Below, piece after piece: positions 1 through 55,894 of a stretch of DNA of 55,894 bases. The first letter of the stretch is position 1, and each line of letters starts with the position of its first letter. The stretch is from contig CADBCY010000022.1 of NCBI GenBank assembly GCA_902793325.1, forward strand, positions 1 through 55,894, read 5' to 3'. The notes below the pieces were generated by a model, which was not told the origin of the DNA, made no database searches, and worked only from the letters and a program-made list of their open reading frames with translations. The translations under genes were made by a program, and so were the position numbers. The stretch is from an uncultured Eubacteriales bacterium. Its GTDB lineage: Bacteria; Bacillota; Clostridia; Christensenellales; Aristaeellaceae.

Positions 1-1
1 G

Positions 2-109
2 GCGGCGATCCAGTTGGCGAAGCGCCCGGAGAACGCGGGCAAGACCATCGTGGCGCTGCTCCCCGACACCGGCGACCGCTACCTCTCCACGGCGCTGTTC
101 GCGGACTGA
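2..109 (+). CDS. cysK: Cysteine synthase A, C-terminal end only (partial)
   Basis: The last 35 codons of a gene that enters from the left edge. The residues [10 protein letters not shown] and [15 protein letters not shown] match the C-terminal signature of O-acetylserine sulfhydrylase (CysK), the PLP enzyme that makes L-cysteine from O-acetylserine and sulfide. The active-site lysine and start lie outside the window. A strong hairpin follows at once, so this gene ends its own transcript. The next gene degrades D-cysteine, so the two form a small cysteine-related neighbourhood. Confidence 0.85.
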
Positions 110-136
110 ACCCGCGCGCGGCCTTTCCCTCCCTCC

Positions 137-172
137 CCCCGGCCGGCCCCGAGCCCGGCCGGGGCGCTTTGT
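137..172 (+). terminator. Rho-independent terminator after cysK
   Basis: A ten-base GC arm (CCCCGGCCGG) at 137-146 pairs with CCGGCCGGGG at 155-164, followed by a short T-containing tail. It lies 28 bases after the cysK stop. Confidence 0.75.
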
Positions 173-186
173 CCCGCCCGCGCGGC

Positions 187-215
187 TTGACAGCCTCCGC
201 GCCGTGTGCAATAAT
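187..215 (+). promoter_or_regulatory. Sigma-A type promoter of the D-cysteine desulfhydrase gene
   Basis: TTGACA at 187-192 and AATAAT at 210-215 with a 17-base spacer. Transcription would start near 222, giving a leader of about 50 bases. Confidence 0.7.
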
Positions 216-273
216 ACCCTCGACCGCGGGCGACGAAGCCCGGGCGCCACGACGAACGACAGGAGATGGGATC

Positions 274-1224
274 ATGAACACGCTCGACCGCTTTGACAAG
301 GTCTCCCTCGGCATCTTCCCCACGCCCATCCGGCGGCTGGACAACCTCAGCGCGCTGCTGCGCACCAACGTGTACGTCAAGCGCGACGACCTGACCGGCC
401 TGGGGCTGGGCGGCAACAAGGTGCGCAAGCTGGAGTACCTGATGGCCGATGCGCGCAGGCAGGGGGCGGAGGTCGTGTTCACCACCGGCGGCGCGCAGTC
501 CAACCACGCCATGCTCACCGCCGCGGCGGCGGCCAGACTGGGCATGAAGGCGATCCTGGTGCTGAAGAAGCGGGGCGTCACGGCGTGCGTGGGCAACCAG
601 CTGCTGGAAAGGCTGATGGGCACGCAGGTCGTGTTCGTGGACACGGACGACTACGCCGACATCTACGCCGAGATGGACCGCATCGGCGCGGGCCTCGGCG
701 TACCGTATTACAAGATCCCCTGCGGCGGCTCCAACGCGCTGGGCTGCCTGGGCTACGTGGCGTGCGCGCGGGAGATCGCCGGCCAGGGCGTGCGCTTCGA
801 CCACATCGTCTGCGCCGAGGGCAGCGGCGGCACGCTGGCGGGCCTGGCGCTGGGGGCGAAGCTCTTCCTGCCCGGCGCGCGCATCCACGGCATGATGGTG
901 GACACCGACCCCTTCGACGAGATCACGCCGCGGCTGATGCGCGAGGCGGCGGCGCTGCTGGAGGCCGACGTGACGGTCGGCGGCGCGGACTTCCGGCTCC
1001 GCGACATGTGCGGGCCGGGCTACGCGATCCCCTCGGAGGCGGGCAACGCGGCGGTGTCGCTGATGGCCGCGCGCGAGGGCCTGTTCCTCGACCCGGTGTA
1101 CACGGGCAAGGCCTTCGCGGGGCTGGTCGCCATGGCGGAAGAGGGCGCCTTCGCGCCTTCGGACAACGTGCTGTTCATCCACACCGGCGGCGCCGGCGGG
1201 CTGTTCGCCGTCGCGCAGGCGTAG
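274..1224 (+). CDS. dcyD: D-cysteine desulfhydrase / ACC deaminase family PLP enzyme
   Basis: 316 aa, the usual length for this family (fold-type II PLP enzymes related to ACC deaminase). The pyridoxal-phosphate lysine is Lys49 in GLGGNKVRKLEYL. The substrate-binding stretch TTGGAQSNHAML follows at about residues 75-86, and glycine-rich phosphate-binding segments (EGSGGTLAGL, HTGGAGGLF) lie later. DcyD splits D-cysteine into pyruvate, sulfide and ammonia. Bacterial ACC deaminases are close relatives, so the exact substrate is inferred. The start at 274 is chosen because AGGAG lies at 261-265 and the promoter would begin transcription downstream of any earlier start codon. The gene is monocistronic, with a terminator on each side. 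Confidence 0.85.
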   Translation: MNTLDRFDKVSLGIFPTPIRRLDNLSALLRTNVYVKRDDLTGLGLGGNKVRKLEYLMADARRQGAEVVFTTGGAQSNHAMLTAAAAARLGMKAILVLKKRGVTACVGNQLLERLMGTQVVFVDTDDYADIYAEMDRIGAGLGVPYYKIPCGGSNALGCLGYVACAREIAGQGVRFDHIVCAEGSGGTLAGLALGAKLFLPGARIHGMMVDTDPFDEITPRLMREAAALLEADVTVGGADFRLRDMCGPGYAIPSEAGNAAVSLMAAREGLFLDPVYTGKAFAGLVAMAEEGAFAPSDNVLFIHTGGAGGLFAVAQA

Positions 1225-1233
1225 CTCCCCCTT

Positions 1234-1259
1234 TCCCCCGCCCCGCGGGGGCTTTTTTT
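1234..1259 (+). terminator. Rho-independent terminator after dcyD
   Basis: GC hairpin (CCCCCG / CGGGGG) followed directly by a run of seven T. Confidence 0.85.
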
Positions 1260-1311
1260 GCGCGCCGGAGCCATCTAAAAAAACCCACTTTCATTCAAAA
1301 ATTTACCCCCC

Positions 1312-1340
1312 TTTAACCCAGATGCACGCCGTGATATAAT
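1312..1340 (+). promoter_or_regulatory. Promoter of the sugar importer / lyxose isomerase operon
   Basis: Perfect TATAAT at 1335-1340 with a weak -35 (TTTAAC, 1312-1317) 17 bases upstream. The weak -35 fits a promoter needing an activator. The sequence just upstream is unusually A/T-rich for this genome. The predicted start near 1347 lies after the first in-frame ATG (1345), which argues for translation from 1387. Confidence 0.6.
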
Positions 1341-1386
1341 AAAAATGCTGGACAGACAGGAACCATCAGGAAAGACGGGTGATAGG

Positions 1387-2907
1387 ATGGGCGACAGGAT
1401 CGTCTCCATGGAACATATAACGAAGGAATTTCCTGGTGTCAAGGCCCTGGACGACGTGCATTTCGAGCTGGAAGCCGGGGAAGTGATGGCGCTGCTGGGC
1501 GAAAACGGCGCGGGCAAATCCACGCTGGTGAAGATCCTGAGCGGCGTGTACTCCCTGGACCACGGCAGCCTGAGCATCTTCGGGAAGGACTACAAGTCCC
1601 TGACGCCCAACACGGCCCGCGAGGCGGGCGTGGCCATCATCCACCAGGAGCTGAACATGTGCCGCGACCTCACCGTGTGCCAGAACATGTTCCTGGGGCG
1701 CGAGATGCGGGCCGGCTTCGTGCTGAACAACGCGAAGATGGAGCACGAAGCCCGCAAGTACCTGGACGAGCTGGGCGTGGACATCGACCCCCACCAGGTG
1801 GTGGGCGACCTGCCGGTGTCGAAGCAGCAGATGATCGAGATCGCCAAGGCGCTGTCCATCAACGCCCGCATACTGATCATGGACGAGCCCACCTCGGCCC
1901 TGACCAGCCGCGAGATCGAGGAGCTGTTCCAGATCATCCACCGCCTGAAGGCGCAGGGCTGCGGCATCGTCTACATTTCCCACCGGCTGGAGGAGCTGGC
2001 GCACATCGCCGACCGCGTGACCATCATGCGCGACGGCAGGTTCATCACGCAGGGGCGCTACGCGGACTTCACCATGGACGAGATCATCGCCAACATGGTC
2101 GGCCGCGAGATCAAGGAGAAGTTCCCCAAGGTCATCTGCCCCAAGGGCAAGAAGGTGTTCGAGGTCAGGAACCTGAACGCCGGGCGGCTGGTGCGGGACA
2201 TCAGCTTCTCGCTGTACGAGGGCGAAATCGTGGGCATTGCGGGCCTGATGGGCGCCGGGCGCACCGAGACGACCCGCGCGATCTTCGGCGTCGATCCCAA
2301 GCAGAGCGGCGAGTTCTTCCTGGACGGCAAGCCCGTGAAGATCGAAAACCCGATGGACGCCATCCGCCTGGGCGTGGTGCTGGCCCCGGAGGACCGCAAG
2401 AAGGACGGCCTGTGCACCAAGCTGAGCATCCGCCAGAACATCGCGCTGCCGAACCTGGACGTGATCGGCGGCAAGTCCGGCGTCATCAACAAGCGCACGG
2501 AGAACGAGATGTGCGACAAGGCCGTGCAGGAGCTGGCCATCAAGACCCCCAACCTGGAGGTCGACGCCGCCACGCTCTCCGGCGGCAACCAGCAGAAGGT
2601 GGTCGTGGCGAAGTGGCTGGCGCGCAACTCGCGCGTGGTGATCTTCGACGAGCCCACCCGCGGCATCGACGTCGGCGCGAAGGTGGAGATCTACCACCTG
2701 ATGAACCAGCTCAAGCAGCAGGGCATCGCGGTGCTGTTCGTATCCTCCGAAATGCCGGAGGTCATGGGCGTGGCGGACAGGATCATCGTCATGTGCGACG
2801 GCAGGATCACCGGCGAGCTCAACGGCTCGGACGCCACCCAGAACGAGATATTGCGGCTCGCCACGTCGTTTGAGAACAAGATGGCCGCGGGCGCCGAGGA
2901 GGTATAA
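1387..2907 (+). CDS. Sugar ABC importer ATPase, tandem (RbsA/MglA family)
   Basis: 506 aa with two nucleotide-binding domains in one chain, as in ribose, galactose and xylose importers (CUT2 class). The first domain is intact: Walker A GENGAGKST at residues 38-46, signature LPVSKQQMIEIAKAL, Walker B ILIMDEPTSALT. The second has the relaxed Walker A typical of the family (GLMGAGRTE) with a good signature (LSGGNQQKVVVAKWL) and Walker B (VVIFDEPTRGID). It powers the permease encoded two bases downstream. ATG 1387 is preferred because the TATAAT box ends at 1340, so an ATG at 1345 would lie at the transcript end. ATG 1408 is also possible. Ribosome sites are weak for all three. D-lyxose isomerase in the same operon suggests a pentose or related sugar as substrate. 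Confidence 0.9.
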   Translation: MGDRIVSMEHITKEFPGVKALDDVHFELEAGEVMALLGENGAGKSTLVKILSGVYSLDHGSLSIFGKDYKSLTPNTAREAGVAIIHQELNMCRDLTVCQNMFLGREMRAGFVLNNAKMEHEARKYLDELGVDIDPHQVVGDLPVSKQQMIEIAKALSINARILIMDEPTSALTSREIEELFQIIHRLKAQGCGIVYISHRLEELAHIADRVTIMRDGRFITQGRYADFTMDEIIANMVGREIKEKFPKVICPKGKKVFEVRNLNAGRLVRDISFSLYEGEIVGIAGLMGAGRTETTRAIFGVDPKQSGEFFLDGKPVKIENPMDAIRLGVVLAPEDRKKDGLCTKLSIRQNIALPNLDVIGGKSGVINKRTENEMCDKAVQELAIKTPNLEVDAATLSGGNQQKVVVAKWLARNSRVVIFDEPTRGIDVGAKVEIYHLMNQLKQQGIAVLFVSSEMPEVMGVADRIIVMCDGRITGELNGSDATQNEILRLATSFENKMAAGAEEV

Positions 2908-2909
2908 CG

Positions 2910-3926
2910 ATGGAGAAAAAGCAAAAGGGCGCAATCGGACGGCTGCTGGCCGTCAAGGGCGCGGGCTCCGTGCTCACCGCCTTCATCGGCCTGATCGTCA
3001 TCTTCGTGGCGTTCGGCATCATGAACCCGAAGGTATTCTCGATCATGAACATCCAGAACCTGCTGCGTTCCATGTCGAAATACCTGCTGATCGGCATCGG
3101 GCAGAGCTTCGTGATGATCACCAGCAACATCGACCTGTCGATCGGCTCGGTGGTGGGCATGAGCGCCATGATCTCCGCCACGCTGATGACCCACTCGGTG
3201 AACCCGTTCCTGGCGATCCTGCTGACGGTGCTGTGCGGCCTGCTGGTGGGCATCATCAACGGCCTGCTGGTGGGCAAGTTCAAGCTGCCGCCGTTCATCG
3301 CCACGCTGGGCACCATGTTCGTGGCGCGCGGCATCGGCTACATCGTCAACGGCAACCGCAACACCGACAACATCGCCTCCGGCATCGGCAAGGAGGCGGG
3401 CGACGCCTTCCAGAGCTTCTTCTACTACGGCAAGTTCGCCGGGGTATTCAACACCTTCTGGATCGCGCTGGTGATCTTCATCGTGTTCTTCTTCCTGCTT
3501 GCAAAGACGCGCACGGGCCGCCACATCTACGCCATCGGCTCCAACGTGGACGCCGCGCGGCTGTCCGGCGTGAACGTCATCGCCACCACCACCAAGGCCT
3601 ACCTGGTCAGCGCGTTCTGCTCGGTGGTCGTGGGCCTCATCCTGGCCGCGCAGGCCGGCATGGGCAACATGGACGCCGGCAACACCTACGAGATGTACGG
3701 CGTGGCCGCGGGCGTTATCGGCGGCGTGTCGCCGCTGGGCGGCTCGGGCATCCTGCTGGGCACGTTCGCCGGCGCGGGCGTGTGGCAGATCCTGGAAAAC
3801 GGTTTGAACATGGTGCACGCGCAGGTCGGCATCCAGCGCATCGTGATCGGCGTGATCGTGGTCACGGCCGTGCTGCTGGACGTGGTCATGCGCAACGACA
3901 AGAAGGGTTTCCGCAAGAAGTCCTGA
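2910..3926 (+). CDS. Sugar ABC importer permease (RbsC family)
   Basis: 338 aa, normal length for the BPD_transp_2 family of CUT2 permeases. Hydrophobic segments run through the chain, for example GSVLTAFIGLIVIFVAFGIM near the N-terminus and IVIGVIVVTAVLLDVVM near the C-terminus. Family marks include MITSNIDLSIGSVVG and AIGSNVDAARLSGVNV. It forms the membrane channel for the ATPase encoded just upstream and receives sugar from the binding protein encoded 68 bases downstream. The start is two bases after the ATPase stop, with GAGGAGG ending the previous gene as its ribosome site, so translation is probably coupled. Confidence 0.9.
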   Translation: MEKKQKGAIGRLLAVKGAGSVLTAFIGLIVIFVAFGIMNPKVFSIMNIQNLLRSMSKYLLIGIGQSFVMITSNIDLSIGSVVGMSAMISATLMTHSVNPFLAILLTVLCGLLVGIINGLLVGKFKLPPFIATLGTMFVARGIGYIVNGNRNTDNIASGIGKEAGDAFQSFFYYGKFAGVFNTFWIALVIFIVFFFLLAKTRTGRHIYAIGSNVDAARLSGVNVIATTTKAYLVSAFCSVVVGLILAAQAGMGNMDAGNTYEMYGVAAGVIGGVSPLGGSGILLGTFAGAGVWQILENGLNMVHAQVGIQRIVIGVIVVTAVLLDVVMRNDKKGFRKKS

Positions 3927-3994
3927 GTTCGATCGTAAAGCCCGGGCAACCCGCGGCTTTATAGATAATATCACTTTTAGGGAGGTTCCTGACA

Positions 3995-4927
3995 ATGAAG
4001 AGTAAGGTTCTGGCTATTCTGTGCTGCGTGGCAATGCTGGCTTGCATGTTTGCCATGCCCGTGTTCGCCGAGGAGACCGTGACCGCCAACGCGGCCTACA
4101 AGATCGCGCTGATCACCATGGACTCCGTCGACCAGCACTGGGTTTCCCTGAAGGAAGGCGCCGAGGCGGAAGCGACCGCCGATGGCGTGACCGTTGATTT
4201 CATGTCCCCCGACGTGAAGGACGACGCGAAGCAGATCGAGTGCATCAACAACGCCGTGGCCGGCGGTTATGACGCCCTGATCGTCGCCGCCAACAGCCAG
4301 GATGCCGTCTCCGGCGCCCTGAACGAGGCCGTGCAGTCCGGCATGAAGCTGATCTACGTCGACTCTCCCGCCAACGTCGAGGCCGAGGCCACCTTCTCCA
4401 CCGACAACAAGGCCGCGGGCTTCACCGCCGGCGAGCAGATGCTGAAGGCGCTGGGCGAGAAGGGCATCACCGAGGGCAACATCGGCATCGTGAACATCAA
4501 CACCTCCACCAACTCCACCCTGATGCGTGAGGAAGGCTTCCGCGAGGCGCTGGAAGGCAAGGGCTTCACCATCCTGGAGACCCAGTACTGCGAGGGCGAC
4601 GCCGCCAAGGCCCAGACCATCGCTGAGAACTACCTGACCGAGGGCGTCGTGGGCATCTTCGGCGCCAACGAAGGCGCGGCCACCGGCACCGGCAATGCCA
4701 TCAAGGCCTACGGCAGCGACGACGTGGTCGGCGTCGGCTTCGACAAGTCCGACACGCTGCGCGGCCTGATCGCTGACGGCTACCTGTACTGCACCATGGC
4801 TCAGAACCCCGACGTGATGGGCAAGCTGGGCGTGCAGGCCGCCATCCGCGTGCTGAACGGCGAAGACCTGGGCGGCGCCGTCACCGACACCGGCGTCAGC
4901 GTGCTGACCGCCGAGAACGTCGGCTGA
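3995..4927 (+). CDS. Periplasmic-type sugar-binding protein (RbsB family)
   Basis: 310 aa type I sugar-binding protein (Peripla_BP_4 class) for the importer encoded upstream. The N-terminal 25 residues form a signal peptide ending MPVFA before EET, best read as a signal peptidase I site. Cys17 in MLAC could make a weak lipobox, so lipid anchoring is not excluded. Typical family segments are IALITMDSVDQHWVSL, FMSPDVKDDAKQIECINNAV and GIFGANEGAATGTGNAI. Base use is a little less extreme than in its neighbours, with more T in wobble positions, as often seen in highly expressed binding proteins. GGGAGG precedes the start. A 13-bp hairpin after the stop may stabilise this part of the message. Confidence 0.9.
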   Translation: MKSKVLAILCCVAMLACMFAMPVFAEETVTANAAYKIALITMDSVDQHWVSLKEGAEAEATADGVTVDFMSPDVKDDAKQIECINNAVAGGYDALIVAANSQDAVSGALNEAVQSGMKLIYVDSPANVEAEATFSTDNKAAGFTAGEQMLKALGEKGITEGNIGIVNINTSTNSTLMREEGFREALEGKGFTILETQYCEGDAAKAQTIAENYLTEGVVGIFGANEGAATGTGNAIKAYGSDDVVGVGFDKSDTLRGLIADGYLYCTMAQNPDVMGKLGVQAAIRVLNGEDLGGAVTDTGVSVLTAENVG

Positions 4928-4947
4928 TCCGCAAATTGATCCCACAG

Positions 4948-4978
4948 ACGTGGCCGGACTGTTACAGTCCGGCCACGT
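4948..4978 (+). other. Intercistronic hairpin after the binding-protein gene
   Basis: A perfect 13-bp inverted repeat (ACGTGGCCGGACT / AGTCCGGCCACGT) with a 5-base loop, 20 bases after the binding-protein stop and 19 before the lyxose isomerase start. There is no T-run, so it is more likely an mRNA-stabilising or partial-attenuation structure, which would give more binding protein than enzyme. Confidence 0.65.
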
Positions 4979-4997
4979 TCGACAAGGAGGTAAACGC

Positions 4998-5690
4998 ATG
5001 AAGCGTTCAGAGATCAACCGGGCGCTGCGGGAGATGGAGCAGATGATCCGGGAATACCGGTTCTCGCTGCCGAAGTTCTGCAACTTCACGCCCGAGGAGT
5101 GGAAGACCAAGGGGCACGAGTGGGACGAGGTGCGCGACAACATGCTGGGCTGGGACATCACCGATTTCGGCCTGGGCAAGTTCGAGGAGATCGGCTTCTC
5201 CCTCCTCACCATCCGCAACGGCAACCAGCTCGCGCAGGACAAGTACCCCAAGCCCTACGCCGAAAAGCTGCTGTACCTGAAGGAGAACCAGTACTCGCTG
5301 AACCACTTCCACTGGTTCAAGATGGAGGACATCATCAACCGCGGCGGCGGCAACCTGCTGATCCGCGTGTACAACGCCCACGAGGACGAGACCGTGGACT
5401 ACGACAGCGACGTCACCGTGCACGTGGACGGCGAGACGCGCGTGGTGCCCGCGGGCACCCAGATCCGGCTGGAGCCCGGCATGAGCCTGACCATCACCCG
5501 GCGGCTGTACCACGACTTCAACATAGAGCCCGGCACCGGCGCGGTGCTGATCGGCGAGGTCAGCCAGTGCAACGACGACAACGTCGACAACCACTATCCC
5601 ACCCCGACGGGCCGCTTCCCCACCATCGAGGAGGACGAGCCGCCCTACCGCCTGCTGTGCAACGAGTATCCCGCCGCGCCGGAGGCGTAA
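4998..5690 (+). CDS. D-lyxose ketol-isomerase
   Basis: 230 aa, the length of the D-lyxose isomerase family (cupin fold, formerly DUF1498). It interconverts D-lyxose and D-xylulose, and often D-mannose and D-fructose. The metal ligands are visible: His103 and His105 in LNHFHW, Glu110, and His172 in RLYHDFN, matching positions described for the E. coli O157 enzyme. Further family segments are FTPEEWKTKGHEWDEVRDN, LGWDITDFGLGKFEEIG and CNDDNVDNHYPTPTGRFP. ATG 4998 follows AAGGAGG closely. It is last in the importer operon, which suggests the imported sugar is D-lyxose, D-mannose or a related sugar. That substrate assignment is inference. Confidence 0.9.
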   Translation: MKRSEINRALREMEQMIREYRFSLPKFCNFTPEEWKTKGHEWDEVRDNMLGWDITDFGLGKFEEIGFSLLTIRNGNQLAQDKYPKPYAEKLLYLKENQYSLNHFHWFKMEDIINRGGGNLLIRVYNAHEDETVDYDSDVTVHVDGETRVVPAGTQIRLEPGMSLTITRRLYHDFNIEPGTGAVLIGEVSQCNDDNVDNHYPTPTGRFPTIEEDEPPYRLLCNEYPAAPEA

Positions 5691-5695
5691 CAAGC

Positions 5696-5735
5696 AACGG
5701 CGCCGGAATGTCATCAGGACACCCGGCGCCGTTTT
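5696..5735 (+). terminator. Terminator of the importer operon
   Basis: An 11-bp stem (AACGGCGCCGG / CCGGCGCCGTT) six bases after the isomerase stop, followed by TTTT. Its T-run overlaps the -35 box of the next promoter. Confidence 0.8.
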
Positions 5736-5762
5736 GACATCGCGCGCGCCGCGGCGTATAAT
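5734..5762 (+). promoter_or_regulatory. Consensus promoter of the regulator-kinase-pseudoABC operon
   Basis: Perfect TTGACA (5734-5739) and perfect TATAAT (5757-5762) with a 17-base spacer. A full consensus site suggests constant, strong expression of the sensing genes, independent of the importer operon. Confidence 0.85.
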
Positions 5763-5795
5763 GGTGGCGAAAAACGACACGGGACGGGGCTGAAC

Positions 5796-7382
5796 ATGAT
5801 TAGAGTTGTGATCGCGGACGACGAGGAGCGCATCTGCCAGCTCATCATCGCGCTGGGCGAATGGTCGCGCCTGGGCGTGGAGGTGGCGGGCGTCGCACAG
5901 AACGGCGTCGAGGCGCTGGAGCTGGTGCGCTCCACGGCGGCGGACATGCTGATTACCGACATCCGCATGCCCGGCTGCAGCGGGCTGGAGCTGATCGAGC
6001 AGGTGCGCAAGCTCTCCCCCAACCTCAAAATCATCATCATCAGCGGCTACGCCAACTTCGAGTACGCCCAGCAGGCGCTGAAGAACGGCGTCAACGACTA
6101 CCTGCTCAAGCCCATCAACAAGCGCGCCCTCAACGAGGCCGTGGAGCGCCTGACGGGCATGATCCAGTCCGAGCAGCAGAGCCGCGCCGCCCGGGACGCC
6201 TCGGTGGAGCGCCTGGAGACGGAGCACCGCCTCCGCAGCAGCCTGATCTCCGACCTGCTGTCGGTCAACCCGCCGCGGCCGGACCGCGCCGCCCTGCGCG
6301 AAAAGTACCGCTTCGCCTGCGCCGACGGGCCGTTCCAGGCGCTGGTGCTGAAGCTGGACGTGCCGCCCTCGCCCCAGGACGCGGAGATCATCGCCGCCGT
6401 GCGCGAGAAGGCGCGCGCGCAGTTGGAGCGGGTGCTGGAGCAGACCTGCGCGGACGCCGTGTGCCTGCCCCAGGGCACCTGCCTGTACGCGGTGTGCTGC
6501 TGCGGCGAGGACGGCCTGAAGGCGCTCCGCGGCGCGCTGCGGGAGCTCTTGAACCGCATGGTGGCGCGGGCCAACCTGTACGGCGACGTGTGCTTCAGCA
6601 TGGCCCTGGGCGCGCGCTGCGACGATCCGCGGAACCTTCCGGAATCGCTGGCGGGCGCCCGGCTCGCCGTGGCGGAGCGGCTGATCGACGGCACGGGCAG
6701 GCTGCTGGAGAAGGACGTCTCCGACCAGGCGCTGCCGGCCAAGCGGCTGTCGGACGACTGCTTCCGCCAGCTCAACCGCGCCATCGACGAGTCCGACGCC
6801 GGCGGCGTGGCCCTGGCCATCTCCAAGCTCCGCCAGGGCGTCGGCGAGTGCCGCGACGCGCACGGCTGGGAGATCCAGGAGCTGGTCTACGGGGCCGGGA
6901 ACATGCTCCTGACCCGGCTGGACCTGCCCGACAAGAAGCAGCTCCGGGACGGCTTCTACCGAAGCTGCGACGCCTGCCGCACGGTGGACGCCCTGTTCGA
7001 CACGCTGTCGGAGACGGCGCGCGCGTGCATGGTGCGCGTGTGCGAGCTGGAGCGCGAGAACGTGACGCGGCCCGTGCGCCAGGCGTGCGAGTACATCCGC
7101 CGGCACTACGACGAGCAGATCACGCTGGAGGAGGTCAGCGCCTACGTGGGGCTGAGCCCGGCCTACCTGAGCGTGCTGTTCAAGAAGGAGATGGACGACG
7201 GCTTCGCCCACTACCTGATGAACACCCGCATCGAGGCGGCCCGGGAGCTGCTTCGCGAAACCAACGACTCGGTGGCGGAGATCTGCCGCCGGGTGGGCTA
7301 CAACGACCTCAAGCACTTCACCCACATCTTTGAAAAGGCCGTGGGCGTGAAGCCCGCCACCTACCGAAAGCTCTACGGTTGA
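5796..7382 (+). CDS. YesN-type response regulator (receiver + AraC DNA-binding domain)
   Basis: 528 aa. The receiver domain spans about residues 1-120, with the acidic pair Asp9-Asp10, phospho-acceptor Asp55 in LITDIRMPG, and the conserved lysine in YLLKPINKRAL. A middle region of about 280 residues with no sharp motif follows, as in other long YesN proteins. The last 100 residues form an AraC helix-turn-helix pair, including ITLEEVSAYVGLSPAYLSVLFKKE and SVAEICRRVGYNDLKHFTHIFEK. It is the transcription factor of the operon, phosphorylated by the kinase encoded next. Its likeliest target is the importer operon just upstream, whose promoter has a good -10 but poor -35. The target is inference from position. 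Confidence 0.9.
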   Translation: MIRVVIADDEERICQLIIALGEWSRLGVEVAGVAQNGVEALELVRSTAADMLITDIRMPGCSGLELIEQVRKLSPNLKIIIISGYANFEYAQQALKNGVNDYLLKPINKRALNEAVERLTGMIQSEQQSRAARDASVERLETEHRLRSSLISDLLSVNPPRPDRAALREKYRFACADGPFQALVLKLDVPPSPQDAEIIAAVREKARAQLERVLEQTCADAVCLPQGTCLYAVCCCGEDGLKALRGALRELLNRMVARANLYGDVCFSMALGARCDDPRNLPESLAGARLAVAERLIDGTGRLLEKDVSDQALPAKRLSDDCFRQLNRAIDESDAGGVALAISKLRQGVGECRDAHGWEIQELVYGAGNMLLTRLDLPDKKQLRDGFYRSCDACRTVDALFDTLSETARACMVRVCELERENVTRPVRQACEYIRRHYDEQITLEEVSAYVGLSPAYLSVLFKKEMDDGFAHYLMNTRIEAARELLRETNDSVAEICRRVGYNDLKHFTHIFEKAVGVKPATYRKLYG

Positions 7383-7390
7383 GAAATGCC

Positions 7391-8446
7391 ATGATGCGCG
7401 ATTTTCGCTACCTGTCGCGGCGCATAACCGCGTTTGCCTGCCTCGTCGCGGCGGCGGCGCTGCTGCTGGCGCTGTCCGCGTACCTCGCGGGCAGGGACCC
7501 CGCCCGTTTCGGCATAGTGGGCTGGGCGGTGCTGCTGCTGTCGGCCATCGGCCTGCCCGCGCTGGGGTATTACCGGATCTACCGCCCCTACTGCCAGGGC
7601 CGCGACGCCCTCCGGCGGTTTATCGAGGGCTACATCTCGGTGCACGAGCTGCGGGACATGGCCGTGCAGCCCTCCCCGGAGATCGAGCGCTTCATCCGCG
7701 CCATCGACGGCGCCATGTCCACCATGCGCAACCTGGACCTGTCCAAGCGCCAGGCGCAGTACCGCGCGCTGCAGAACCAGATCAACCCCCACTTCCTCTA
7801 CAACACGCTGGAGGGCATCCGCAGCGAGGCGCTGATCGCCGGGCTGGACAGCCTGGCGGACATGACGGAGGCGCTGGCCGCGTTCTTCCGCTACACCATC
7901 AGCAAGGTCGAGAACCTGGTCACGGTGGAGGAGGAGCTGGAGAACTGCCGCACGTACTTCAAGATCCAGCAGTACCGCTTCGGAAGCCGCCTGCGCATGC
8001 AGATCGACATCGACCCCGGGGACGAGCGGGAGATCCTGCGCTGCCTGATCCCGAAGCTGACGCTGCAGCCCATCCTGGAGAACAGCATCATCCACGGCAT
8101 CGAGCTGAAGCTCGGCGAAGGGCACGTGCGCATCGACCTGAGCCGCAGCCAGAGCCGGCTTCTGATCTCGGTGCAGGACGACGGCGTGGGCATGGGCCGG
8201 GAGGCGCTCCGGCAGCTCAACGACAAGCTGGGCTCCAAGGAAGAGGAGCTCCGGGACATGACCCATGAGGAGCGGGGCGGCATCGCCCTGACCAACGTGA
8301 ACAACCGCATCCACCTGATCTTCGGGGAAGCCTACGGCATGCACGTCTACTCCGTGGAGGGCGAGGAGACCACCGTGGAGCTGACCATCCCCGCGGTGAC
8401 GGAGGAGAACGCGCTGATCGACGGAAAGCGCAGGGGGTTGGAATGA
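7391..8446 (+). CDS. Short YesM-type sensor histidine kinase without an extracellular sensor domain
   Basis: 351 aa, well short of the 570-600 aa usual for YesM. Two membrane helices at about residues 11-33 and 40-63 are separated by only about six residues, so there is no room for an extracellular ligand domain. The His_kinase motif INPHFLYNTLEGI carries His134, and a GHKL ATPase domain follows (PILENSIIHGIELK, DDGVGMG, GGIALTNVNNRI). Two adjacent ATGs (7391, 7394) are possible. No clear ribosome site is visible, and the stop of the regulator lies nine bases upstream, suggesting coupled translation. The gene overlaps the next by four bases (ATGA). Without its own sensor the kinase probably reads the state of a partner, perhaps the importer through the downstream protein. 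Confidence 0.88.
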   Translation: MMRDFRYLSRRITAFACLVAAAALLLALSAYLAGRDPARFGIVGWAVLLLSAIGLPALGYYRIYRPYCQGRDALRRFIEGYISVHELRDMAVQPSPEIERFIRAIDGAMSTMRNLDLSKRQAQYRALQNQINPHFLYNTLEGIRSEALIAGLDSLADMTEALAAFFRYTISKVENLVTVEEELENCRTYFKIQQYRFGSRLRMQIDIDPGDEREILRCLIPKLTLQPILENSIIHGIELKLGEGHVRIDLSRSQSRLLISVQDDGVGMGREALRQLNDKLGSKEEELRDMTHEERGGIALTNVNNRIHLIFGEAYGMHVYSVEGEETTVELTIPAVTEENALIDGKRRGLE

Positions 8447-9942
8447 AGCGGGAAGTGCTCCGGCTGGAGCGCGTCGCCTACCGGGTGGACGGCGTCAACG
8501 TGCTCAACAACTTCTCCCTGCACGTCGCGCAGGGGGAGATCATGGGCCTGCAGCCGCTGGACAACGACGGCCTGGACGAGCTGTTGTACCTCATCCAGAA
8601 CAACCCGCCGCTGTACTACGGCTACGTGTACTTCATGGAGAACTGCGTCAACTCCTGGCGCGGCATGCGGCGGACCAAGAACAGGATCACCGTCATCGAC
8701 AGCGAGAGCTCGCTGGTGCAGGGCATGGACGTGGTCACCAACATCTTCGTGCTGCGCCCGGGCTTCCGGCAGGAGCTGATCCGCCGCGACCTGCTGGCGC
8801 GCCAGCTCACGCCCTTCCTGGAGGACATCGGCGTCGAGATCTCCCCCGCCACGCCCGTGGACCAGCTTTCCGCCTTCGAGCGCGTGGTGGTGGAGATCCT
8901 GCGGGCCGTGGTGGCGGGGCACCACCTGATCATCCTCAGGGAGATCGGCGCCGTGGTCAGCGAGGGCGACCTGGAGCAGTTGCACGGCATCATGCGCCAC
9001 TACGCGGAGCGCGGCTTTTCGTTTTTGTACATCAGCCCCCATTACGAGGAGATCCGGCAGGTGTGCACCCGCATGGCATTGATGCAGGGCGCGGCCATCC
9101 AGATGAACCGCAGCGAGCGGGACATCAGCCAGGGCATCAGCGTGATCTACTACAAGGATTACTACGACCACGTCACCCAGCGCATCCGCCGCCGGGAGTG
9201 GGCCGGCCCGCGCGAGGTGCTGTTCGAGGCGCGGGATATCAGCGGCGAGTACCTGGATCACTTCCACTTCTCGCTGTACCGGGGGGAGTGCCTGGTCATC
9301 CAGGACCTGGACATGGCCATCCACCAGGAGCTGACGGCCATACTGAGCGGCGACGCCCCCCAGCACCGCGCGACGCTGCTGCTCAACGGCCGCCGCATCC
9401 GGGGCTTCGGCTCCCGGGAGATCGCCTATGTGCGCGAGAATCCCGCCCGGACGATGATCTTCCCCGACATGAGCGCGCTGGACAACATCTGCATCGCGCT
9501 GGACGGCCGCGTGCCCTCCGTGTGGCGGCGGCAGGGCGTGCGCAAGACCGTGCGCGAGGAGTACGCGCGCCTGTTCGGCGACGACATCTTCGACAAGCGC
9601 ATCGACGAGCTCACCCAGGCCGAGCGCGTGCGGCTGGTCTACTGCCGCGTGATGCTCCAGCGGCCGCAGGTCGTGTTCCTCGCCCAGCCCTACAAGAACG
9701 CGGACGTGGAGCAGCGCTTCCAGATCTGCGGCTTGCAGGAGATGCTGCAGGCGCGCGGCATCTCCGTGGTGATCCTCGCGGTGAACATCGCCGACGGCCT
9801 CACCCTCGCGGACCGGCTGGTGCGCGTGGGCCTCAAGAACGGCCGCATGGAGACCCGCGAGTACCTGCAACAGGACTTCGCCTCCCTGCCCATGAACATC
9901 CCCTGGGTGGACGTGTTCAGCGGCATCCGGAACGAATCCTGA
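8443..9942 (+). CDS. Catalytically dead tandem ABC-ATPase homologue (RbsA-like pseudo-ATPase)
   Basis: 499 aa, aligning end to end with tandem sugar-importer ATPases (compare VLNNFSLHVAQGEIMGL with the ordinary ALDDVHFELEAGEVMAL encoded at 1387), but every catalytic motif is altered. In domain 1 the Walker A region (residues 36-44) reads LQPLDNDGL with no lysine, the signature is LSAFER, Walker B is LIILREIG with Arg166 in place of Asp, and the switch histidine region is ISPHYEE. In domain 2 Walker A is missing (283-296), the signature is LTQAERV, and Walker B reads FLAQP with Ala414 for Asp and Gln415 for the catalytic Glu. ATP hydrolysis is therefore very unlikely. It overlaps the kinase gene by four bases and no permease follows. 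I infer a structural or sensing adaptor between importer and kinase. Confidence 0.85.
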   Translation: MKREVLRLERVAYRVDGVNVLNNFSLHVAQGEIMGLQPLDNDGLDELLYLIQNNPPLYYGYVYFMENCVNSWRGMRRTKNRITVIDSESSLVQGMDVVTNIFVLRPGFRQELIRRDLLARQLTPFLEDIGVEISPATPVDQLSAFERVVVEILRAVVAGHHLIILREIGAVVSEGDLEQLHGIMRHYAERGFSFLYISPHYEEIRQVCTRMALMQGAAIQMNRSERDISQGISVIYYKDYYDHVTQRIRRREWAGPREVLFEARDISGEYLDHFHFSLYRGECLVIQDLDMAIHQELTAILSGDAPQHRATLLLNGRRIRGFGSREIAYVRENPARTMIFPDMSALDNICIALDGRVPSVWRRQGVRKTVREEYARLFGDDIFDKRIDELTQAERVRLVYCRVMLQRPQVVFLAQPYKNADVEQRFQICGLQEMLQARGISVVILAVNIADGLTLADRLVRVGLKNGRMETREYLQQDFASLPMNIPWVDVFSGIRNES

Positions 9943-10046
9943 AAGCGGCGGCGCGGCGAAGCGTGCCCATCCTGCAAATGCGCGCCGAAAAACGCCGAAA
10001 ATGCATGTTCCGCCGCCTCGGGATTCATTTCTGCCGCTTCTCCGTA

Positions 10047-10075
10047 TTGACGCATGTCCGAATTTGCTATATAAT
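10047..10075 (+). promoter_or_regulatory. Promoter of the NSS symporter gene
   Basis: TTGACG (10047-10052), 17-base spacer, perfect TATAAT (10070-10075). The 201-base gap after the pseudo-ABC gene shows no other clear element. Confidence 0.8.
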
Positions 10076-10143
10076 ACCCACGCAACCTCTTCTCAACCGG
10101 ACAATTACAGAAGGGGATACTCACACTCAAGGGGGAGATTCAT

Positions 10144-11481
10144 TTGAACGAAAGAGAACGACTCGGAAGCCGCCTCGGCTTCATCATGCTTTCCGCGGGC
10201 TGCGCCATCGGCTGCGGCAACGTCTGGAAGTTCCCGTGGATGTGCGGCCAGTATGGCGGCGGCGGATTCGTGGTGGTATACATCCTCTGCCTGCTGCTGC
10301 TGGGCCTGCCCGTCATGGTGATGGAGTTCGCCGCGGGCCGCGCGTCCCAGGCCAGCCCCGTGCACATGTTCGGCAAGCTCGAGCGGCGCCGCGGGACGTG
10401 GGACTTCTGGGGCTACATCTTCCTGCTGGGCAACATCGCGCTGATGGCCTTCTACACCGTGGTGACCGGCTGGATCTTCTACTACTTCTTCCGCTTCCTC
10501 ATCGGCTCCACCGATACGCTGGGCTTCGTGCCGATGATCACGAACCCCACGGTCAACGTGGTGTTCCTGCTGGTCACGGTGGTGGCGGCGTTCGTCATCC
10601 TCAGCTTCAACCTGCAGGGCGGCCTCGAGCGCGTGACCAAGTACATGATGTGCGCGCTGCTGGTGCTGATGCTGGTGCTGGCCGTGCACAGCATGCGCCT
10701 GCCCGGCGCGAAGGCGGGCCTGTCCTTCTACCTGGTGCCTGATTTCTCCAAGATCAACGGCTCCGTCGTCGTCGGCGCGATGAACCAGGCGTTCTTCACG
10801 CTCTCGCTCGGCATCGGCAGCATGGCGATCTTCGGCAGCTACATCGGCAAGGAGCGTTCGCTGATGGGCGAGGCCTCGCACGTGATCGTGCTGGACACCG
10901 CCGTGGCGATCATCGCGGGCCTGATCATGTTCCCCGCCTGCTTCTCCTACGGCGTGGAAGTGGACGCCGGCCCGAGCCTGCTGTTCAACACCATGGCCAC
11001 CGTGTTCAACAACATGGCCGGCGGCCGCTGGTGGGGCACGCTGTTCTTCCTGTTCATGGTGTTCGCCGCCATGTCCACGGTGCTCGCGGTGTGCGAGAAC
11101 ATCCTGGCGATGGTTCGCGAGCTGACCGGCTGGAGCCGCCCGAAGGGCAGCCTGATCTGCGGCATCGGCATCTTCCTGCTGGGCCTGACCACGGCGCTGG
11201 GCTACAGCGTGCTGCACTTCCAGCCCTTTGCGGAGGGCTCCGCGTGGCTGGACTTCTGGGACTTCATCGTCTCCACCAACGCGCTGCCGCTGGGTTCGCT
11301 GGCGTTTGCGCTGTTCTGCTGCAACCGCTTCGGCTGGGGCTGGGACGCCTTCCTGGCCGAGGCGAACACGGGCAAGGGCCTGAAGGTCAAGCCCTGGATG
11401 AAGCCGCTGTTCCGCTGGTTCGTGCCCGTGGCGGTGCTCTTCATCTACATCTACGGCCTGGCAACCTTCAGCTGGCGCTGA
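10144..11481 (+). CDS. Sodium:neurotransmitter-type symporter (NSS/SNF family)
   Basis: 445 aa, normal for bacterial NSS transporters of the LeuT fold, with about 11-12 hydrophobic segments. The first-helix signature is clear (GFIMLSAGCAIGCGNVWKFP, then YGGGGFVVVY), where the unwound helix 1 binds sodium and substrate. NSS proteins take up amino acids or similar small molecules with sodium; the substrate cannot be read from sequence. Translation starts at TTG 10144, with GGGGGAG at 10131-10137 at ideal spacing. The gene has its own promoter and a strong terminator, so it is monocistronic. An AGCS amino-acid symporter lies 9 kb away, suggesting active sodium-coupled amino-acid uptake. Confidence 0.92.
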   Translation: MNERERLGSRLGFIMLSAGCAIGCGNVWKFPWMCGQYGGGGFVVVYILCLLLLGLPVMVMEFAAGRASQASPVHMFGKLERRRGTWDFWGYIFLLGNIALMAFYTVVTGWIFYYFFRFLIGSTDTLGFVPMITNPTVNVVFLLVTVVAAFVILSFNLQGGLERVTKYMMCALLVLMLVLAVHSMRLPGAKAGLSFYLVPDFSKINGSVVVGAMNQAFFTLSLGIGSMAIFGSYIGKERSLMGEASHVIVLDTAVAIIAGLIMFPACFSYGVEVDAGPSLLFNTMATVFNNMAGGRWWGTLFFLFMVFAAMSTVLAVCENILAMVRELTGWSRPKGSLICGIGIFLLGLTTALGYSVLHFQPFAEGSAWLDFWDFIVSTNALPLGSLAFALFCCNRFGWGWDAFLAEANTGKGLKVKPWMKPLFRWFVPVAVLFIYIYGLATFSWR

Positions 11482-11496
11482 CGGACGCCCCCCGGA

Positions 11497-11541
11497 AACA
11501 AACCCTGCCCCGGTCGCAAGGACCGGGGCAGGGCTTGTTTT
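11497..11541. terminator. Bidirectional terminator between convergent genes
   Basis: A long stem (AACAAACCCTGCCCCGGTC with its complement, 11497-11515 and 11521-11540) around a short loop, with A-rich and T-rich outer ends. It serves the symporter on the plus strand and the DUF362 gene on the minus strand. Confidence 0.85.
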
Positions 11542-11549
11542 GCGCGGCG

Positions 11550-12677
11550 TTACTTGATCGTGACGAGCTCGTAGTCCCGCGTGCCCAGGCCGATCTTCTC
11601 GCCGTGGGCCAGCGTCTCCTTCCAGCGCACGTTGGGGTTGTTGTCCCGGAAGTGATCGTGGTGACAGTGCCAGTCCGGGCGGGCGAGGTTGTCCCCGAGC
11701 TGGCTGTTGCGCACCGGCGTCGCCTGCTGGCACAGATCGACGCAGGCCTGGTCCAGGGCCACGGGATCGAACGAAGCCAGCATACCGATGTTGGGCAGTA
11801 TGGGCGCGTCGTTCTCGTCGTGGCAGTCGCAGTTGGGCGACACGTCCATGATCAGGCTGATGTGGAACGCCGGCCGCCCGGCGCAGATCGCCGCGGTGTA
11901 CTCGGCCATCTTGCAGCACAGCAGCTCGGTGGCGCTGCCGTTGACGTTGCTGATGGCGTCGAAGGCACAGGCGCCGATGCACCGGCCGCAGCCCTTGCAC
12001 AGGTTGGGGTCGATGTACGCCTTCCTGTCCTCGCCGTAGGAGATGGCGTCGCTGCCGCACTCCCGGGCGCAGCGCCCGCAGCCGCGGCACTCGTCCGGGT
12101 CCACCCGGGGCTCGCCGTCGTTGTGCTGGTGCATCTTGCCCGCGCGGCTGCCGCCGCCCATGCCGATGTTCTTGATCGCGCCGCCGAAGCCGGTCATCTC
12201 ATGGCCCTTGAAGTGCGTCAGCGAGATCAGCACGTCCGCGTCCATCAGCGCGCGGCCCACCAGCGCGGTCTTGCAGTATTCGCCGTTCGGCACGGGCACC
12301 TCGATGTCGTCGGTGCCCCGCAGGCCGTCGGCGATGATCACGTGGCAGCCGGTGGTAACGGAATTGAAGCCGTTCAGCTCCGCGTTTGTGAGGTGGTCGA
12401 TGGCGTTCTTGCGGCTGCCGGGGTAGAGCGTGTTGCAGTCGGTGAGGAAGGGCTTTCCGCCCAGCTCGCGCACCAGGTCCGCCACCGCCTTCACGTAGTT
12501 GGGCCGCAGGTAGGAGAAGTTGCCCAACTCGCCGAAGTGCATCTTGATGGCGACGAACTTGCCCTCGAAGTCGATCTCCCCGATGCCCGCCCGGCGCAGC
12601 AGCTTCTGCAGCTTGACGCCCTGGTTGACGCCGACGTGGGTGCGGAAATCCGTAAAGTAAACCTTTGCCTTGCCCAT
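11550..12677 (-). CDS. DUF362 protein with two 4Fe-4S ferredoxin motifs
   Basis: 375 aa. The N-terminal two thirds are a DUF362 domain (KVYFTDFRTHVG, VAIKMHFGELGN, LTDCNTLYPGSRKNAIDHL, THFKGHEMTGFGGAIKNIGM). A bacterial ferredoxin insert follows, with two clusters of the CxxCxxCxxxC type: CRGCGRCARECGSDAI and CKGCGRCIGACAFDAI. DUF362 proteins are common in anaerobic Clostridia and are thought to be iron-sulfur redox or maturation proteins; the reaction is unknown. ATG 12677 is chosen because AAGGAGG precedes it at good spacing. The gene stands alone and converges on the NSS symporter gene. Confidence 0.85.
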   Translation of the reverse strand: MGKAKVYFTDFRTHVGVNQGVKLQKLLRRAGIGEIDFEGKFVAIKMHFGELGNFSYLRPNYVKAVADLVRELGGKPFLTDCNTLYPGSRKNAIDHLTNAELNGFNSVTTGCHVIIADGLRGTDDIEVPVPNGEYCKTALVGRALMDADVLISLTHFKGHEMTGFGGAIKNIGMGGGSRAGKMHQHNDGEPRVDPDECRGCGRCARECGSDAISYGEDRKAYIDPNLCKGCGRCIGACAFDAISNVNGSATELLCCKMAEYTAAICAGRPAFHISLIMDVSPNCDCHDENDAPILPNIGMLASFDPVALDQACVDLCQQATPVRNSQLGDNLARPDWHCHHDHFRDNNPNVRWKETLAHGEKIGLGTRDYELVTIK

Positions 12678-12865
12678 GGTTGAGCCTCCTTCGCAGTCGT
12701 GTGGGCGGACGCGCGATCCCGTGAGCGCTGCGGTCCCCACGCTTCCATTAAACCCTAAATCGCGCATGAAGTCAATACCCCGGCGAAAAATCATTGAAAG
12801 CCCGTCTGCGACATCGGGAATGCCCCCGCCGGCGCATGTTTTCGCGGGAAATGTCCGCCCGGGGG

Positions 12866-12896
12866 TTGACAGGGTGCCCTTCCCCCATGCTATAAT
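12866..12896 (+). promoter_or_regulatory. Promoter of the GH51 gene
   Basis: Perfect TTGACA (12866-12871) and TATAAT (12891-12896), but with a long 19-base spacer, which normally weakens basal activity and suits regulation. The 296-base intergenic region also carries the start of the divergent DUF362 gene; no clear minus-strand promoter was found. Confidence 0.65.
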
Positions 12897-12973
12897 CCGG
12901 CCAGGAGCCCCTCGCGCGCGCCGCGGCACGCCGTCCGTCCGGATCCAATACGCCACACGGAGGAGAATGACCC

Positions 12974-14485
12974 ATGAAGCAAGCAAGAATGACCCTCGAC
13001 CGGGACTACGTCGTCGGGCGCATCGACCCGCGCCTCTACGGCTCGTTCATCGAGCACCTGGGCCGCGCCGTGTACGGCGGCATCTACGAGCCCGGCCACC
13101 CCGAGGCCGACGAGCAGGGCTTCCGCCGGGACGTGCTGGCGCTGGTGCGGAACCTGGGCGTGCCGGTGGTGCGCTACCCCGGCGGCAACTTCGTCTCCGG
13201 CTTTCACTGGGAGGATTCCGTCGGGCCCGTGGATCAGCGCCCGAAGCGCCTCGACCTGGCCTGGTTCACCACCGAGTCGAACGCGGTGGGCCTGCACGAG
13301 TTCGCGGACTGGGCCGGGAAGGCGAACAGCCAGGTGATGTACGCCGTCAACCTGGGCACGCGCGGCCCGGAAAACGCCCGCGACGTCGTGGAATACGCCA
13401 ACCACCGGGGCGGCAGCAGGCTCTCCGACATGCGCATCGCCAACGGCAGGAAGGACCCGCTGGACATCAAGCTGTGGTGCCTGGGCAACGAAATGGACGG
13501 CCCCTGGCAGATGGGCCAGAAGACCGCCGCGGAATACGGCCGCGTGGCCAACGAGGCCGCCAAGATGATGAAGTGGGTGGACCCGTCCATCGAGCTGGTG
13601 GCCTGCGGCTCCTCCGGCTCCGGCATGCCCACCTTCGGGGACTGGGAGCTGAAGATGCTGGACGAGTGCTACGACAACATCGACTACGTGTCCCTGCACC
13701 GCTACTACGGCAATCAGGACGGCAACACCCCGTCCTTCCTGGCCCGCAGCATGGACCTGGACGACTTCATCCACACCGTGGTGTCCATCTGCGACGCGGT
13801 GAAGGGCAAGAAGCACTCGAAGAAGACGGTGAACCTGTCCTTCGACGAGTGGAACGTGTGGTACCATTCCAACGAGCAGGACAAGGAGATCTGGAAGCGG
13901 GAAAAGTGGGGCCCGGCGCTGCCGCTGCTGGAGGACGTGTACAACTTCGAGGACGCGCTGCTGGTGGGCAGCATGCTGATCACGTTCCTGCGCAACGCCG
14001 ACCGGGTGAAGATCGCGTGCCTCGCGCAGCTGGTGAACGTCATCGCGCCGATCATGACGCGCAACGGCGGGGGCTGCTGGGCGCAGACCATCTACTGGCC
14101 GTTCCTGCACGCCTCGAAATACGGCCGCGGCACGGCGCTGCGGGCGCTGGTGGACACGCCGGTGTACGACTGCGCGGACTACGAGGCCGTGCCGGTGATC
14201 GACGCCACCGCGACGATGGACGACGAGGGCGGCGTGACGGTGTTCTGCGTGAACCGCGACCTGGCCGAAGACTACGCGCTCGGCATCGACCTGCGGGCGT
14301 TCGGCGGGATGAAGCTAACGGAGCACGTGCTGCTGCACCACGACGACGTGAAGGCCGTGAACACCGAGGACGCCCCGATGAACGTCGCCCCCGCCGCCGG
14401 CCCCGGCGGCACGGTGGACGGCGGCAGGGCCGAAATCAGGATCCCCGCCCTGAGCTGGAACGTCCTCCGCTTCGAAAAGGCGTGA
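12974..14485 (+). CDS. abfA: Alpha-L-arabinofuranosidase, GH51
   Basis: 503 aa, typical of intracellular bacterial GH51 enzymes, with no signal peptide. The (beta/alpha)8 catalytic domain has acid/base Glu173 in LWCLGNEMDGPW and nucleophile Glu292 in LSFDEWNVWY. The substrate segment VVRYPGGNFVSGFHWEDSVGP is typical, and a C-terminal beta domain follows. It removes arabinofuranosyl side groups from arabino-oligosaccharides taken into the cell. The start has AGGAG at 12961. It has its own promoter and terminator and no importer beside it, so it may act on sugars delivered by other loci. Confidence 0.92.
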   Translation: MKQARMTLDRDYVVGRIDPRLYGSFIEHLGRAVYGGIYEPGHPEADEQGFRRDVLALVRNLGVPVVRYPGGNFVSGFHWEDSVGPVDQRPKRLDLAWFTTESNAVGLHEFADWAGKANSQVMYAVNLGTRGPENARDVVEYANHRGGSRLSDMRIANGRKDPLDIKLWCLGNEMDGPWQMGQKTAAEYGRVANEAAKMMKWVDPSIELVACGSSGSGMPTFGDWELKMLDECYDNIDYVSLHRYYGNQDGNTPSFLARSMDLDDFIHTVVSICDAVKGKKHSKKTVNLSFDEWNVWYHSNEQDKEIWKREKWGPALPLLEDVYNFEDALLVGSMLITFLRNADRVKIACLAQLVNVIAPIMTRNGGGCWAQTIYWPFLHASKYGRGTALRALVDTPVYDCADYEAVPVIDATATMDDEGGVTVFCVNRDLAEDYALGIDLRAFGGMKLTEHVLLHHDDVKAVNTEDAPMNVAPAAGPGGTVDGGRAEIRIPALSWNVLRFEKA

Positions 14486-14499
14486 TCCCCTCCCTCAAA

Positions 14500-14543
14500 G
14501 CAAGCGCCGGCCTCCGCCCGAACGGGCGGAGGCCGGCGCTTGC
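14500..14543. terminator. Bidirectional terminator between GH51 and NAT genes
   Basis: A 21-bp inverted repeat (arms 14500-14520 and 14523-14543) 14 bases after the GH51 stop, lying between convergent genes. Confidence 0.75.
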
Positions 14544-14597
14544 GGTCTTTCAGGAAATCTCCGCGGTTGCGGCCTCTATCGACGCTCTGAATGCTGT

Positions 14598-15422
14598 TCA
14601 GTGTGCGAGCCGCTCAAAGGGCACGGGCGCGGGGTCCAGCCCGGCGATGCCGAAGCGCTCCGCCAGGATGGTGCGGAACTGCGCGTCGTCCGCGATCTTC
14701 GTCGTGACGCTCTCCGTCCCCTCGCGGCAGGTGAATTCGTCCCCGGTGACGGACAGCGAGCCGCGCTCCGTCCGAAGGTTCAACAGCACGCGGAACACGA
14801 ATATCGACTCCGGGTCCGTCGCGCCCTTCAGGTTGGCCGCCAGGAACTCCTGCGGCAACTGGGGGAAGGTGTTGAACTGCATCAGCTTCTCCCGCGCGCC
14901 CGCGGAGGTGGTGCGGGACAGGGTCCACCAGTACTCGTCCCAGCGCTCCACGTGGAAGCGCTCGCCCCGCACGTCCGCGCTGTAGCCGTCCTCCAGCGGC
15001 AGCGCGCCCGCGGGCATGGGCCCGCCGTAGCCCACGTCGCAGTACCACAGCCGCCCGCCCAGCGCCACCACGATGCCGCGGTGGGTGCAGGGCGGCAGGA
15101 AGTCGCGCCCGCGGATGATCCGGCAGAACACCGACCGCGCGTCGTAGCCCAGGTCCAGCAGCAGCCGGGTGAACAGCCCGTTCAGCTCATAGCAGTAACC
15201 GCCCCGGCGGCGCGTCACCACCTTGTCGTAGAGGGCGGGAATGTCCAGCGCCACGGGCCTGCGCAGGTAGCTGCTGTCCAGGTCCTCGAAGGGCACGTGC
15301 GTGTGATGCCGCCAGATGAGCTCGTCCAGCCCGTCCAGATCGGCCCTGCCGAACGACCGCAGGCCGATGCGCTCCAGGTAGCCGGAGACATCCGGGACGG
15401 ATCGGTTCATATCCTCGTACAC
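14598..15422 (-). CDS. Arylamine N-acetyltransferase (NAT)
   Basis: 274 aa, the standard NAT length. The catalytic triad is visible: Cys77 in RRRGGYCYELN, His114 in CTHRG and Asp129 in WYCDVGYGGP. NAT moves acetyl from acetyl-CoA to arylamines, hydrazines or hydroxylamines; its natural role in Clostridia is not settled. GTG 15422 is chosen because GGGAGGGG lies six bases before it; the ATG four codons later has a poor ribosome site. It lies 13 bases downstream of a diguanylate cyclase gene on the same strand, so the two are probably co-transcribed. Confidence 0.9.
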   Translation of the reverse strand: MYEDMNRSVPDVSGYLERIGLRSFGRADLDGLDELIWRHHTHVPFEDLDSSYLRRPVALDIPALYDKVVTRRRGGYCYELNGLFTRLLLDLGYDARSVFCRIIRGRDFLPPCTHRGIVVALGGRLWYCDVGYGGPMPAGALPLEDGYSADVRGERFHVERWDEYWWTLSRTTSAGAREKLMQFNTFPQLPQEFLAANLKGATDPESIFVFRVLLNLRTERGSLSVTGDEFTCREGTESVTTKIADDAQFRTILAERFGIAGLDPAPVPFERLAH

Positions 15423-15435
15423 GGTATTCCCCTCC

Positions 15436-16509
15436 CTATGCGTCCAGCACGCGCTGCCTGCGGTCGTGGCCGCTCTGTTCGTAGTAGCGCTTCTTCTCCC
15501 GGTACATGTTGCGCTCGGCGTTCTTGACCAGCCCGTCCACGTCCAGCGCCGCCTTTTCCTGGCGCGATACGCCCACGGACACGCTGTAGCCCATCGCCGC
15601 CACGTCGCGCAGGACGGCCCCGATGCGCTCCCGCGTCCCGGTCAACGGCACATCCGTCGAGAAGACCACGAATTCGTCGCCGCCGATGCGGAAGGTGTCC
15701 GCTGCGCCGAAGGCGTCGCTGACGGCCCGCGCCACGGTCTGCAGCATCACATCGCCCGCCTCGTGGCCCTGGGTGTCGTTCAGCTCATGCAGGCCGTTGA
15801 CGTCCACGAACACGCAGGTCAGGCTCTCCCGGCAGCGCTCCGCGTAGCCGCCGCGGCCCGTCTCAAAGCTGTTGCGGTTGCGCACGCCCGTCAGGAGGTC
15901 CGTCTCGCTCAACTGGCGGGTCTTGCGCTTCTCCTGGATCAACTGGAACTTCACGCGCATCTGGTACACCGACAGCAGCAGCGAGATGCTCCCGAAGAAC
16001 AGGCTGTTCCACAGGTCCATCAGCGCGGCGGGCGCGGCCTTGATGCGCGCCGCCAGCACAAAGTACACGACCTCCACCGCCAGGGTGAGCAGGATCATGT
16101 ACACCGGCCGGTAGAAGAACAGCGCCGGCATCACCAGCAGGAACGCCACCGCCGCCGTGGCCGCGGCGTCCGGGTGCAGCAGCGAGATGGCGAAGGCGTA
16201 GCCGTACAGGCTCAGGATGTAACACACGGCCAGCAGCGTCGACAGCCGCTTCCGCCGGGGCAGCACCAGCCGCGCGCACAGGTAGAACAGCACGTTGAGG
16301 ACCACCATGGTCGCGTATACTGGGCGGTTGACCGTCAGCTTCCCGCCCGCGAGGATGGCCGTCAGCAGGCACACGGCGAACAGCACGGCGGTCATGCTGG
16401 AATACATGACCATGTACCGGCCGTTCTGCTCCCGCGCCTCGGGCAGCAGCGGCTCGAACTCCCGCTTCTCCAGCCCCGCATACAGCATTGTCTTTTGGAA
16501 TTTGTTCAT
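15436..16509 (-). CDS. Membrane diguanylate cyclase
   Basis: 357 aa. Residues about 35-185 hold five to six membrane helices, with no recognised sensor domain. The C-terminal GGDEF domain starts with LSETDLLTGVRNRNSFE and has an intact active site, FRIGGDEFVVFS. The inhibitory RxxD site that usually lies five residues before GGDEF is absent (FGAA at that place), so product feedback is not expected. It makes cyclic di-GMP from two GTP. The gene is first in a two-gene unit with NAT and divergent from the REC-PAS-GGDEF gene. Confidence 0.9.
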   Translation of the reverse strand: MNKFQKTMLYAGLEKREFEPLLPEAREQNGRYMVMYSSMTAVLFAVCLLTAILAGGKLTVNRPVYATMVVLNVLFYLCARLVLPRRKRLSTLLAVCYILSLYGYAFAISLLHPDAAATAAVAFLLVMPALFFYRPVYMILLTLAVEVVYFVLAARIKAAPAALMDLWNSLFFGSISLLLSVYQMRVKFQLIQEKRKTRQLSETDLLTGVRNRNSFETGRGGYAERCRESLTCVFVDVNGLHELNDTQGHEAGDVMLQTVARAVSDAFGAADTFRIGGDEFVVFSTDVPLTGTRERIGAVLRDVAAMGYSVSVGVSRQEKAALDVDGLVKNAERNMYREKKRYYEQSGHDRRQRVLDA

Positions 16510-16580
16510 GGCGATATCCTCACGGCGTCGCGCGGGCGCGAAACCGCCTCTGTATCCTTTTAATATGTGAAGTCTGTGTC

Positions 16581-16609
16581 ATTTTACCACAAATTCGCCT
16601 CGTTTTCAA
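16581..16609 (-). promoter_or_regulatory. Promoter of the membrane cyclase / NAT unit
   Basis: Read on the minus strand: TTGAAA (16604-16609), 17-base spacer, TAAAAT (16581-16586). Confidence 0.7.
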
Positions 16610-16649
16610 GGGAATGAGCGCCAATTGCGGCATTTCCGTGCGGCAAGTG

Positions 16650-16678
16650 TTGCCATGCTCGTCCGTTTGTGTTATAAT
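16650..16678 (+). promoter_or_regulatory. Promoter of the REC-PAS-GGDEF / EAL unit
   Basis: TTGCCA (16650-16655), 17-base spacer, perfect TATAAT (16673-16678). It is divergent from the promoter at 16581-16609, with about 40 bases between the two -35 boxes. Confidence 0.8.
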
Positions 16679-16721
16679 TTAGTTGTGGTATTCTATTTTT
16701 AATGAAACGGAAGTCATCGCC

Positions 16722-17981
16722 ATGAATGGGATTCTGCTCATTACCTCGCAACCGTCCATCCGGGACAGCTTTACCGAAATGCTCTCCCCGATGTTCGACG
16801 TGCATAACATGGACTCCACCGCGGAGGGCATGCGCTACCTGGACCAGGGCCGCCACAACATCGTCGCGGTGCTGATTGAGCTCGCGCTCGCCCGGGCCAG
16901 CGGCTTCGTGTTTGCCGACCACATGCGCAAGAACTCTTCCTTCTCCCTCATCCCGATGATCGCCATTTCCGAGGCGCTGCCGACGCCGGCGGACGTGGAC
17001 TGCATCCAGCACGGATACTTCGACCTCATCACGGCCTACGCGCCGCGGGAGCTGGTCTACAAGCGCATCAACAACGCCATCCGCGCCAAGGATTCGCTGT
17101 CGCTGAGCCAGCTGGAGAAGATGCTCAAGGCGCTGCCCTCCTGCATCTTCCTGAAGGACAACGAGGGCAAGTACGTGTTCTCCACCCAGTACTGGCACCA
17201 CCTGGACACCGCCGACGACCCGAACTGGACCATCCGCGGCAAGACGGACCTGGAGATCCGCAAGGACAAGCAAAACGCCCTGAAGGCCATGGAGGCCGAC
17301 CGGCACATCCTGGAGACGGGCGAGGGCAGCGACTACATCATCGAGGAAAACGACGACGGCGTGCGGGAGTTCCTGCAGCTCATCAAGCGGCCCGTCTACG
17401 ACGAGCAGGGCCGGATCGACGGCATCATCGCCCTGATCAACGACGTGACCGATTACCAGTTGATGAAGATGGAGCTGGAAGAGCGCGCCAAGACCGACGC
17501 GCTCACCAGCCTGCTGAACAAGAACGCCGCGCAGGACCTGATCGACATGATGCTCGCCAACTACCAGAAGGAGGACGACATCTGCGCGCTGTTGATGATC
17601 GACATCGACCTGTTCAAGCGCGTGAACGACACCTTCGGCCACGCCGTGGGCGACCGCGTGCTCTCCGAGGTGGGGCGCATCATCAAGAACAGCTGCCGCT
17701 CCATGGACGTGGCCGGGCGCATCGGCGGCGACGAGTTCATCGTCTTCATGCGCAACATCGCCTCGCCCGAAAACGCCTGCGACATGGCGGAGCGCCTGCA
17801 GAGCCAGGTGGCGCACGCCTTCGCGCACGAGGAGGTCGGCCTGTTCCTGTCGCTGTCCATCGGCATCGCCCTCTATCCCCGGCACGGCAAGCGGTTTGCC
17901 GATCTGTTCGAGGCGGCGGACGAGGCGATGTACTACGTGAAGGAAAACGGGCGCGCCGCGTACCGGGTCAGCGACGCCTAG
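16722..17981 (+). CDS. Diguanylate cyclase with degenerate receiver, PAS and GGDEF domains
   Basis: 419 aa. Residues 1-125 resemble a receiver fold, but the acidic pocket is gone: ILLITSQPS replaces the usual paired aspartates and the acceptor position reads VLIELALAR with Glu instead of Asp. A PAS domain follows (LKALPSCIFLKDNEGKYVFS to GIIALINDVTDYQ). The C-terminal GGDEF domain is intact (AGRIGGDEFIVFM), with an inhibitory site RSMD five residues before GGDEF, so the enzyme should be active and product-inhibited. An in-frame TTG at 16683 coincides with the predicted transcription start and is rejected. A GGAAG lies before ATG 16722. The EAL protein follows 45 bases later, pairing synthesis with breakdown of cyclic di-GMP. 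Confidence 0.88.
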   Translation: MNGILLITSQPSIRDSFTEMLSPMFDVHNMDSTAEGMRYLDQGRHNIVAVLIELALARASGFVFADHMRKNSSFSLIPMIAISEALPTPADVDCIQHGYFDLITAYAPRELVYKRINNAIRAKDSLSLSQLEKMLKALPSCIFLKDNEGKYVFSTQYWHHLDTADDPNWTIRGKTDLEIRKDKQNALKAMEADRHILETGEGSDYIIEENDDGVREFLQLIKRPVYDEQGRIDGIIALINDVTDYQLMKMELEERAKTDALTSLLNKNAAQDLIDMMLANYQKEDDICALLMIDIDLFKRVNDTFGHAVGDRVLSEVGRIIKNSCRSMDVAGRIGGDEFIVFMRNIASPENACDMAERLQSQVAHAFAHEEVGLFLSLSIGIALYPRHGKRFADLFEAADEAMYYVKENGRAAYRVSDA

Positions 17982-18026
17982 CGCGGCGCCCGGCTCCATG
18001 AAACTGCCCACAGGAGGCGACGACTG

Positions 18027-19808
18027 ATGTACCAACTGCCCAACGATCTGCGGCGCGCATACGAAGCCCTGCCCGTCCCCCTCGCCTTTTACCGGTACGA
18101 GGAAGGTCGGGTCTTGACTGTGCTCGTCTCCGACGGCCTGTGCCGGCTGATGCAATCGGATCGGGAAACGCTGATCGGCCTGCTGGACAACAGCATGTTC
18201 GAGCGCGTGCACCCCGACGACGCGGAGCGGATCGCGCGCATCGGCGATGCGTTTGCCCGCCATGAGGGCGACTACGACGTGTTCTACCGCAGCCGCTACG
18301 GCGAGGAGACGAGGTACACCACCATCCACACCGTGGGCCGTTGGCAGACCATGCCCGACGGCACGGAGCTGGCGGTGCTGGTCTACGTCGACATCTCCGA
18401 CAGCTACGACGCCTTCGCGCAGTTGTCCGACCACTACGAGCTGTTCCAGCGGGACTACTTCTACAACGACCCCGTGACCGGCCTGCCGAACCTCAACTAC
18501 GTGCACGAGTTCGCGGACGAGAAGGTCCACCGGCTGCGGCAGGAGGACCGCGACCCCGCGCTGCTGTACATGGACGTGAAGGGCCTGCGCTCCTACAACA
18601 ACCAGTACGGCTACTCCCAGGGCGACGAGCTGCTGCAGCTGATCGCCGAGGTGCTGAAGGCCGAATTCCCCGACGCGCTCATATGCCGCGGCGCGGACGA
18701 CCACTACGTCGTCATCTGCGCATACGAGAGCGACGAGGACCTGGTGAGGCGCATCGACCGCGTCAACAGCAGCGTCAAGGCGCGCGCTTTCGGCAACACC
18801 TTGGGCGTGCAGGCGGGCATCTGCGTGCTGGAGCCCAGCTCGACGTTCACGGACGCCTTCGACCACGCCCGCCACGCCCTCAAGCAGATCGGCAACGACC
18901 TCAACGCCACCCACCTGTTCTACGCCCAGGAGACGGACGAGAAGTACTGGAACCAGCGCTACATCGTCGAGGCCTTCGATACCGCGCTGCAGCAGAACTG
19001 GATCAAGATCTACTACCAGGCCATCATGCGCACGGCGACCCACAAGGCCGCCGCGCTGGAGGCGCTGGCCCGCTGGGTCGATCCCGTCCGCGGCATCATC
19101 TCCCCCGCGGAGTTCATCCCGGTGCTGGAGAAGTACCACCTGCTCTACAAGCTGGATCTGTACATGGTGGAGCGGTTCTGCCGGGAATTCCCGGTTCGCC
19201 AGAAGGTGGGCCTGCCCATCATCCCCGTCACCGTCAACTTCTCCGCCCAGGACTTCGACCACGCGGACATCGTCGCCAGCCTGAACGAGATCCTCGACCG
19301 CTACGGCGTGGCGCACGAGAACCTCATCATCGAGATCACCGAGCAGGACATCGCCACCGCCACCGAGCACTTCAAGGCCCAACTGCGGGACATCCGCCGC
19401 AACGGCTACCGGCTGTGGCTGGACGACTTCGGCAGCGGCTATTCGTCGCTGAACGTGCTCAGCCAGTTCGACATCGACCTGGTGAAGTTCGACCTGGAGC
19501 TGCTGCGGAACCTGGACGACCACGACGGCGCAAACCGCCACATCATGCGCGCGATCACGGGCGTGCTCCACCAGTTGGGCATCCACACCCTGGCGGAGGG
19601 CATGGAGACCAAGGCGCAGCTCGCGTTCCTGCAGGAGATCGGCGTCGGCTTCGCGCAAGGCTTCCTCTTTTACAAGCCCGAATCGCTGGATTCCATCTGC
19701 TTCAAGATGGCGAAGGGCAACCCCATCGTGCCCTGCGAGACCGCCGAGGAGCGCGCGGATTTCCGCCGTCAGTGGGAGGCCGAGGTCCGCGCGAATCGCT
19801 CGAAGTAA
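18027..19808 (+). CDS. PAS-GGDEF-EAL protein, probable cyclic di-GMP phosphodiesterase
   Basis: 593 aa. A PAS domain covers about residues 10-130 (FERVHPDDAERIARIG). The GGDEF domain is degenerate (CRGADDHYVV in place of RIGGDEFVV), so cyclase activity is unlikely. The EAL domain keeps its metal and catalytic marks: EALARW, VNFSAQDF, IEITEQD, LDDFGSGYSSLN, LVKFD and LAEGMETKAQ. It should hydrolyse cyclic di-GMP, with the broken GGDEF perhaps sensing GTP, as known for related proteins. AGGAGG precedes the start. It forms a two-gene unit with the cyclase upstream and ends at a strong terminator. Confidence 0.9.
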   Translation: MYQLPNDLRRAYEALPVPLAFYRYEEGRVLTVLVSDGLCRLMQSDRETLIGLLDNSMFERVHPDDAERIARIGDAFARHEGDYDVFYRSRYGEETRYTTIHTVGRWQTMPDGTELAVLVYVDISDSYDAFAQLSDHYELFQRDYFYNDPVTGLPNLNYVHEFADEKVHRLRQEDRDPALLYMDVKGLRSYNNQYGYSQGDELLQLIAEVLKAEFPDALICRGADDHYVVICAYESDEDLVRRIDRVNSSVKARAFGNTLGVQAGICVLEPSSTFTDAFDHARHALKQIGNDLNATHLFYAQETDEKYWNQRYIVEAFDTALQQNWIKIYYQAIMRTATHKAAALEALARWVDPVRGIISPAEFIPVLEKYHLLYKLDLYMVERFCREFPVRQKVGLPIIPVTVNFSAQDFDHADIVASLNEILDRYGVAHENLIIEITEQDIATATEHFKAQLRDIRRNGYRLWLDDFGSGYSSLNVLSQFDIDLVKFDLELLRNLDDHDGANRHIMRAITGVLHQLGIHTLAEGMETKAQLAFLQEIGVGFAQGFLFYKPESLDSICFKMAKGNPIVPCETAEERADFRRQWEAEVRANRSK

Positions 19809-19852
19809 GCCCTGCAAGAGTCGCCCGGCGGGAAAGCGCCGCCGAGCCGCCA

Positions 19853-19918
19853 AAGGATCCTTCGCGCCGCCCCGGACGATGCCTGTCCGTCGTCCCGGGG
19901 GCGCGGGGGATCCTTTTC
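19853..19918 (+). terminator. Terminator after the EAL gene
   Basis: A long hairpin with outer arms AAAGGATCC and GGATCCTTTT and a GC-rich inner part. The remaining bases up to the next promoter (19919-20111) show nothing clear. Confidence 0.75.
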
Positions 19919-20111
19919 CGTGCCCGAGGATCCCCGCCGGGCGCGACCTTTGCCGCCTTTTGGCCGCCCCGGCGCGCCTTCCCGCGGTCCGAAGCGCGGG
20001 CTGAGAGCGCGGCGGGAAGGCGCCCTGATGCGCCCAACGGTCGCATCGCGAAGGTTCGCGCCGTTCGCGCCTTCAATTTACAAACTCTCAACGAACATTG
20101 CCGTCCTGCCC

Positions 20112-20140
20112 TTGTCCGAATTGCGCGATTGTGCTATAAT
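20112..20140 (+). promoter_or_regulatory. Promoter of the AGCS symporter gene
   Basis: TTGTCC (20112-20117), 17-base spacer, perfect TATAAT (20135-20140). Confidence 0.75.
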
Positions 20141-20174
20141 CTGGAAAGACCACTTGCCAAGGGAGGGTTGCCGC

Positions 20175-21566
20175 ATGGCAGAGATCATCGGCAAACTGGA
20201 CAGCTTTCTATGGGGCTGGCCACTCATCATACTGCTCTTCGGGACGCACATCTTCATGACCGTCCGCACCGGATTCATCCAGAAGGACATCTTCAAGGCG
20301 ATCCGCATGAGCTTCACCAAGGACGAGGGCTCGGAGGGCGACGTGTCCCAGTTCGGCGCGCTGACCACGGCGCTGTCCTCCACCATCGGCACGGGCAACA
20401 TCGTGGGCGTGGGCACGGCCATCGCGCTGGGCGGCCCCGGCTCGGTGCTGTGGATGTGGCTGACCGGCGTGTTCGGCATGGCCACCAAGTACGCCGAGAC
20501 GATCATCGCGGTGAAGTACCGCGTGAAGAGCGAGAACGGCACCATGATCGGCGGTGCGATGTACGCGCTGGACCGCGGGCTGCACGCGCGCTGGGCGGGC
20601 ATACTGTTCGCGCTGCTGGCGGCGCTGTGCGGCTTCGGCATCGGCTGCATGGTGCAGGCCAACGCCGTGGTGAGCAGCATCAACCAGAACTTCCACGTGC
20701 CGCCGCTGGCGGTGGCCATCGTGCTGAGCGTGCTGGTGGGCCTGGTGATCATCGGCGGCATCAAGTCCATCACCCGCGTGTCCGAGAAGCTGGTGCCCTT
20801 CATGGCGGTGTTCTACTTCCTGGGCTGCCTGGTGATCCTGGTCATGAACGCCGATGTGCTGGGTCAGGCGATCTCCACCATCTTCAGCTCCGCCTTCTCC
20901 GCCCGGGCCATCGGCGGCGGCTTCATCGGCAGCACCGTGGCCACGGCCTGCCGCTACGGCTTCGCGCGCGGCCTGTTCTCCAACGAGTCCGGCATGGGCT
21001 CCGCGCCGCTGGTGGCCTCCGCGGCCAAGACCAAGAACCCCAAGCGCCAGGCGCTGGTCTCCATGACCGGCACGTTCTGGGACACCGTGGTCATCTGCCT
21101 GATGACCGGCCTGGTGCTGGTGAGCTGCATCATCAAGTACCCCCACATCGACGCGCTGTCCGGCGACGGCTCCATACTCACCGGCCAGGCCTTCTCCATG
21201 ATCCCGCACATCGGCCTGCCGGTGCTGGTGGTGGGCCTGATCACCTTCGCGTTCTCCACGATACTGGGCTGGTACTACTACGGCGAGCGCTGCGCGGTGT
21301 ACCTGTTCGGCGAGAAGATCATACTGCCCTACAAGATCCTGTGGGTGCTCGGCGTGTTCGTGGGCTCGATGCTGAAGATCGGCCTGGTCTGGGACCTGGC
21401 GGACCTGATGAACGGCCTGATGGCCATTCCCAACATCTTCGCCGTGCTGCTGCTCTCCGGCGTGATCGCCCGGGAGACGAAGCGCTACGCGGGCCGGCAC
21501 ATCAACGACACGGACAACGACCCCATCCCCACGCTGAAAAACGCGAACAAGGGCATCCTGGGATAA
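20175..21566 (+). CDS. Alanine/glycine:cation symporter (AGCS family)
   Basis: 463 aa, normal length for AgcS/AlsT transporters, with about ten to eleven hydrophobic segments. Signature stretches are LTTALSSTIGTGNIVGVGTA, GPGSVLWMWLTGVFGMATKY and LFSNESGMGSAPL. It imports alanine, glycine or related amino acids with sodium or protons. Start ATG 20175 has GGGAGGG at 20161; earlier in-frame codons lie upstream of the promoter and are rejected. The gene is monocistronic. Confidence 0.92.
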   Translation: MAEIIGKLDSFLWGWPLIILLFGTHIFMTVRTGFIQKDIFKAIRMSFTKDEGSEGDVSQFGALTTALSSTIGTGNIVGVGTAIALGGPGSVLWMWLTGVFGMATKYAETIIAVKYRVKSENGTMIGGAMYALDRGLHARWAGILFALLAALCGFGIGCMVQANAVVSSINQNFHVPPLAVAIVLSVLVGLVIIGGIKSITRVSEKLVPFMAVFYFLGCLVILVMNADVLGQAISTIFSSAFSARAIGGGFIGSTVATACRYGFARGLFSNESGMGSAPLVASAAKTKNPKRQALVSMTGTFWDTVVICLMTGLVLVSCIIKYPHIDALSGDGSILTGQAFSMIPHIGLPVLVVGLITFAFSTILGWYYYGERCAVYLFGEKIILPYKILWVLGVFVGSMLKIGLVWDLADLMNGLMAIPNIFAVLLLSGVIARETKRYAGRHINDTDNDPIPTLKNANKGILG

Positions 21567-21585
21567 TCCCGCGCCCTGCGAAAGC

Positions 21586-21628
21586 GGCTGCCTCCATACC
21601 GGCCCGGTCGGGTGGAGGCGGCTTTTTT
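21586..21628 (+). terminator. Rho-independent terminator after the AGCS gene
   Basis: Arms GCTGCCTCCA and TGGAGGCGGC, followed by six T. Confidence 0.85.
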
Positions 21629-21688
21629 GTCCCTTTGCGCCCGGGTTAAAAAGATCAACCGTTTTGGACCATTATTTTCATTTAGGGC

Positions 21689-21717
21689 TTGAAATTTGGT
21701 GCGATTTTATGCATAAT
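21689..21717 (+). promoter_or_regulatory. Promoter of the membrane GGEEF cyclase gene
   Basis: TTGAAA (21689-21694), 17-base spacer, CATAAT (21712-21717), inside an A/T-rich island (about 21650-21750) that stands out from the GC-rich background. Confidence 0.7.
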
Positions 21718-21722
21718 AGATG

Positions 21723-21742
21723 ATAGGTTATTATAGGTTATT
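21723..21742 (+). repeat. Tandem 10-bp direct repeat downstream of the promoter
   Basis: ATAGGTTATT occurs twice with no gap, starting five bases after the -10 box. One helical turn per unit puts both copies on the same DNA face at the transcription start, so it could bind a repressor. Its function is unknown. Confidence 0.6.
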
Positions 21743-21778
21743 TTCGATATTCTTCGGCTGTGGAAGGCAGGTCGCGCC

Positions 21779-22855
21779 ATGAAATTCATTCTGGAATTCC
21801 TCCGCCAGAAGGTCCCGAAGCAGGGCAGGGAAATGCCCGTGTACTTCCGCAGGGCCCTGGTTTCATGCGAGTGGCTCATGGCAGTCTACCTGCTCGTGAG
21901 CTTCTTCCTCATCGAGGTCTTTGCCCATAAATGGACGATCATGCCGCTGTTCCTGTGCGCGGGCCTGGTCGCCTGCGTGCTGAACGTCGACCGCATGCGG
22001 GTGCGCATGAACCTGGTGCTCTACGCGCTCACCACGCTGGTCTGGTGCGGCTGGTACATCAACGCCTTCGGCTGGGGCATCGGCGGGCAGCACGTGCTGG
22101 TGCCCCTGCTGGTGCTGGCCTTCTTCGACATCTACGAGCCGCCGCTGCTCAAGCTGGCCTACTTCCTGCTGCTCGTGCTCGTCCGCATGGCGCTGTTCTA
22201 CTACGCCCTCAGGCACCCCGCGACGTTCGAGGTGACGCAGACGGCGAACATCGTGTTCCAGATGTTCAACAGCTTCACCTATTTCGTCATCCTGGCGGTG
22301 CTCTGCATCAGCTTCAGCAGCAGCATGCAGGACACCGAGCGCCAGCTTCGCATCGACAACCAGGAGCTCCACAAGGAGGCCGGCACCGATCCGCTCACCC
22401 GGCTGCCCAACCGCCGCGCGATGATCGACGAGCTGGACCTGTACCGCCGGAGCTCGCCGGACGAGTCCTTCTGCGTGGCCATCGCCGACATCGACTTCTT
22501 CAAGCACGTGAACGACACCTACGGCCACAACTGCGGCGACTACACGCTGCGCGCGCTGGCCGACCTGTTCCGGGAGAACGCGGGGCTGAAGTACCGCGTC
22601 TGCCGGTGGGGCGGCGAAGAATTCTGCTTCTTCTTCCCCGGCATGAACCTGGACGAGGCGGGCCGCGAGATGCTCGACCTGAACGTCGCCGTGGGCCACA
22701 TGCCGCTGAGCTTCGAGGGCAACGACTTTTCGATCACCATTACCATCGGCGTGGAGGAAAACGACTTCAAGTCGCCCATGGAAAGCATCCTGGAGCGGGC
22801 GGACCAGAAGCTCTACATGGGCAAGAACTCCGGTCGCAACCAGGTCGTCATCTGA
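21779..22855 (+). CDS. Membrane diguanylate cyclase (GGEEF)
   Basis: 358 aa. About six membrane helices lie in residues 28-185 (WLMAVYLLVSFFLIEVF to FVILAVLCISFSSS), with no recognised ligand domain. The GGDEF domain begins GTDPLTRLPNRRAM and carries CRWGGEEFCFFF, an active variant. No RxxD inhibitory site is present. Several features match the 15436-16509 protein (membrane bundle then cyclase), but the sequences differ. ATG 21779 has a modest GGAAGG upstream. It has its own promoter with a tandem repeat at the transcription start, so it is probably regulated separately from the other cyclases. Confidence 0.9.
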   Translation: MKFILEFLRQKVPKQGREMPVYFRRALVSCEWLMAVYLLVSFFLIEVFAHKWTIMPLFLCAGLVACVLNVDRMRVRMNLVLYALTTLVWCGWYINAFGWGIGGQHVLVPLLVLAFFDIYEPPLLKLAYFLLLVLVRMALFYYALRHPATFEVTQTANIVFQMFNSFTYFVILAVLCISFSSSMQDTERQLRIDNQELHKEAGTDPLTRLPNRRAMIDELDLYRRSSPDESFCVAIADIDFFKHVNDTYGHNCGDYTLRALADLFRENAGLKYRVCRWGGEEFCFFFPGMNLDEAGREMLDLNVAVGHMPLSFEGNDFSITITIGVEENDFKSPMESILERADQKLYMGKNSGRNQVVI

Positions 22856-23012
22856 CGCCCGGCCCCGCCGCGTTCCCCTTTCCGCCAGACGGCGACCCGA
22901 CCGCACGTCAACAACCTCGCGCGCGCTGCAGGGCTTCCTGTTCTCCAGGCCGCTCCCGCCGGATGTGTTCGTGCAGCGGTACCGCCAATGACATCGTGAA
23001 AGGAAGGATACC

Positions 23013-23324
23013 ATGTTGATCGTCACCACGGAAACCATCCCCGACAGGAGCTACGAGGTATTGGGGCTCGTCCAGGGCAGCACCATACAGACCGTCAACG
23101 TCGTGCGGGACATCGGCTCGGGCCTCAAGACGCTCATCGGCGGCGAGCTGACCAAGTACACCGACATGATGGCCAAGGCCCGTCAACTGGCCACGGACCG
23201 CATGGCGGAGGAGGCCGCGCGCATGGGCGCGGACGCCGTGGTGTGCGTGCGCTACTCCTCCGCGTCCGTCATGCAGTCCGCGGCGGAGGTCATGGCCTAC
23301 GGCACCGCCGTGCGGCTGAAATAG
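23013..23324 (+). CDS. UPF0145 (YbjQ-type) protein
   Basis: 103 aa, full length for the UPF0145 / YbjQ family (small pentamer-forming proteins of unknown role, sometimes called putative heavy-metal-binding). Family marks are VLGLVQGSTIQTVNVVRDIG, LVTKYTDMMAKAR-like TKYTDMMAKARQLA, and GADAVVCVRYSSA. AGGAAGG precedes the start. No promoter was found in the 157 bases after the cyclase gene, so it may be read through from that gene. No function can be given. Confidence 0.85.
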   Translation: MLIVTTETIPDRSYEVLGLVQGSTIQTVNVVRDIGSGLKTLIGGELTKYTDMMAKARQLATDRMAEEAARMGADAVVCVRYSSASVMQSAAEVMAYGTAVRLK

Positions 23325-23369
23325 CGCCGGCGGCGGGCACGTCCGGGCGAACATATCGTTAATTTCATA

Positions 23370-23398
23370 TTGACATTTTGCAAGGAATCGGTTATACT
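23370..23398 (+). promoter_or_regulatory. Promoter of the candidate small RNA
   Basis: Perfect TTGACA (23370-23375), 17-base spacer, TATACT (23393-23398), in an A/T-rich island. No protein-coding gene lies downstream on this strand, only the hairpin RNA. Confidence 0.8.
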
Positions 23399-23404
23399 GG
23401 AACC

Positions 23405-23582
23405 AAGGAATCGATATTGCCGCTAACAACCGCTTTTTCCCCGGCGCCGTCTGCCTCCTCCGCAACCTCGGACGACGCCACAACGCTTCTGTGTCGCCCT
23501 CCACCCCTCCGCAAAAGAGGGCGACGCCTCCCTCCCCAGGCGCCATCCGCCTCCTCCACAAACCCGGATGGCGCCATTTTTG
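23405..23582 (+). ncRNA. Candidate small RNA with three hairpins, each with a 15-nt C-rich loop
   Basis: Between a strong promoter and a hairpin plus T-run lies a transcript of about 178 nt with no ribosome site. Hairpin 1 (23443-23479), hairpin 2 (23493-23525) and hairpin 3 (23539-23575) have stems of 11, 9 and 11 bp, and each loop is exactly 15 nt: CCTCCTCCGCAACCT, CACCCCTCCGCAAAA and CCTCCTCCACAAACC. The shared loop core CTCCRCAA with CCTCC is complementary to GGAGG ribosome sites. Hairpins 1 and 3 are diverged copies with a G-C to A-T pair change in the stem, which keeps pairing. Hairpin 3 with TTTTT (23577-23581) is the terminator. A C-rich linker (23526-23538) is also single-stranded. 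I infer an RNA that binds Shine-Dalgarno regions or a protein. Confidence 0.75.
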
Positions 23583-23619
23583 TGCCGCGGAGGCGCCGCC
23601 AACGCCCCATCACGCAACA

Positions 23620-23645
23620 GAACGGCCCCGAAAGGGGCCGTTCTT
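23620..23645. terminator. Hairpin between the small RNA and the convergent GGDEF gene
   Basis: GAACGGCCCC and GGGGCCGTTC around a GAAA loop, 27 bases past the minus-strand gene stop. It probably ends the minus-strand cyclase transcript and blocks read-through from the small RNA. Confidence 0.65.
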
Positions 23646-23672
23646 GCCTGTATTATATATCTTCGCTTTCCC

Positions 23673-25025
23673 TCACGCGCTCACCCGGCAGCCGCAGCCG
23701 CCGCTGTTCTTCACCTCGTACAGGGCGGCGTCCGCGTCCCGGAAGACCTCCTCCGCGTCCCCGCTCATGGCGCCGAAGGCCACGCCGCTGCTGACGTGAA
23801 CGGGCGGAAGGTCGCCCTCCGGCCGGTTCAGCGCCTCGTTGATCCGCGCCACCTTGCTGCGGATCAGCTCCCCGAGCTCCGCGCCCGCGTGCACCATGAT
23901 GACCGCGAACTCGTCGCCGCCGATGCGGCACACGTAGTCCTGCGAGCGGAAGCAGTTGCGGATCGTCGCCGCCACCTTGGCCAGCACCCGGTCGCCCGTC
24001 TTGTGGCCGAGGCTGTCGTTGACCTGCTTGAACTTGTCCACGTCGAACAGCAGCAGCGCCGAGGTCTTCCAGTCGGTGTTCTTCATGAAGAAGTCGTAGC
24101 CGCTGCGGTTGTAGATGCCGGTGAGCTGGTCGTGGGTGGCCTCGTAGGCCAACTGCTCCTTCTGCTCCCGGTTGGCCTCGTACATGAGGTTATAGGTCTT
24201 TGCCAGGAACTGGAATTCGTTGGAGCCCTTGATGGGGATGGGCTCGTCCGCGCGAATGTACATCACGGCGCGCAGCAGCGGGCTGATGACCAGCAGCAGC
24301 GTCAGCAGCATCGTGAACATCGTGATGCCGATGGCGAGGATGATCAGCAGCCGCTGCTGGGCCAGCAGCGCGTGCAGCCGGTCCGCGATGCTCTGCTGCT
24401 GGCCGTCGATGTCGTTCGCCAGCGCCTCCAGGCATTTCTGCATGTTCTTGGAGATCAGGTCCTTGCACGCATGGTACACCTCGTCGAACACCTTCGAGCG
24501 GCCCAGCGCCTCCTGGCGCTCCCGGGGCAGCAGGGCGTCCTCCTCCGTCAGCTCCACGCGCCGGATCTCCTCGGGGTATTCGTCGACGTCGTACCCGTAG
24601 CCCGCGATGGTCAGCCGCATAGCGTAGTACTCCCGGTCCATCAGCTTCACCGAGGCGTCCATGGCGGCCTGCATGGCCTTATGGGCGTCGGTCTCGCCCA
24701 GGAATTCCCGGATGTGGTCCAGGGCGAGCTCGCGGCGGCGGGTGACGTGGGCTTCCTCGAAGTAGTTATCGAGGTATTCGCGCTTGCCCGTCTCCACAAA
24801 GCAGCGCACCTGTTCGGTGAGGTAGTCGGAGGCGGTCTGCAGGTCGTAGGCATAGCGCTGCCACTGGATGTAGTGCTCCGTGTTGGCGCGCATCCGGATA
24901 TAGCCGGTATTGGCGCGATAGGTCGCCAGCAGAAGCAGGACGGAGATGATCACCGTCACCACGGCCATGGTAAAATTCAGGTTCCGAATGGAAATCCCTT
25001 TCTTGCCGTGTCCGTGCTTATTCAT
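23673..25025 (-). CDS. Diguanylate cyclase with extracytoplasmic helical sensor
   Basis: 450 aa. Membrane helix at about residues 17-37 (FTMAVVTVIISVLLLLATYR), then a charged extracytoplasmic region of about 210 residues rich in predicted helices, then a second helix (LLIILAIGITMFTMLLTLLL) and a short linker. The GGDEF domain (THDQLTGIYNRSGYD; CRIGGDEFAVIM) is intact and has the inhibitory site RSQD five residues before GGDEF. The C-terminus ends NSGGCGCRVSA, where the family usually has NGRNR, so two extra cysteines are present. ATG 25025 is preferred over ATG 25031 because GGAG lies eight bases before it. Confidence 0.88.
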   Translation of the reverse strand: MNKHGHGKKGISIRNLNFTMAVVTVIISVLLLLATYRANTGYIRMRANTEHYIQWQRYAYDLQTASDYLTEQVRCFVETGKREYLDNYFEEAHVTRRRELALDHIREFLGETDAHKAMQAAMDASVKLMDREYYAMRLTIAGYGYDVDEYPEEIRRVELTEEDALLPRERQEALGRSKVFDEVYHACKDLISKNMQKCLEALANDIDGQQQSIADRLHALLAQQRLLIILAIGITMFTMLLTLLLVISPLLRAVMYIRADEPIPIKGSNEFQFLAKTYNLMYEANREQKEQLAYEATHDQLTGIYNRSGYDFFMKNTDWKTSALLLFDVDKFKQVNDSLGHKTGDRVLAKVAATIRNCFRSQDYVCRIGGDEFAVIMVHAGAELGELIRSKVARINEALNRPEGDLPPVHVSSGVAFGAMSGDAEEVFRDADAALYEVKNSGGCGCRVSA

Positions 25026-25121
25026 GTACATAACTCCATATCGCGATTTCAAACGGCGCCGCGGCCGGGACGAACGCCTCGTCCGGCGACGAAACCCCAT
25101 TTTTTCCAATTACTCTTGCTT

Positions 25122-25150
25122 ATTATACCATAAATGACCGCCGGTGTCCA
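25122..25150 (-). promoter_or_regulatory. Promoter of the sensor-GGDEF gene
   Basis: On the minus strand: TGGACA (25145-25150), 17-base spacer, perfect TATAAT (25122-25127). Confidence 0.8.
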
Positions 25151-25160
25151 GCCGGCGGTC
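25136..25160. repeat. Inverted repeat enclosing the -35 box
   Basis: GACCGCCGG (25136-25144) and CCGGCGGTC (25152-25160) are perfect complements around a 7-base centre that contains most of the -35 box of the GGDEF promoter. It may be an operator or, in RNA, a weak terminator for the response-regulator gene at 25223. Confidence 0.6.
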
Positions 25161-25222
25161 GGTGAAATATTTCCACAATCAACAAAAGCGCACGGAATGC
25201 GCAGGATCGCGCCCGGGATGGC

Positions 25223-25978
25223 CTACAGCCGCCCCAGGCGCTCGCGGTATTCCCCGGGCGTGGCGCCGGCGAAGCGCTTGAAGCTCTTGGTGAAGTGGCC
25301 CACGTCCGCGTAGCCCACCTGCTCCGCCACGTCGTGGATGCGCAGCCGGGAATCCGACAGCAGCGCCTTGGCGCGCTCCGTGCGCATGCTGCCCAGCAGG
25401 TCGAAGAAGCTCTGGTTGGCGTGGCGGTTGATGAGCTTGGAGAGGTGCCACTGGCTGACGTACACGTGCGCCGCCACGTCCCCAAGGCTAAGGCGCTCGG
25501 TACAGTGCGCCTCCATGTATTCCAGCGCCTTGCGCACCACGAAGTTGCCCGCGCTGCCGCCGTTCTCCGCCTCCGGGTCCTCGGCCTCGCCCCGGGGGTT
25601 CAGCGCGTCCAGCCGCCCCGTCATGGTGCGGATCGCCTCGTACAGCTCGTCCAGCCGGCTCGGCTTCAGCAGGTACCGGCACACCCCCAGGTTCAGCGCC
25701 GTCTGGGCGTATTCAAAGTCCCGGAACGCCGTCAGCACCGCGATCTGCAGCCGGGGAAACTCGCTGCGCAGCGCCGCGATCATGCTCAGCCCGTCCATGT
25801 TGGGCATGCGGATGTCGGTCACCAGGATGTCCGGGCGCAGCACGCGCACCAGGCGCAGGCCCTCCTCCCCGTTGCCCGCCGTGCCGGCCACGGTACAGCC
25901 CATGTCGGCCCACGGCACCGTCCGCGACAGGCCGTTCAGGATAATCTGCTCGTCGTCCACCAGCACCACGCGATACAT
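25223..25978 (-). CDS. YesN-type response regulator (receiver + AraC domain), short form
   Basis: 251 aa. The receiver domain has VVLVDDEQ (acidic pair), acceptor Asp in LVTDIRMPNMDG and the lysine in YLLKPSRLDEL. The AraC-type DNA-binding domain occupies the last 100 residues (LSLGDVAAHVYVSQWHLSKL and IHDVAEQVGYADVGHFTKSF), joined by a short linker and lacking the long middle region of the regulator at 5796. ATG 25978 is chosen because GAGGAGG sits six bases before it. It is the last gene of a kinase, binding protein and regulator set and probably controls the disaccharide-use genes upstream on the same strand. Confidence 0.9.
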   Translation of the reverse strand: MYRVVLVDDEQIILNGLSRTVPWADMGCTVAGTAGNGEEGLRLVRVLRPDILVTDIRMPNMDGLSMIAALRSEFPRLQIAVLTAFRDFEYAQTALNLGVCRYLLKPSRLDELYEAIRTMTGRLDALNPRGEAEDPEAENGGSAGNFVVRKALEYMEAHCTERLSLGDVAAHVYVSQWHLSKLINRHANQSFFDLLGSMRTERAKALLSDSRLRIHDVAEQVGYADVGHFTKSFKRFAGATPGEYRERLGRL

Positions 25979-25998
25979 GGCCATCCTCCTCGCGTCGC

Positions 25999-27183
25999 TC
26001 AGTTCTCAAAGGGAGCGCGCGCCATCACCCTGCGCCAGCACTCCTCCGCCGTCATGCGGCCGTCGGCCACGGCGGGGACGCAGCCCAGCAGCCACTCCTC
26101 CCGCGCGTCCTTGTTCATGTCGTCCTGCATGGGCCCCAGCATGGCCGAGGCGCCGGACAGCATCGCCTCCACGGAGGCGGCGAGCGCGCCGGAGATCTGC
26201 TCCGTGCCCAGCCGCGCCACGTGCTCCGGCGCGGTGAGCCACGCCAGCAGCCCCACGGCGGCGTCCCGGCGCGTCGGATCGTCCCAGGCGCGGCGGGTCA
26301 GGTAGAAGCCCATGGACACCCCGCCGATCACCGCGCCGCCGCCGGAGGGCACCGGCAGCACCGCGGTGGTGTCCATGGCCGACTCCGGCAGCGTGTTGGC
26401 GAACCAGCTTCCGTCGAACTGCATGGCGGCCCGCTTGTCCCGGAACAGTTGGCTGGCGGCGTCCTCCGAGGTGTTCAGCACGTCTTCGGGGAACGCGCCC
26501 AGCTCGTACAGCCGCCGGATCCGCGCCATGCCGTCCAGCCAGCTCTGAGGCACGTCCTCGAACCGCGCGGGCCGGGCGGCGTATTCCTCCGGGGTGGCGC
26601 AGGACAGCACCGCGCACTCGGCCAGGTAGTGCGGGATGTCCGACAGCGACACCGCGATGGGCACGATGCCCGCCGCGCGGAAGCCCGCCACCGCTTCCTC
26701 CAGGTGCGCCCAGGTGTCGGGCAGGGGCAGCCGGTACCGCTCGAAGAGGTCGGTGTTCACGAACAGCCCTTCGTAATAGGGCCGCGCGGGGATGGCGTAG
26801 ATCTCCCCGTCCGGCTCCCGCAGCACCTCGCTCTCCGCCAGGCGCAGCTCGGGATAGGCGGCGTTGATCTCCGCGATGGGCACGGTCCTGCGCAGGATCG
26901 GCGCGGAATCGGCGCTGCAGGCAAAGAAGAACAGCACGTCCGGCTCGTTGCCCACGGCGAAATCGCTCAGCACCCGCGCCTTCCAGCTCTCGTCGCTGGT
27001 GGCCGAGGCGTCCTCCACGGTGTCGCCGGTCTGTTCCTCGTAGGCCTTCAACAGCTCCACGTAGGCGATGGCGGCGGCGTCCTCCCCCGCGAAACAACTG
27101 ACCGTGCGCAGCGTCACCCCCTCCGCCAGGGCGGAGGCGGACACCAGCAGCGCCAGCAGCCATGCGGCAATGCGCGTCCTCAC
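25999..27183 (-). CDS. Sugar-binding protein encoded inside a two-component operon (probable sensory component)
   Basis: 394 aa family 1 solute-binding protein. The signal peptide (MRTRIAAWLLALLVSASALA) has a signal peptidase I site and no cysteine, so it is not a lipoprotein. Typical family segments are LKAYEEQTGDTVE, VGNEPDVLFFFA, AIPARPYYEGLFVNTDLFE and AMQFDGSWFANTLP. No permease or ATPase gene adjoins it; it lies between the kinase and regulator genes, starting at GTG 27183, which overlaps the kinase stop (GTGA). GGGAGGG gives a good ribosome site. I infer that it captures sugar and presents it to the kinase, as in the XylFII-LytS-YesN xylose sensor of Clostridium beijerinckii. It could alternatively serve an importer elsewhere. 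Confidence 0.85.
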   Translation of the reverse strand: MRTRIAAWLLALLVSASALAEGVTLRTVSCFAGEDAAAIAYVELLKAYEEQTGDTVEDASATSDESWKARVLSDFAVGNEPDVLFFFACSADSAPILRRTVPIAEINAAYPELRLAESEVLREPDGEIYAIPARPYYEGLFVNTDLFERYRLPLPDTWAHLEEAVAGFRAAGIVPIAVSLSDIPHYLAECAVLSCATPEEYAARPARFEDVPQSWLDGMARIRRLYELGAFPEDVLNTSEDAASQLFRDKRAAMQFDGSWFANTLPESAMDTTAVLPVPSGGGAVIGGVSMGFYLTRRAWDDPTRRDAAVGLLAWLTAPEHVARLGTEQISGALAASVEAMLSGASAMLGPMQDDMNKDAREEWLLGCVPAVADGRMTAEECWRRVMARAPFEN

Positions 27184-28919
27184 GCCGGTTTCCCTCCCTT
27201 CGGCGCGTCCTCCCGCGGCAGCTCCAGCAGCACCCGCGTGCGGCCGGGGACGTCGGTATCCACGGAAATGCGCGCGCGGTCGCCGTAGATCAATTGCAGG
27301 CGCGTGCAGATGTTCGAAAGCCCCAGGTGCGTGCCCTCGAGGCTGTCGCCCCGCAGCGCCGCGTCGATGCGCCTTTGGTCCTCGGGCGACGCGGTGCGCC
27401 CGGTGTTCGACACCTCCAGCCGCAGGCAATCCCCCGCCCGTTCGCAGCGCAGCAGGATCTCCCCGCCGCCCGCCGGGGCGATGCCGTGCTCCACGGCGTT
27501 TTCGAGGATCGGCTGGAGGGTCAGCAGCGGCACGGTGGCCTCCAGCGCTTCCGGCGCCACGTCCAGCCGCGTGCGCAGCCGGTCGCCGAAGCGCAGCCCC
27601 ACGAAGTAGAAATAGGCCCGCGCCACGTCCAGCTCCTCCCGCAGCGACACCATGCGGCGGTTACCGCGGGACATGCCCGCGTTCAGCAGCACGCTCAGCG
27701 CCTCCACCATGGAGGACACCGTGTCCGTGCCCTCCATGCGCGCCTGCCAGTTGATGGTCTCCAGCGCGTTGTTGATGAAGTGGGGGTTGATGCGGCTCTG
27801 CATGGCCTGGATGCGGGCGTCGCGCAGGGCGATCTCCTCCTTGTAGTTCCGGTCGATCAGCTCCTGCAGCCGAAGGCTCATCGCCGAGAAGGCGCGGCCC
27901 AGTTGCCCCAGCTCGTCGTCGCCGCGCATGGGCACCGTCACGCCCAGCTCCCCGGCCTCGATCCTGCGGGAGGCCTCCGCCAGCATGGCGATGGGCCGGG
28001 TGATGCGCCGGTGCGCGTACCAGGCGATGACCGCCAGGATCGGCACGAGCAGCAGCACGAGCCCCGCCAGCAGCAGCCGGAAGTCGTCGATCTCCCCGTA
28101 CAGCCGCCTGCGGCCCAGCAGGAGCCCGGCCCGCAGCTCGTAGTCGCGGCTGCTGCCGGTGGCGGCCAGCGCGTAGCGCCCCCCGCCCGCCTTCTCGATG
28201 CGCCCGTCCGCGAAGGCATCCCAGGCGACCGCCTCCGGGCCCTCGCCGTTCGCGCCCGCGAGGTCGGCCACCTGCGCGCCGTCCAGCCGCAGCGCCAGCC
28301 GCGCGTCCCATTCCCGCGCCAGCGCGTCCAGCGGCGCGGCGAGCTTCTCCGCGTCGATGCCCAGCACCAGCATGCCGTAGGGCTTCATGCGCAGGCTCAC
28401 GAGGTTGCGCACCAGGTAGAGCCGGTCGTCCAGCCGCACGAAGCGGCTCCGGGTGTCGAGTTCGGCGCTCATCGCGCGCACGGCGTCGTGGGCGGACGCC
28501 TGGTAGGCCGCGGCGGCGGCGCTGCCCCCGCGGTTCGCCAGCAGCATGTCCGGGCGGTCGAGCGTGAAGCAGGCGGCGAACGTCAGCAGGCGCTCGCGGC
28601 TGTACTTGCGCTCGATGTAGTTGCGGGCCAGGCGCATGAATTCGCCGTCCGAGATCCTGCCGGTCTCGCGCTGGGCGGCGGCGTCGGTGAGCTCGCCGTC
28701 GTAGGTGGCGTCCCAGGCCAGCGAGATCAGCTTGTCCAGGTTCTCCTCCGCCAGCTTCATCGAGGACTCCATGCCCGCGACCAGGGCGGACTCCGTCTTG
28801 GCCTGCAAATCGCCCAGCACCGCGCCGCCCATGTAGAACCCCAGCGCCACCGCGGGTGCGAGGTAGCAGAGCAGCACAATGGCCATCAACTGGCCCCGGA
28901 TCTTCTTGAACAGCCGCAT
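27180..28919 (-). CDS. YesM-type sensor histidine kinase
   Basis: 579 aa, normal YesM length. N-terminal membrane helix (LMAIVLLCYLAPAVALGFYM), an extracellular region of about 250 residues, a second helix (LLLAGLVLLLVPILAVIAWY), a HAMP linker (RITRPIAMLAEASRRIEAGE), then the His_kinase domain with SRINPHFINNALETI and a GHKL ATPase (PILENAVEHGIAPAGGG, GTHLGLSNICTRL). Phe-Ile replaces the common Phe-Leu in the NPHF motif; the histidine is present. ATG 28919 is chosen over GTG 28925 because CGGAGG sits directly before the GTG and six bases before the ATG. It should phosphorylate the regulator encoded at 25223, perhaps through the binding protein encoded between them. Confidence 0.9.
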   Translation of the reverse strand: MRLFKKIRGQLMAIVLLCYLAPAVALGFYMGGAVLGDLQAKTESALVAGMESSMKLAEENLDKLISLAWDATYDGELTDAAAQRETGRISDGEFMRLARNYIERKYSRERLLTFAACFTLDRPDMLLANRGGSAAAAAYQASAHDAVRAMSAELDTRSRFVRLDDRLYLVRNLVSLRMKPYGMLVLGIDAEKLAAPLDALAREWDARLALRLDGAQVADLAGANGEGPEAVAWDAFADGRIEKAGGGRYALAATGSSRDYELRAGLLLGRRRLYGEIDDFRLLLAGLVLLLVPILAVIAWYAHRRITRPIAMLAEASRRIEAGELGVTVPMRGDDELGQLGRAFSAMSLRLQELIDRNYKEEIALRDARIQAMQSRINPHFINNALETINWQARMEGTDTVSSMVEALSVLLNAGMSRGNRRMVSLREELDVARAYFYFVGLRFGDRLRTRLDVAPEALEATVPLLTLQPILENAVEHGIAPAGGGEILLRCERAGDCLRLEVSNTGRTASPEDQRRIDAALRGDSLEGTHLGLSNICTRLQLIYGDRARISVDTDVPGRTRVLLELPREDAPKGGKPA

Positions 28920-28944
28920 GCGCACCCTCCGTCAGGTTCCTGGG

Positions 28945-30375
28945 TTACCGGTCGTCCTCTCCTTCGAGGGGCAGGCCGAGGAAGGAAGCCATCGTGCCGA
29001 CCAGCGCGCGGGCGTGGGCCATGGTGTCGCGCTCGGCGAAGATGCGCACCCTGGGCTCGGTGCCGCTGAAGCGCACGATGATCCAGCCCTCGTCGAAGTA
29101 CACCTTGCAGCCGTCCTCGTAGCTGACGCGCCGCACGGGCAGGCCGAAGTCCGGCAGCTCCCGCTTCTCGAACACGCGCTCGCGGATCTCCGCCTTGCGG
29201 GCCTCGGTCAGCGCCCAGTCGTACTCCGCGGCGTGGAGCTCGCCGAACTCGTCGTACAGGTCGCGCACCAGCCGGGACATGCGCTTTCCGGTCACCGACA
29301 GCATCTCCACCAGCAGCGCCGCGGCGTAGAGGCCGTCCTTGCCGTAGATGTGCCCCCGCACCGTGAGGCCGCCGGAGGACTCGCCGCCGATCAGCGCGTC
29401 GTGGGCCTGCATGGCCGAGGAGATGTGCTTGAAGCCCACCGGCACCTCCACGCACTCCTCGCCGAACTTCGCCGCCACGCGGTCCAGCAGGTGGGTGGTG
29501 GCCACGTTGCGCACCGCGGCGCCCTTCCAGCCCTTGTACTTGAGCAGGTAGTGGTACAGCAGCACCAGCACCTCGTTCGCGCCCACGTAGCGGCCGTTTT
29601 CGTCGATCACGCCCAGGCGGTCGGCGTCGCCGTCGGTGGCAATGCCCAAATCCGCGTTGTGCTCCAGCACCTGCCGCTGCAGGTCCGCCAGCGTCTCCGG
29701 CGTGGGCGCGGGCAGGTGGCGGCCGAAGAAGGCGTCGTGGCGGTCGTTGATTACGTCCACGTCGCAGCGCGCGCTGTACAGTATGGTCATCAGGCCGGTG
29801 AGGCTGACGCCGTACATGGGGTCGAGCACGATCCTCGGGCGGCGGCGGCGGATGGCCTGGGTGTCGACGCGCTCCAGTATGGAATCCAGGTACTCGTCCC
29901 TGGGGTCCACGAAGCGGATGTCGCCCCGCGCGCGCGCCGTTTCGAAGTCCACGGTGCGGATCTCGTCCTCCGCCAGGGCGTTGGCCTCGGCCTGTATGGC
30001 GTCGGTGACCTCCGGCGCGGCATCCCGCCCGCCCCCGGTGAACAGCTTGATGCCGTTGTACAGGGCCGGGTTGTGGCTGGCCGTCACCGCCGCGCCGTAG
30101 GGCAGGTTCCACGCCTTGACGGTGAACATGATCTGGGGCGTGGGCGCGGAGAGGTTGATGAAGTCCACGCGGATCCCCTCCGCCGCGACGGCCTCGGAGA
30201 ACCAGATGGCCGCCTCGCGGCTCAGGAAGCGCCGGTCGTAGCCGATGCAAATCTCCGGCCGCGCGCCCTCCCGGCGCATGCGCCGCCCCAGCGCCGCGGC
30301 CACCCGCTGGATGTTCGCGCGGGTGAAGCCGTCGCCGATGACGGCGCGCCACCCGCCGGTGCCGAATTTGATCAT
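28945..30375 (-). CDS. Phosphoglucomutase / phosphomannomutase family enzyme
   Basis: 476 aa alpha-D-phosphohexomutase. The active serine is in TASHNPALYNGIK, the magnesium loop is ATDGDADRLG, the sugar-binding loop is GGESSGG and the phosphate loop is VRFSGTEPRVRIF. It interconverts hexose 1- and 6-phosphates. Placed directly after a GH94 phosphorylase gene, it probably converts the sugar 1-phosphate released by phosphorolysis. If that enzyme cuts diacetylchitobiose, the substrate would be GlcNAc 1-phosphate. ATG 30375 (MIKFGTGGWRA) fits the family N-terminus and has GGAGG five bases before it. An ATG at 30393 overlaps the upstream stop (ATGA) and is an alternative. Confidence 0.9.
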   Translation of the reverse strand: MIKFGTGGWRAVIGDGFTRANIQRVAAALGRRMRREGARPEICIGYDRRFLSREAAIWFSEAVAAEGIRVDFINLSAPTPQIMFTVKAWNLPYGAAVTASHNPALYNGIKLFTGGGRDAAPEVTDAIQAEANALAEDEIRTVDFETARARGDIRFVDPRDEYLDSILERVDTQAIRRRRPRIVLDPMYGVSLTGLMTILYSARCDVDVINDRHDAFFGRHLPAPTPETLADLQRQVLEHNADLGIATDGDADRLGVIDENGRYVGANEVLVLLYHYLLKYKGWKGAAVRNVATTHLLDRVAAKFGEECVEVPVGFKHISSAMQAHDALIGGESSGGLTVRGHIYGKDGLYAAALLVEMLSVTGKRMSRLVRDLYDEFGELHAAEYDWALTEARKAEIRERVFEKRELPDFGLPVRRVSYEDGCKVYFDEGWIIVRFSGTEPRVRIFAERDTMAHARALVGTMASFLGLPLEGEDDR

Positions 30376-30389
30376 ACGTACCTCCATGC

Positions 30390-32795
30390 TCATTCCGTCC
30401 TGTCGCCCATGACGACGCGCACCTCGTGCCTGCCCGCCCCGAAGGCGGGGATGCGGTCCGCGGGGCGGCCGTCCACTTCGATGCCGCGCACGCCCTTCTC
30501 CACGCGCCGCGGGTTTTCCACGCGGATGCGGTACTCCGCGCCGCGCCAGCGCCGGGTGAGCTCGAAGCCCGCCCAGTCGGGGGGGATGCACGGGTCCACG
30601 GTCAGCGCGTCGAACTCCGGCCGCACGCCGAGCATGTACCGGGTGGCGGCGTAGTAGGCCCAGCCCGCCGAGCCGGTCATGAACGGGTGCCTGGCCCGAC
30701 CGTGCTCCGCGTGGTCCCGGCCCATGATGAACTGGCAGTAGGTGTAGGGTTCCGCCAGGCGGATCTCCAGGATGTCGTTCTGGTTCTCCGGCAGCAGCGC
30801 GTCGTAGAACTTCATCGCCCGCGCGCCGCGCCCCAGCCGGCACTCCGCCACCCAGGCCCAGGGGTTGGGGTGGCTGAACACCGAGCCGTTCTCCTTGACG
30901 CCCGGGTACACGCGGGTGACGAAGCCGACGGCGTCGTCCCGCCGGGTGAAGGCCGGGGCGTTCAGCATGAGCCCGTAGGGCGTGAACAGCCAGGCGTCCA
31001 CGGAGTCCATGGCCCGCCGGCCGCGCTCCCCCGTCTCCGCGCCCGAGGCCACCGCCCAGGCGTTGCTCTCCAGGTGCACCTTGCCCTCGCGGGCCGCGTG
31101 ACTGCCGACGGGCCGCCCGTCCGCGGTGAAGCCCCGCAGGAACCAGTCGCCGTCCCACAGGCACGTCCGGCAGGCGTCCAGCATCGCCGCCAGCTTCGGT
31201 TCGTAGGCGGCGACGTCCGCCGCGCGGCCGAGGAAGCGGGCCGCGTCCAGGAAGTGCCGCGTCGCCCAGACGAGCAGGTAGGCCACCATGGCGCTCTCGC
31301 CGCCGCCCAGGTTCAGGCAGTCGTTCCAGTCCGCGCGCAGGCCCTTCGTGATGCCGTGGCTGCCGGTCTGGGCGAAGGAGAAGTCCAGGATGCGCTTCAT
31401 GTGGTCCCACACGCGGTCCTCCCCGCCGTCGGCGTAGGGCACGATGCGGTCGAAGAGGGCCATGTCGCCGGTCTCCCGCGCGTACTCCACGATGGCGGGA
31501 ATCAGCCAGAGCGCGTCGTCGGCGCAGGCGTCCTCGATGCCGTGCACGCGCCGGTTGTCCGCTGCCTTCGGCACCACCGTGGGCGACCAGTCCTCCTCCC
31601 GCGCATTGCCCTCGAACCACGACGGGTCGAACAGGTGCAGCCCGTAGCCCGCGGAGGTCAGGCCGTTCAGCAGTTGCAGGATGCGCCTGAGACACATGTC
31701 CGGCTCCGCGTGGGGGATGCACATGGCGTCCTGGGCGGTGTCCCGGAAGCCGAGCCCCGTGCGCCCGCCGACCTCGATGAAGGACGAGAACCGGGAGAAC
31801 AGCACGTTGATCTCGCTCTGGTACAGGTTCCACACGTTCAGGCTGCGGTTCATGTTGGGGTGGGGCGTGTTCACCTGCAGCGCGCCGAGCTTGCCGTCCC
31901 AGAAGCGGCGCAGCTCCGCGAAGGCGCGGTCGGCGCCCTCGAAGTCGTAGCGCGCCCGCGCCCTGCGCGCCGCGTCGCCCCGGCCCGTGCCCAGGTAGAA
32001 CAGCACCCGCGCCTCCTCGCCGGGGGCCAGCGTCAGCCGCTTCATCAGCGCGCCGACCGGGTTGCCGCCGTTCCCGCAGCGACCGCCGAACGCGCCGCGC
32101 TCCACGGCGATTGGGTTGCGCTCGGTGCGGTAGGCCCCGAGGAAGGCGTCCCTGCGGCCCTCGTAGCCGTCCGGCTCGAAGGAGGCCGCCAGGAACTGGA
32201 AGCTGTCCTCCTCGTAGTGCAGCTCGCAGACCGCCGCGCCGTCCTCCAGAAACGAGCCCGCGCAGTACAGGCTCATCTGGAAGTTCTGGTTGTCAATGTC
32301 CACGCTGTGGAAGGAAAACTCCACGTAGCCCGCCACGCTGATGTGCCGCGGCCGGTCCGAGTCGTTGCGCAGGCGCACGTCGAAGATCTCCACCGGGTCC
32401 GCGTCCCCGTCCTCGCGGGGGATGAACAGCGTCTGGCTGGCGGAGATGCCCGCATACGCGCACTCGTACACCGAGTAGCCCAGCCCGTGGCGGCAGGCGT
32501 AGCTGGCCCGGTCCAGGTCCAGGCCCACGGGCTGCCAGCTCACGGACCAGTATTCCCCCGCGTCGTCGTCCCTGAGGTACACGTAGTGGCCGGGCCAGTC
32601 CATGGGCACGCCGTTCGGCCGGAAGCGGGTGATGCGGTGGAACTGGGGGGAATCCAGCCAGCAGTAGCCGCCGGCGTTGTGGGAGACGACCGCGCCCATC
32701 CGCTGGGTGCCCAGGTAGTTGGTCATGGAGAAGGGGACGTCCACGCGGTCGATCACGTACTCCCGCGCGGCGTCGTCAAAGGTTCCGTATCGCAT
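30390..32795 (-). CDS. GH94 disaccharide phosphorylase, diacetylchitobiose phosphorylase-like
   Basis: 801 aa, the length known for N,N'-diacetylchitobiose phosphorylase. GH94 enzymes split a beta-linked disaccharide with phosphate to give a sugar 1-phosphate and a free sugar, saving ATP. The catalytic aspartate lies in GLRADWNDCLNLGGGES. From memory, stretches such as FIEVGGRTGLGFRDTAQDA, DNQNFQMSLYCAG and FSHPNPWAWVAECRLGRG resemble Vibrio ChbP more than Clostridium cellobiose phosphorylase. An alignment is needed to settle chitobiose against cellobiose. ATG 32795 has GGGAGG eight bases before it. It has its own promoter, after the terminator of the binding-protein gene. No signal peptide, so it acts in the cytoplasm. 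Confidence 0.88.
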   Translation of the reverse strand: MRYGTFDDAAREYVIDRVDVPFSMTNYLGTQRMGAVVSHNAGGYCWLDSPQFHRITRFRPNGVPMDWPGHYVYLRDDDAGEYWSVSWQPVGLDLDRASYACRHGLGYSVYECAYAGISASQTLFIPREDGDADPVEIFDVRLRNDSDRPRHISVAGYVEFSFHSVDIDNQNFQMSLYCAGSFLEDGAAVCELHYEEDSFQFLAASFEPDGYEGRRDAFLGAYRTERNPIAVERGAFGGRCGNGGNPVGALMKRLTLAPGEEARVLFYLGTGRGDAARRARARYDFEGADRAFAELRRFWDGKLGALQVNTPHPNMNRSLNVWNLYQSEINVLFSRFSSFIEVGGRTGLGFRDTAQDAMCIPHAEPDMCLRRILQLLNGLTSAGYGLHLFDPSWFEGNAREEDWSPTVVPKAADNRRVHGIEDACADDALWLIPAIVEYARETGDMALFDRIVPYADGGEDRVWDHMKRILDFSFAQTGSHGITKGLRADWNDCLNLGGGESAMVAYLLVWATRHFLDAARFLGRAADVAAYEPKLAAMLDACRTCLWDGDWFLRGFTADGRPVGSHAAREGKVHLESNAWAVASGAETGERGRRAMDSVDAWLFTPYGLMLNAPAFTRRDDAVGFVTRVYPGVKENGSVFSHPNPWAWVAECRLGRGARAMKFYDALLPENQNDILEIRLAEPYTYCQFIMGRDHAEHGRARHPFMTGSAGWAYYAATRYMLGVRPEFDALTVDPCIPPDWAGFELTRRWRGAEYRIRVENPRRVEKGVRGIEVDGRPADRIPAFGAGRHEVRVVMGDRTE

Positions 32796-32829
32796 GTCTG
32801 CCGCCTCCCGATGCATGGCTGTCAGCTCT

Positions 32830-32858
32830 ATTGTACTGTAGTTTCATTGTATCCGCAA
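32830..32858 (-). promoter_or_regulatory. Promoter of the GH94 / mutase / sensor unit, with shared 10-mer
   Basis: On the minus strand: TTGCGG (32853-32858), 17-base spacer, TACAAT (32830-32835). The 10-mer TTGTATCCGC (plus strand, 32847-32856) overlaps the -35 box and occurs again upstream of the importer genes at 36506-36515, making it a candidate regulator site. Confidence 0.65.
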
Positions 32859-32908
32859 GGGCGAAAAATGGCAATGGCTGCGGGTGTCGTTCGTTGTGCC
32901 GCGTTGGC

Positions 32909-32941
32909 GAAAACCGACCCCGGGCATCCGCCCGGGGTCGG
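32909..32941 (-). terminator. Terminator after the importer binding-protein gene
   Basis: Minus-strand hairpin with arms GACCCCGGGC and GCCCGGGGTC around GGAT, followed by GGTTTTC, 24 bases after the stop. Confidence 0.8.
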
Positions 32942-32964
32942 GGGGTCGGCGGCGGACGCCGGGT

Positions 32965-34473
32965 TTACTTCGCGGCCATGAAGGCTTCGAGCTGGGCGTT
33001 GGCGGCGTCCAGATAGGTCTGCATGCCGGCGTCGTCCAGGGCGGCCAGGAAGTCGGGCAGGGTCGTCTCGGGGTCCAGCGCGCCGGCGTCCAGCGCCAGG
33101 GCGTACTGCGCGGCGACGGTGCCCAGCGCGGCCATCTCGTTGGCGACCTCGGTGTTGTCGAAGGCGAAGCCCGCGCAGGGGATGGCCTTGGCGGAGGCGT
33201 AGTACGCCTTGAAGGCCTCGCGGAAGCCCGCGCCCTCGGCGGCGGTGTCGGGCAGGATGGTCACGTTGCCCATGCCGTTGGTCCAGGGGGAGTAGTTGGC
33301 GCGCTCGTCGGTGAACTCCACCAGGCCGTCGGCGTTCAGGTTGTAGTGCACGCCCTCGACGCCGTAGTTCATCAGCGTCATCAGGGTCGGGTCGCTGTTC
33401 AGCAGGGCCAGGAACTTGAAGCTCTCCACGGGGTGCTCGCTGGCGGTGGAAATGGCCATCATGGCGCCCTGGGCGGCGGTGGTGTCGACGTAGGGCTCGG
33501 TGCAGGGCACGAAGGCGACCTCGATGCCGCGGTCCAGCACGGCGGGGCTGTACTCATAGCCGTAGGCGTAGCTCTGGGTGCCGATCAGGTAGTCGCCGGT
33601 GTTCTGTGCGTTGGTGCGGGTGTCGTTGCTGGTCTCGGCCACGGCCAGGGAGGGATCCACGTAGCCCGCCTCGTAGTACTCGTGCATCTTGTCCACGAAC
33701 CTGCGGTACTCCTCGGTGGCGAACTTGTTCAGCAGCACGTTGCCCTCGGGGCCGTCGGCGGACACGTCCTCCTGGTTGAGGTACAGGCTCAGCAGGTTGG
33801 TGGAGCCGGAGTCGCCGGTGACGATGATCGAGCCGGTGACCATGCGCTCGAGCACCATGGGCTCCACCAGGAAGGGATAGAAGCTGTCGCCCTTCAGCTC
33901 CTTGGCCTTCTGGAACATCTCGCCGAAGTCGTAGAAGCTCATGGCCCTGAAGTCGTCCAGCGTGTAGCCCAGCTCGTTGAGCAGCGTGACGTTCACGTCC
34001 CAGGTGTTCTGGGTGGCGGTATCCTTGAAGCCGTTGACGGCGTACACGCCCATGCCCTCGGCGCCCTCGATGGTGGCGGCCTGCATCAGGCTCTCGGGGA
34101 TGGCGGCGGTCAGGTCCGCGCCGTACTCGGCGATCAGGTCGTCCAGCTTCACGAAGTAGCCGTTCTTGGCGTAGGTGTTGTATTCATCGGCGCTCCAGGA
34201 GCAGGTGAACACCATGTCGATGCCGCTGTCGCCGGACAGCAGGGCGTTGGTGGCCTTGTCGTCGAAGTCGCCCCAGGTGCCCCAGACGACCTCCAGCTTC
34301 GCGCCGACCTTGTCGGCGATGTAGTCGTTCACGGCTTCCAGCACGGCGGTGTCGTCGGTGACGTTGCTGCCGTGGAACATGATGGTGATGGTGGGCAGCT
34401 CCTCCGCCAGCGAGAAGCTCGCCGCGGTCAGCACCATGGCCAGGGCCAGGATCAGCGCAAATACTTTCTTCAT
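32965..34473 (-). CDS. Oligosaccharide-binding protein of an Lpl-type ABC importer
   Basis: 502 aa extracellular solute-binding protein of the large type that accompanies LplB/LplC permeases. The signal peptide (MKKVFALILALAMVLTAASF then SLA) contains no cysteine and ends at a signal peptidase I site, unusual for Firmicute binding proteins, which are mostly lipoproteins. Typical segments are TITIMFHGSNVTDD, SGIDMVFTCSWSADEY and ALLNSDPTLMTLMNYGVEG. It delivers oligosaccharide to the two permeases encoded upstream. AAGGAGG precedes the start. A terminator follows, so it ends the importer transcript. The neighbouring GH94 gene suggests a beta-linked disaccharide as substrate. Confidence 0.9.
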   Translation of the reverse strand: MKKVFALILALAMVLTAASFSLAEELPTITIMFHGSNVTDDTAVLEAVNDYIADKVGAKLEVVWGTWGDFDDKATNALLSGDSGIDMVFTCSWSADEYNTYAKNGYFVKLDDLIAEYGADLTAAIPESLMQAATIEGAEGMGVYAVNGFKDTATQNTWDVNVTLLNELGYTLDDFRAMSFYDFGEMFQKAKELKGDSFYPFLVEPMVLERMVTGSIIVTGDSGSTNLLSLYLNQEDVSADGPEGNVLLNKFATEEYRRFVDKMHEYYEAGYVDPSLAVAETSNDTRTNAQNTGDYLIGTQSYAYGYEYSPAVLDRGIEVAFVPCTEPYVDTTAAQGAMMAISTASEHPVESFKFLALLNSDPTLMTLMNYGVEGVHYNLNADGLVEFTDERANYSPWTNGMGNVTILPDTAAEGAGFREAFKAYYASAKAIPCAGFAFDNTEVANEMAALGTVAAQYALALDAGALDPETTLPDFLAALDDAGMQTYLDAANAQLEAFMAAK

Positions 34474-34534
34474 GGGTTTATCCTCCTTCTATTTGCAGAT
34501 GGACATGCCATCGTGCGATTCACTGGGATTCTCC

Positions 34535-35458
34535 TCACCCCTTGACGGATCCGACCGTCAGTCCGGCTACGACGTAGCGCTGGAAGAAGGGGTAGGCGCA
34601 GGCGATGGGCACCACGATGAACACCACCAGGGCCATTTTCAGCGACTGGCTGGGTAGTTTGCGGGCGGCCGCCGCGGCGTCCGCGCCGAGCATGCCCGCG
34701 TTCTTGGCCAGGAAGTCGGCGTTGCGCTGCATGCGCATCAGCAGGTATTGCAGCGGGATCACGTCCATGTTCTTCGTGATGTACAGCAGCGACAGGAACC
34801 ATTCGTTCCAGAAGGCCAGCGCGTTCAGCAGCGCGATGGTGGCGATGCCCGGCTTTACCACCGGCAGCACCACCTGGAACAGCGTCCGGTACTCGCCCGC
34901 GCCGTCGATGGTCGATGCCTCGATCAGCTCGCGCGGCACGGTGGTCTGGAAGAAGGTGCGCATCACGATGACGTTGAACGGGCTGAACAGCAGCGGCACG
35001 ATCAGCGCCGCGTAGTTGTCGCTCAGGCCCAGCAGCGTCTTGCACACCACGAACGTGGGTACCAGGCCGCCGCCGAAGATCATCGTGAAGAAACTGAGGA
35101 AGTTGAAGAAGCCGCGGTATTTGAAGTCCTTCCGGTACAGCGGGTAGCTGTACAGCACGCAGATGGCCACGCTGACGGCGGTGCCGACCGCGGTGATGAG
35201 GAAGGAATTGAAGTAGCTGCGCCACAGGGCGTTGCCCAGCCGGAACACGTAGCGGTACGCCTGCGTGGACCAGCCCAGCGGGGCGAAGGAGTAGCCGATC
35301 TGGCGGATGCTGTCCTCGGAGGTGAAGGAGATGATGATGACGAACGCGAAGGGCAGTATGCACAGCAGCGCGAACAGCCCCAGCGTGACGTGGAACACCG
35401 CCTGGGCGCCCGGCCCGAAGGTGTTCAGCGACGCGGATGTCCTGCGATCCCTTCCCAT
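34535..35458 (-). CDS. Carbohydrate ABC importer permease (LplC/YtcP type)
   Basis: 307 aa with six membrane helices. The cytoplasmic EAA loop that meets the ATPase reads EASTIDGAGEYRTLFQVVLP. Other family marks are IISFTSEDSIRQIGYSF near the N-terminus and FFQRYVVAGLTVGSVKG at the C-terminus, which is nearly invariant in this family. It pairs with the permease encoded 16 bases upstream. No ATPase gene is present, as is common for CUT1 importers that share one MsmX-type ATPase encoded elsewhere. Confidence 0.92.
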   Translation of the reverse strand: MGRDRRTSASLNTFGPGAQAVFHVTLGLFALLCILPFAFVIIISFTSEDSIRQIGYSFAPLGWSTQAYRYVFRLGNALWRSYFNSFLITAVGTAVSVAICVLYSYPLYRKDFKYRGFFNFLSFFTMIFGGGLVPTFVVCKTLLGLSDNYAALIVPLLFSPFNVIVMRTFFQTTVPRELIEASTIDGAGEYRTLFQVVLPVVKPGIATIALLNALAFWNEWFLSLLYITKNMDVIPLQYLLMRMQRNADFLAKNAGMLGADAAAAARKLPSQSLKMALVVFIVVPIACAYPFFQRYVVAGLTVGSVKG

Positions 35459-35474
35459 AGCGCTTCCCCCTTCC

Positions 35475-36422
35475 CTAGAACAGCGAGCTGTCGGCGTCGA
35501 TCCGGCGCACGATCAGGTTGGTGACCACGATGCACAGGCAGCCCACCACGCTCTGCAGCAGGCCCGCCGCGGCGCTCATGCCCATGTTGTGGGTGTTGGC
35601 GTAGGTGTTGTACACGTAGGTGTCGATGACCTGCGTGACCGGGTACAGCGGGCCGGAGTTCTGGGGCACGTTGTAGAACAGGCCGAAGTCGGCGTTGAAG
35701 ATCTTGCCCACGGACATGATCAGCAGTATGATGATCATCGGCCGTATGCCGGGCAGCGTCACGTGCCACACCTGCTGGCGCTTGGTGGCGCCGTCCACCG
35801 CCGCGGCCTCGTAGAGCGTGGTGTCGATGCCGGTGATGGCCGCCAGGTACAATACGCTCGAGTAGCCCACGTTCTTCCACAGGTTCGAGATGGTCAGTAT
35901 GACCGGCCACGGCCCGGTGGTCATGTAGAACTGCGTGGGCTTCAGGCCCAGGCTCTTCTGGATGGAGGGGATCATGCCGCTGGTGGGGTCCAGGAAGGCC
36001 AGCACGAAGTAGCTCGCCACCACCCAGCTCAGGAAGTAGGGGAAGAACATCATCGTCTGGTAGGCCTTGGCCATGAAGCGGTTCTTCAGCTCGCTCATCA
36101 TCACGGCCAGCAGCACCGCCAGCACCAGCACCAGCACGATCCACACCGCGTTGTACAGCAGCGTGTTGCGGATCATCGTCACCGTGGAGGGGCTCTTGAG
36201 GAATGCGAAGTTCTTCAGGCCCACCCATTCCGACTTGACCAGGTTGTTCCAGAACGTGTTGGGCTTCTGGGCCTTGTAGTTCTTGAAGGCGATGACCACG
36301 CCCAGCATGGGCAGGTAGCGGATCAGCAGCAGCCAGATCGCGCCGGGCGCGACCATGGTGAGCAGCCAGAAGTCCTTCCGGCTCCAGCGGCCCGCGCCGC
36401 GGACGCCGTTCCGGTTCGTCAT
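35475..36422 (-). CDS. Carbohydrate ABC importer permease (LplB type)
   Basis: 315 aa, six membrane helices, with the LplB start pattern (LLTMVAPGAIWLLLIRYLPM, GVVIAFKNYK). The EAA loop is EAAAVDGATKRQQVWHVTLP. It is the first gene of the importer transcript, and a GAGGGGG ribosome site lies before ATG 36422. Together with the LplC-type partner it forms the membrane channel for the sugar bound by the protein at 32965. Confidence 0.92.
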   Translation of the reverse strand: MTNRNGVRGAGRWSRKDFWLLTMVAPGAIWLLLIRYLPMLGVVIAFKNYKAQKPNTFWNNLVKSEWVGLKNFAFLKSPSTVTMIRNTLLYNAVWIVLVLVLAVLLAVMMSELKNRFMAKAYQTMMFFPYFLSWVVASYFVLAFLDPTSGMIPSIQKSLGLKPTQFYMTTGPWPVILTISNLWKNVGYSSVLYLAAITGIDTTLYEAAAVDGATKRQQVWHVTLPGIRPMIIILLIMSVGKIFNADFGLFYNVPQNSGPLYPVTQVIDTYVYNTYANTHNMGMSAAAGLLQSVVGCLCIVVTNLIVRRIDADSSLF

Positions 36423-36457
36423 GACGCCGCCCCCTCTCTTTACGATTCTTTAATGTG

Positions 36458-36520
36458 ATTATACCAATTCCCCCCGGCGTTTGCATCGTACCTGCTTGCG
36501 TTTTGTTGTATCCGCTTGCG
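36458..36520 (-). promoter_or_regulatory. Importer promoter with upstream direct repeats
   Basis: A perfect minus-strand TATAAT lies at 36458-36463, but no good -35 box stands 17 bases upstream, suggesting activator dependence. Upstream are two direct repeats, TTGTATCCGCTTGCG (36506-36520, plus strand) and TCGTACCTGCTTGCG (36486-36500), 12 of 15 bases alike and 20 bases apart. This is the same-face spacing expected for an AraC-type dimer. The probable regulator is the YesN protein at 25223. Confidence 0.55.
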
Positions 36521-36557
36521 CAATTTGCGACAGGGGCCGGCAAATCGCGCCGCCCGG

Positions 36558-36586
36558 TGGACAGCGCGCCGCCTTTGTGCTACAAT
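36558..36586 (+). promoter_or_regulatory. Promoter of the GNAT gene at 36617
   Basis: TGGACA (36558-36563), 17-base spacer, TACAAT (36581-36586). Confidence 0.7.
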
Positions 36587-36616
36587 CCAGGAAAACGACG
36601 ACGGGAGGCGCGTACC

Positions 36617-37147
36617 GTGACCGACTACGCGGCGCTGTTCGGGGAAATGCATCCCCGCTTCTTCGAGAAGAAAGAGATCCGCCGGCTTCCGCCGGAGCGG
36701 GTCTTTGAGGAGATGGTCCTGGACCTGCGCGCCGCCGAGCCCCCGGTGACCGGGGACGGCGACGGCGTTCGCTTCGGCTTCTACGCGGGCGACCTCGACG
36801 CGCTGCGGCGCGAGGTGGGCCGCGTGGACGAGGGCTGGCCCGAACTCTACCGCCCGGAGCGCGAAATCTACTGCGCGTGGGCCGGGGAACGGGTCGCCAG
36901 CTTCTGCCTGGTGGAGGACATGGGCGTGCACGGGGGGCTTCGCGTCGGCGGGCCCGGCTGCGTGGGCACCGTGCCCGAGTTCCGCAGGCGGGGCATCGGC
37001 CTGGCGATGGTGGGCAACGTCACCCGCATCCTCAAGGACCGGGGCTTTGACCTGAGCTACATCCACTTCACGGGCGTCGCGGGCTGGTACGCGAAGCTGG
37101 GCTACCGCACGGTGCTGCGCTGGAACGCGCGCGGCATGCTGGATTGA
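36617..37147 (+). CDS. GNAT family N-acetyltransferase
   Basis: 176 aa. The acetyl-CoA pyrophosphate loop is visible in VPEFRRRGIGLAMVGNVTRIL, and the C-terminal motif in YIHFTGVAGWYAKLGYRTVLRW. The N-terminal half (EKKEIRRLPPERVFEEMVLD) is not recognised. GTG 36617 is chosen because GGGAGG sits eight bases before it and the promoter starts transcription near 36593; the in-frame codons upstream lie in the divergent regulatory region. The substrate is unknown. It stands alone between a promoter and a terminator, divergent from the disaccharide importer. Confidence 0.8.
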   Translation: MTDYAALFGEMHPRFFEKKEIRRLPPERVFEEMVLDLRAAEPPVTGDGDGVRFGFYAGDLDALRREVGRVDEGWPELYRPEREIYCAWAGERVASFCLVEDMGVHGGLRVGGPGCVGTVPEFRRRGIGLAMVGNVTRILKDRGFDLSYIHFTGVAGWYAKLGYRTVLRWNARGMLD

Positions 37148-37154
37148 CGCAAAA

Positions 37155-37208
37155 CGACCACCCGCCGCGGGGACCGGGGATACCGGCGCTCGCAGCGGGT
37201 GGCTTTTC
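37155..37208 (+). terminator. Terminator after the GNAT gene
   Basis: Arms CCACCCGC and GCGGGTGG around a long GC-rich centre, followed by CTTTTC. Confidence 0.6.
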
Positions 37209-37307
37209 ATCCCGCGCCGTCGCGGCCTTCGCGCGGACGGGCGGGTTTATCACGGAAAGGGATTCAGACCGCTTTCGGGCAGAACAGCGGAGGGGCGGGA
37301 AGGGCGA

Positions 37308-37703
37308 CTACAGTATGACCGACAGCCTGCGCCCGCAGGCCCGGCAGGTGAATTCCTGGTACACGGTGTCGGATACGGCCGCGTCCTTGAACCATTGGTG
37401 CCGGCCGTCGGGGGACGCGGGGCAGGGCGAATACCAGTCCGCCTCGTAAGCGGGCGCCACGCCGTCCTCGGGCACGGCTTCCTGCGCGACGGCCGCCTCG
37501 AACAGCTCCGCGACGTTCGTGCACGACAGCGCCGACAGGATCGCGCCGAGCTCCGCCAGGGACACGGCGTCCGGGGCGCCCTCGCAGTACGCCCGGATCC
37601 GCGCCAGCGGCAGGCCGGACGTCATGGACAGCTCCTCGGGCGTCACCCGCTTTTGCTCCAGCAGGGTCGCCAGGCGACAGGTTACAAGTATCCTCGGGTT
37701 CAT
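37308..37703 (-). CDS. Small protein with helix-turn-helix-like N-terminus and cysteine motif
   Basis: 131 aa, not assigned to a named family. Residues about 1-65 look like a short XRE-type helix-turn-helix (LATLLEQKRVTPEELSMTSG, LPLARIRAYCEG, LAELGAILSALSCTNVAELF). The C-terminal third has CPASPDGRHQW and FTCRACGRR, which could hold a metal. ATG 37703 follows AAGGAG; an in-frame ATG at 37721 has no ribosome site. The upstream 170 bases contain a good ribosome site before ATG 37878, but that frame gives only a low-complexity peptide. It may be a DNA-binding regulator; the target is unknown. Confidence 0.6.
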   Translation of the reverse strand: MNPRILVTCRLATLLEQKRVTPEELSMTSGLPLARIRAYCEGAPDAVSLAELGAILSALSCTNVAELFEAAVAQEAVPEDGVAPAYEADWYSPCPASPDGRHQWFKDAAVSDTVYQEFTCRACGRRLSVIL

Positions 37704-37920
37704 GATGACGCGCTCCTTCATGCGGTTGCGCGGCTCGCGCCGCCCAACCGGTCCGCCCTGCGAAAACTGTTCCGGGACGGGAACGGGTTCCGCCGCTGGC
37801 CGCGTCGCAGGGCGCGGCCGCGCACGGCGCGCGGCGGGGCATGTCCGCGCGGCGGATCATGGCTTCGCCCCGGGGCATGGCGTTCGCCTCCTCCGGGGTC
37901 CGCGCGTTCCCGTTCACTTC

Positions 37921-37950
37921 ACGATCCCACGGGTCGCCCCGTGGGATCGT
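37921..37950. repeat. Perfect inverted repeat after the STAS gene
   Basis: ACGATCCCACGGG and CCCGTGGGATCGT around TCGC, a 13-bp stem 45 bases beyond the minus-strand STAS stop. There is no T-run, but position and strength suggest a terminator or RNA end-protecting hairpin. Confidence 0.6.
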
Positions 37951-37995
37951 TCGTCACCCGGCGCCGTCCGCGCCGAAAACCGGCCCGCGACCGCG

Positions 37996-38292
37996 TCAGG
38001 ACAGGGTCAGGATGTCCGAGAAGCCGGTGACCTCGAAGACCTCCATCACCATCTCGTTGACGTTCACGACCCGCATGCCGCCGCTCTTGCTCATGGTCTT
38101 GTGGGCCGAGAGCAGCACGCGCAGCCCGGCGGAAGAGATGTAATCCAGCTTGGCGAAGTCCAGCGTCAGCGTGTTGACGCCGGGCAGGCTCTCCTTCAGC
38201 TCCTTCTCCAGCTCCGGGGCGGTGACGGTGTCCAGCCGGCCCTCCAGGGCGATGGTCAGTTCGTTGCCGTTCAGGGTCTTTTCAATCTTCAT
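37996..38292 (-). CDS. STAS-domain anti-sigma factor antagonist
   Basis: 98 aa, a single STAS domain like SpoIIAA/RsbV. The phosphorylation site is in DYISSAGLRVLLSAHK (Ser53 or Ser54), and VVNVNEMVMEVFEVTGF is a typical C-terminal segment. Such proteins bind an RsbW-type kinase and free a sigma factor or another target when dephosphorylated. AAGGAGG precedes the start, and it has its own strong promoter. The wobble positions and acidic, lysine-containing composition are ordinary. An RsbW-like protein is encoded 1.4 kb away (39654-40283) and is the natural candidate partner. Confidence 0.88.
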   Translation of the reverse strand: MKIEKTLNGNELTIALEGRLDTVTAPELEKELKESLPGVNTLTLDFAKLDYISSAGLRVLLSAHKTMSKSGGMRVVNVNEMVMEVFEVTGFSDILTLS

Positions 38293-38367
38293 AGCGATAT
38301 CCTCCTTGCTGGAATCGAATGGCCGCTCCCGGGAAACGCGACGCCCGAAGCAGCTCTTTTCTGGATC

Positions 38368-38396
38368 ATTATAGTCGAAGCGCGGCGGAAAGTCAA
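38368..38396 (-). promoter_or_regulatory. Promoter of the STAS gene
   Basis: On the minus strand: TTGACT (38391-38396), 17-base spacer, perfect TATAAT (38368-38373). Confidence 0.8.
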
Positions 38397-38438
38397 TGCC
38401 CGCGCCGCGCTGATTCCGCGCGGCGGGGCCGACCCCGG

Positions 38439-39098
38439 TCAGCGCTTCAGGTAGGCCGAGGACACGGGGAACTCGAAGTAGGTATCGGGGTAGGGCTCGT
38501 CCGCCAGGCGGAAGTGCCACCACTCGCAGTCCAGCGTCTGGAAGCCGTTGCGCACCATGGCCTTCTGCAGGAACATGCGGTTGGCGTACTGCTCGTCGGT
38601 GACCGCGCGGGAATCGGGGTGGGAGATCTCGCTGAACAGATCGAAGGGGCTGCCCATGTCCACCTCCCTGCCGGTGCTCATGTCCAGCAGCGTCAGGTCC
38701 ACCGCGCTGCCCCGGCTGTGGCCGGACTGGCTGGCGATGTACCCCTTTTGGAACAGCTCCTGCTTCTCCAGGTCCGGGTAGAAGTAGGGCTTCATGCGCA
38801 GGTCCAAATCTTCCACGCCCCACAGCACGAAGTGCCGCACCGCGCACGCCGGGCGGTAGGCGTCGTAGATCTTCAGCCGGTAGCCTTGGGCGTTCACCTC
38901 GTTGGCGACGGCCTTCAGCGCGCGGGCCGCCTCCCGGGTCAGCAGCGCGCAGGGCTCCTCGTAGCCGTCGATGCGCTCGCCCACGAAGTTGTAGGTGGAA
39001 TAGTAGCGGATCTCCTGCACGATGCCCGGCACGAAGTCCGCCAGCAGCACGAACCCGGACGGATCCATGGTCACCCTTTGCCTATAGTCCGTCGTCAT
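38439..39098 (-). CDS. D-alanyl-D-alanine dipeptidase (VanX/DdpX family)
   Basis: 219 aa zinc peptidase of family M15D. The zinc and catalytic motifs are present: SGHSRGSAVDLTL (His and Asp ligands) and DCEWWHF (catalytic Glu, third His). The substrate arginine lies in KIYDAYRP. It cleaves D-Ala-D-Ala. No vanA/vanH ligase or regulator genes are nearby, so a role in peptidoglycan turnover or D-alanine recovery is likelier than glycopeptide resistance. The start has GGGAGG six bases before it and lies one base after the QueT stop, so the two are co-translated. Confidence 0.9.
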   Translation of the reverse strand: MTTDYRQRVTMDPSGFVLLADFVPGIVQEIRYYSTYNFVGERIDGYEEPCALLTREAARALKAVANEVNAQGYRLKIYDAYRPACAVRHFVLWGVEDLDLRMKPYFYPDLEKQELFQKGYIASQSGHSRGSAVDLTLLDMSTGREVDMGSPFDLFSEISHPDSRAVTDEQYANRMFLQKAMVRNGFQTLDCEWWHFRLADEPYPDTYFEFPVSSAYLKR

Positions 39099-39099
39099 G

Positions 39100-39627
39100 T
39101 CAGTCCTCCCCTTCCCCGCGCGCGCCGGGAGCGCCCTTCCCGGGGAGCAGCGCCCCGCGCCTGAGCAGCACCGTGGCCCACAGCTCGCCCAGCACGAAGC
39201 AGCCGAGGATCTCCCCCACCGCCACGTACAGCGCCATCAACAGCAGCGGCACTTCGACGATGCCGTACCCGAAGCGGAGCACCGGCGGAATGATGACGGC
39301 GTTGGCGACGATGGTGGGGATCGGCACCAGCCAGCGGTTGCGGCGCAGCACATAGCCCAGGGCCGCGCCGATCAGCGTGGCGAGGCTCCCGAACACCACG
39401 TCCCAGACGATGGCGCCGCCCATCAGGTTCGCCAGCAGGCAGCCGAGGAACAGCCCCGGGATCGCCGCCGGCGTGAACATCGGCATGATGGTCAGCAGCT
39501 CCGCGATCCTGACCTGCATGTAGCCGAAGGAAATCGGCGCAAAGACCAGCGTGAGCACCACGTACAGCGCGGCGATGGCCGCGCCCTGGGTCACCTTCAG
39601 CGCGGCGGAGTGTTTCGGATTCTTCAT
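39100..39627 (-). CDS. queT: QueT family transporter (queuosine precursor, ECF S component)
   Basis: 175 aa with five to six membrane helices. The N-terminal region LYVVLTLVFAPISFGYMQVRIAE is the recognisable QueT signature. QueT is the substrate-binding membrane subunit of an energy-coupling-factor importer for a queuosine precursor such as preQ0/preQ1, used in tRNA modification. The ECF energising genes are not in this window, as is usual. I looked for a preQ1 riboswitch in the 26 bases before the gene and in the leader of the transcript and saw none. It lies between the RsbW-like gene and the VanX-like gene on one transcript. Confidence 0.85.
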   Translation of the reverse strand: MKNPKHSAALKVTQGAAIAALYVVLTLVFAPISFGYMQVRIAELLTIMPMFTPAAIPGLFLGCLLANLMGGAIVWDVVFGSLATLIGAALGYVLRRNRWLVPIPTIVANAVIIPPVLRFGYGIVEVPLLLMALYVAVGEILGCFVLGELWATVLLRRGALLPGKGAPGARGEGED

Positions 39628-39653
39628 GCTCCGTCACCATCCATCAGTCGCAC

Positions 39654-40283
39654 CTATCGGGCGAAGTCCTTGACGATCACCAGCTCGATGCGGTCGCCCT
39701 TGACGCCCACCAGTATGTCGTCCGCCAGCCGGGCGACGATGGACTTCTCCAGCTCGTCCCAGGCCTGCTCGGCCTCGCTGTCCTCGCCGCGCTGCTCCTC
39801 CAGGCAGCAGCGGTAGGTCTGCAGCGTCCAGAGGGGCATCATGCCGTCCGGATACGTCATGCCCATGCCGTCCATGTGCACGATGCCGTAGCGCAGCGTC
39901 TCCTGCCCGTAGGCGTCCATGGTGCGGCCCACGCCGTGCACCGCGTCGGCGATGAACTCGCCCAGCATGGCCATGAAGCCCTTCGTCGAGGTGTTCTTGC
40001 CGGAGCTGGACACGGAGAGCAGCTCCTGCTTGCGGCTGGCGTTCATGTCGGTGGTGGCCTGCAGGTGGATCTCGCAGCGGCTGCCCTCGCCCTCGAACCA
40101 GAGCTGGCCGTAGAAGTCCTCCACCATGGCCTTCACCATGCCCAGCGTCTCCTCCACCAGCAGGCTGAGCCGCAGCGTGTTACGGCGGTCCAACTGGAGC
40201 TTCCAGGCGAAGTTCTCCGCCACGTACCGCGCCGCCGCCATGCGCCCCGCGTCGCTGTTCACCATAAACTTGTCCGATATCAT
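39654..40283 (-). CDS. RsbW-like ATPase/anti-sigma-type protein, divergent
   Basis: 209 aa. An N-box resembling GHKL anti-sigma kinases is visible (LRLSLLVEETLGMVKAM), with the paired glutamates that bind magnesium-ATP. The usual G1 box (DxGxG) is not clear, and a segment SSSGKNTSTKGFMAMLGEFI follows. I therefore call it RsbW-like with caution; it may be a degenerate ATPase. ATG 40283 is chosen for GGAGG nine bases before it; ATG 40304 with GGAG four bases before it is an alternative. It is in a transcript with the PPC protein gene upstream and QueT and VanX-like genes downstream. A STAS protein gene lies 1.4 kb away. Confidence 0.6.
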   Translation of the reverse strand: MISDKFMVNSDAGRMAAARYVAENFAWKLQLDRRNTLRLSLLVEETLGMVKAMVEDFYGQLWFEGEGSRCEIHLQATTDMNASRKQELLSVSSSGKNTSTKGFMAMLGEFIADAVHGVGRTMDAYGQETLRYGIVHMDGMGMTYPDGMMPLWTLQTYRCCLEEQRGEDSEAEQAWDELEKSIVARLADDILVGVKGDRIELVIVKDFAR

Positions 40284-40329
40284 AGTCCTCATCCTCCATT
40301 CCATGATTCTCCGTTTCGCTGCCGCGCGG

Positions 40330-40770
40330 TCACCCGCGCAGGTTCCAGAAGCCCGTGCCCGTCTCCGGGTCGTACTGCTTGCGGATGACGCCGCCGCGGA
40401 CCGGCCGGAGCTCGATCTCCGCCGTGAAGCGCACCACGGAGGACTTCAGGTGGCCCGCAGCCAGCCGGGGAACGCCGTCCTGCTTGAAGGAATACAGCGC
40501 GTGCGCGTGGTACCCGGGCGCGCCGCCCTCGCTGGCCGTGATGTTGCCGGTAATGCTGATCAGCTCCAGCATGCCCTCGAGGCGCTCCGTCTCGAACGAC
40601 CCGGTCTCCGGCAGGAAGGTCTGGAGCTCGGCGCTGCTGCAGCCGCCGATGCCGGTAAAGATCGCGGACTCGATCCCCTCGCGCGCGCAGACGTCCAGCA
40701 GCGTCGCGATGATCTCGTCCCCCTTGTCCACGCGGACGTAGTAGGTATCCTGCATCTTCCTGTAATCCAT
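40330..40770 (-). CDS. PPC-domain (DUF296) protein
   Basis: 146 aa, a single PPC/DUF296 domain, the length of stand-alone bacterial members. Typical segments are RVDKGDEIIATLLDVCAREG, IFTGIGGCSSAELQTF, ISITGNI and GYHAHALYS, where the histidines may hold zinc. The domain is found in bacterial and plant (AHL) proteins and forms trimers; the bacterial function is not established, though DNA-binding has been suggested. GGAGGG precedes ATG 40770. It is probably the first gene of the minus-strand transcript reaching the VanX-like gene. Confidence 0.88.
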   Translation of the reverse strand: MDYRKMQDTYYVRVDKGDEIIATLLDVCAREGIESAIFTGIGGCSSAELQTFLPETGSFETERLEGMLELISITGNITASEGGAPGYHAHALYSFKQDGVPRLAAGHLKSSVVRFTAEIELRPVRGGVIRKQYDPETGTGFWNLRG

Positions 40771-40833
40771 GGCGCACCCTCCTCGTCTCGGTTTCCGCCC
40801 GCCGCCCGGCTCCGACGGCTGCGTTCTCCTGTT

Positions 40834-40862
40834 ATAATATCAAAAAAGTCGCCAATTCGCAA
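40834..40862 (-). promoter_or_regulatory. Promoter of the PPC gene and downstream genes
   Basis: On the minus strand: TTGCGA (40857-40862), 17-base spacer, TATTAT (40834-40839). The 360-base gap to the Ig-like gene holds this promoter and the divergent one at 41031. Between them (40863-41030) nothing clear was seen. Confidence 0.65.
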
Positions 40863-41030
40863 GACAATCCGCAAAAGATCGCGCCGCGCGCGAGCGATTT
40901 TAACCGGCCGGGCCTCCTTCCCCGGGAGGGGGGCGCGTGCCCTGGCGCTTCGCCCTCCCCCGCGGCCCCGCGCGACGCCGTTCCGGCCGCGGAAAGCGGA
41001 GAAAAAAACGAAAAATCGCGCGAAAATGCA

Positions 41031-41059
41031 TTGACAAAATCCGCGCAATTTGTTACAAT
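41031..41059 (+). promoter_or_regulatory. Promoter of the secreted Ig-like protein gene
   Basis: Perfect TTGACA (41031-41036), 17-base spacer, TACAAT (41054-41059). Confidence 0.8.
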
Positions 41060-41130
41060 ATAATTACAATTTTGGCAAACACATGAAACAAACCGACGTA
41101 CCGGGGCGTATGGAAGAGGAGAAGATGGAT

Positions 41131-43032
41131 ATGAAGCGAGCTCTTGCGTGGATGCTGGCCCTCATGCTGCTGTTCGGCGCGCTGCCAGCGCTTTCGGAGG
41201 CCGTGGAGGCGAGCGACGGCCCCGTCGTCGAGGCCGGGGCGCCGGAGGAGTCGGCGCTCGACGGGTCGGAGGACTTCGTGGACGCCGGATCGGTCCTGGA
41301 AGCGGCGGAGGATCTGCCGGACTTCATCATGGTGCCGGAAGGCGAGGAACCGGAAATCGCCCGCGCGAACGACGGCGAGGGCGAGGGCGAAGCGCCGGCG
41401 GACGGGGACGAGACCCCGGCCATGGCGTGCGCGTTCTACCCCGCGTCCCTGGAGAGCGAGGGCGCGGCCGTGTGCGGCGGCTATGTGTCCGCGTCGTGGA
41501 CGTCGGAGGCCGCGGTACAGCCCTACGCCGAGCTCGCCGCCTTCTGGTGCCTGACCGACGAGGGCGGCGACATAATGCGCGTCCTCAACATCGCGGAGGC
41601 CCCGGACGCGACCTCGCTGGACTGCTGGGTGACGGATTACGGCGACAGCGCGAACCTGGTCTTCGGGGTGATCATCATCGACGCCGAGGGCAAGAAGTAC
41701 GAAGCCACCAGGCTCTTCGACCTGAAGCCGGGGAACGCCGCGTCCATTTCGCTGAGCGCGACGGAGAACGTGCTGTTCGACGATGAAATCACCGCCAGGT
41801 GGAGCGTCGCCGGCGCGGAGCAGCCGTATGCGCGCCTCTGCGCGAAGTGGATCGTATCCAGCGATTACGAGGAGGACGACGAAACCCTCAGACTGTGGTG
41901 GGACGAGTACGTCGACGAGGACAACAACATCGACATGGACGTGTTCCTGCTGTCGAGGACGCAGGACGTGGCGCAGGACAGCCTGGCCAGCAAGCCGCTC
42001 AGCCAGTGGTATGAGCGCGACGACCTGGAGGACGGGTATTACGATTTCGTGCGCTTCTTCGTGGGCGTGGAGGACGCGAACCACGATTTCTATTCCGCCT
42101 ACAGCCAGCCGATCCGGGTGAAGTACCGGGCGCCCTACGCCACCCTCACGCTGAAGAAGAGCGCGAGCAAGTCCGTCTACCTGGGCCGGGACGTGCTGAT
42201 CCGGCTCAGCGGCGGGAAGTCGGCCAAGGGCTTTTCCTCCAGCAACAGGAAGGTCGCGACGGTCACCAACGCCGGCCTCGTCACGCCCCTGAAGGAGGGC
42301 ACGACGAAGATCACCGTGAAGCTCAGGAAGGGCAAGAAGCTGGTGCTCAAGCTGACCGTGAAGGACCCGACCAAGCCGGAGCGCATCAAGCTCCGGGAGG
42401 GGACGAAGAAGAGCATCCCGGACGAATCGACGCTGCAACTGGGCTATACCATCCAGCCCGCCACCGCCGCGGACACAGCCGTGACGTGGAAGAGCTCGAA
42501 CCCCTCCGTGGCGACGGTCAGCAGCTCGGGCCTCGTCACCGCCGTGAAGCCCGGCAAGGCCGTCATCACCGCCACGGCCGGCAAGAAGAAGGCGACGATC
42601 GCCATTACGGTGACGAAGCTGCCCATGCTGACGGGCGATCTGAGCAGCGCGATGGGGCAGAAGCTCTCGACGGTCTACAAGCGCCTGCCCGACAAGCTGC
42701 TGACGGCGCAGCAGGAGGACGACGGCAACCGGAAATACATCGCCACGTCGCTGTATGCGGGCTTTACCATCAACGCGAACGCGAGCGGCATCGTCACGGG
42801 GATCGCGATCCAGTCCAACTACAACACCCACAGGCACACGCTGTTCGGCGCGTATCCGGGCGACTACCTTTCTTCTTCGGCGAGCAGCCTGAACGCCAAG
42901 GGCTGGAAGCTGTCGCAGAACGCGATGAACAAAATGTACACCTACAAGAATGACAGGTATCCGGGCGCACAGGTCACGCTGATGGTCGATCCGTCCACCC
43001 GGAAGGTCAAGAGCGTTTCGTATACGGGATGA
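41131..43032 (+). CDS. Secreted protein with two bacterial Ig-like (BIG2) domains
   Basis: 633 aa. The signal peptide (MKRALAWMLALMLLFGALPA) is followed by a strongly acidic region rich in Glu, Asp and Ala (about residues 25-105), two repeated beta-type modules (compare CGGYVSASWTSEAAVQPYAEL with FDDEITARWSVAGAEQPYARL), then two BIG2 domains (VTWKSSNPSVATVSSSGLVT in the second). The last 130 residues (LSSAMGQKLSTVYKRLPDKL to TRKVKSVSYTG) are not recognised. No LPXTG, SLH or cohesin-type anchor is visible, so it is secreted or held non-covalently. ATG 41131 is chosen for GAGGAG nine bases before it; ATG 41110 and 41125 are alternatives. A surface or cell-wall role is likely. Confidence 0.8.
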   Translation: MKRALAWMLALMLLFGALPALSEAVEASDGPVVEAGAPEESALDGSEDFVDAGSVLEAAEDLPDFIMVPEGEEPEIARANDGEGEGEAPADGDETPAMACAFYPASLESEGAAVCGGYVSASWTSEAAVQPYAELAAFWCLTDEGGDIMRVLNIAEAPDATSLDCWVTDYGDSANLVFGVIIIDAEGKKYEATRLFDLKPGNAASISLSATENVLFDDEITARWSVAGAEQPYARLCAKWIVSSDYEEDDETLRLWWDEYVDEDNNIDMDVFLLSRTQDVAQDSLASKPLSQWYERDDLEDGYYDFVRFFVGVEDANHDFYSAYSQPIRVKYRAPYATLTLKKSASKSVYLGRDVLIRLSGGKSAKGFSSSNRKVATVTNAGLVTPLKEGTTKITVKLRKGKKLVLKLTVKDPTKPERIKLREGTKKSIPDESTLQLGYTIQPATAADTAVTWKSSNPSVATVSSSGLVTAVKPGKAVITATAGKKKATIAITVTKLPMLTGDLSSAMGQKLSTVYKRLPDKLLTAQQEDDGNRKYIATSLYAGFTINANASGIVTGIAIQSNYNTHRHTLFGAYPGDYLSSSASSLNAKGWKLSQNAMNKMYTYKNDRYPGAQVTLMVDPSTRKVKSVSYTG

Positions 43033-43067
43033 CGCCCGCCGCGGCCGAACCCGCGCCGGACGCGCGA

Positions 43068-43115
43068 AACCGGCCCCCGCCCGAGGCATGCGCCAAGGGC
43101 AGGGGCCGGTTCTTT
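43068..43115. terminator. Bidirectional terminator between the Ig-like and kinase genes
   Basis: Fifteen-base arms (43068-43082 and 43097-43111) complementary except for one pair, flanked by A on the left and TCTTT on the right, between convergent genes. Confidence 0.8.
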
Positions 43116-43122
43116 GCGCCGG

Positions 43123-44502
43123 TTACGCTTCTTCCCCGTGTTCGGCCTCGTAGATCAGCTCCTCGAGCGTCTGGAAGAGGTGCTCCGGCTCCACGGGCTT
43201 ATTGAGGTGCGCGTTCATGCCGGCCTGGAGCGAGCGCTGCACGTCCTCGTCGAAGGCGTTGGCGGTCAGCGCGATGATGGGGGTTTTCTTCGCGTCCGAC
43301 CGGTCCATCGCCCGGATGGTCGCCGCGGCCTCCAGGCCGTCCATCTCCGGCATCCGCACGTCCATCAGGATCGCGGCGTAGGCGCCGACGTCGCTGTTCC
43401 GGAACATTTCCACGGCGATCCTGCCGTTCTCCGCGTGGTCCGACTTCACGTCCTTCATCTCGAAGATGTCCATCATGATCTCGGCGTTGATCTCCATGTC
43501 CTCGGCCAGCAGGATGCGCTGCCCCTCCAGGTTCGCGCGCTTCTTCTCGCGGAAGAGGTTCATGTTGTTGCGCCGGGCGACGCGCTCGAATTCCGCGACC
43601 ACGTTCGACGCGAACAGCGGCTTGGCGAGGAAGCTGTCCACGCCGGCGCCCAGCGCCTCCTCGAACACGTCGTCCCAGTTGTAGGCCGTGAGTATGATGA
43701 CGGTCGTCTCGTTGCTGTAGCGCTCGCGGATCAGCCTGGCCGTGTCCAGGCCGTCCATCTCCGGCATCTTCCAGTCCATCAGCACCAGGTTGTACGGCTC
43801 CTGCTTCACGTGCTGCACTTCCAGCATCTGCATGGCGGCCTGGCCGCTCAGGCACACGTCGGCCCGGATCCCGACCTCGTCCAGCACCATCCGCGCGTGT
43901 TCCGCGGCGAATTCCTCGTCGTCCACCACCAGCACGCGCATCCTGCCGCGATCCACCGCGTTCTCGTGCGCGTCGCCCTGGCGGTCGCAGTTCTTCAGCG
44001 TGACCGCCACGGTGAACTCCGTGCCCACGCCCTTCTCGGACTCCACGCTGATCGTGCCGTTCATCATCTCGACGATGCGCTTGGTGATCGCCATGCCAAG
44101 GCCCGTGCTGCCATACTTGTTCCTGCGGCTGCTGTCCTCCTGGGAGAACGCCTCGAAGATCTTCGGAATGTACTCCTTGTCCATGCCGATGCCGGTATCG
44201 CGGATGCTGAACTTTATGGTGGACTGGTCCTCAAAGACCGCCGCGCGCTCCACCGTCAGCGTGACGCTGCCGGGCGCGTCGGTGAACTTGACGGCGTTCG
44301 ACAGGATGTTGATGAGCACCTCTTTCAGCTTGGTGTCGTCGCCGATGTAGCAGTCGTCCACGCGGCTTAAGATGCGGCACTCGTAGTGCAGGCCCTTGTC
44401 GCCGCACTGGGACATGACCATGGTGTTGATCTGCTCCAGCATGCCGCTGAAGGAGAATTCCTCCTTTCGGAGCACCAGCCGGCCGGACTCGATGCGGCTC
44501 AT
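43123..44502 (-). CDS. Hybrid histidine kinase, C-terminal fragment (HATPase + two receivers), out of frame with its N-terminal part
   Basis: 459 aa starting at ATG 44502 (MSRIESGRLVLRKEEF), which is normally the end of the second helix of the dimerisation domain. It holds a GHKL ATPase domain (NILSNAVKFTD, IRDTGIGMD, GLGMAITKRIVEMMNG), a receiver with VLVVDDEEF and LMDWKMPEMDG, and a second receiver with ILLAEDMEIN and LMDVRMPEMDG. The upstream half of the same protein ends in another frame at 44504. The open frame is long and clean, so the break looks recent or is an assembly error. No ribosome site precedes ATG 44502. If translated alone, the fragment lacks the phosphorylated histidine. 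Confidence 0.8.
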   Translation of the reverse strand: MSRIESGRLVLRKEEFSFSGMLEQINTMVMSQCGDKGLHYECRILSRVDDCYIGDDTKLKEVLINILSNAVKFTDAPGSVTLTVERAAVFEDQSTIKFSIRDTGIGMDKEYIPKIFEAFSQEDSSRRNKYGSTGLGMAITKRIVEMMNGTISVESEKGVGTEFTVAVTLKNCDRQGDAHENAVDRGRMRVLVVDDEEFAAEHARMVLDEVGIRADVCLSGQAAMQMLEVQHVKQEPYNLVLMDWKMPEMDGLDTARLIRERYSNETTVIILTAYNWDDVFEEALGAGVDSFLAKPLFASNVVAEFERVARRNNMNLFREKKRANLEGQRILLAEDMEINAEIMMDIFEMKDVKSDHAENGRIAVEMFRNSDVGAYAAILMDVRMPEMDGLEAAATIRAMDRSDAKKTPIIALTANAFDEDVQRSLQAGMNAHLNKPVEPEHLFQTLEELIYEAEHGEEA

Positions 44503-45853
44503 TGATGGCGTTCATGGGGGTGCGGATCTCGTGGCTCATGCTGGAGAGGAAGGCGGTCTTGGCCTTGTTGGCCTCCTCGGCCATGGTCAGCGCCTCCGCC
44601 AGCGCCTCGTTCCGGGCCAGCGTCTCGCGCATGTCGGCGTCGATGTCCGTAAAGCCTATGCCGACGGAGTGCACGATGTGGTCGTCCCGGTCCTCCGCCC
44701 TGCGCACGCCCGCCATGCGCAGCATCTCGTAGTACTCGCGCCCGTCCTTCCGGGCCAGGTAGCGGTAGGCGATCAGCGGCTGCGTCGCCAGGCTCTGCCG
44801 GATATTGTCCGGCTCGATGAAGCGCAGGAACTCCTCGCGGTAGTTCTCCGTCACGACCGTGTTGGCGTACCAGGTGAAGCGCTCCAGGTAGGGGAAGTGC
44901 ACGCCCGCGGGGGTTTGGTCCCTGTCGTCGGGGTCGTCGCGATAGCACACGGCGTCGTTCTCGTCCAGGTTGACGTGGTACACGCAGCGGTAGTCCGAGG
45001 CCATGGCGGTGATCATGCTGTTGGCCAGGGTGTTGGCGTGGGTGACGTACTGGCGCAGGTCGTCCCTGAGGTGGGAGATCCTGCCCTCCATCTTCAGGAT
45101 GCTCTCGTCGCTCAGGTTGACCCTGGCCTGCTCCGCCGCGCCGTCCGCCCCGTTGCCCGTCAGCTCGTTCATGTCGTTCGCGAGGTCCGCCAGGTTGACG
45201 TTGATCTGCTCCATGCGCAGCCCGAACTGGCGGGTGAGGTACAGCACCAGCGCGATGCCGAGGGCGATGAACAGCGCGCAGGCGATGACGATCGTCCTGG
45301 CGTTCTGGTTGAGCTGGCGCTCGTACCACGCCGCCTCGAAATCGACGGTGACCACGCCGGCCACCTTGCCGGCCGAATCGAACACCGGGCTGTAGGCGCT
45401 GTAGAAGCGGCCCCACTGATCCTCGTAGGGTTCCTCGTCCACGGACGGCGTGCCCAGGCTCGCCCGGTAGAGCGCGTCCGTATAGACGACCGGGGAACCG
45501 AACTCGCCCGGCGCGATGGGGTCGGAGTCGATGCCGAAGCAGAAATTCCTATCGCCCACGTCCCGGACGTAGTAGATGTAGGCCAGGTTGATGTTGTCCC
45601 GGAAGGAGATCAGCGTATTGCGCACCGACTCATACTCCGGCGTCCCCTCGTCCTCCGCCGTCAGCTTCTCCAGGACGTCGCCGTTGAGCATCGCCGCGGC
45701 CGAGTTGACCACGTCCAGCATGCGCTCGTCGATCAGCGTCTTCATGGCGTTTCGGGACTGCTGCATCAGCGCCGCGCCCAGCGCCAGGTTCGTGACCAGC
45801 ATAAAGGCGACCGCCATCAGTATGATCCTTGCACGCAACCCCAGATTCTTCAT
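44231..45853 (-). CDS. Hybrid histidine kinase, N-terminal part (sensor, PAS, H-box), frameshifted
   Basis: 540 codons, of which those from 45853 to about 44504 are meaningful. Membrane helix (IILMAVAFMLVTNLALGAAL), an extracellular Cache-like sensor of about 150 residues (NLAYIYYVRDVGDRNFCFGI, FYSAYSPVFDSAGKVAGVV), a second helix (TIVIACALFIALGIALVLYL), a linker and a PAS-like domain, then FLSSMSHEIRTPMNAI with the phosphorylated histidine. After Ile the frame leaves the family: about 40 residues that should lie between NAI and MSRIESG are missing and the reading frame is shifted. The last 90 codons (to 44231) are noise. GGGGGAG precedes ATG 45853. The gene is co-directional with acylphosphatase, 37 bases downstream of it. 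Confidence 0.8.
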   Translation of the reverse strand: MKNLGLRARIILMAVAFMLVTNLALGAALMQQSRNAMKTLIDERMLDVVNSAAAMLNGDVLEKLTAEDEGTPEYESVRNTLISFRDNINLAYIYYVRDVGDRNFCFGIDSDPIAPGEFGSPVVYTDALYRASLGTPSVDEEPYEDQWGRFYSAYSPVFDSAGKVAGVVTVDFEAAWYERQLNQNARTIVIACALFIALGIALVLYLTRQFGLRMEQINVNLADLANDMNELTGNGADGAAEQARVNLSDESILKMEGRISHLRDDLRQYVTHANTLANSMITAMASDYRCVYHVNLDENDAVCYRDDPDDRDQTPAGVHFPYLERFTWYANTVVTENYREEFLRFIEPDNIRQSLATQPLIAYRYLARKDGREYYEMLRMAGVRRAEDRDDHIVHSVGIGFTDIDADMRETLARNEALAEALTMAEEANKAKTAFLSSMSHEIRTPMNAINEPHRVRPAGAPKGGILLQRHAGADQHHGHVPVRRQGPALRVPHLKPRGRLLHRRRHQAERGAHQHPVERRQVHRRARQRHADGGARGGL

Positions 45854-45890
45854 GGAAGCTCCCCCACGATTCGATTTCCCATCGCCCCGG

Positions 45891-46157
45891 TTACTCCGTC
45901 CGGAATCCCCGCTCGTCCGCCGTCGGGATGTCCTTGCTCTCCATGGCCTCGATCCGGACGTACCGCCCGGCCTCGATCGCGCGGATGACCCGCTCGATCT
46001 GCTCCGCCTCGCCCTGGATCTCCATCGTCACGGAGCCGTCCCATTCGTTCCGCACCCACCCGGTGCAGCCGTACAGGGACGCGGCGTGACGCGCGCGATA
46101 GCGAAAGCCCACCCCCTGGACCCAGCCCCGGAAGGTGATGTGGCGACGGATGAGCAT
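45891..46157 (-). CDS. acyP: Acylphosphatase
   Basis: 88 aa, the normal size. The active-site pattern is complete: arginine and phosphate loop in GWVQGVGFRYRARH, and the asparagine in GWVRNEWDGSVTMEIQG. It hydrolyses acyl phosphates such as acetyl or 1,3-bisphosphoglyceryl phosphate. The start is ATG 46157 with only a weak AAAGCGGG ribosome site. A 166-base leader with two hairpins precedes it and shares its 5' module with the manganese-riboswitch leader at 48 kb. Confidence 0.88.
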   Translation of the reverse strand: MLIRRHITFRGWVQGVGFRYRARHAASLYGCTGWVRNEWDGSVTMEIQGEAEQIERVIRAIEAGRYVRIEAMESKDIPTADERGFRTE

Positions 46158-46286
46158 GCATCAACCCGCTTTCAATGGCGAAGAGATACGGCAATACTGC
46201 CTGTGGTACACCGCGATTCCGGCCAACCGTTGGGCCGGATGTCTGGTTAATTATATACTTGATTGTCGCCGTGCGCGCTCTGCGGC

Positions 46287-46321
46287 CCGGCGACCCGGCC
46301 GACGGCCCTGCGGGCCCGTCG
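46287..46321 (-). promoter_or_regulatory. Two-hairpin 5' leader module (copy A)
   Basis: Right after the transcription start are a stem of CGACGG with CCGTCG (46300-46321, extended by GCCC/GGGC) and a small hairpin CCGG-CGAC-CCGG (46287-46298). Copy B at 47975-48009 has the same layout with changed but still paired bases. The rest of the leader (46158-46286) holds another inverted repeat (CCGGCC/GGCCGG around 46214-46235) and no recognised riboswitch. Confidence 0.55.
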
Positions 46322-46328
46322 CCTAATC

Positions 46329-46357
46329 ATTATAGCATAAGGGCTGCGTTTCGTCCA
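46329..46357 (-). promoter_or_regulatory. Promoter of the acylphosphatase transcript
   Basis: On the minus strand: TGGACG (46352-46357), 17-base spacer, perfect TATAAT (46329-46334). The sequence CCTAATCATTATAGCA around it is identical to that at the promoter of the riboswitch operon. Confidence 0.75.
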
Positions 46358-46396
46358 CCTTTGAGCGGCGCTTCGGGGTGGATTCATACGATAACT

Positions 46397-46427
46397 GAAA
46401 AAACGAAGGCGGCCTGTGGCCGCCTCC
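46397..46427 (-). terminator. Terminator of the riboswitch-controlled operon
   Basis: Minus-strand stem AGGCGGCC / GGCCGCCT around ACA, followed by TCGTTTTTT, 34 bases after the last stop. Confidence 0.85.
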
Positions 46428-46460
46428 GCGGGGAATGAATCGTCAACGGTGCGCCCGGGA

Positions 46461-46646
46461 TTACCAGCCGCGGCGCCCCATGCCGTAGGGGCCGGGGCCG
46501 AAGCCGCGGGGGCCGGGGCCGAAGCCGCCCATGGGCGGGCGATGCCAGCCGTCGAAGCCGCCGAACATGCCCCAGGGGCGGAACAGGTACCAGCGGGGCC
46601 GGAACAGCGCCCGCACCAGCAGGATGAGAACGATCAGGGTGAACAT
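46461..46646 (-). CDS. Small membrane protein with Gly/Pro/aromatic-rich tail
   Basis: 61 aa. One membrane helix at residues 1-12 (MFTLIVLILLVRALF) is followed by a tail of repeated Gly, Pro, Phe, Trp and Arg (GFGPGPRGFGPGPYGMGRRGW). No family is recognised. A perfect AAGGAGG precedes the ATG, and the gene lies 57 bases after the 192-aa gene and just before a strong terminator, so it is real and last in the operon. The tail suggests a flexible, sticky cytoplasmic or surface segment; orientation cannot be read. Confidence 0.7.
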   Translation of the reverse strand: MFTLIVLILLVRALFRPRWYLFRPWGMFGGFDGWHRPPMGGFGPGPRGFGPGPYGMGRRGW

Positions 46647-46703
46647 AGCGATGCCTCCTTCGGCAGGTCGTCATTGGTACGGTGAAACGTCGGGGCGGTA
46701 TCC

Positions 46704-47282
46704 TCACCGCTCGCCCAGCCCCTCCAGGGTCGCGCCTTCCAGGCGGCAGATGAGGGCGATCATCACCGGCTGCCAGCGCCCCTCCGGCGCGGTGGCCTGC
46801 AGGCGGGCGGTGAGGCGGTGCTCCAGCTCCAGGATGCGCGCGCGGCCCTCCAGCAGCGCCTCCGCGTCGGCGAAGCCCTCGGCCTCCAGCGTGCGCAGCG
46901 CCCGCAGCAACAGGCCCAGCAGCGCCTCGTCGGGAACGCTTGCGCGCACGGCGGCCTCGTCCATGGCTTCCAGCGCCCGGGCCAGCAGCCGCGCGTCGCC
47001 GTACTCCGCCGCCAGCGCGACCGCCTCGCCCAGGGAATCGGCGGTGAGCGCGTCCGCCGCCAGCCGTTCGCCGGTGTAATCGTCGCGCCAGCGCGCCTCA
47101 AGTTCGGGCGCGACGCGCAGCGCCAGGTAGTCCTCAAGCCTCCCCGCCTCCGCCATGCGGCGGCGGCTGCAGCCGTACCGCTCCAGCAGCGCCCGGGCGG
47201 ACGCCTCCTCCGCGGTCAGCCGCGCGCGATCCTCCCCCGGCGCCCGGCGCAGCGCGCCCATCCAGCGCTTCCAGTTTTGCAT
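46704..47282 (-). CDS. Uncharacterised helical protein (192 aa)
   Basis: No family recognised. The sequence is almost wholly alpha-helical by composition, rich in Ala, Leu, Glu and Arg, with no membrane helix, signal peptide or cysteine motif. Segments such as LEDYLALRVAPELEARWRDD, LAAEYGDARLLARALEAMDEA and LLGLLLRALRTLEAEGFADA suggest stacked helical repeats. GGGAGGC precedes ATG 47282. It lies 99 bases after the 136-aa gene with no terminator between, so it is expected to be under the same manganese riboswitch. Confidence 0.65.
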   Translation of the reverse strand: MQNWKRWMGALRRAPGEDRARLTAEEASARALLERYGCSRRRMAEAGRLEDYLALRVAPELEARWRDDYTGERLAADALTADSLGEAVALAAEYGDARLLARALEAMDEAAVRASVPDEALLGLLLRALRTLEAEGFADAEALLEGRARILELEHRLTARLQATAPEGRWQPVMIALICRLEGATLEGLGER

Positions 47283-47381
47283 GTCGTCCGCCTCCCTTCC
47301 CGTTTGGGTTCGTCTTATGTTGTATGCCGGAGCGAATTTCCCGTTCCTTAAGCCCGGATTGAAATGCGGTTATCTCTTCCG

Positions 47382-47792
47382 TCAGGCGTTGGGCAGTTCG
47401 CGCAGCGCGGCCTCGACCCTGCCGCAGGCGTCCCGCACCTGTGCGCGGGCGTCGTTGATGCGGCTCTGCACCAGCATGTCGGCCAGGAAGCCGTCGAAGA
47501 AGAAGTCCGCGAAGGTGAGGAATTCGCCCACCTCCAGCTCGGGCGCGTCCACGTCCCTGAGCTCCAGGCTGAACCGCTCCAGGTCGAAGCGGGCCTGCGC
47601 CAGGGCGTCCCGGGCGGCGTCCAGCCGGACGTGCTTCACCAGGCCGACGATGCCCCCGCCGCCCAGGATGTCCGCGATGCCCCAGCCGCGCGCGCTGTCC
47701 AGGGCCTTTTCGGCGCGGCGCAGGCTGTTCAGCGCCCGCACGCCCGCCTCGCGCGCCTCGCGAAGCTCGAGATCCAAACCGGTGTACGTCAT
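47382..47792 (-). CDS. Uncharacterised protein directly under a manganese riboswitch
   Basis: 136 aa, no family recognised. Two helical, charged halves (REAREAGVRALNSLRRAEKA and RLDAARDALAQARFDLERF) flank a glycine-rich hydrophobic centre (GWGIADILGGGGIVGLVKH). The C-terminal part has FLTFADFFFDGFLADMLVQS. No signal peptide. AAGGAGGG precedes ATG 47792 and lies just after the riboswitch expression platform. The usual products behind this riboswitch are manganese exporters or P-type ATPases; this protein is not one. A role in manganese tolerance or use is inferred only from the control element. Confidence 0.7.
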   Translation of the reverse strand: MTYTGLDLELREAREAGVRALNSLRRAEKALDSARGWGIADILGGGGIVGLVKHVRLDAARDALAQARFDLERFSLELRDVDAPELEVGEFLTFADFFFDGFLADMLVQSRINDARAQVRDACGRVEAALRELPNA

Positions 47793-47852
47793 TTTCTGTC
47801 CCTCCTTACCGTATCGCGGCAGAGCAAAAGACCCATACCGCGACGCGCGTCA

Positions 47853-47952
47853 CAATATGAGTCTTGCCTTCTCATTTGAACCGGACGCCATTTGGCGTCG
47901 GCTGACGGTTTCAAACCCGCCCTCCCGGGCGTTTGGCTACTCCCTCGTATTG
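47853..47952 (-). promoter_or_regulatory. yybP-ykoY (manganese) riboswitch
   Basis: The minus strand shows the class signature in order: closing stem CAATACGAG with CTCATATTG (one mismatch), GGGAGTAGC, a CG-rich stem, the central ACCGTCAGC, and AGGCAAGACTC. These are the conserved parts of the yybP-ykoY element, which senses Mn2+ and usually turns genes on. After it comes a hairpin (TCGCGG / CCGCGA) and then the ribosome site of the 136-aa gene, so control of translation or termination is possible. Confidence 0.8.
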
Positions 47953-47974
47953 AGTGTGATTGTGTTTCCCGATT

Positions 47975-48009
47975 GCCGGTCGCCCGGCCAACCGCCCTTC
48001 GTTCGGTTG
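47975..48009 (-). promoter_or_regulatory. Two-hairpin 5' leader module (copy B)
   Basis: CAACCG pairs with CGGTTG (47989-47994 and 48004-48009), followed in the transcript by GCCGG-loop-CCGGC (47975-47988). It matches copy A at 46287-46321, with two base pairs changed on both sides of the stem (G-C to A-T and G-C to C-G). Confidence 0.55.
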
Positions 48010-48016
48010 CCTAATC

Positions 48017-48044
48017 ATTATAGCACAACCGCTCGGCGTGTCAA
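48017..48044 (-). promoter_or_regulatory. Promoter of the riboswitch operon
   Basis: On the minus strand: perfect TTGACA (48039-48044), 16-base spacer, perfect TATAAT (48017-48022). Confidence 0.8.
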
Positions 48045-48092
48045 GCGGGGCGGCTGTATGATTCAGACGTCAAAAGCGACATTTGGGACGGG

Positions 48093-49259
48093 TCAGGCTT
48101 TCGCGGCCTCCTTCAGCACCGCCAGCGCCTTCTCAAGTTGATCCATGGGGATGTTCAGCGCGGGCAGCAGGCGCACGCGATCCTTGGCGGTCAGGCAGAG
48201 CACGCCGTTTTCGATGCACCGCCGCACCACGTCCCGCGCGGGCCTGACGGTCTTGACGCCGATCATCAGGCCCATGCCGCTGACGGCCTCGATGCCCGGC
48301 GCGCCCTCGAGGGCGTCGAAGATCGCCTTGCTGCGCGCCCGCACGCCCTCGAGCAGCGCGTCGTCGATGCGGCTCAGTATGCTGACGCCGCCGGCGCAAC
48401 TGGCCGGGTTGCCGCCGAAGGTGGAGCCGTGGTCGCCGGGAGCGAACACGTCCCCGACCTTCTCCCCGAGCAGGCAGGCGCCGATGGGCAGGCCGCCGCC
48501 CAGGCCCTTGGCCGTGGACACGATGTCCGGGGCGATGCCGTAGTTCATGTAGGCGTACAGCCGGCCGCTGCGGCCGTTGCCGGTCTGCACCTCGTCCACG
48601 ATCAAAAGCACGTCGTTCTCGCGCGCGAAGTCCGCCAGCGCGTGCACGAAGTCCGCCTCCAGCGGCACCACGCCGCCCTCGCCCTGCACGCACTCGATCA
48701 TCACCGCGGCGATCTTCGTGGTCTTCGCCAGCTCCCGCAGGGCGTCCATGTCGCCGGCGGCGATGTGCGCGAAGCCCGGCGTCAGCGGCTGGTACAGCTC
48801 GTGGTAGTGATCCTGCCCGGTGGCGGACAGCGTGGTGAGCGTGCGGCCGTGGAAGCTGTTCCACAGGGTCACGATGGTGTAGCAGTCCGGGCCGTGCTTC
48901 TCGGCGGCGTACTTGCGGGCCGCCTTGATGGCGCACTCGTTGGCCTCCGCGCCGGAATTGCCGAAGAACACCTTCTTCATGCCGGTGCGCTCGCAGAGCA
49001 TCTTCGCCAGTTGCGCGCCGGGCTCGGTGTAGTACAGGTTGGAGCTGTGGGGGATCTTCGCCAGTTGCGCGGTGACCGCCTTCAGCCAGGCGTCGTCGGC
49101 GATGCCGAAGCCGTTCACGGCGATGCCCGAGCCCATGTCGATGTATTCCTTCCCGTTCACGTCCCACACCAGCGAGCCCTTGCCGGAGGCGATCTCCACC
49201 GGGAAGCGGGCATAGGTATTGGCGATGTAGGCGGCGTCCAGCCGCATCGTATCCGTCAT
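48093..49259 (-). CDS. argD: Acetylornithine aminotransferase
   Basis: 388 aa class III aminotransferase. The PLP lysine is in ADIVSTAKGLGGGLPIGA-type sequence (DIVSTAKGLGGGLPIGACL); VDEVQTGNGRSGRLYAY and GNSGAEANECAIKAARKY are family marks. It converts N-acetylglutamate semialdehyde to N-acetylornithine. ATG 49259 overlaps the argB stop (ATGA) and has GGGAGG eight bases upstream. It is the last gene of the arginine operon. No clear terminator follows in the 34 bases before the -35 box of the next promoter region. Confidence 0.93.
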   Translation of the reverse strand: MTDTMRLDAAYIANTYARFPVEIASGKGSLVWDVNGKEYIDMGSGIAVNGFGIADDAWLKAVTAQLAKIPHSSNLYYTEPGAQLAKMLCERTGMKKVFFGNSGAEANECAIKAARKYAAEKHGPDCYTIVTLWNSFHGRTLTTLSATGQDHYHELYQPLTPGFAHIAAGDMDALRELAKTTKIAAVMIECVQGEGGVVPLEADFVHALADFARENDVLLIVDEVQTGNGRSGRLYAYMNYGIAPDIVSTAKGLGGGLPIGACLLGEKVGDVFAPGDHGSTFGGNPASCAGGVSILSRIDDALLEGVRARSKAIFDALEGAPGIEAVSGMGLMIGVKTVRPARDVVRRCIENGVLCLTAKDRVRLLPALNIPMDQLEKALAVLKEAAKA

Positions 49260-50152
49260 GATGGCATCCTCCCTTGTTCGTCGTCGATTTCCGCGCCCTT
49301 CACCATGGTGCCCGCGCCCTCGTCGGTGAGAATCTCCATCAGTATGGAGTGGGGCACGCGGCCGTCCATGATGATGACCTTCTTCACGCCCATGCGGATG
49401 GCGTCCACGCAGCACTCCACCTTGGGGATCATGCCGCCGGAGATGACGCCCTCCTGCCTGAGCCGCGCGGCGTCGAGCACCGTGAGCTCGGGGATCAGGG
49501 TCGAGGGGTCGTCCTTGTCCCGCAGCAGGCCGGGGATGTCCGAGAGCATGATGAGTCGCTCCGCCCCCAGCGCGCCCGCCACACAGGCCGCCGCGGTATC
49601 GCCGTTGATGTTGTAGGTGTTGCCGTCCCGGTCGCAGCCCAGGGTGGAGATGACGGGGATGTAGCCCTTCTCCAGCAGGTCGGTGACGGGCTTGATGTTC
49701 ACGTGCGTGATCTCCCCCACGTAGCCCAGGCGCTCGTCCTTCACCTTCGCCTCGATGAGCCGCCCGTCCATGCCGGAGATGCCCATGGCGTGGCCGCCCT
49801 TCATCTCCAGCAGGTTCACCAGCGTCTTGTTGATCTTGCCGGCCAGCACCATCTGCACGATGTCCACCGTCTCGCGGTCCGTGACCCGCAGGCCGTCCAC
49901 GAACGCCGCCTGCTTGCCCAGGCGCTTCATGGTGTCGCTGATCTCCGGCCCGCCGCCGTGCACCAGCACCACCTTCACGCCGATCAGCCACAGCAGGGTG
50001 ATGTCCTCCATCACCTGCTGCTTCAACTGCTCGTTCACCATGGCGTTGCCGCCGTACTTCACCACGACGATCTTGCCGTTGTAGCGCCGGATGTAGGGCA
50101 GGGCCTCGGTCAGCACCTGCGCCCGCTCGGCGTTTGAGAAGAATTTTTCCAT
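49256..50152 (-). CDS. argB: Acetylglutamate kinase
   Basis: 298 aa, amino-acid kinase fold. KIVVVKYGGNAMVNE and VKVVLVHGGGPEISDTMKRL hold the ATP and substrate glycine-rich loops; STLGCDRDGNTYNINGDTAA is the expected nucleotide segment. It phosphorylates N-acetylglutamate. A long N-terminal stretch (FFSNAERAQVLTEALPYIRRY) resembles the helix that allows hexamer formation and arginine inhibition in some members, so feedback control is possible. It follows argJ after 112 bases and overlaps argD by four. Confidence 0.93.
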   Translation of the reverse strand: MEKFFSNAERAQVLTEALPYIRRYNGKIVVVKYGGNAMVNEQLKQQVMEDITLLWLIGVKVVLVHGGGPEISDTMKRLGKQAAFVDGLRVTDRETVDIVQMVLAGKINKTLVNLLEMKGGHAMGISGMDGRLIEAKVKDERLGYVGEITHVNIKPVTDLLEKGYIPVISTLGCDRDGNTYNINGDTAAACVAGALGAERLIMLSDIPGLLRDKDDPSTLIPELTVLDAARLRQEGVISGGMIPKVECCVDAIRMGVKKVIIMDGRVPHSILMEILTDEGAGTMVKGAEIDDEQGRMPS

Positions 50153-50264
50153 GATCGCACCTCAGGAGGTCGCGGGACCTCTCGGTCCGGCCCCCGGACG
50201 GTTCCCCCGGAAGGGGCGCCCGGACGGCCGCGCAGACGGGTTGGGTTTCTGTTGCGGCGGGGCC

Positions 50265-51512
50265 TTACGACCGGTAATCCCCGTTGATCTTCACGTAGTC
50301 GTAGGTCAGATCGCAGCCCCAGGCGGTCGCCTCCCGGTCGCCCATGCGCATGTCGCAGCGGAAGCGGACCTGCGCCTCGGAGAGGATCTCCAGCGCCTTG
50401 TCCTCGTCGAAGGCCTGCACGCAGCCGTCGCGATAGAAGCAGAGCGTCTCCCCCTCCCCCACCAGGTACAGCTCGATCACGGCGGGATCGAATTCCACGC
50501 CGGCGTAGCCCAGCGCGCAGAGTATGCGCCCGCAGTTGGCGTCCTTGCCGAACACCATGGCCTTCACCAGGCTGGAGGAGACGACCGAGCGCGCCAGCTT
50601 CCGGGCGTTCTCCTTCGTGTCGGCGCCGCAGACCCGCATCTCGATCAGCCGGGTCGCGCCCTCGCCGTCGCCCGCCATCTTCACGGCCAGCGCCCGGCAG
50701 ACGGTGAACAGCGCCTCGCGGAAGATCGCGTATTCCGCGCCCTCCGACGCAATGGCCGCGTTGCCCGCCCTGCCGTTGGCCAGCAGGAGCAGCGTATCGT
50801 TGGTGCTGGTGTCGCCGTCGACGGAGATCATGTTGAAGGTATCCCGCACCACGTCCTCGAGGGCGCGCTGCATCAGGGCCTGATCGACGGCGCAGTCGGT
50901 GGTGATGTAGCCCAGCATGGTGCACATGTTGGGGTGGATCATGCCCGAGCCCTTGCTCATGCCGCCCATCGTCACCCGAACGCTGCCGGTTCCGTCGGCG
51001 GCGGGGAGCTCGAAGGTCACGGCGCACTCCTTGTTGACCGTATCGGTGGTCATGATGGCGCGGCTGGCGGCGGTGCCCGCCTCCAGGGTGCCCGACAGCG
51101 TCCCGGCCATCATCGACACGCCCGCGGCGATCCTGTCCATGGGCAGGCCGGGGCCGATGACGCCGGTGGAGCCCAGCAGCACGGACTCCGCGGGGATGCC
51201 CAACGCCGCCGCCGCGAGCGCCGCGGTCTGCTCGCACGTCGCCATGCCCGCCGGGCCGGTGGCGGCGTTGGCGATGCCGGCGTTGACCACCACCGCCTGC
51301 GCCGTCTTGACGTTTTGCACGATCCGCCGGTCCCACACGACCGGCGCGGCCTTCACCACGTTGCTGGTAAAGGTGCCCGCCACGGCGCAGGGATCGGCGC
51401 TGTAGAGCATGGCCATGTCGTCGCGGCCCCTGTACTTGATGCCCGCCGCACAGTGCGCGGCCTGAAAGCCCGCGGCCGCCGTCACGCCGCCCGGAATGCC
51501 TTTAATCATCAT
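50265..51512 (-). CDS. argJ: Glutamate N-acetyltransferase / amino-acid acetyltransferase
   Basis: 415 aa, the self-cleaving ArgJ enzyme that recycles the acetyl group from N-acetylornithine to glutamate. The cleavage motif is KGSGMIHPNMCTMLGYITTD; the Thr nucleophile is present, but the residue before it is Cys where Ala is usual. Other marks are IPGGVTAAAGFQAA and SVDGDTSTNDTLLLLANG. ATG 51512 has AGGAG seven bases before it. The gene overlaps the GNAT gene upstream by 11 bases. The 112 bases after it contain GC-rich hairpins but no T-run, so transcription should continue into argB. Confidence 0.93.
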   Translation of the reverse strand: MMIKGIPGGVTAAAGFQAAHCAAGIKYRGRDDMAMLYSADPCAVAGTFTSNVVKAAPVVWDRRIVQNVKTAQAVVVNAGIANAATGPAGMATCEQTAALAAAALGIPAESVLLGSTGVIGPGLPMDRIAAGVSMMAGTLSGTLEAGTAASRAIMTTDTVNKECAVTFELPAADGTGSVRVTMGGMSKGSGMIHPNMCTMLGYITTDCAVDQALMQRALEDVVRDTFNMISVDGDTSTNDTLLLLANGRAGNAAIASEGAEYAIFREALFTVCRALAVKMAGDGEGATRLIEMRVCGADTKENARKLARSVVSSSLVKAMVFGKDANCGRILCALGYAGVEFDPAVIELYLVGEGETLCFYRDGCVQAFDEDKALEILSEAQVRFRCDMRMGDREATAWGCDLTYDYVKINGDYRS

Positions 51513-52008
51513 TGTCCGCTCCTATGAATTGCGTAATGTTGTCCTCGTTCAGCACGAACTCGTAGTAATTGACATCGCACGGCTTCCAGCCGATGCGCCG
51601 CCAGAAGGCGTTGCCGACGTCGTTGCTGGCGAATGCGATGAGCGCCACCTTGTTGATGCCCATTTCGCGCAGCCGCGCCATGCAGTAGGCCACCATGCGG
51701 GTGCCGATGCCCCGCCGACGGTATTCCCGGGCGACGCACACGTGGTACAGCGCGCCCTGCCGGCCGTCCGACCCGCAGAGTATGGAGCCCACGATGCGGC
51801 CGTCCGCCTGCGCGACCACGCTGGTGGTGGGGTTGCGGCGGATGAAGCGCACCACGTCCTCGCGCGAATCGTCCAGCGCGCGGATGCCGAAGCCGCGAAT
51901 GGTCATCCACAGCGCGCGCACGGCGTCGTAGTCTTCCTCCCGCATGGGCAGGATCCGCGCCTCGGCAGACGGGGCGCGATCCGCGGGGTCCCGGCGATAA
52001 TCGTCCAT
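51502..52008 (-). CDS. GNAT acetyltransferase inside the arginine operon
   Basis: 168 aa. Acetyl-CoA motif VAREYRRRGIGTRMVAYCMARL and C-terminal ASNDVGNAFWRRIGWKPCDV. It starts directly after the argC stop (TGAATG) and overlaps argJ, so it is tightly coupled to arginine genes. Small GNAT proteins can be N-acetylglutamate synthases (short ArgA types), which would prime the pathway that ArgJ then recycles. That role is inference; the protein may instead modify another product. Confidence 0.8.
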   Translation of the reverse strand: MDDYRRDPADRAPSAEARILPMREEDYDAVRALWMTIRGFGIRALDDSREDVVRFIRRNPTTSVVAQADGRIVGSILCGSDGRQGALYHVCVAREYRRRGIGTRMVAYCMARLREMGINKVALIAFASNDVGNAFWRRIGWKPCDVNYYEFVLNEDNITQFIGADNDD

Positions 52009-52935
52009 TCAGTCCACCACCAGTCCCGCTGTCTCGTCCGCGCCCATCAGGAGGTTCATGTTCTGGATGGCCGCGCCGGACGCGCCCTTTCCAAGGTTGT
52101 CGAACCGGGCGACGAGCAGCATGCGCTCGTCGTTGCCGAAGACGGCAACCTGCATGTCGTCGCGGCCGGAGAACGCCGCCGCCGACAGGAAGCCGCCCTC
52201 GTCCGCGCCCTCCGCGCAGCGGATCACCGGCCCCGGGTAGGCCCCGGCCAGCGCCGCGCGCACGCGCGCAATGCCGCCGTCCACCCAGTCCCCGAACAAC
52301 GGCACAGACACCTCCATGCCGCTGTAGAAGTCCGCCACGATGGGCGAGAACACCGGCAGGCGCGTCAGGCCGCACACGTGGGCCATCTCCGGCAGGTGCT
52401 TGTGGTTCTGCGGGAGGCCGTACTGGCGCGGGGCGTCCAGCAGCGGGCTGCGATCCGGGTCCTCGTAGCCGGCGATCATCTTCTTGCCGCCGCCGGAGTA
52501 GCCGGTGAGGGAATAGCAGCAGAGCGGCGCGTCCCCGGCCAGTATGCCCGCCGCCACCAGCGGCGCGACGAGCGCGATGAAGCCGCTGGCGTGACAGCCG
52601 GGGTTGGCGATGCGCTTCGACGCGGCGATCCGCGCGCGCTGGCCCGGCAGCTCCGGCATGCCGTACACCCAGCCCGCCGCGGTGCGGTGGGCGGTGGAGG
52701 TGTCGATCACGGCGGTACGGTCGTTGTCCACCAGGGCGACCGCCTCGCGCGCCGCGTCGTCGGGCAGGCACAGGAAGGCGATGTCCGCGGCGTTCAGCGC
52801 GTCCCGTCGGGCGGCGGGATCCTTGCGCAGGGCCTCGGGCAGCGCGATCAGCTCCACGTCCGCCCGGCCCGCCAGCCGCTCCCGGATGCGCAGCCCCGTG
52901 GTGCCCGCGCTGCCGTCAATGAATACCTTCGTCAT
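52009..52935 (-). CDS. argC: N-acetyl-gamma-glutamyl-phosphate reductase (short type)
   Basis: 308 aa, the shorter type of ArgC. NAD(P)-binding start [19 protein letters not shown] and catalytic cysteine in [35 protein letters not shown] is another clear mark. It reduces the acyl phosphate made by ArgB. It is first in the operon, and an ARG box lies upstream of its promoter. The ribosome site before ATG 52935 is weak (GGGATGAG). Confidence 0.92.
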
Positions 52936-52970
52936 GCCGTCTCATCCCGTTCATTCATAAATATACGCAT

Positions 52971-52999
52971 ATTATACGCGATTTTCCCCGGATAGGCAA
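52971..52999 (-). promoter_or_regulatory. Promoter of the arginine operon
   Basis: On the minus strand: TTGCCT (52994-52999), 17-base spacer, perfect TATAAT (52971-52976). Confidence 0.8.
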
Positions 53000-53007
53000 G
53001 TTAAAAG

Positions 53008-53021
53008 TGCATTTTTATTCA
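53008..53021 (-). promoter_or_regulatory. ARG box (ArgR/AhrC operator)
   Basis: TGAATAAAAATGCA on the minus strand fits the arginine-repressor pattern TGnATnnnnATnCA exactly. A partial second box (ATGAATAATGG, about 53023-53033) adjoins it. The region is very A/T-rich against the genome. It lies upstream of the -35 box, so repression may need looping or a second weak site nearer the start (52952-52965). Confidence 0.7.
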
Positions 53022-53056
53022 CCATTATTCATAACATAACCCGCCTGCGGCGCTGC

Positions 53057-53086
53057 GCGGGGGAGGCCGCAAACGGCCTCCCCCGC
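53057..53086 (-). terminator. Strong hairpin after the isocitrate dehydrogenase gene
   Basis: GCGGGGGAGGCCG and its complement around CAAA, in the 139 bases between the dehydrogenase stop and the ARG box. No T-run follows on the minus strand, so termination is probable but not certain. Confidence 0.55.
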
Positions 53087-53173
53087 CCCGGGCGGCAACT
53101 GCGCCGGGATTTCATCAGGCAGCGTCGCATGTCCGCCCGCGGGGCGAACGAATGTCCGCGGGCGCATGCGGGG

Positions 53174-54292
53174 TCAATCGTGCTTCGCTTCGATCCAGGC
53201 GATCAGCCGGTCCGCGAAGCCCTTCGCGGTGTCGCCGTCGTGGGGCACGGCGTCCAGCGCCTCGTCCAGCAGCGCCGCGCGGTCGGCCCGGGCGATGTGC
53301 CTGAGCAGCATGCCCGCCGCCCGGAGCAGACTGGAGGGATTGGCGTAGTCGCCGCGGCCCGTCTCGATCATCCTCGGCGCGGAGCCGTGGATGGCCTCGA
53401 ACATGGCGTACTGGTCGCCCAGGTTGGCGCTGCCCGCGGTGCCCACGCCGCCCTGGAGCTGCGCGGCCTCGTCGGTGATGATGTCGCCGTAGAGGTTGGG
53501 CAGCAGGAACACCTGGAAGCGGCTGCGCACCCTGGGGTCCACCAGCTTGGCGGTCATGATGTCGATGTACCAGTCCTCGGCCTCGATGCCGGGGTAGTCG
53601 GCGGCGATCTCGTGGCAGATCTCGGAGAAGCGCCCGTCGGTCTTCTTCATGATGTTGGCCTTGGTGACGATGGCCACGCTGGTCTTGCCGTTGTTCTTCG
53701 CGTACTCGAACGCCGCGCGGGCGATGCGCTTCGTGCCGGGCACGGTGGTCACCTTGAAGTCCATGCACAGCTCGCCGGGGAGCTCCACGCCGCGGCTGCC
53801 CAGCACGTACTCGCCCTCGGTGTTCTCGCGGAAGAAGATCCAGTCGATGTCCTGGTCGGGCACGGCCACCGGCCGCACGTTGGCGTAGAGGTCCAGCTCC
53901 CGGCGCAGGGTGACGTTCGCGGACTCCATGGTGCCGCCCTTGGGGGTCTCGGTGGGGCCCTTCAGCAGCACGTCGCAGGTCCTGACCTCCGCCAGCACGT
54001 CGTCGGGCACGGCCTGCCCCTTCGCCAGGCGGTTCTCGATGGTCAGGCCCCGGATGGGCTTCAGCACGATCCTGCCCGCGGCGATGTCCTCCTTCAGCAG
54101 CGCCTCCAGCACGCGGGTGCTCTGGGCGGAGATGATGGGCCCGATGCCGTCGCCGTCGATCACGCCCACGACCACGCGGTCCAGCTTCGTGAAATCCTTG
54201 GGCGGCGCGGCGTTCAGCATGGCCTCCGCCCGCGCGCGCTGCTCCTCCAGCAGCGTCCTGAACTGCTGCACGGCGCTCTCAATCGTACTCAT
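53174..54292 (-). CDS. Isocitrate/isopropylmalate dehydrogenase family enzyme, probably isocitrate dehydrogenase
   Basis: 372 aa, the length of NAD-type isocitrate dehydrogenases. VVVGVIDGDGIGPIISAQ is the nucleotide-end start, FFRENTEGEYV and DIITDEAAQLQGGVGTAGSA are family marks, and the metal aspartates lie in LLPNLYGDIITDEA. It starts inside the aconitase stop (ATGA), so the two act in sequence: citrate to isocitrate to 2-oxoglutarate. Adjacency to aconitase favours isocitrate over isopropylmalate. 2-Oxoglutarate gives glutamate, the substrate of the arginine genes just downstream. Confidence 0.85.
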   Translation of the reverse strand: MSTIESAVQQFRTLLEEQRARAEAMLNAAPPKDFTKLDRVVVGVIDGDGIGPIISAQSTRVLEALLKEDIAAGRIVLKPIRGLTIENRLAKGQAVPDDVLAEVRTCDVLLKGPTETPKGGTMESANVTLRRELDLYANVRPVAVPDQDIDWIFFRENTEGEYVLGSRGVELPGELCMDFKVTTVPGTKRIARAAFEYAKNNGKTSVAIVTKANIMKKTDGRFSEICHEIAADYPGIEAEDWYIDIMTAKLVDPRVRSRFQVFLLPNLYGDIITDEAAQLQGGVGTAGSANLGDQYAMFEAIHGSAPRMIETGRGDYANPSSLLRAAGMLLRHIARADRAALLDEALDAVPHDGDTAKGFADRLIAWIEAKHD

Positions 54293-55893
54293 TGCTCCGC
54301 TTCCTCCTTCGTGTAGGCCAGCAGGCCGCCCGCCTTGAGCATGGCCTTCTGTCGCTCGGTAAAGTTACAGGCGAGGGCGCAGGTCCTGCCCGTGGTCAGG
54401 TCCTCCAGCACGATCTCGCCGGCGTCCATCCCGGCGTGGATGTTCCGAAGCGCCAGCCTGTCGCCCTGGTTCAGCGCGTCGTAGTCCGCGGGATCCCGGA
54501 ACGTCAGCGGCAGGATGCCGGCGTTGATCAGGTTCGCCACGTGGATGCGGGCGAAGCTGCGGGCGATCACGGCCCGCACGCCCAGGTACATGGGCACCAG
54601 CGCCGCGTGCTCGCGGGACGAGCCCTGGCCGTAGTTGTCGCCGCCCACCACGATGCTCTCCCCCGCCGCCTGCGCGCGCTCGGGGAAGCTGGCGTCGCAC
54701 ACGCCGAAGCAGAACCGGCTGAGGTGCGGGATGTTCGAGCGGTAGGGCAGGATCTTCGCCCCCGCGGGCATGATGTGGTCGGTGGTGATGTTGTCCCCCA
54801 CCTTCAGCGTCAGCGGCGCCTCGATGGCGTCGCCCACCGGGCGGCTCTTCGGGAAGGGCTTGATGTTGGGCCCGCGCACGACCTCCACGTCCTTCGCCTC
54901 GTCCGGGGACGCGGGCAGCAGCACGGCGCTGTCGTCCACCCGGAAGGCGGCGGGCAGCGCGACCGCGGGCATGTCGCCCAGCAGCCGGGGATCGGTGATC
55001 TCCCCGGTCAGCGCGGCGGCCACGGCGGTCTCCGGGGAGACCAGGTACACGCCCGCGTCGGCGGTGCCGCTGCGGCCCAGGAAGTTGCGGTTGAAGGTGC
55101 GCAGCGACACGCCCGCGCTGTTGGGGCTGAAGCCCATGCCGATGCAGGGGCCGCAGGCGCACTCCAGCACCCGCGCGCCGGAGGCGAGGATGTCGCCCAG
55201 CGCCCCGGCGGAGGCCAGCATGCTCAGCACCTGCTTCGAGCCGGGGGAGATGGACAGGCTGACCGAGGGCGCGATGGTCTTCCCCTTCAGCAGCGCCGCC
55301 ACCCTGAGCATGTCCAGCAGCGAGGAATTGGTGCAGGAGCCGATGCACACCTGGTCCACCTTCGTGCCCTTGAGCTCGGACACCTTCTTCACGTTGTCCG
55401 GGCTGTGGGGACAGGCGATCAGCGGCTCCAGGGCGGAAAGGTCGATGTCGATGATGCGGTCGTAGGTCGCGTCCGGGTCGCTCTCGAGCGGGATCCAGGC
55501 GTCGCCGCGGCCCTCGGCCTCCAGGAAGACCCTCGTGATGTCGTCGGAGGGGAAGATGGACGTGGTCGCGCCCAGCTCGGTGCCCATGTTGGTGATGGTG
55601 GCGCGCTCGGGCACGGACAGCGTCTTTACGCCCTCGCCGCCCCACTCGATGATCGCGCCGACGCCGCCCTTCACGGACAGTATGCGCAGGATCTCCAGGC
55701 TCACGTCCTTGGCGGTGACGAAGGGGCGCAGCCGGCCGGTGAGATTCACCTTGAACATCTTCGGCATGGTGATGTAGTACGGCCCGCCGCCCATGGCCAC
55801 GGCCACGTCCATGCCGCCCGCGCCGAAGGCCAGCATGCCGATGCCGCCGCCGGTGGGGGTGTGGCTGTCGGAGCCGATCAGCGTCTTGCCCGG
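54289..55893 (-). CDS. Aconitate hydratase, N-terminus outside the window (partial)
   Basis: About 535 codons, open to the right edge; 100 or so N-terminal residues are missing. The first visible residues, LIGSDSHTPTGGGIGM, are an aconitase signature. Iron-sulfur ligands are in QVCIGSCTNSSL and CACGPCIGMG, and the C-terminal swivel domain has GDNITTDHIMPAG and GDNYGQGSSREHAAL. The domain order and length fit the monomeric aconitase/homoaconitase type seen in Clostridia, not the long AcnA. It isomerises citrate and isocitrate and is co-translated with the dehydrogenase. Confidence 0.92.
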   Translation of the reverse strand, partial: PGKTLIGSDSHTPTGGGIGMLAFGAGGMDVAVAMGGGPYYITMPKMFKVNLTGRLRPFVTAKDVSLEILRILSVKGGVGAIIEWGGEGVKTLSVPERATITNMGTELGATTSIFPSDDITRVFLEAEGRGDAWIPLESDPDATYDRIIDIDLSALEPLIACPHSPDNVKKVSELKGTKVDQVCIGSCTNSSLLDMLRVAALLKGKTIAPSVSLSISPGSKQVLSMLASAGALGDILASGARVLECACGPCIGMGFSPNSAGVSLRTFNRNFLGRSGTADAGVYLVSPETAVAAALTGEITDPRLLGDMPAVALPAAFRVDDSAVLLPASPDEAKDVEVVRGPNIKPFPKSRPVGDAIEAPLTLKVGDNITTDHIMPAGAKILPYRSNIPHLSRFCFGVCDASFPERAQAAGESIVVGGDNYGQGSSREHAALVPMYLGVRAVIARSFARIHVANLINAGILPLTFRDPADYDALNQGDRLALRNIHAGMDAGEIVLEDLTTGRTCALACNFTERQKAMLKAGGLLAYTKEEAEQ

Positions 55894-55894
55894 C

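Follow-up and report, generated by a model that had tools for sequence, protein, structure and literature searches.

A predicted triple-hairpin RNA with anti-Shine-Dalgarno loops in an uncultured Eubacteriales bacterium

The locus and its hairpin array

The window, a stretch of 55,894 nt from an uncultured Eubacteriales bacterium, contains an element between a gene of the YbjQ family and a convergent gene for a GGDEF domain protein. On the plus strand it is made up of three successive hairpins, preceded by a promoter-like sequence and followed by a run of T. The features of the locus are as follows.

23013..23324, plus strand: upstream neighbour gene, YbjQ family (PF01906), by Pfam match
23370..23398, plus strand: promoter of the sigma-70/A type, TTGACA-17-TATACT, in an AT-rich stretch, matching the consensus at 11 of 12 positions
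23405..23442, plus strand: predicted 5' leader, largely unpaired in the fold, with its start placed from the -10 box
23443..23479, plus strand: hairpin 1, with 11 stem positions, of which 10 pair and one is a C-A mismatch, and the 15-nt loop CCUCCUCCGCAACCU, from fold and sequence
23491..23527, plus strand: hairpin 2, with 11 bp and the 15-nt loop CACCCCUCCGCAAAA, its stem mostly unlike those of hairpins 1 and 3, from fold and sequence
23528..23538, plus strand: spacer 2, CUCCCUCCCCA, C-rich and resembling an anti-Shine-Dalgarno (aSD) sequence, with CCUCC at 23531 and a mean unpaired value of 0.70
23539..23575, plus strand: hairpin 3, with 11 bp and the 15-nt loop CCUCCUCCACAAACC, from fold and sequence
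23576..23582, plus strand: T-run ATTTTTG 3' of hairpin 3, from the sequence
23619..23644, strand not assigned: second GC-rich hairpin between the convergent genes, 11 bp with a GAAA loop, from a fold of 23405-23645
23673..25109, minus strand: downstream convergent neighbour gene, GGDEF domain protein, by Pfam match

The promoter is the sole one of its form in 22800-23800, where shuffled sequences give 0.1 on average, and the 60 nt upstream of 23405 have a GC content of 38% as against 66% for the window. The promoter alone is no proof, because 17 promoter-like sites with at least 10 of 12 matches exist on the two strands of the window, nine of them with at least 11 of 12. Initiation at this promoter would yield an RNA of about 175-180 nt ending at hairpin 3, which probably doubles as the terminator stem; the T-run behind it is short and its loop unusually large for a terminator. 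The GC-rich hairpin at 23619-23644 is a possible back-up or shared terminator.

Three GGDEF-domain proteins, one of which also carries an EAL domain, are encoded around the element (18027-19808, 21779-22855 and 23673-25109). Contig C24 of this genome encodes a paralogue 66% identical to the last of these, and the 414 nt folded behind that paralogue contain no array of the kind described here.

The geometry of the array is strict. Each hairpin occupies 37 nt (11 stem, 15 loop, 11 stem), the spacers are 11 nt long and the period is exactly 48 nt. All three loops share the core CCUCCRCAA, an anti-Shine-Dalgarno sequence with an RCAA tail, which begins one base later in loop 2. Six of the eight CCUCC sites fall wholly within predicted unpaired positions, and spacer 2 would, according to the fold, provide an additional mostly unpaired C-rich stretch resembling an aSD. 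Of the 69 unpaired array bases, 39 are C and 3 are G; about 0.1% of the 134-nt stretches of the window reach a skew of -0.36. An initial annotation of this DNA had described a near-consensus promoter, three hairpins with loops of exactly 15 nt, a loop core preceded by C bases and a final T-run, all of which are present. Stems 2 and 3 are each paired at 11 of 11 positions; the annotation overlooked the mismatch which leaves stem 1 at 10 of 11.

Such an array is not readily produced by chance. The fold of the 178-nt region has a z-score of -4.88, which none of 200 shuffles equalled, and none of 2000 dinucleotide shuffles contained any triple of hairpins of such size. In 440,895 bases of the organism's own genome (the window plus 20 stretches), hairpins with 11 stem positions, at most one mismatch and a loop of 10-20 nt containing CCTCC have 112 distinct starts. 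The sole pairs of such hairpins 30-80 nt apart in these bases are the two within the array, so that the loop core, which the initial annotation had suggested seeking elsewhere in the genome, recurs in this arrangement nowhere else in the 441 kb. By simple arithmetic, about 0.7 pairs and 0.005 triples would be expected from 112 starts. Triples of hairpins with equal loops but without the motif occur on 49 other locus-strands in 1.6 Mb of loci; among the 20 that were listed, 15 lie in loci chosen by repeat pattern and five do not. A hairpin triple as such is thus nothing special; what sets the array apart is its motif, loop size and period taken together.

Comparison of the three copies bears on whether pairing has been kept while the stems changed. 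Between hairpins 1 and 3 there are 7 differences over 37 positions. Their stems are related by one compensatory change from G-C to A-U and one change from U-G to C-G, and the C-A mismatch of hairpin 1 corresponds to a C-G pair in hairpin 3; the remaining three differences are in the loop and leave CCUCC untouched. The view of stems 1 and 3 as diverged copies is thereby upheld. Hairpin 2 is far more distant, differing from hairpin 1 or 3 at 25-26 of 37 positions in an ungapped register, 16 of these among the 22 stem bases. When the arms of stem 2 are crossed with those of stem 1 or 3, just 3-5 of 11 positions pair, compared with 10-11 of 11 within copies, whilst the crossed arms of stems 1 and 3 still pair at 11 and 9 of 11. 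Stems 1 and 3 by themselves are therefore weak evidence for kept pairing. Stem 2, set against stems 1 and 3, constitutes a built-in test of structure held under sequence change, and here the sequences indicate that pairing is retained despite that change, as evidence inside one molecule. The earlier claim of conserved pairing thus holds among the copies of one molecule, and weakly for the comparison of stems 1 and 3 on which it had been based.

Distribution of the element

Searches for relatives of the array gave negative results. BLASTN with most of the element detected no homolog among the 27 congeners. Nine of the 28 genomes, the organism's own included, had some match with E<=0.1; besides the element itself these matches span 20-37 bp, and none of nine loci inspected shows a hairpin array. 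A covariance model built on hairpins 1 and 3, termed R1, gave matches with E<=5 in 27 of the 28 genomes, of which those below 0.008 are hairpins 1 and 3 of the locus itself only. The covariance-model search of related genomes proposed in the initial annotation hence returned no homolog in the 27 congeners, with a model that is a weak test and blind to strongly diverged stems: R1 missed hairpin 2 genome-wide, and within the window scored it at 20.7 bits compared with 21.4 bits for an unrelated palindrome at 14506.

A looser pattern of two loop cores was matched in 81 of 300 family genomes, the organism's own among them, and by eye its reversed control is similarly frequent. Thirty of these places were inspected, and one, locus L050 in family genome G052, has hairpins of 11 bp and 9 bp around the core. 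It was rejected as a homolog: dispersed GGAACGGAGGGACGG palindromes account for its C-rich part, and the R1 match, just 12.9 bits, falls elsewhere in the locus. At about 1465-1720 L050 carries repeated palindromes of the GGAACGGAGGGACGGTCTTTTTCGTTCC type with adjoining CCTCCGCAA, which resemble a dispersed terminator-like repeat. A pattern of paired CCTCCTCC motifs occurs in 195 of 300 genomes, and the places listed are by eye mostly low-complexity coding sequence; its reversed form is no control, since it is identical to the pattern itself.

The flanking genes did not lead to further arrays. The YbjQ gene was found in 33 genomes besides the organism's own, and the 450 nt downstream of it contain no array in the flanks of ten of these; the GGDEF neighbour was matched in 19 other genomes, and eleven loci of its relatives, taken on both strands, have no pair of CCTCC-loop hairpins. 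Phage and plasmid collections returned five and six records respectively, with short pieces only (22-42 bp among the ten matches listed). Viral contigs had no match to a specific pattern and 45 stretches matching a triple-core pattern, which also occurs in at least 118 stretches of public genome contigs, a set that may not include the organism's own genome. When these 163 stretches were ranked by their stems, two arrays from Butyrivibrio, a Nocardioides repeat and locus L208 stood beside or above the window. L208 (about 7740-7930, from a Clostridia metagenome-assembled genome of horse faeces) consists of alternating palindromic TTGTGGA/TCCACAA repeats, which also fold into long hairpins. Among 335 loci on both strands, three CCTCC-loop hairpins (no more than one mismatch over 11 positions, loop of 10-20) were found on two locus-strands, L077 and L127, both rejected since they look like coding repeats; the criterion is strict, and the Butyrivibrio arrays escape it. 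As the searches of genus, family, flanks, phage, plasmids and viral contigs gave no homolog, the element is an orphan within searchable sequences, known so far from one genome.

Proposed function and competing explanations

The reading of the plus-strand element as non-coding, with multivalent anti-Shine-Dalgarno potential, is supported by its anatomy and by published functional parallels. It seems reasonably likely that it specifies a lineage-specific, trans-acting small RNA which masks Shine-Dalgarno regions redundantly through its three loops, independently of Hfq. In such a mechanism the RNA made from its own promoter would use rigid stems to display the three loops of 15 nt, in each of which CCUCC would be accessible and RCAA would come next. 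Any of these loops would be able to pair with a UUGYGGAGG-like Shine-Dalgarno region of a target mRNA and so block ribosome binding, the loops being presumably redundant and the pairing Hfq-independent. Judged by its anatomy, the candidate would act like NfeR1. No match to Hfq was found in the organism's own genome, which is 95% complete, and none to CsrA in the 28 genomes of the genus, its own included, whilst the control search matched CsrA in 3 of 14 genomes. This lack of Hfq and CsrA matches fits a pairing RNA that works without a chaperone and speaks against an antisense CsrA sponge.

The initial annotation had suggested predicting targets by extended pairing to TTGYGGAGG, and such start sites are not enriched: TTGYGGAGG-N2-14-RTG occurs 16 times in the genome versus 63 times for the reversed pattern, and TTGCGGAGG-N3-12-ATG five times versus eight for the reversed control, with 3-17 in congeners. 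The duplex of a loop with a bare Shine-Dalgarno sequence is predicted at about -10, compared with a mean of -7.9 for shuffled loops, 32% of which reach -9; the energy advantage is modest. Duplex energies at eight start regions nearby were set aside because some of the starts had been guessed. Of the 16 TTGYGGAGG sites, one is simply hairpin 3 read on the minus strand, and three resemble genuine gene starts by eye. The candidate targets are a YqfC-like sporulation protein (43.3 bits, below the cut-off of 77.8), a SCIFF ranthipeptide precursor (79.1 bits, cut-off 50) and a YloV-family protein (590.3 bits, cut-off 396.1, and below the FakA equivalog cut-off). The best loop duplexes at these starts have energies of -22.0, -18.2 and -15.1 kcal/mol respectively, which give no independent support as the genes were picked by the motif. 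The start of the SCIFF precursor gene (contig C33, locus L277, start at 1185) has an 11-bp match to loop 3. SCIFF peptides are associated with Clostridia, and the presence of the precursor fits a host from that class.

A structural role at the boundary between two convergent genes would dispense with any action in trans: the array would be a terminator or boundary element, its loops C-rich since G would upset the stems. Its position between such genes, the stem and T-run at its end, the second strong hairpin behind it and the failure of BLASTN and R1 to find homologs in the genus genomes all agree with this. A terminator has no need of a near-consensus promoter of its own or of a 9-nt core shared by three loops, however, and a single hairpin would suffice; nor is there another pair of CCTCC-loop hairpins at this spacing in the 441 kb of genome. 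This explanation is accordingly considered unlikely.

The loops might alternatively be a decoy for a protein which binds C-rich single-stranded RNA, such as a KH-domain or cold-shock type protein or Rho, with multivalency provided by near-identical and evenly spaced loops. The exact 48-nt spacing and equal loops would suit an array of bound proteins, Shine-Dalgarno pairing does not require the RCAA that follows CCUCC, and the lack of target enrichment points the same way. Against this, Hfq and CsrA, the two partners sought, gave no match, Shine-Dalgarno pairing already explains CCUCC, and the published analogues considered work by base pairing. A decoy function is distinctly unlikely. Of the two functions put forward in the initial annotation, it is therefore the masking of ribosome sites that is favoured, by anatomy and by published parallels, over the titration of a single-strand-binding protein.

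Whether the element belongs to a known RNA family was also considered. No Rfam model reached its gathering score anywhere in the window. With a loose threshold, seven weak matches were listed for 23340-23660, led by E-value by two aSD small RNAs, both far below their cut-offs: ar14 (RF02344) at 23.4 bits and E 0.015, with a gathering cut-off of 58.8, and CcsR1 (RF02791) at 16.2 bits and E 0.15, with a cut-off of 65.3. On this basis the element might truly belong to the ar14/cuckoo family of Alphaproteobacteria, whether acquired horizontally or very diverged; it also resembles that family in having three hairpins, aSD loops and variable stems like those of NfeR1, and three hairpins with an aSD motif in each loop are what the family definition describes (PMC10746234). 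That definition further has an ultraconserved CCUCCUCCC in each loop, however, and the loops of the candidate hold CCUCCUCCG, CCCCUCCG and CCUCCUCCA instead. The ar14 model exceeded its cut-off in none of 150 relatives, in a search whose strict filters left 21 of 482 own-genome candidates scored and in which the locus itself was not listed at E<=1. Matches resembling ar14 with E<=1 occur in 36 of the 150, down to 1.8e-4, and none of 20 such loci viewed has three CCTCC-loop hairpins. True membership of the family is very improbable. Because membership fails on both score and loop motif, the candidate is regarded as an independent look-alike of ar14, and likewise it lies outside CcsR1 by score.

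Peptide coding, which the initial annotation had named as grounds for refutation if conserved in related genomes, is highly improbable. A small protein gene or repeat-coding region could be imagined, given that the 48-nt period equals 16 codons and that long open frames exist on both strands. The initial statement that there is no ribosome site is nearly right, yet AAGGA lies 7 nt 5' of a TTG at 23417, at the extreme 5' end of the predicted transcript. The frames are nevertheless not codon-like: GC3 in the plus frames through the element is 0.59-0.71 (0.64 in the TTG frame) versus 0.91-0.94 in three neighbouring genes, and the differences between hairpins 1 and 3 are spread over all three codon positions. 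In addition, neither of the two frames tested matches a Pfam family, and the plus open frame continues into the antisense of the GGDEF gene. Least credible of all is a CsrB-like CsrA sponge on the minus strand, lying for instance within the GGDEF gene's 3' UTR, with three GGA-loop hairpins: the stems pair on either strand and the reverse-complement loops read GCGGAGGAGG and similar, but the CsrA that sponges of the CsrB/RsmZ type presuppose is matched in none of the 28 genomes and the opposite-strand fold is weaker against shuffles (z -2.96 versus -4.88), with loops partly paired in the MFE structure, less so in the centroid.

Comparison with known systems

Type III toxin-antitoxin RNAs consist of tandem near-identical repeats followed by a toxin gene on the same strand. 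The element was rejected as an RNA of this type, the next gene being that of the convergent GGDEF protein and Tandem Repeats Finder listing no array. The nearest look-alikes are 52-nt tandem hairpin arrays in two Butyrivibrio genomes (loci L113 and L122), which share with the candidate a regular array and CCTCCRCAA in the loop, and which are treated as a separate lead. In L113 five of six copies carry this core in the loop, and in L122 three of six; R1 scores up to 29.3 bits, a value biased because the arrays were chosen by loop pattern. Unlike the candidate, they are near-identical tandem repeats with loops of 18-20 nt, unrelated stems and no shared neighbourhood. The arrays lie at 5766-6067 of L113 (5.8 copies of 52 nt) and at about 3280-3580 of L122. 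It is the minus strand that carries their CCTCCRCAA loops, and in both genomes a 272-aa gene with no Pfam match follows directly downstream. Their loop sequence drifts between copies. Such an array may represent a minisatellite; alternatively, it may specify a repeat RNA that is partnered with the gene behind it.

In Firmicutes, LhrC1-5 of Listeria bind an mRNA start region through three CU-rich CUCCC sites, which act redundantly and of which one lies in the terminator loop (PMC4132741). The candidate resembles LhrC in having three C-rich sites, one of them in what is probably the terminator loop, whereas LhrC comprises two stem-loops and a single-stranded site, exists in five copies, is irregular and has CUCCC with a run of U as its motif. 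IsrR of Staphylococcus likewise has three C-rich regions which pair with Shine-Dalgarno sequences (PMC9410917). These are of unequal importance, however, being neither identical nor all in loops nor fully redundant, and IsrR has three stem-loops with a separate terminator and comes from an AT-rich genome. The mycobacterial 6C/B11 small RNA has two C-rich loops, either of which is enough to repress one target (PMC10470900); it differs from the candidate in its two loops, in being directed at a six-G tract in the target and in its actinobacterial host. Finally, PmaR of Agrobacterium has a C-rich loop whose action is mostly positive and away from the ribosome site (PMC6234868), so that a C-rich loop need not imply Shine-Dalgarno blocking.

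The closest parallel is with the alphaproteobacterial ar14 or cuckoo RNAs (NfeR1, SmelA075) and CcsR1. The ar14 RNAs have three hairpins whose stems differ greatly and which each leave a CCUCCUCCC aSD motif unpaired. In NfeR1 these three motifs are redundant on start regions, and this RNA is ranked among the Hfq-independent small RNAs (PMC10746234, PMC7143759, PMC3927594). The candidate shares with the ar14/cuckoo RNAs and CcsR1 the three hairpins, the CCUCC-containing aSD loops, the variable stems, the sigma-70 promoter and, presumably, the lack of a need for Hfq. It differs in its loop core, CCUCCRCAA in place of CCUCCUCCC, in its strict 37-nt hairpin and 48-nt period, and in its host, which is probably a member of the Clostridia rather than the Alphaproteobacteria. 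The initial annotation had drawn a sharper contrast with known RNAs than is warranted, since the cuckoo/ar14 architecture itself consists of three aSD hairpins. In the literature searched, from which most subscription journals are absent, no description of a comparable RNA from Clostridia was found.

An evolutionary scenario can be proposed, which is rather doubtful. The element may be a multivalent aSD RNA of recent origin, specific to Clostridia, which arose by hairpin duplication at a fixed 48-nt spacing, with subsequent stem diversification under selection for structure, in a host with no detected Hfq or CsrA and independently of the cuckoo family. If it is transcribed and active, a three-loop anti-Shine-Dalgarno design would have arisen independently outside the Alphaproteobacteria, in a lineage with no detected Hfq, and such an RNA may be born within a single genus. 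Were the scenario true, the fixed geometry and RCAA extension would mark a new kind of multi-site RNA for Shine-Dalgarno masking. Given the three GGDEF proteins nearby, the RNA might conceivably touch c-di-GMP control. Small RNAs with several aSD loops are already known, as is the three-hairpin form in Alphaproteobacteria; with its 48-nt geometry and CCUCCRCAA loops, the candidate looks like an independent variant upon this common theme.
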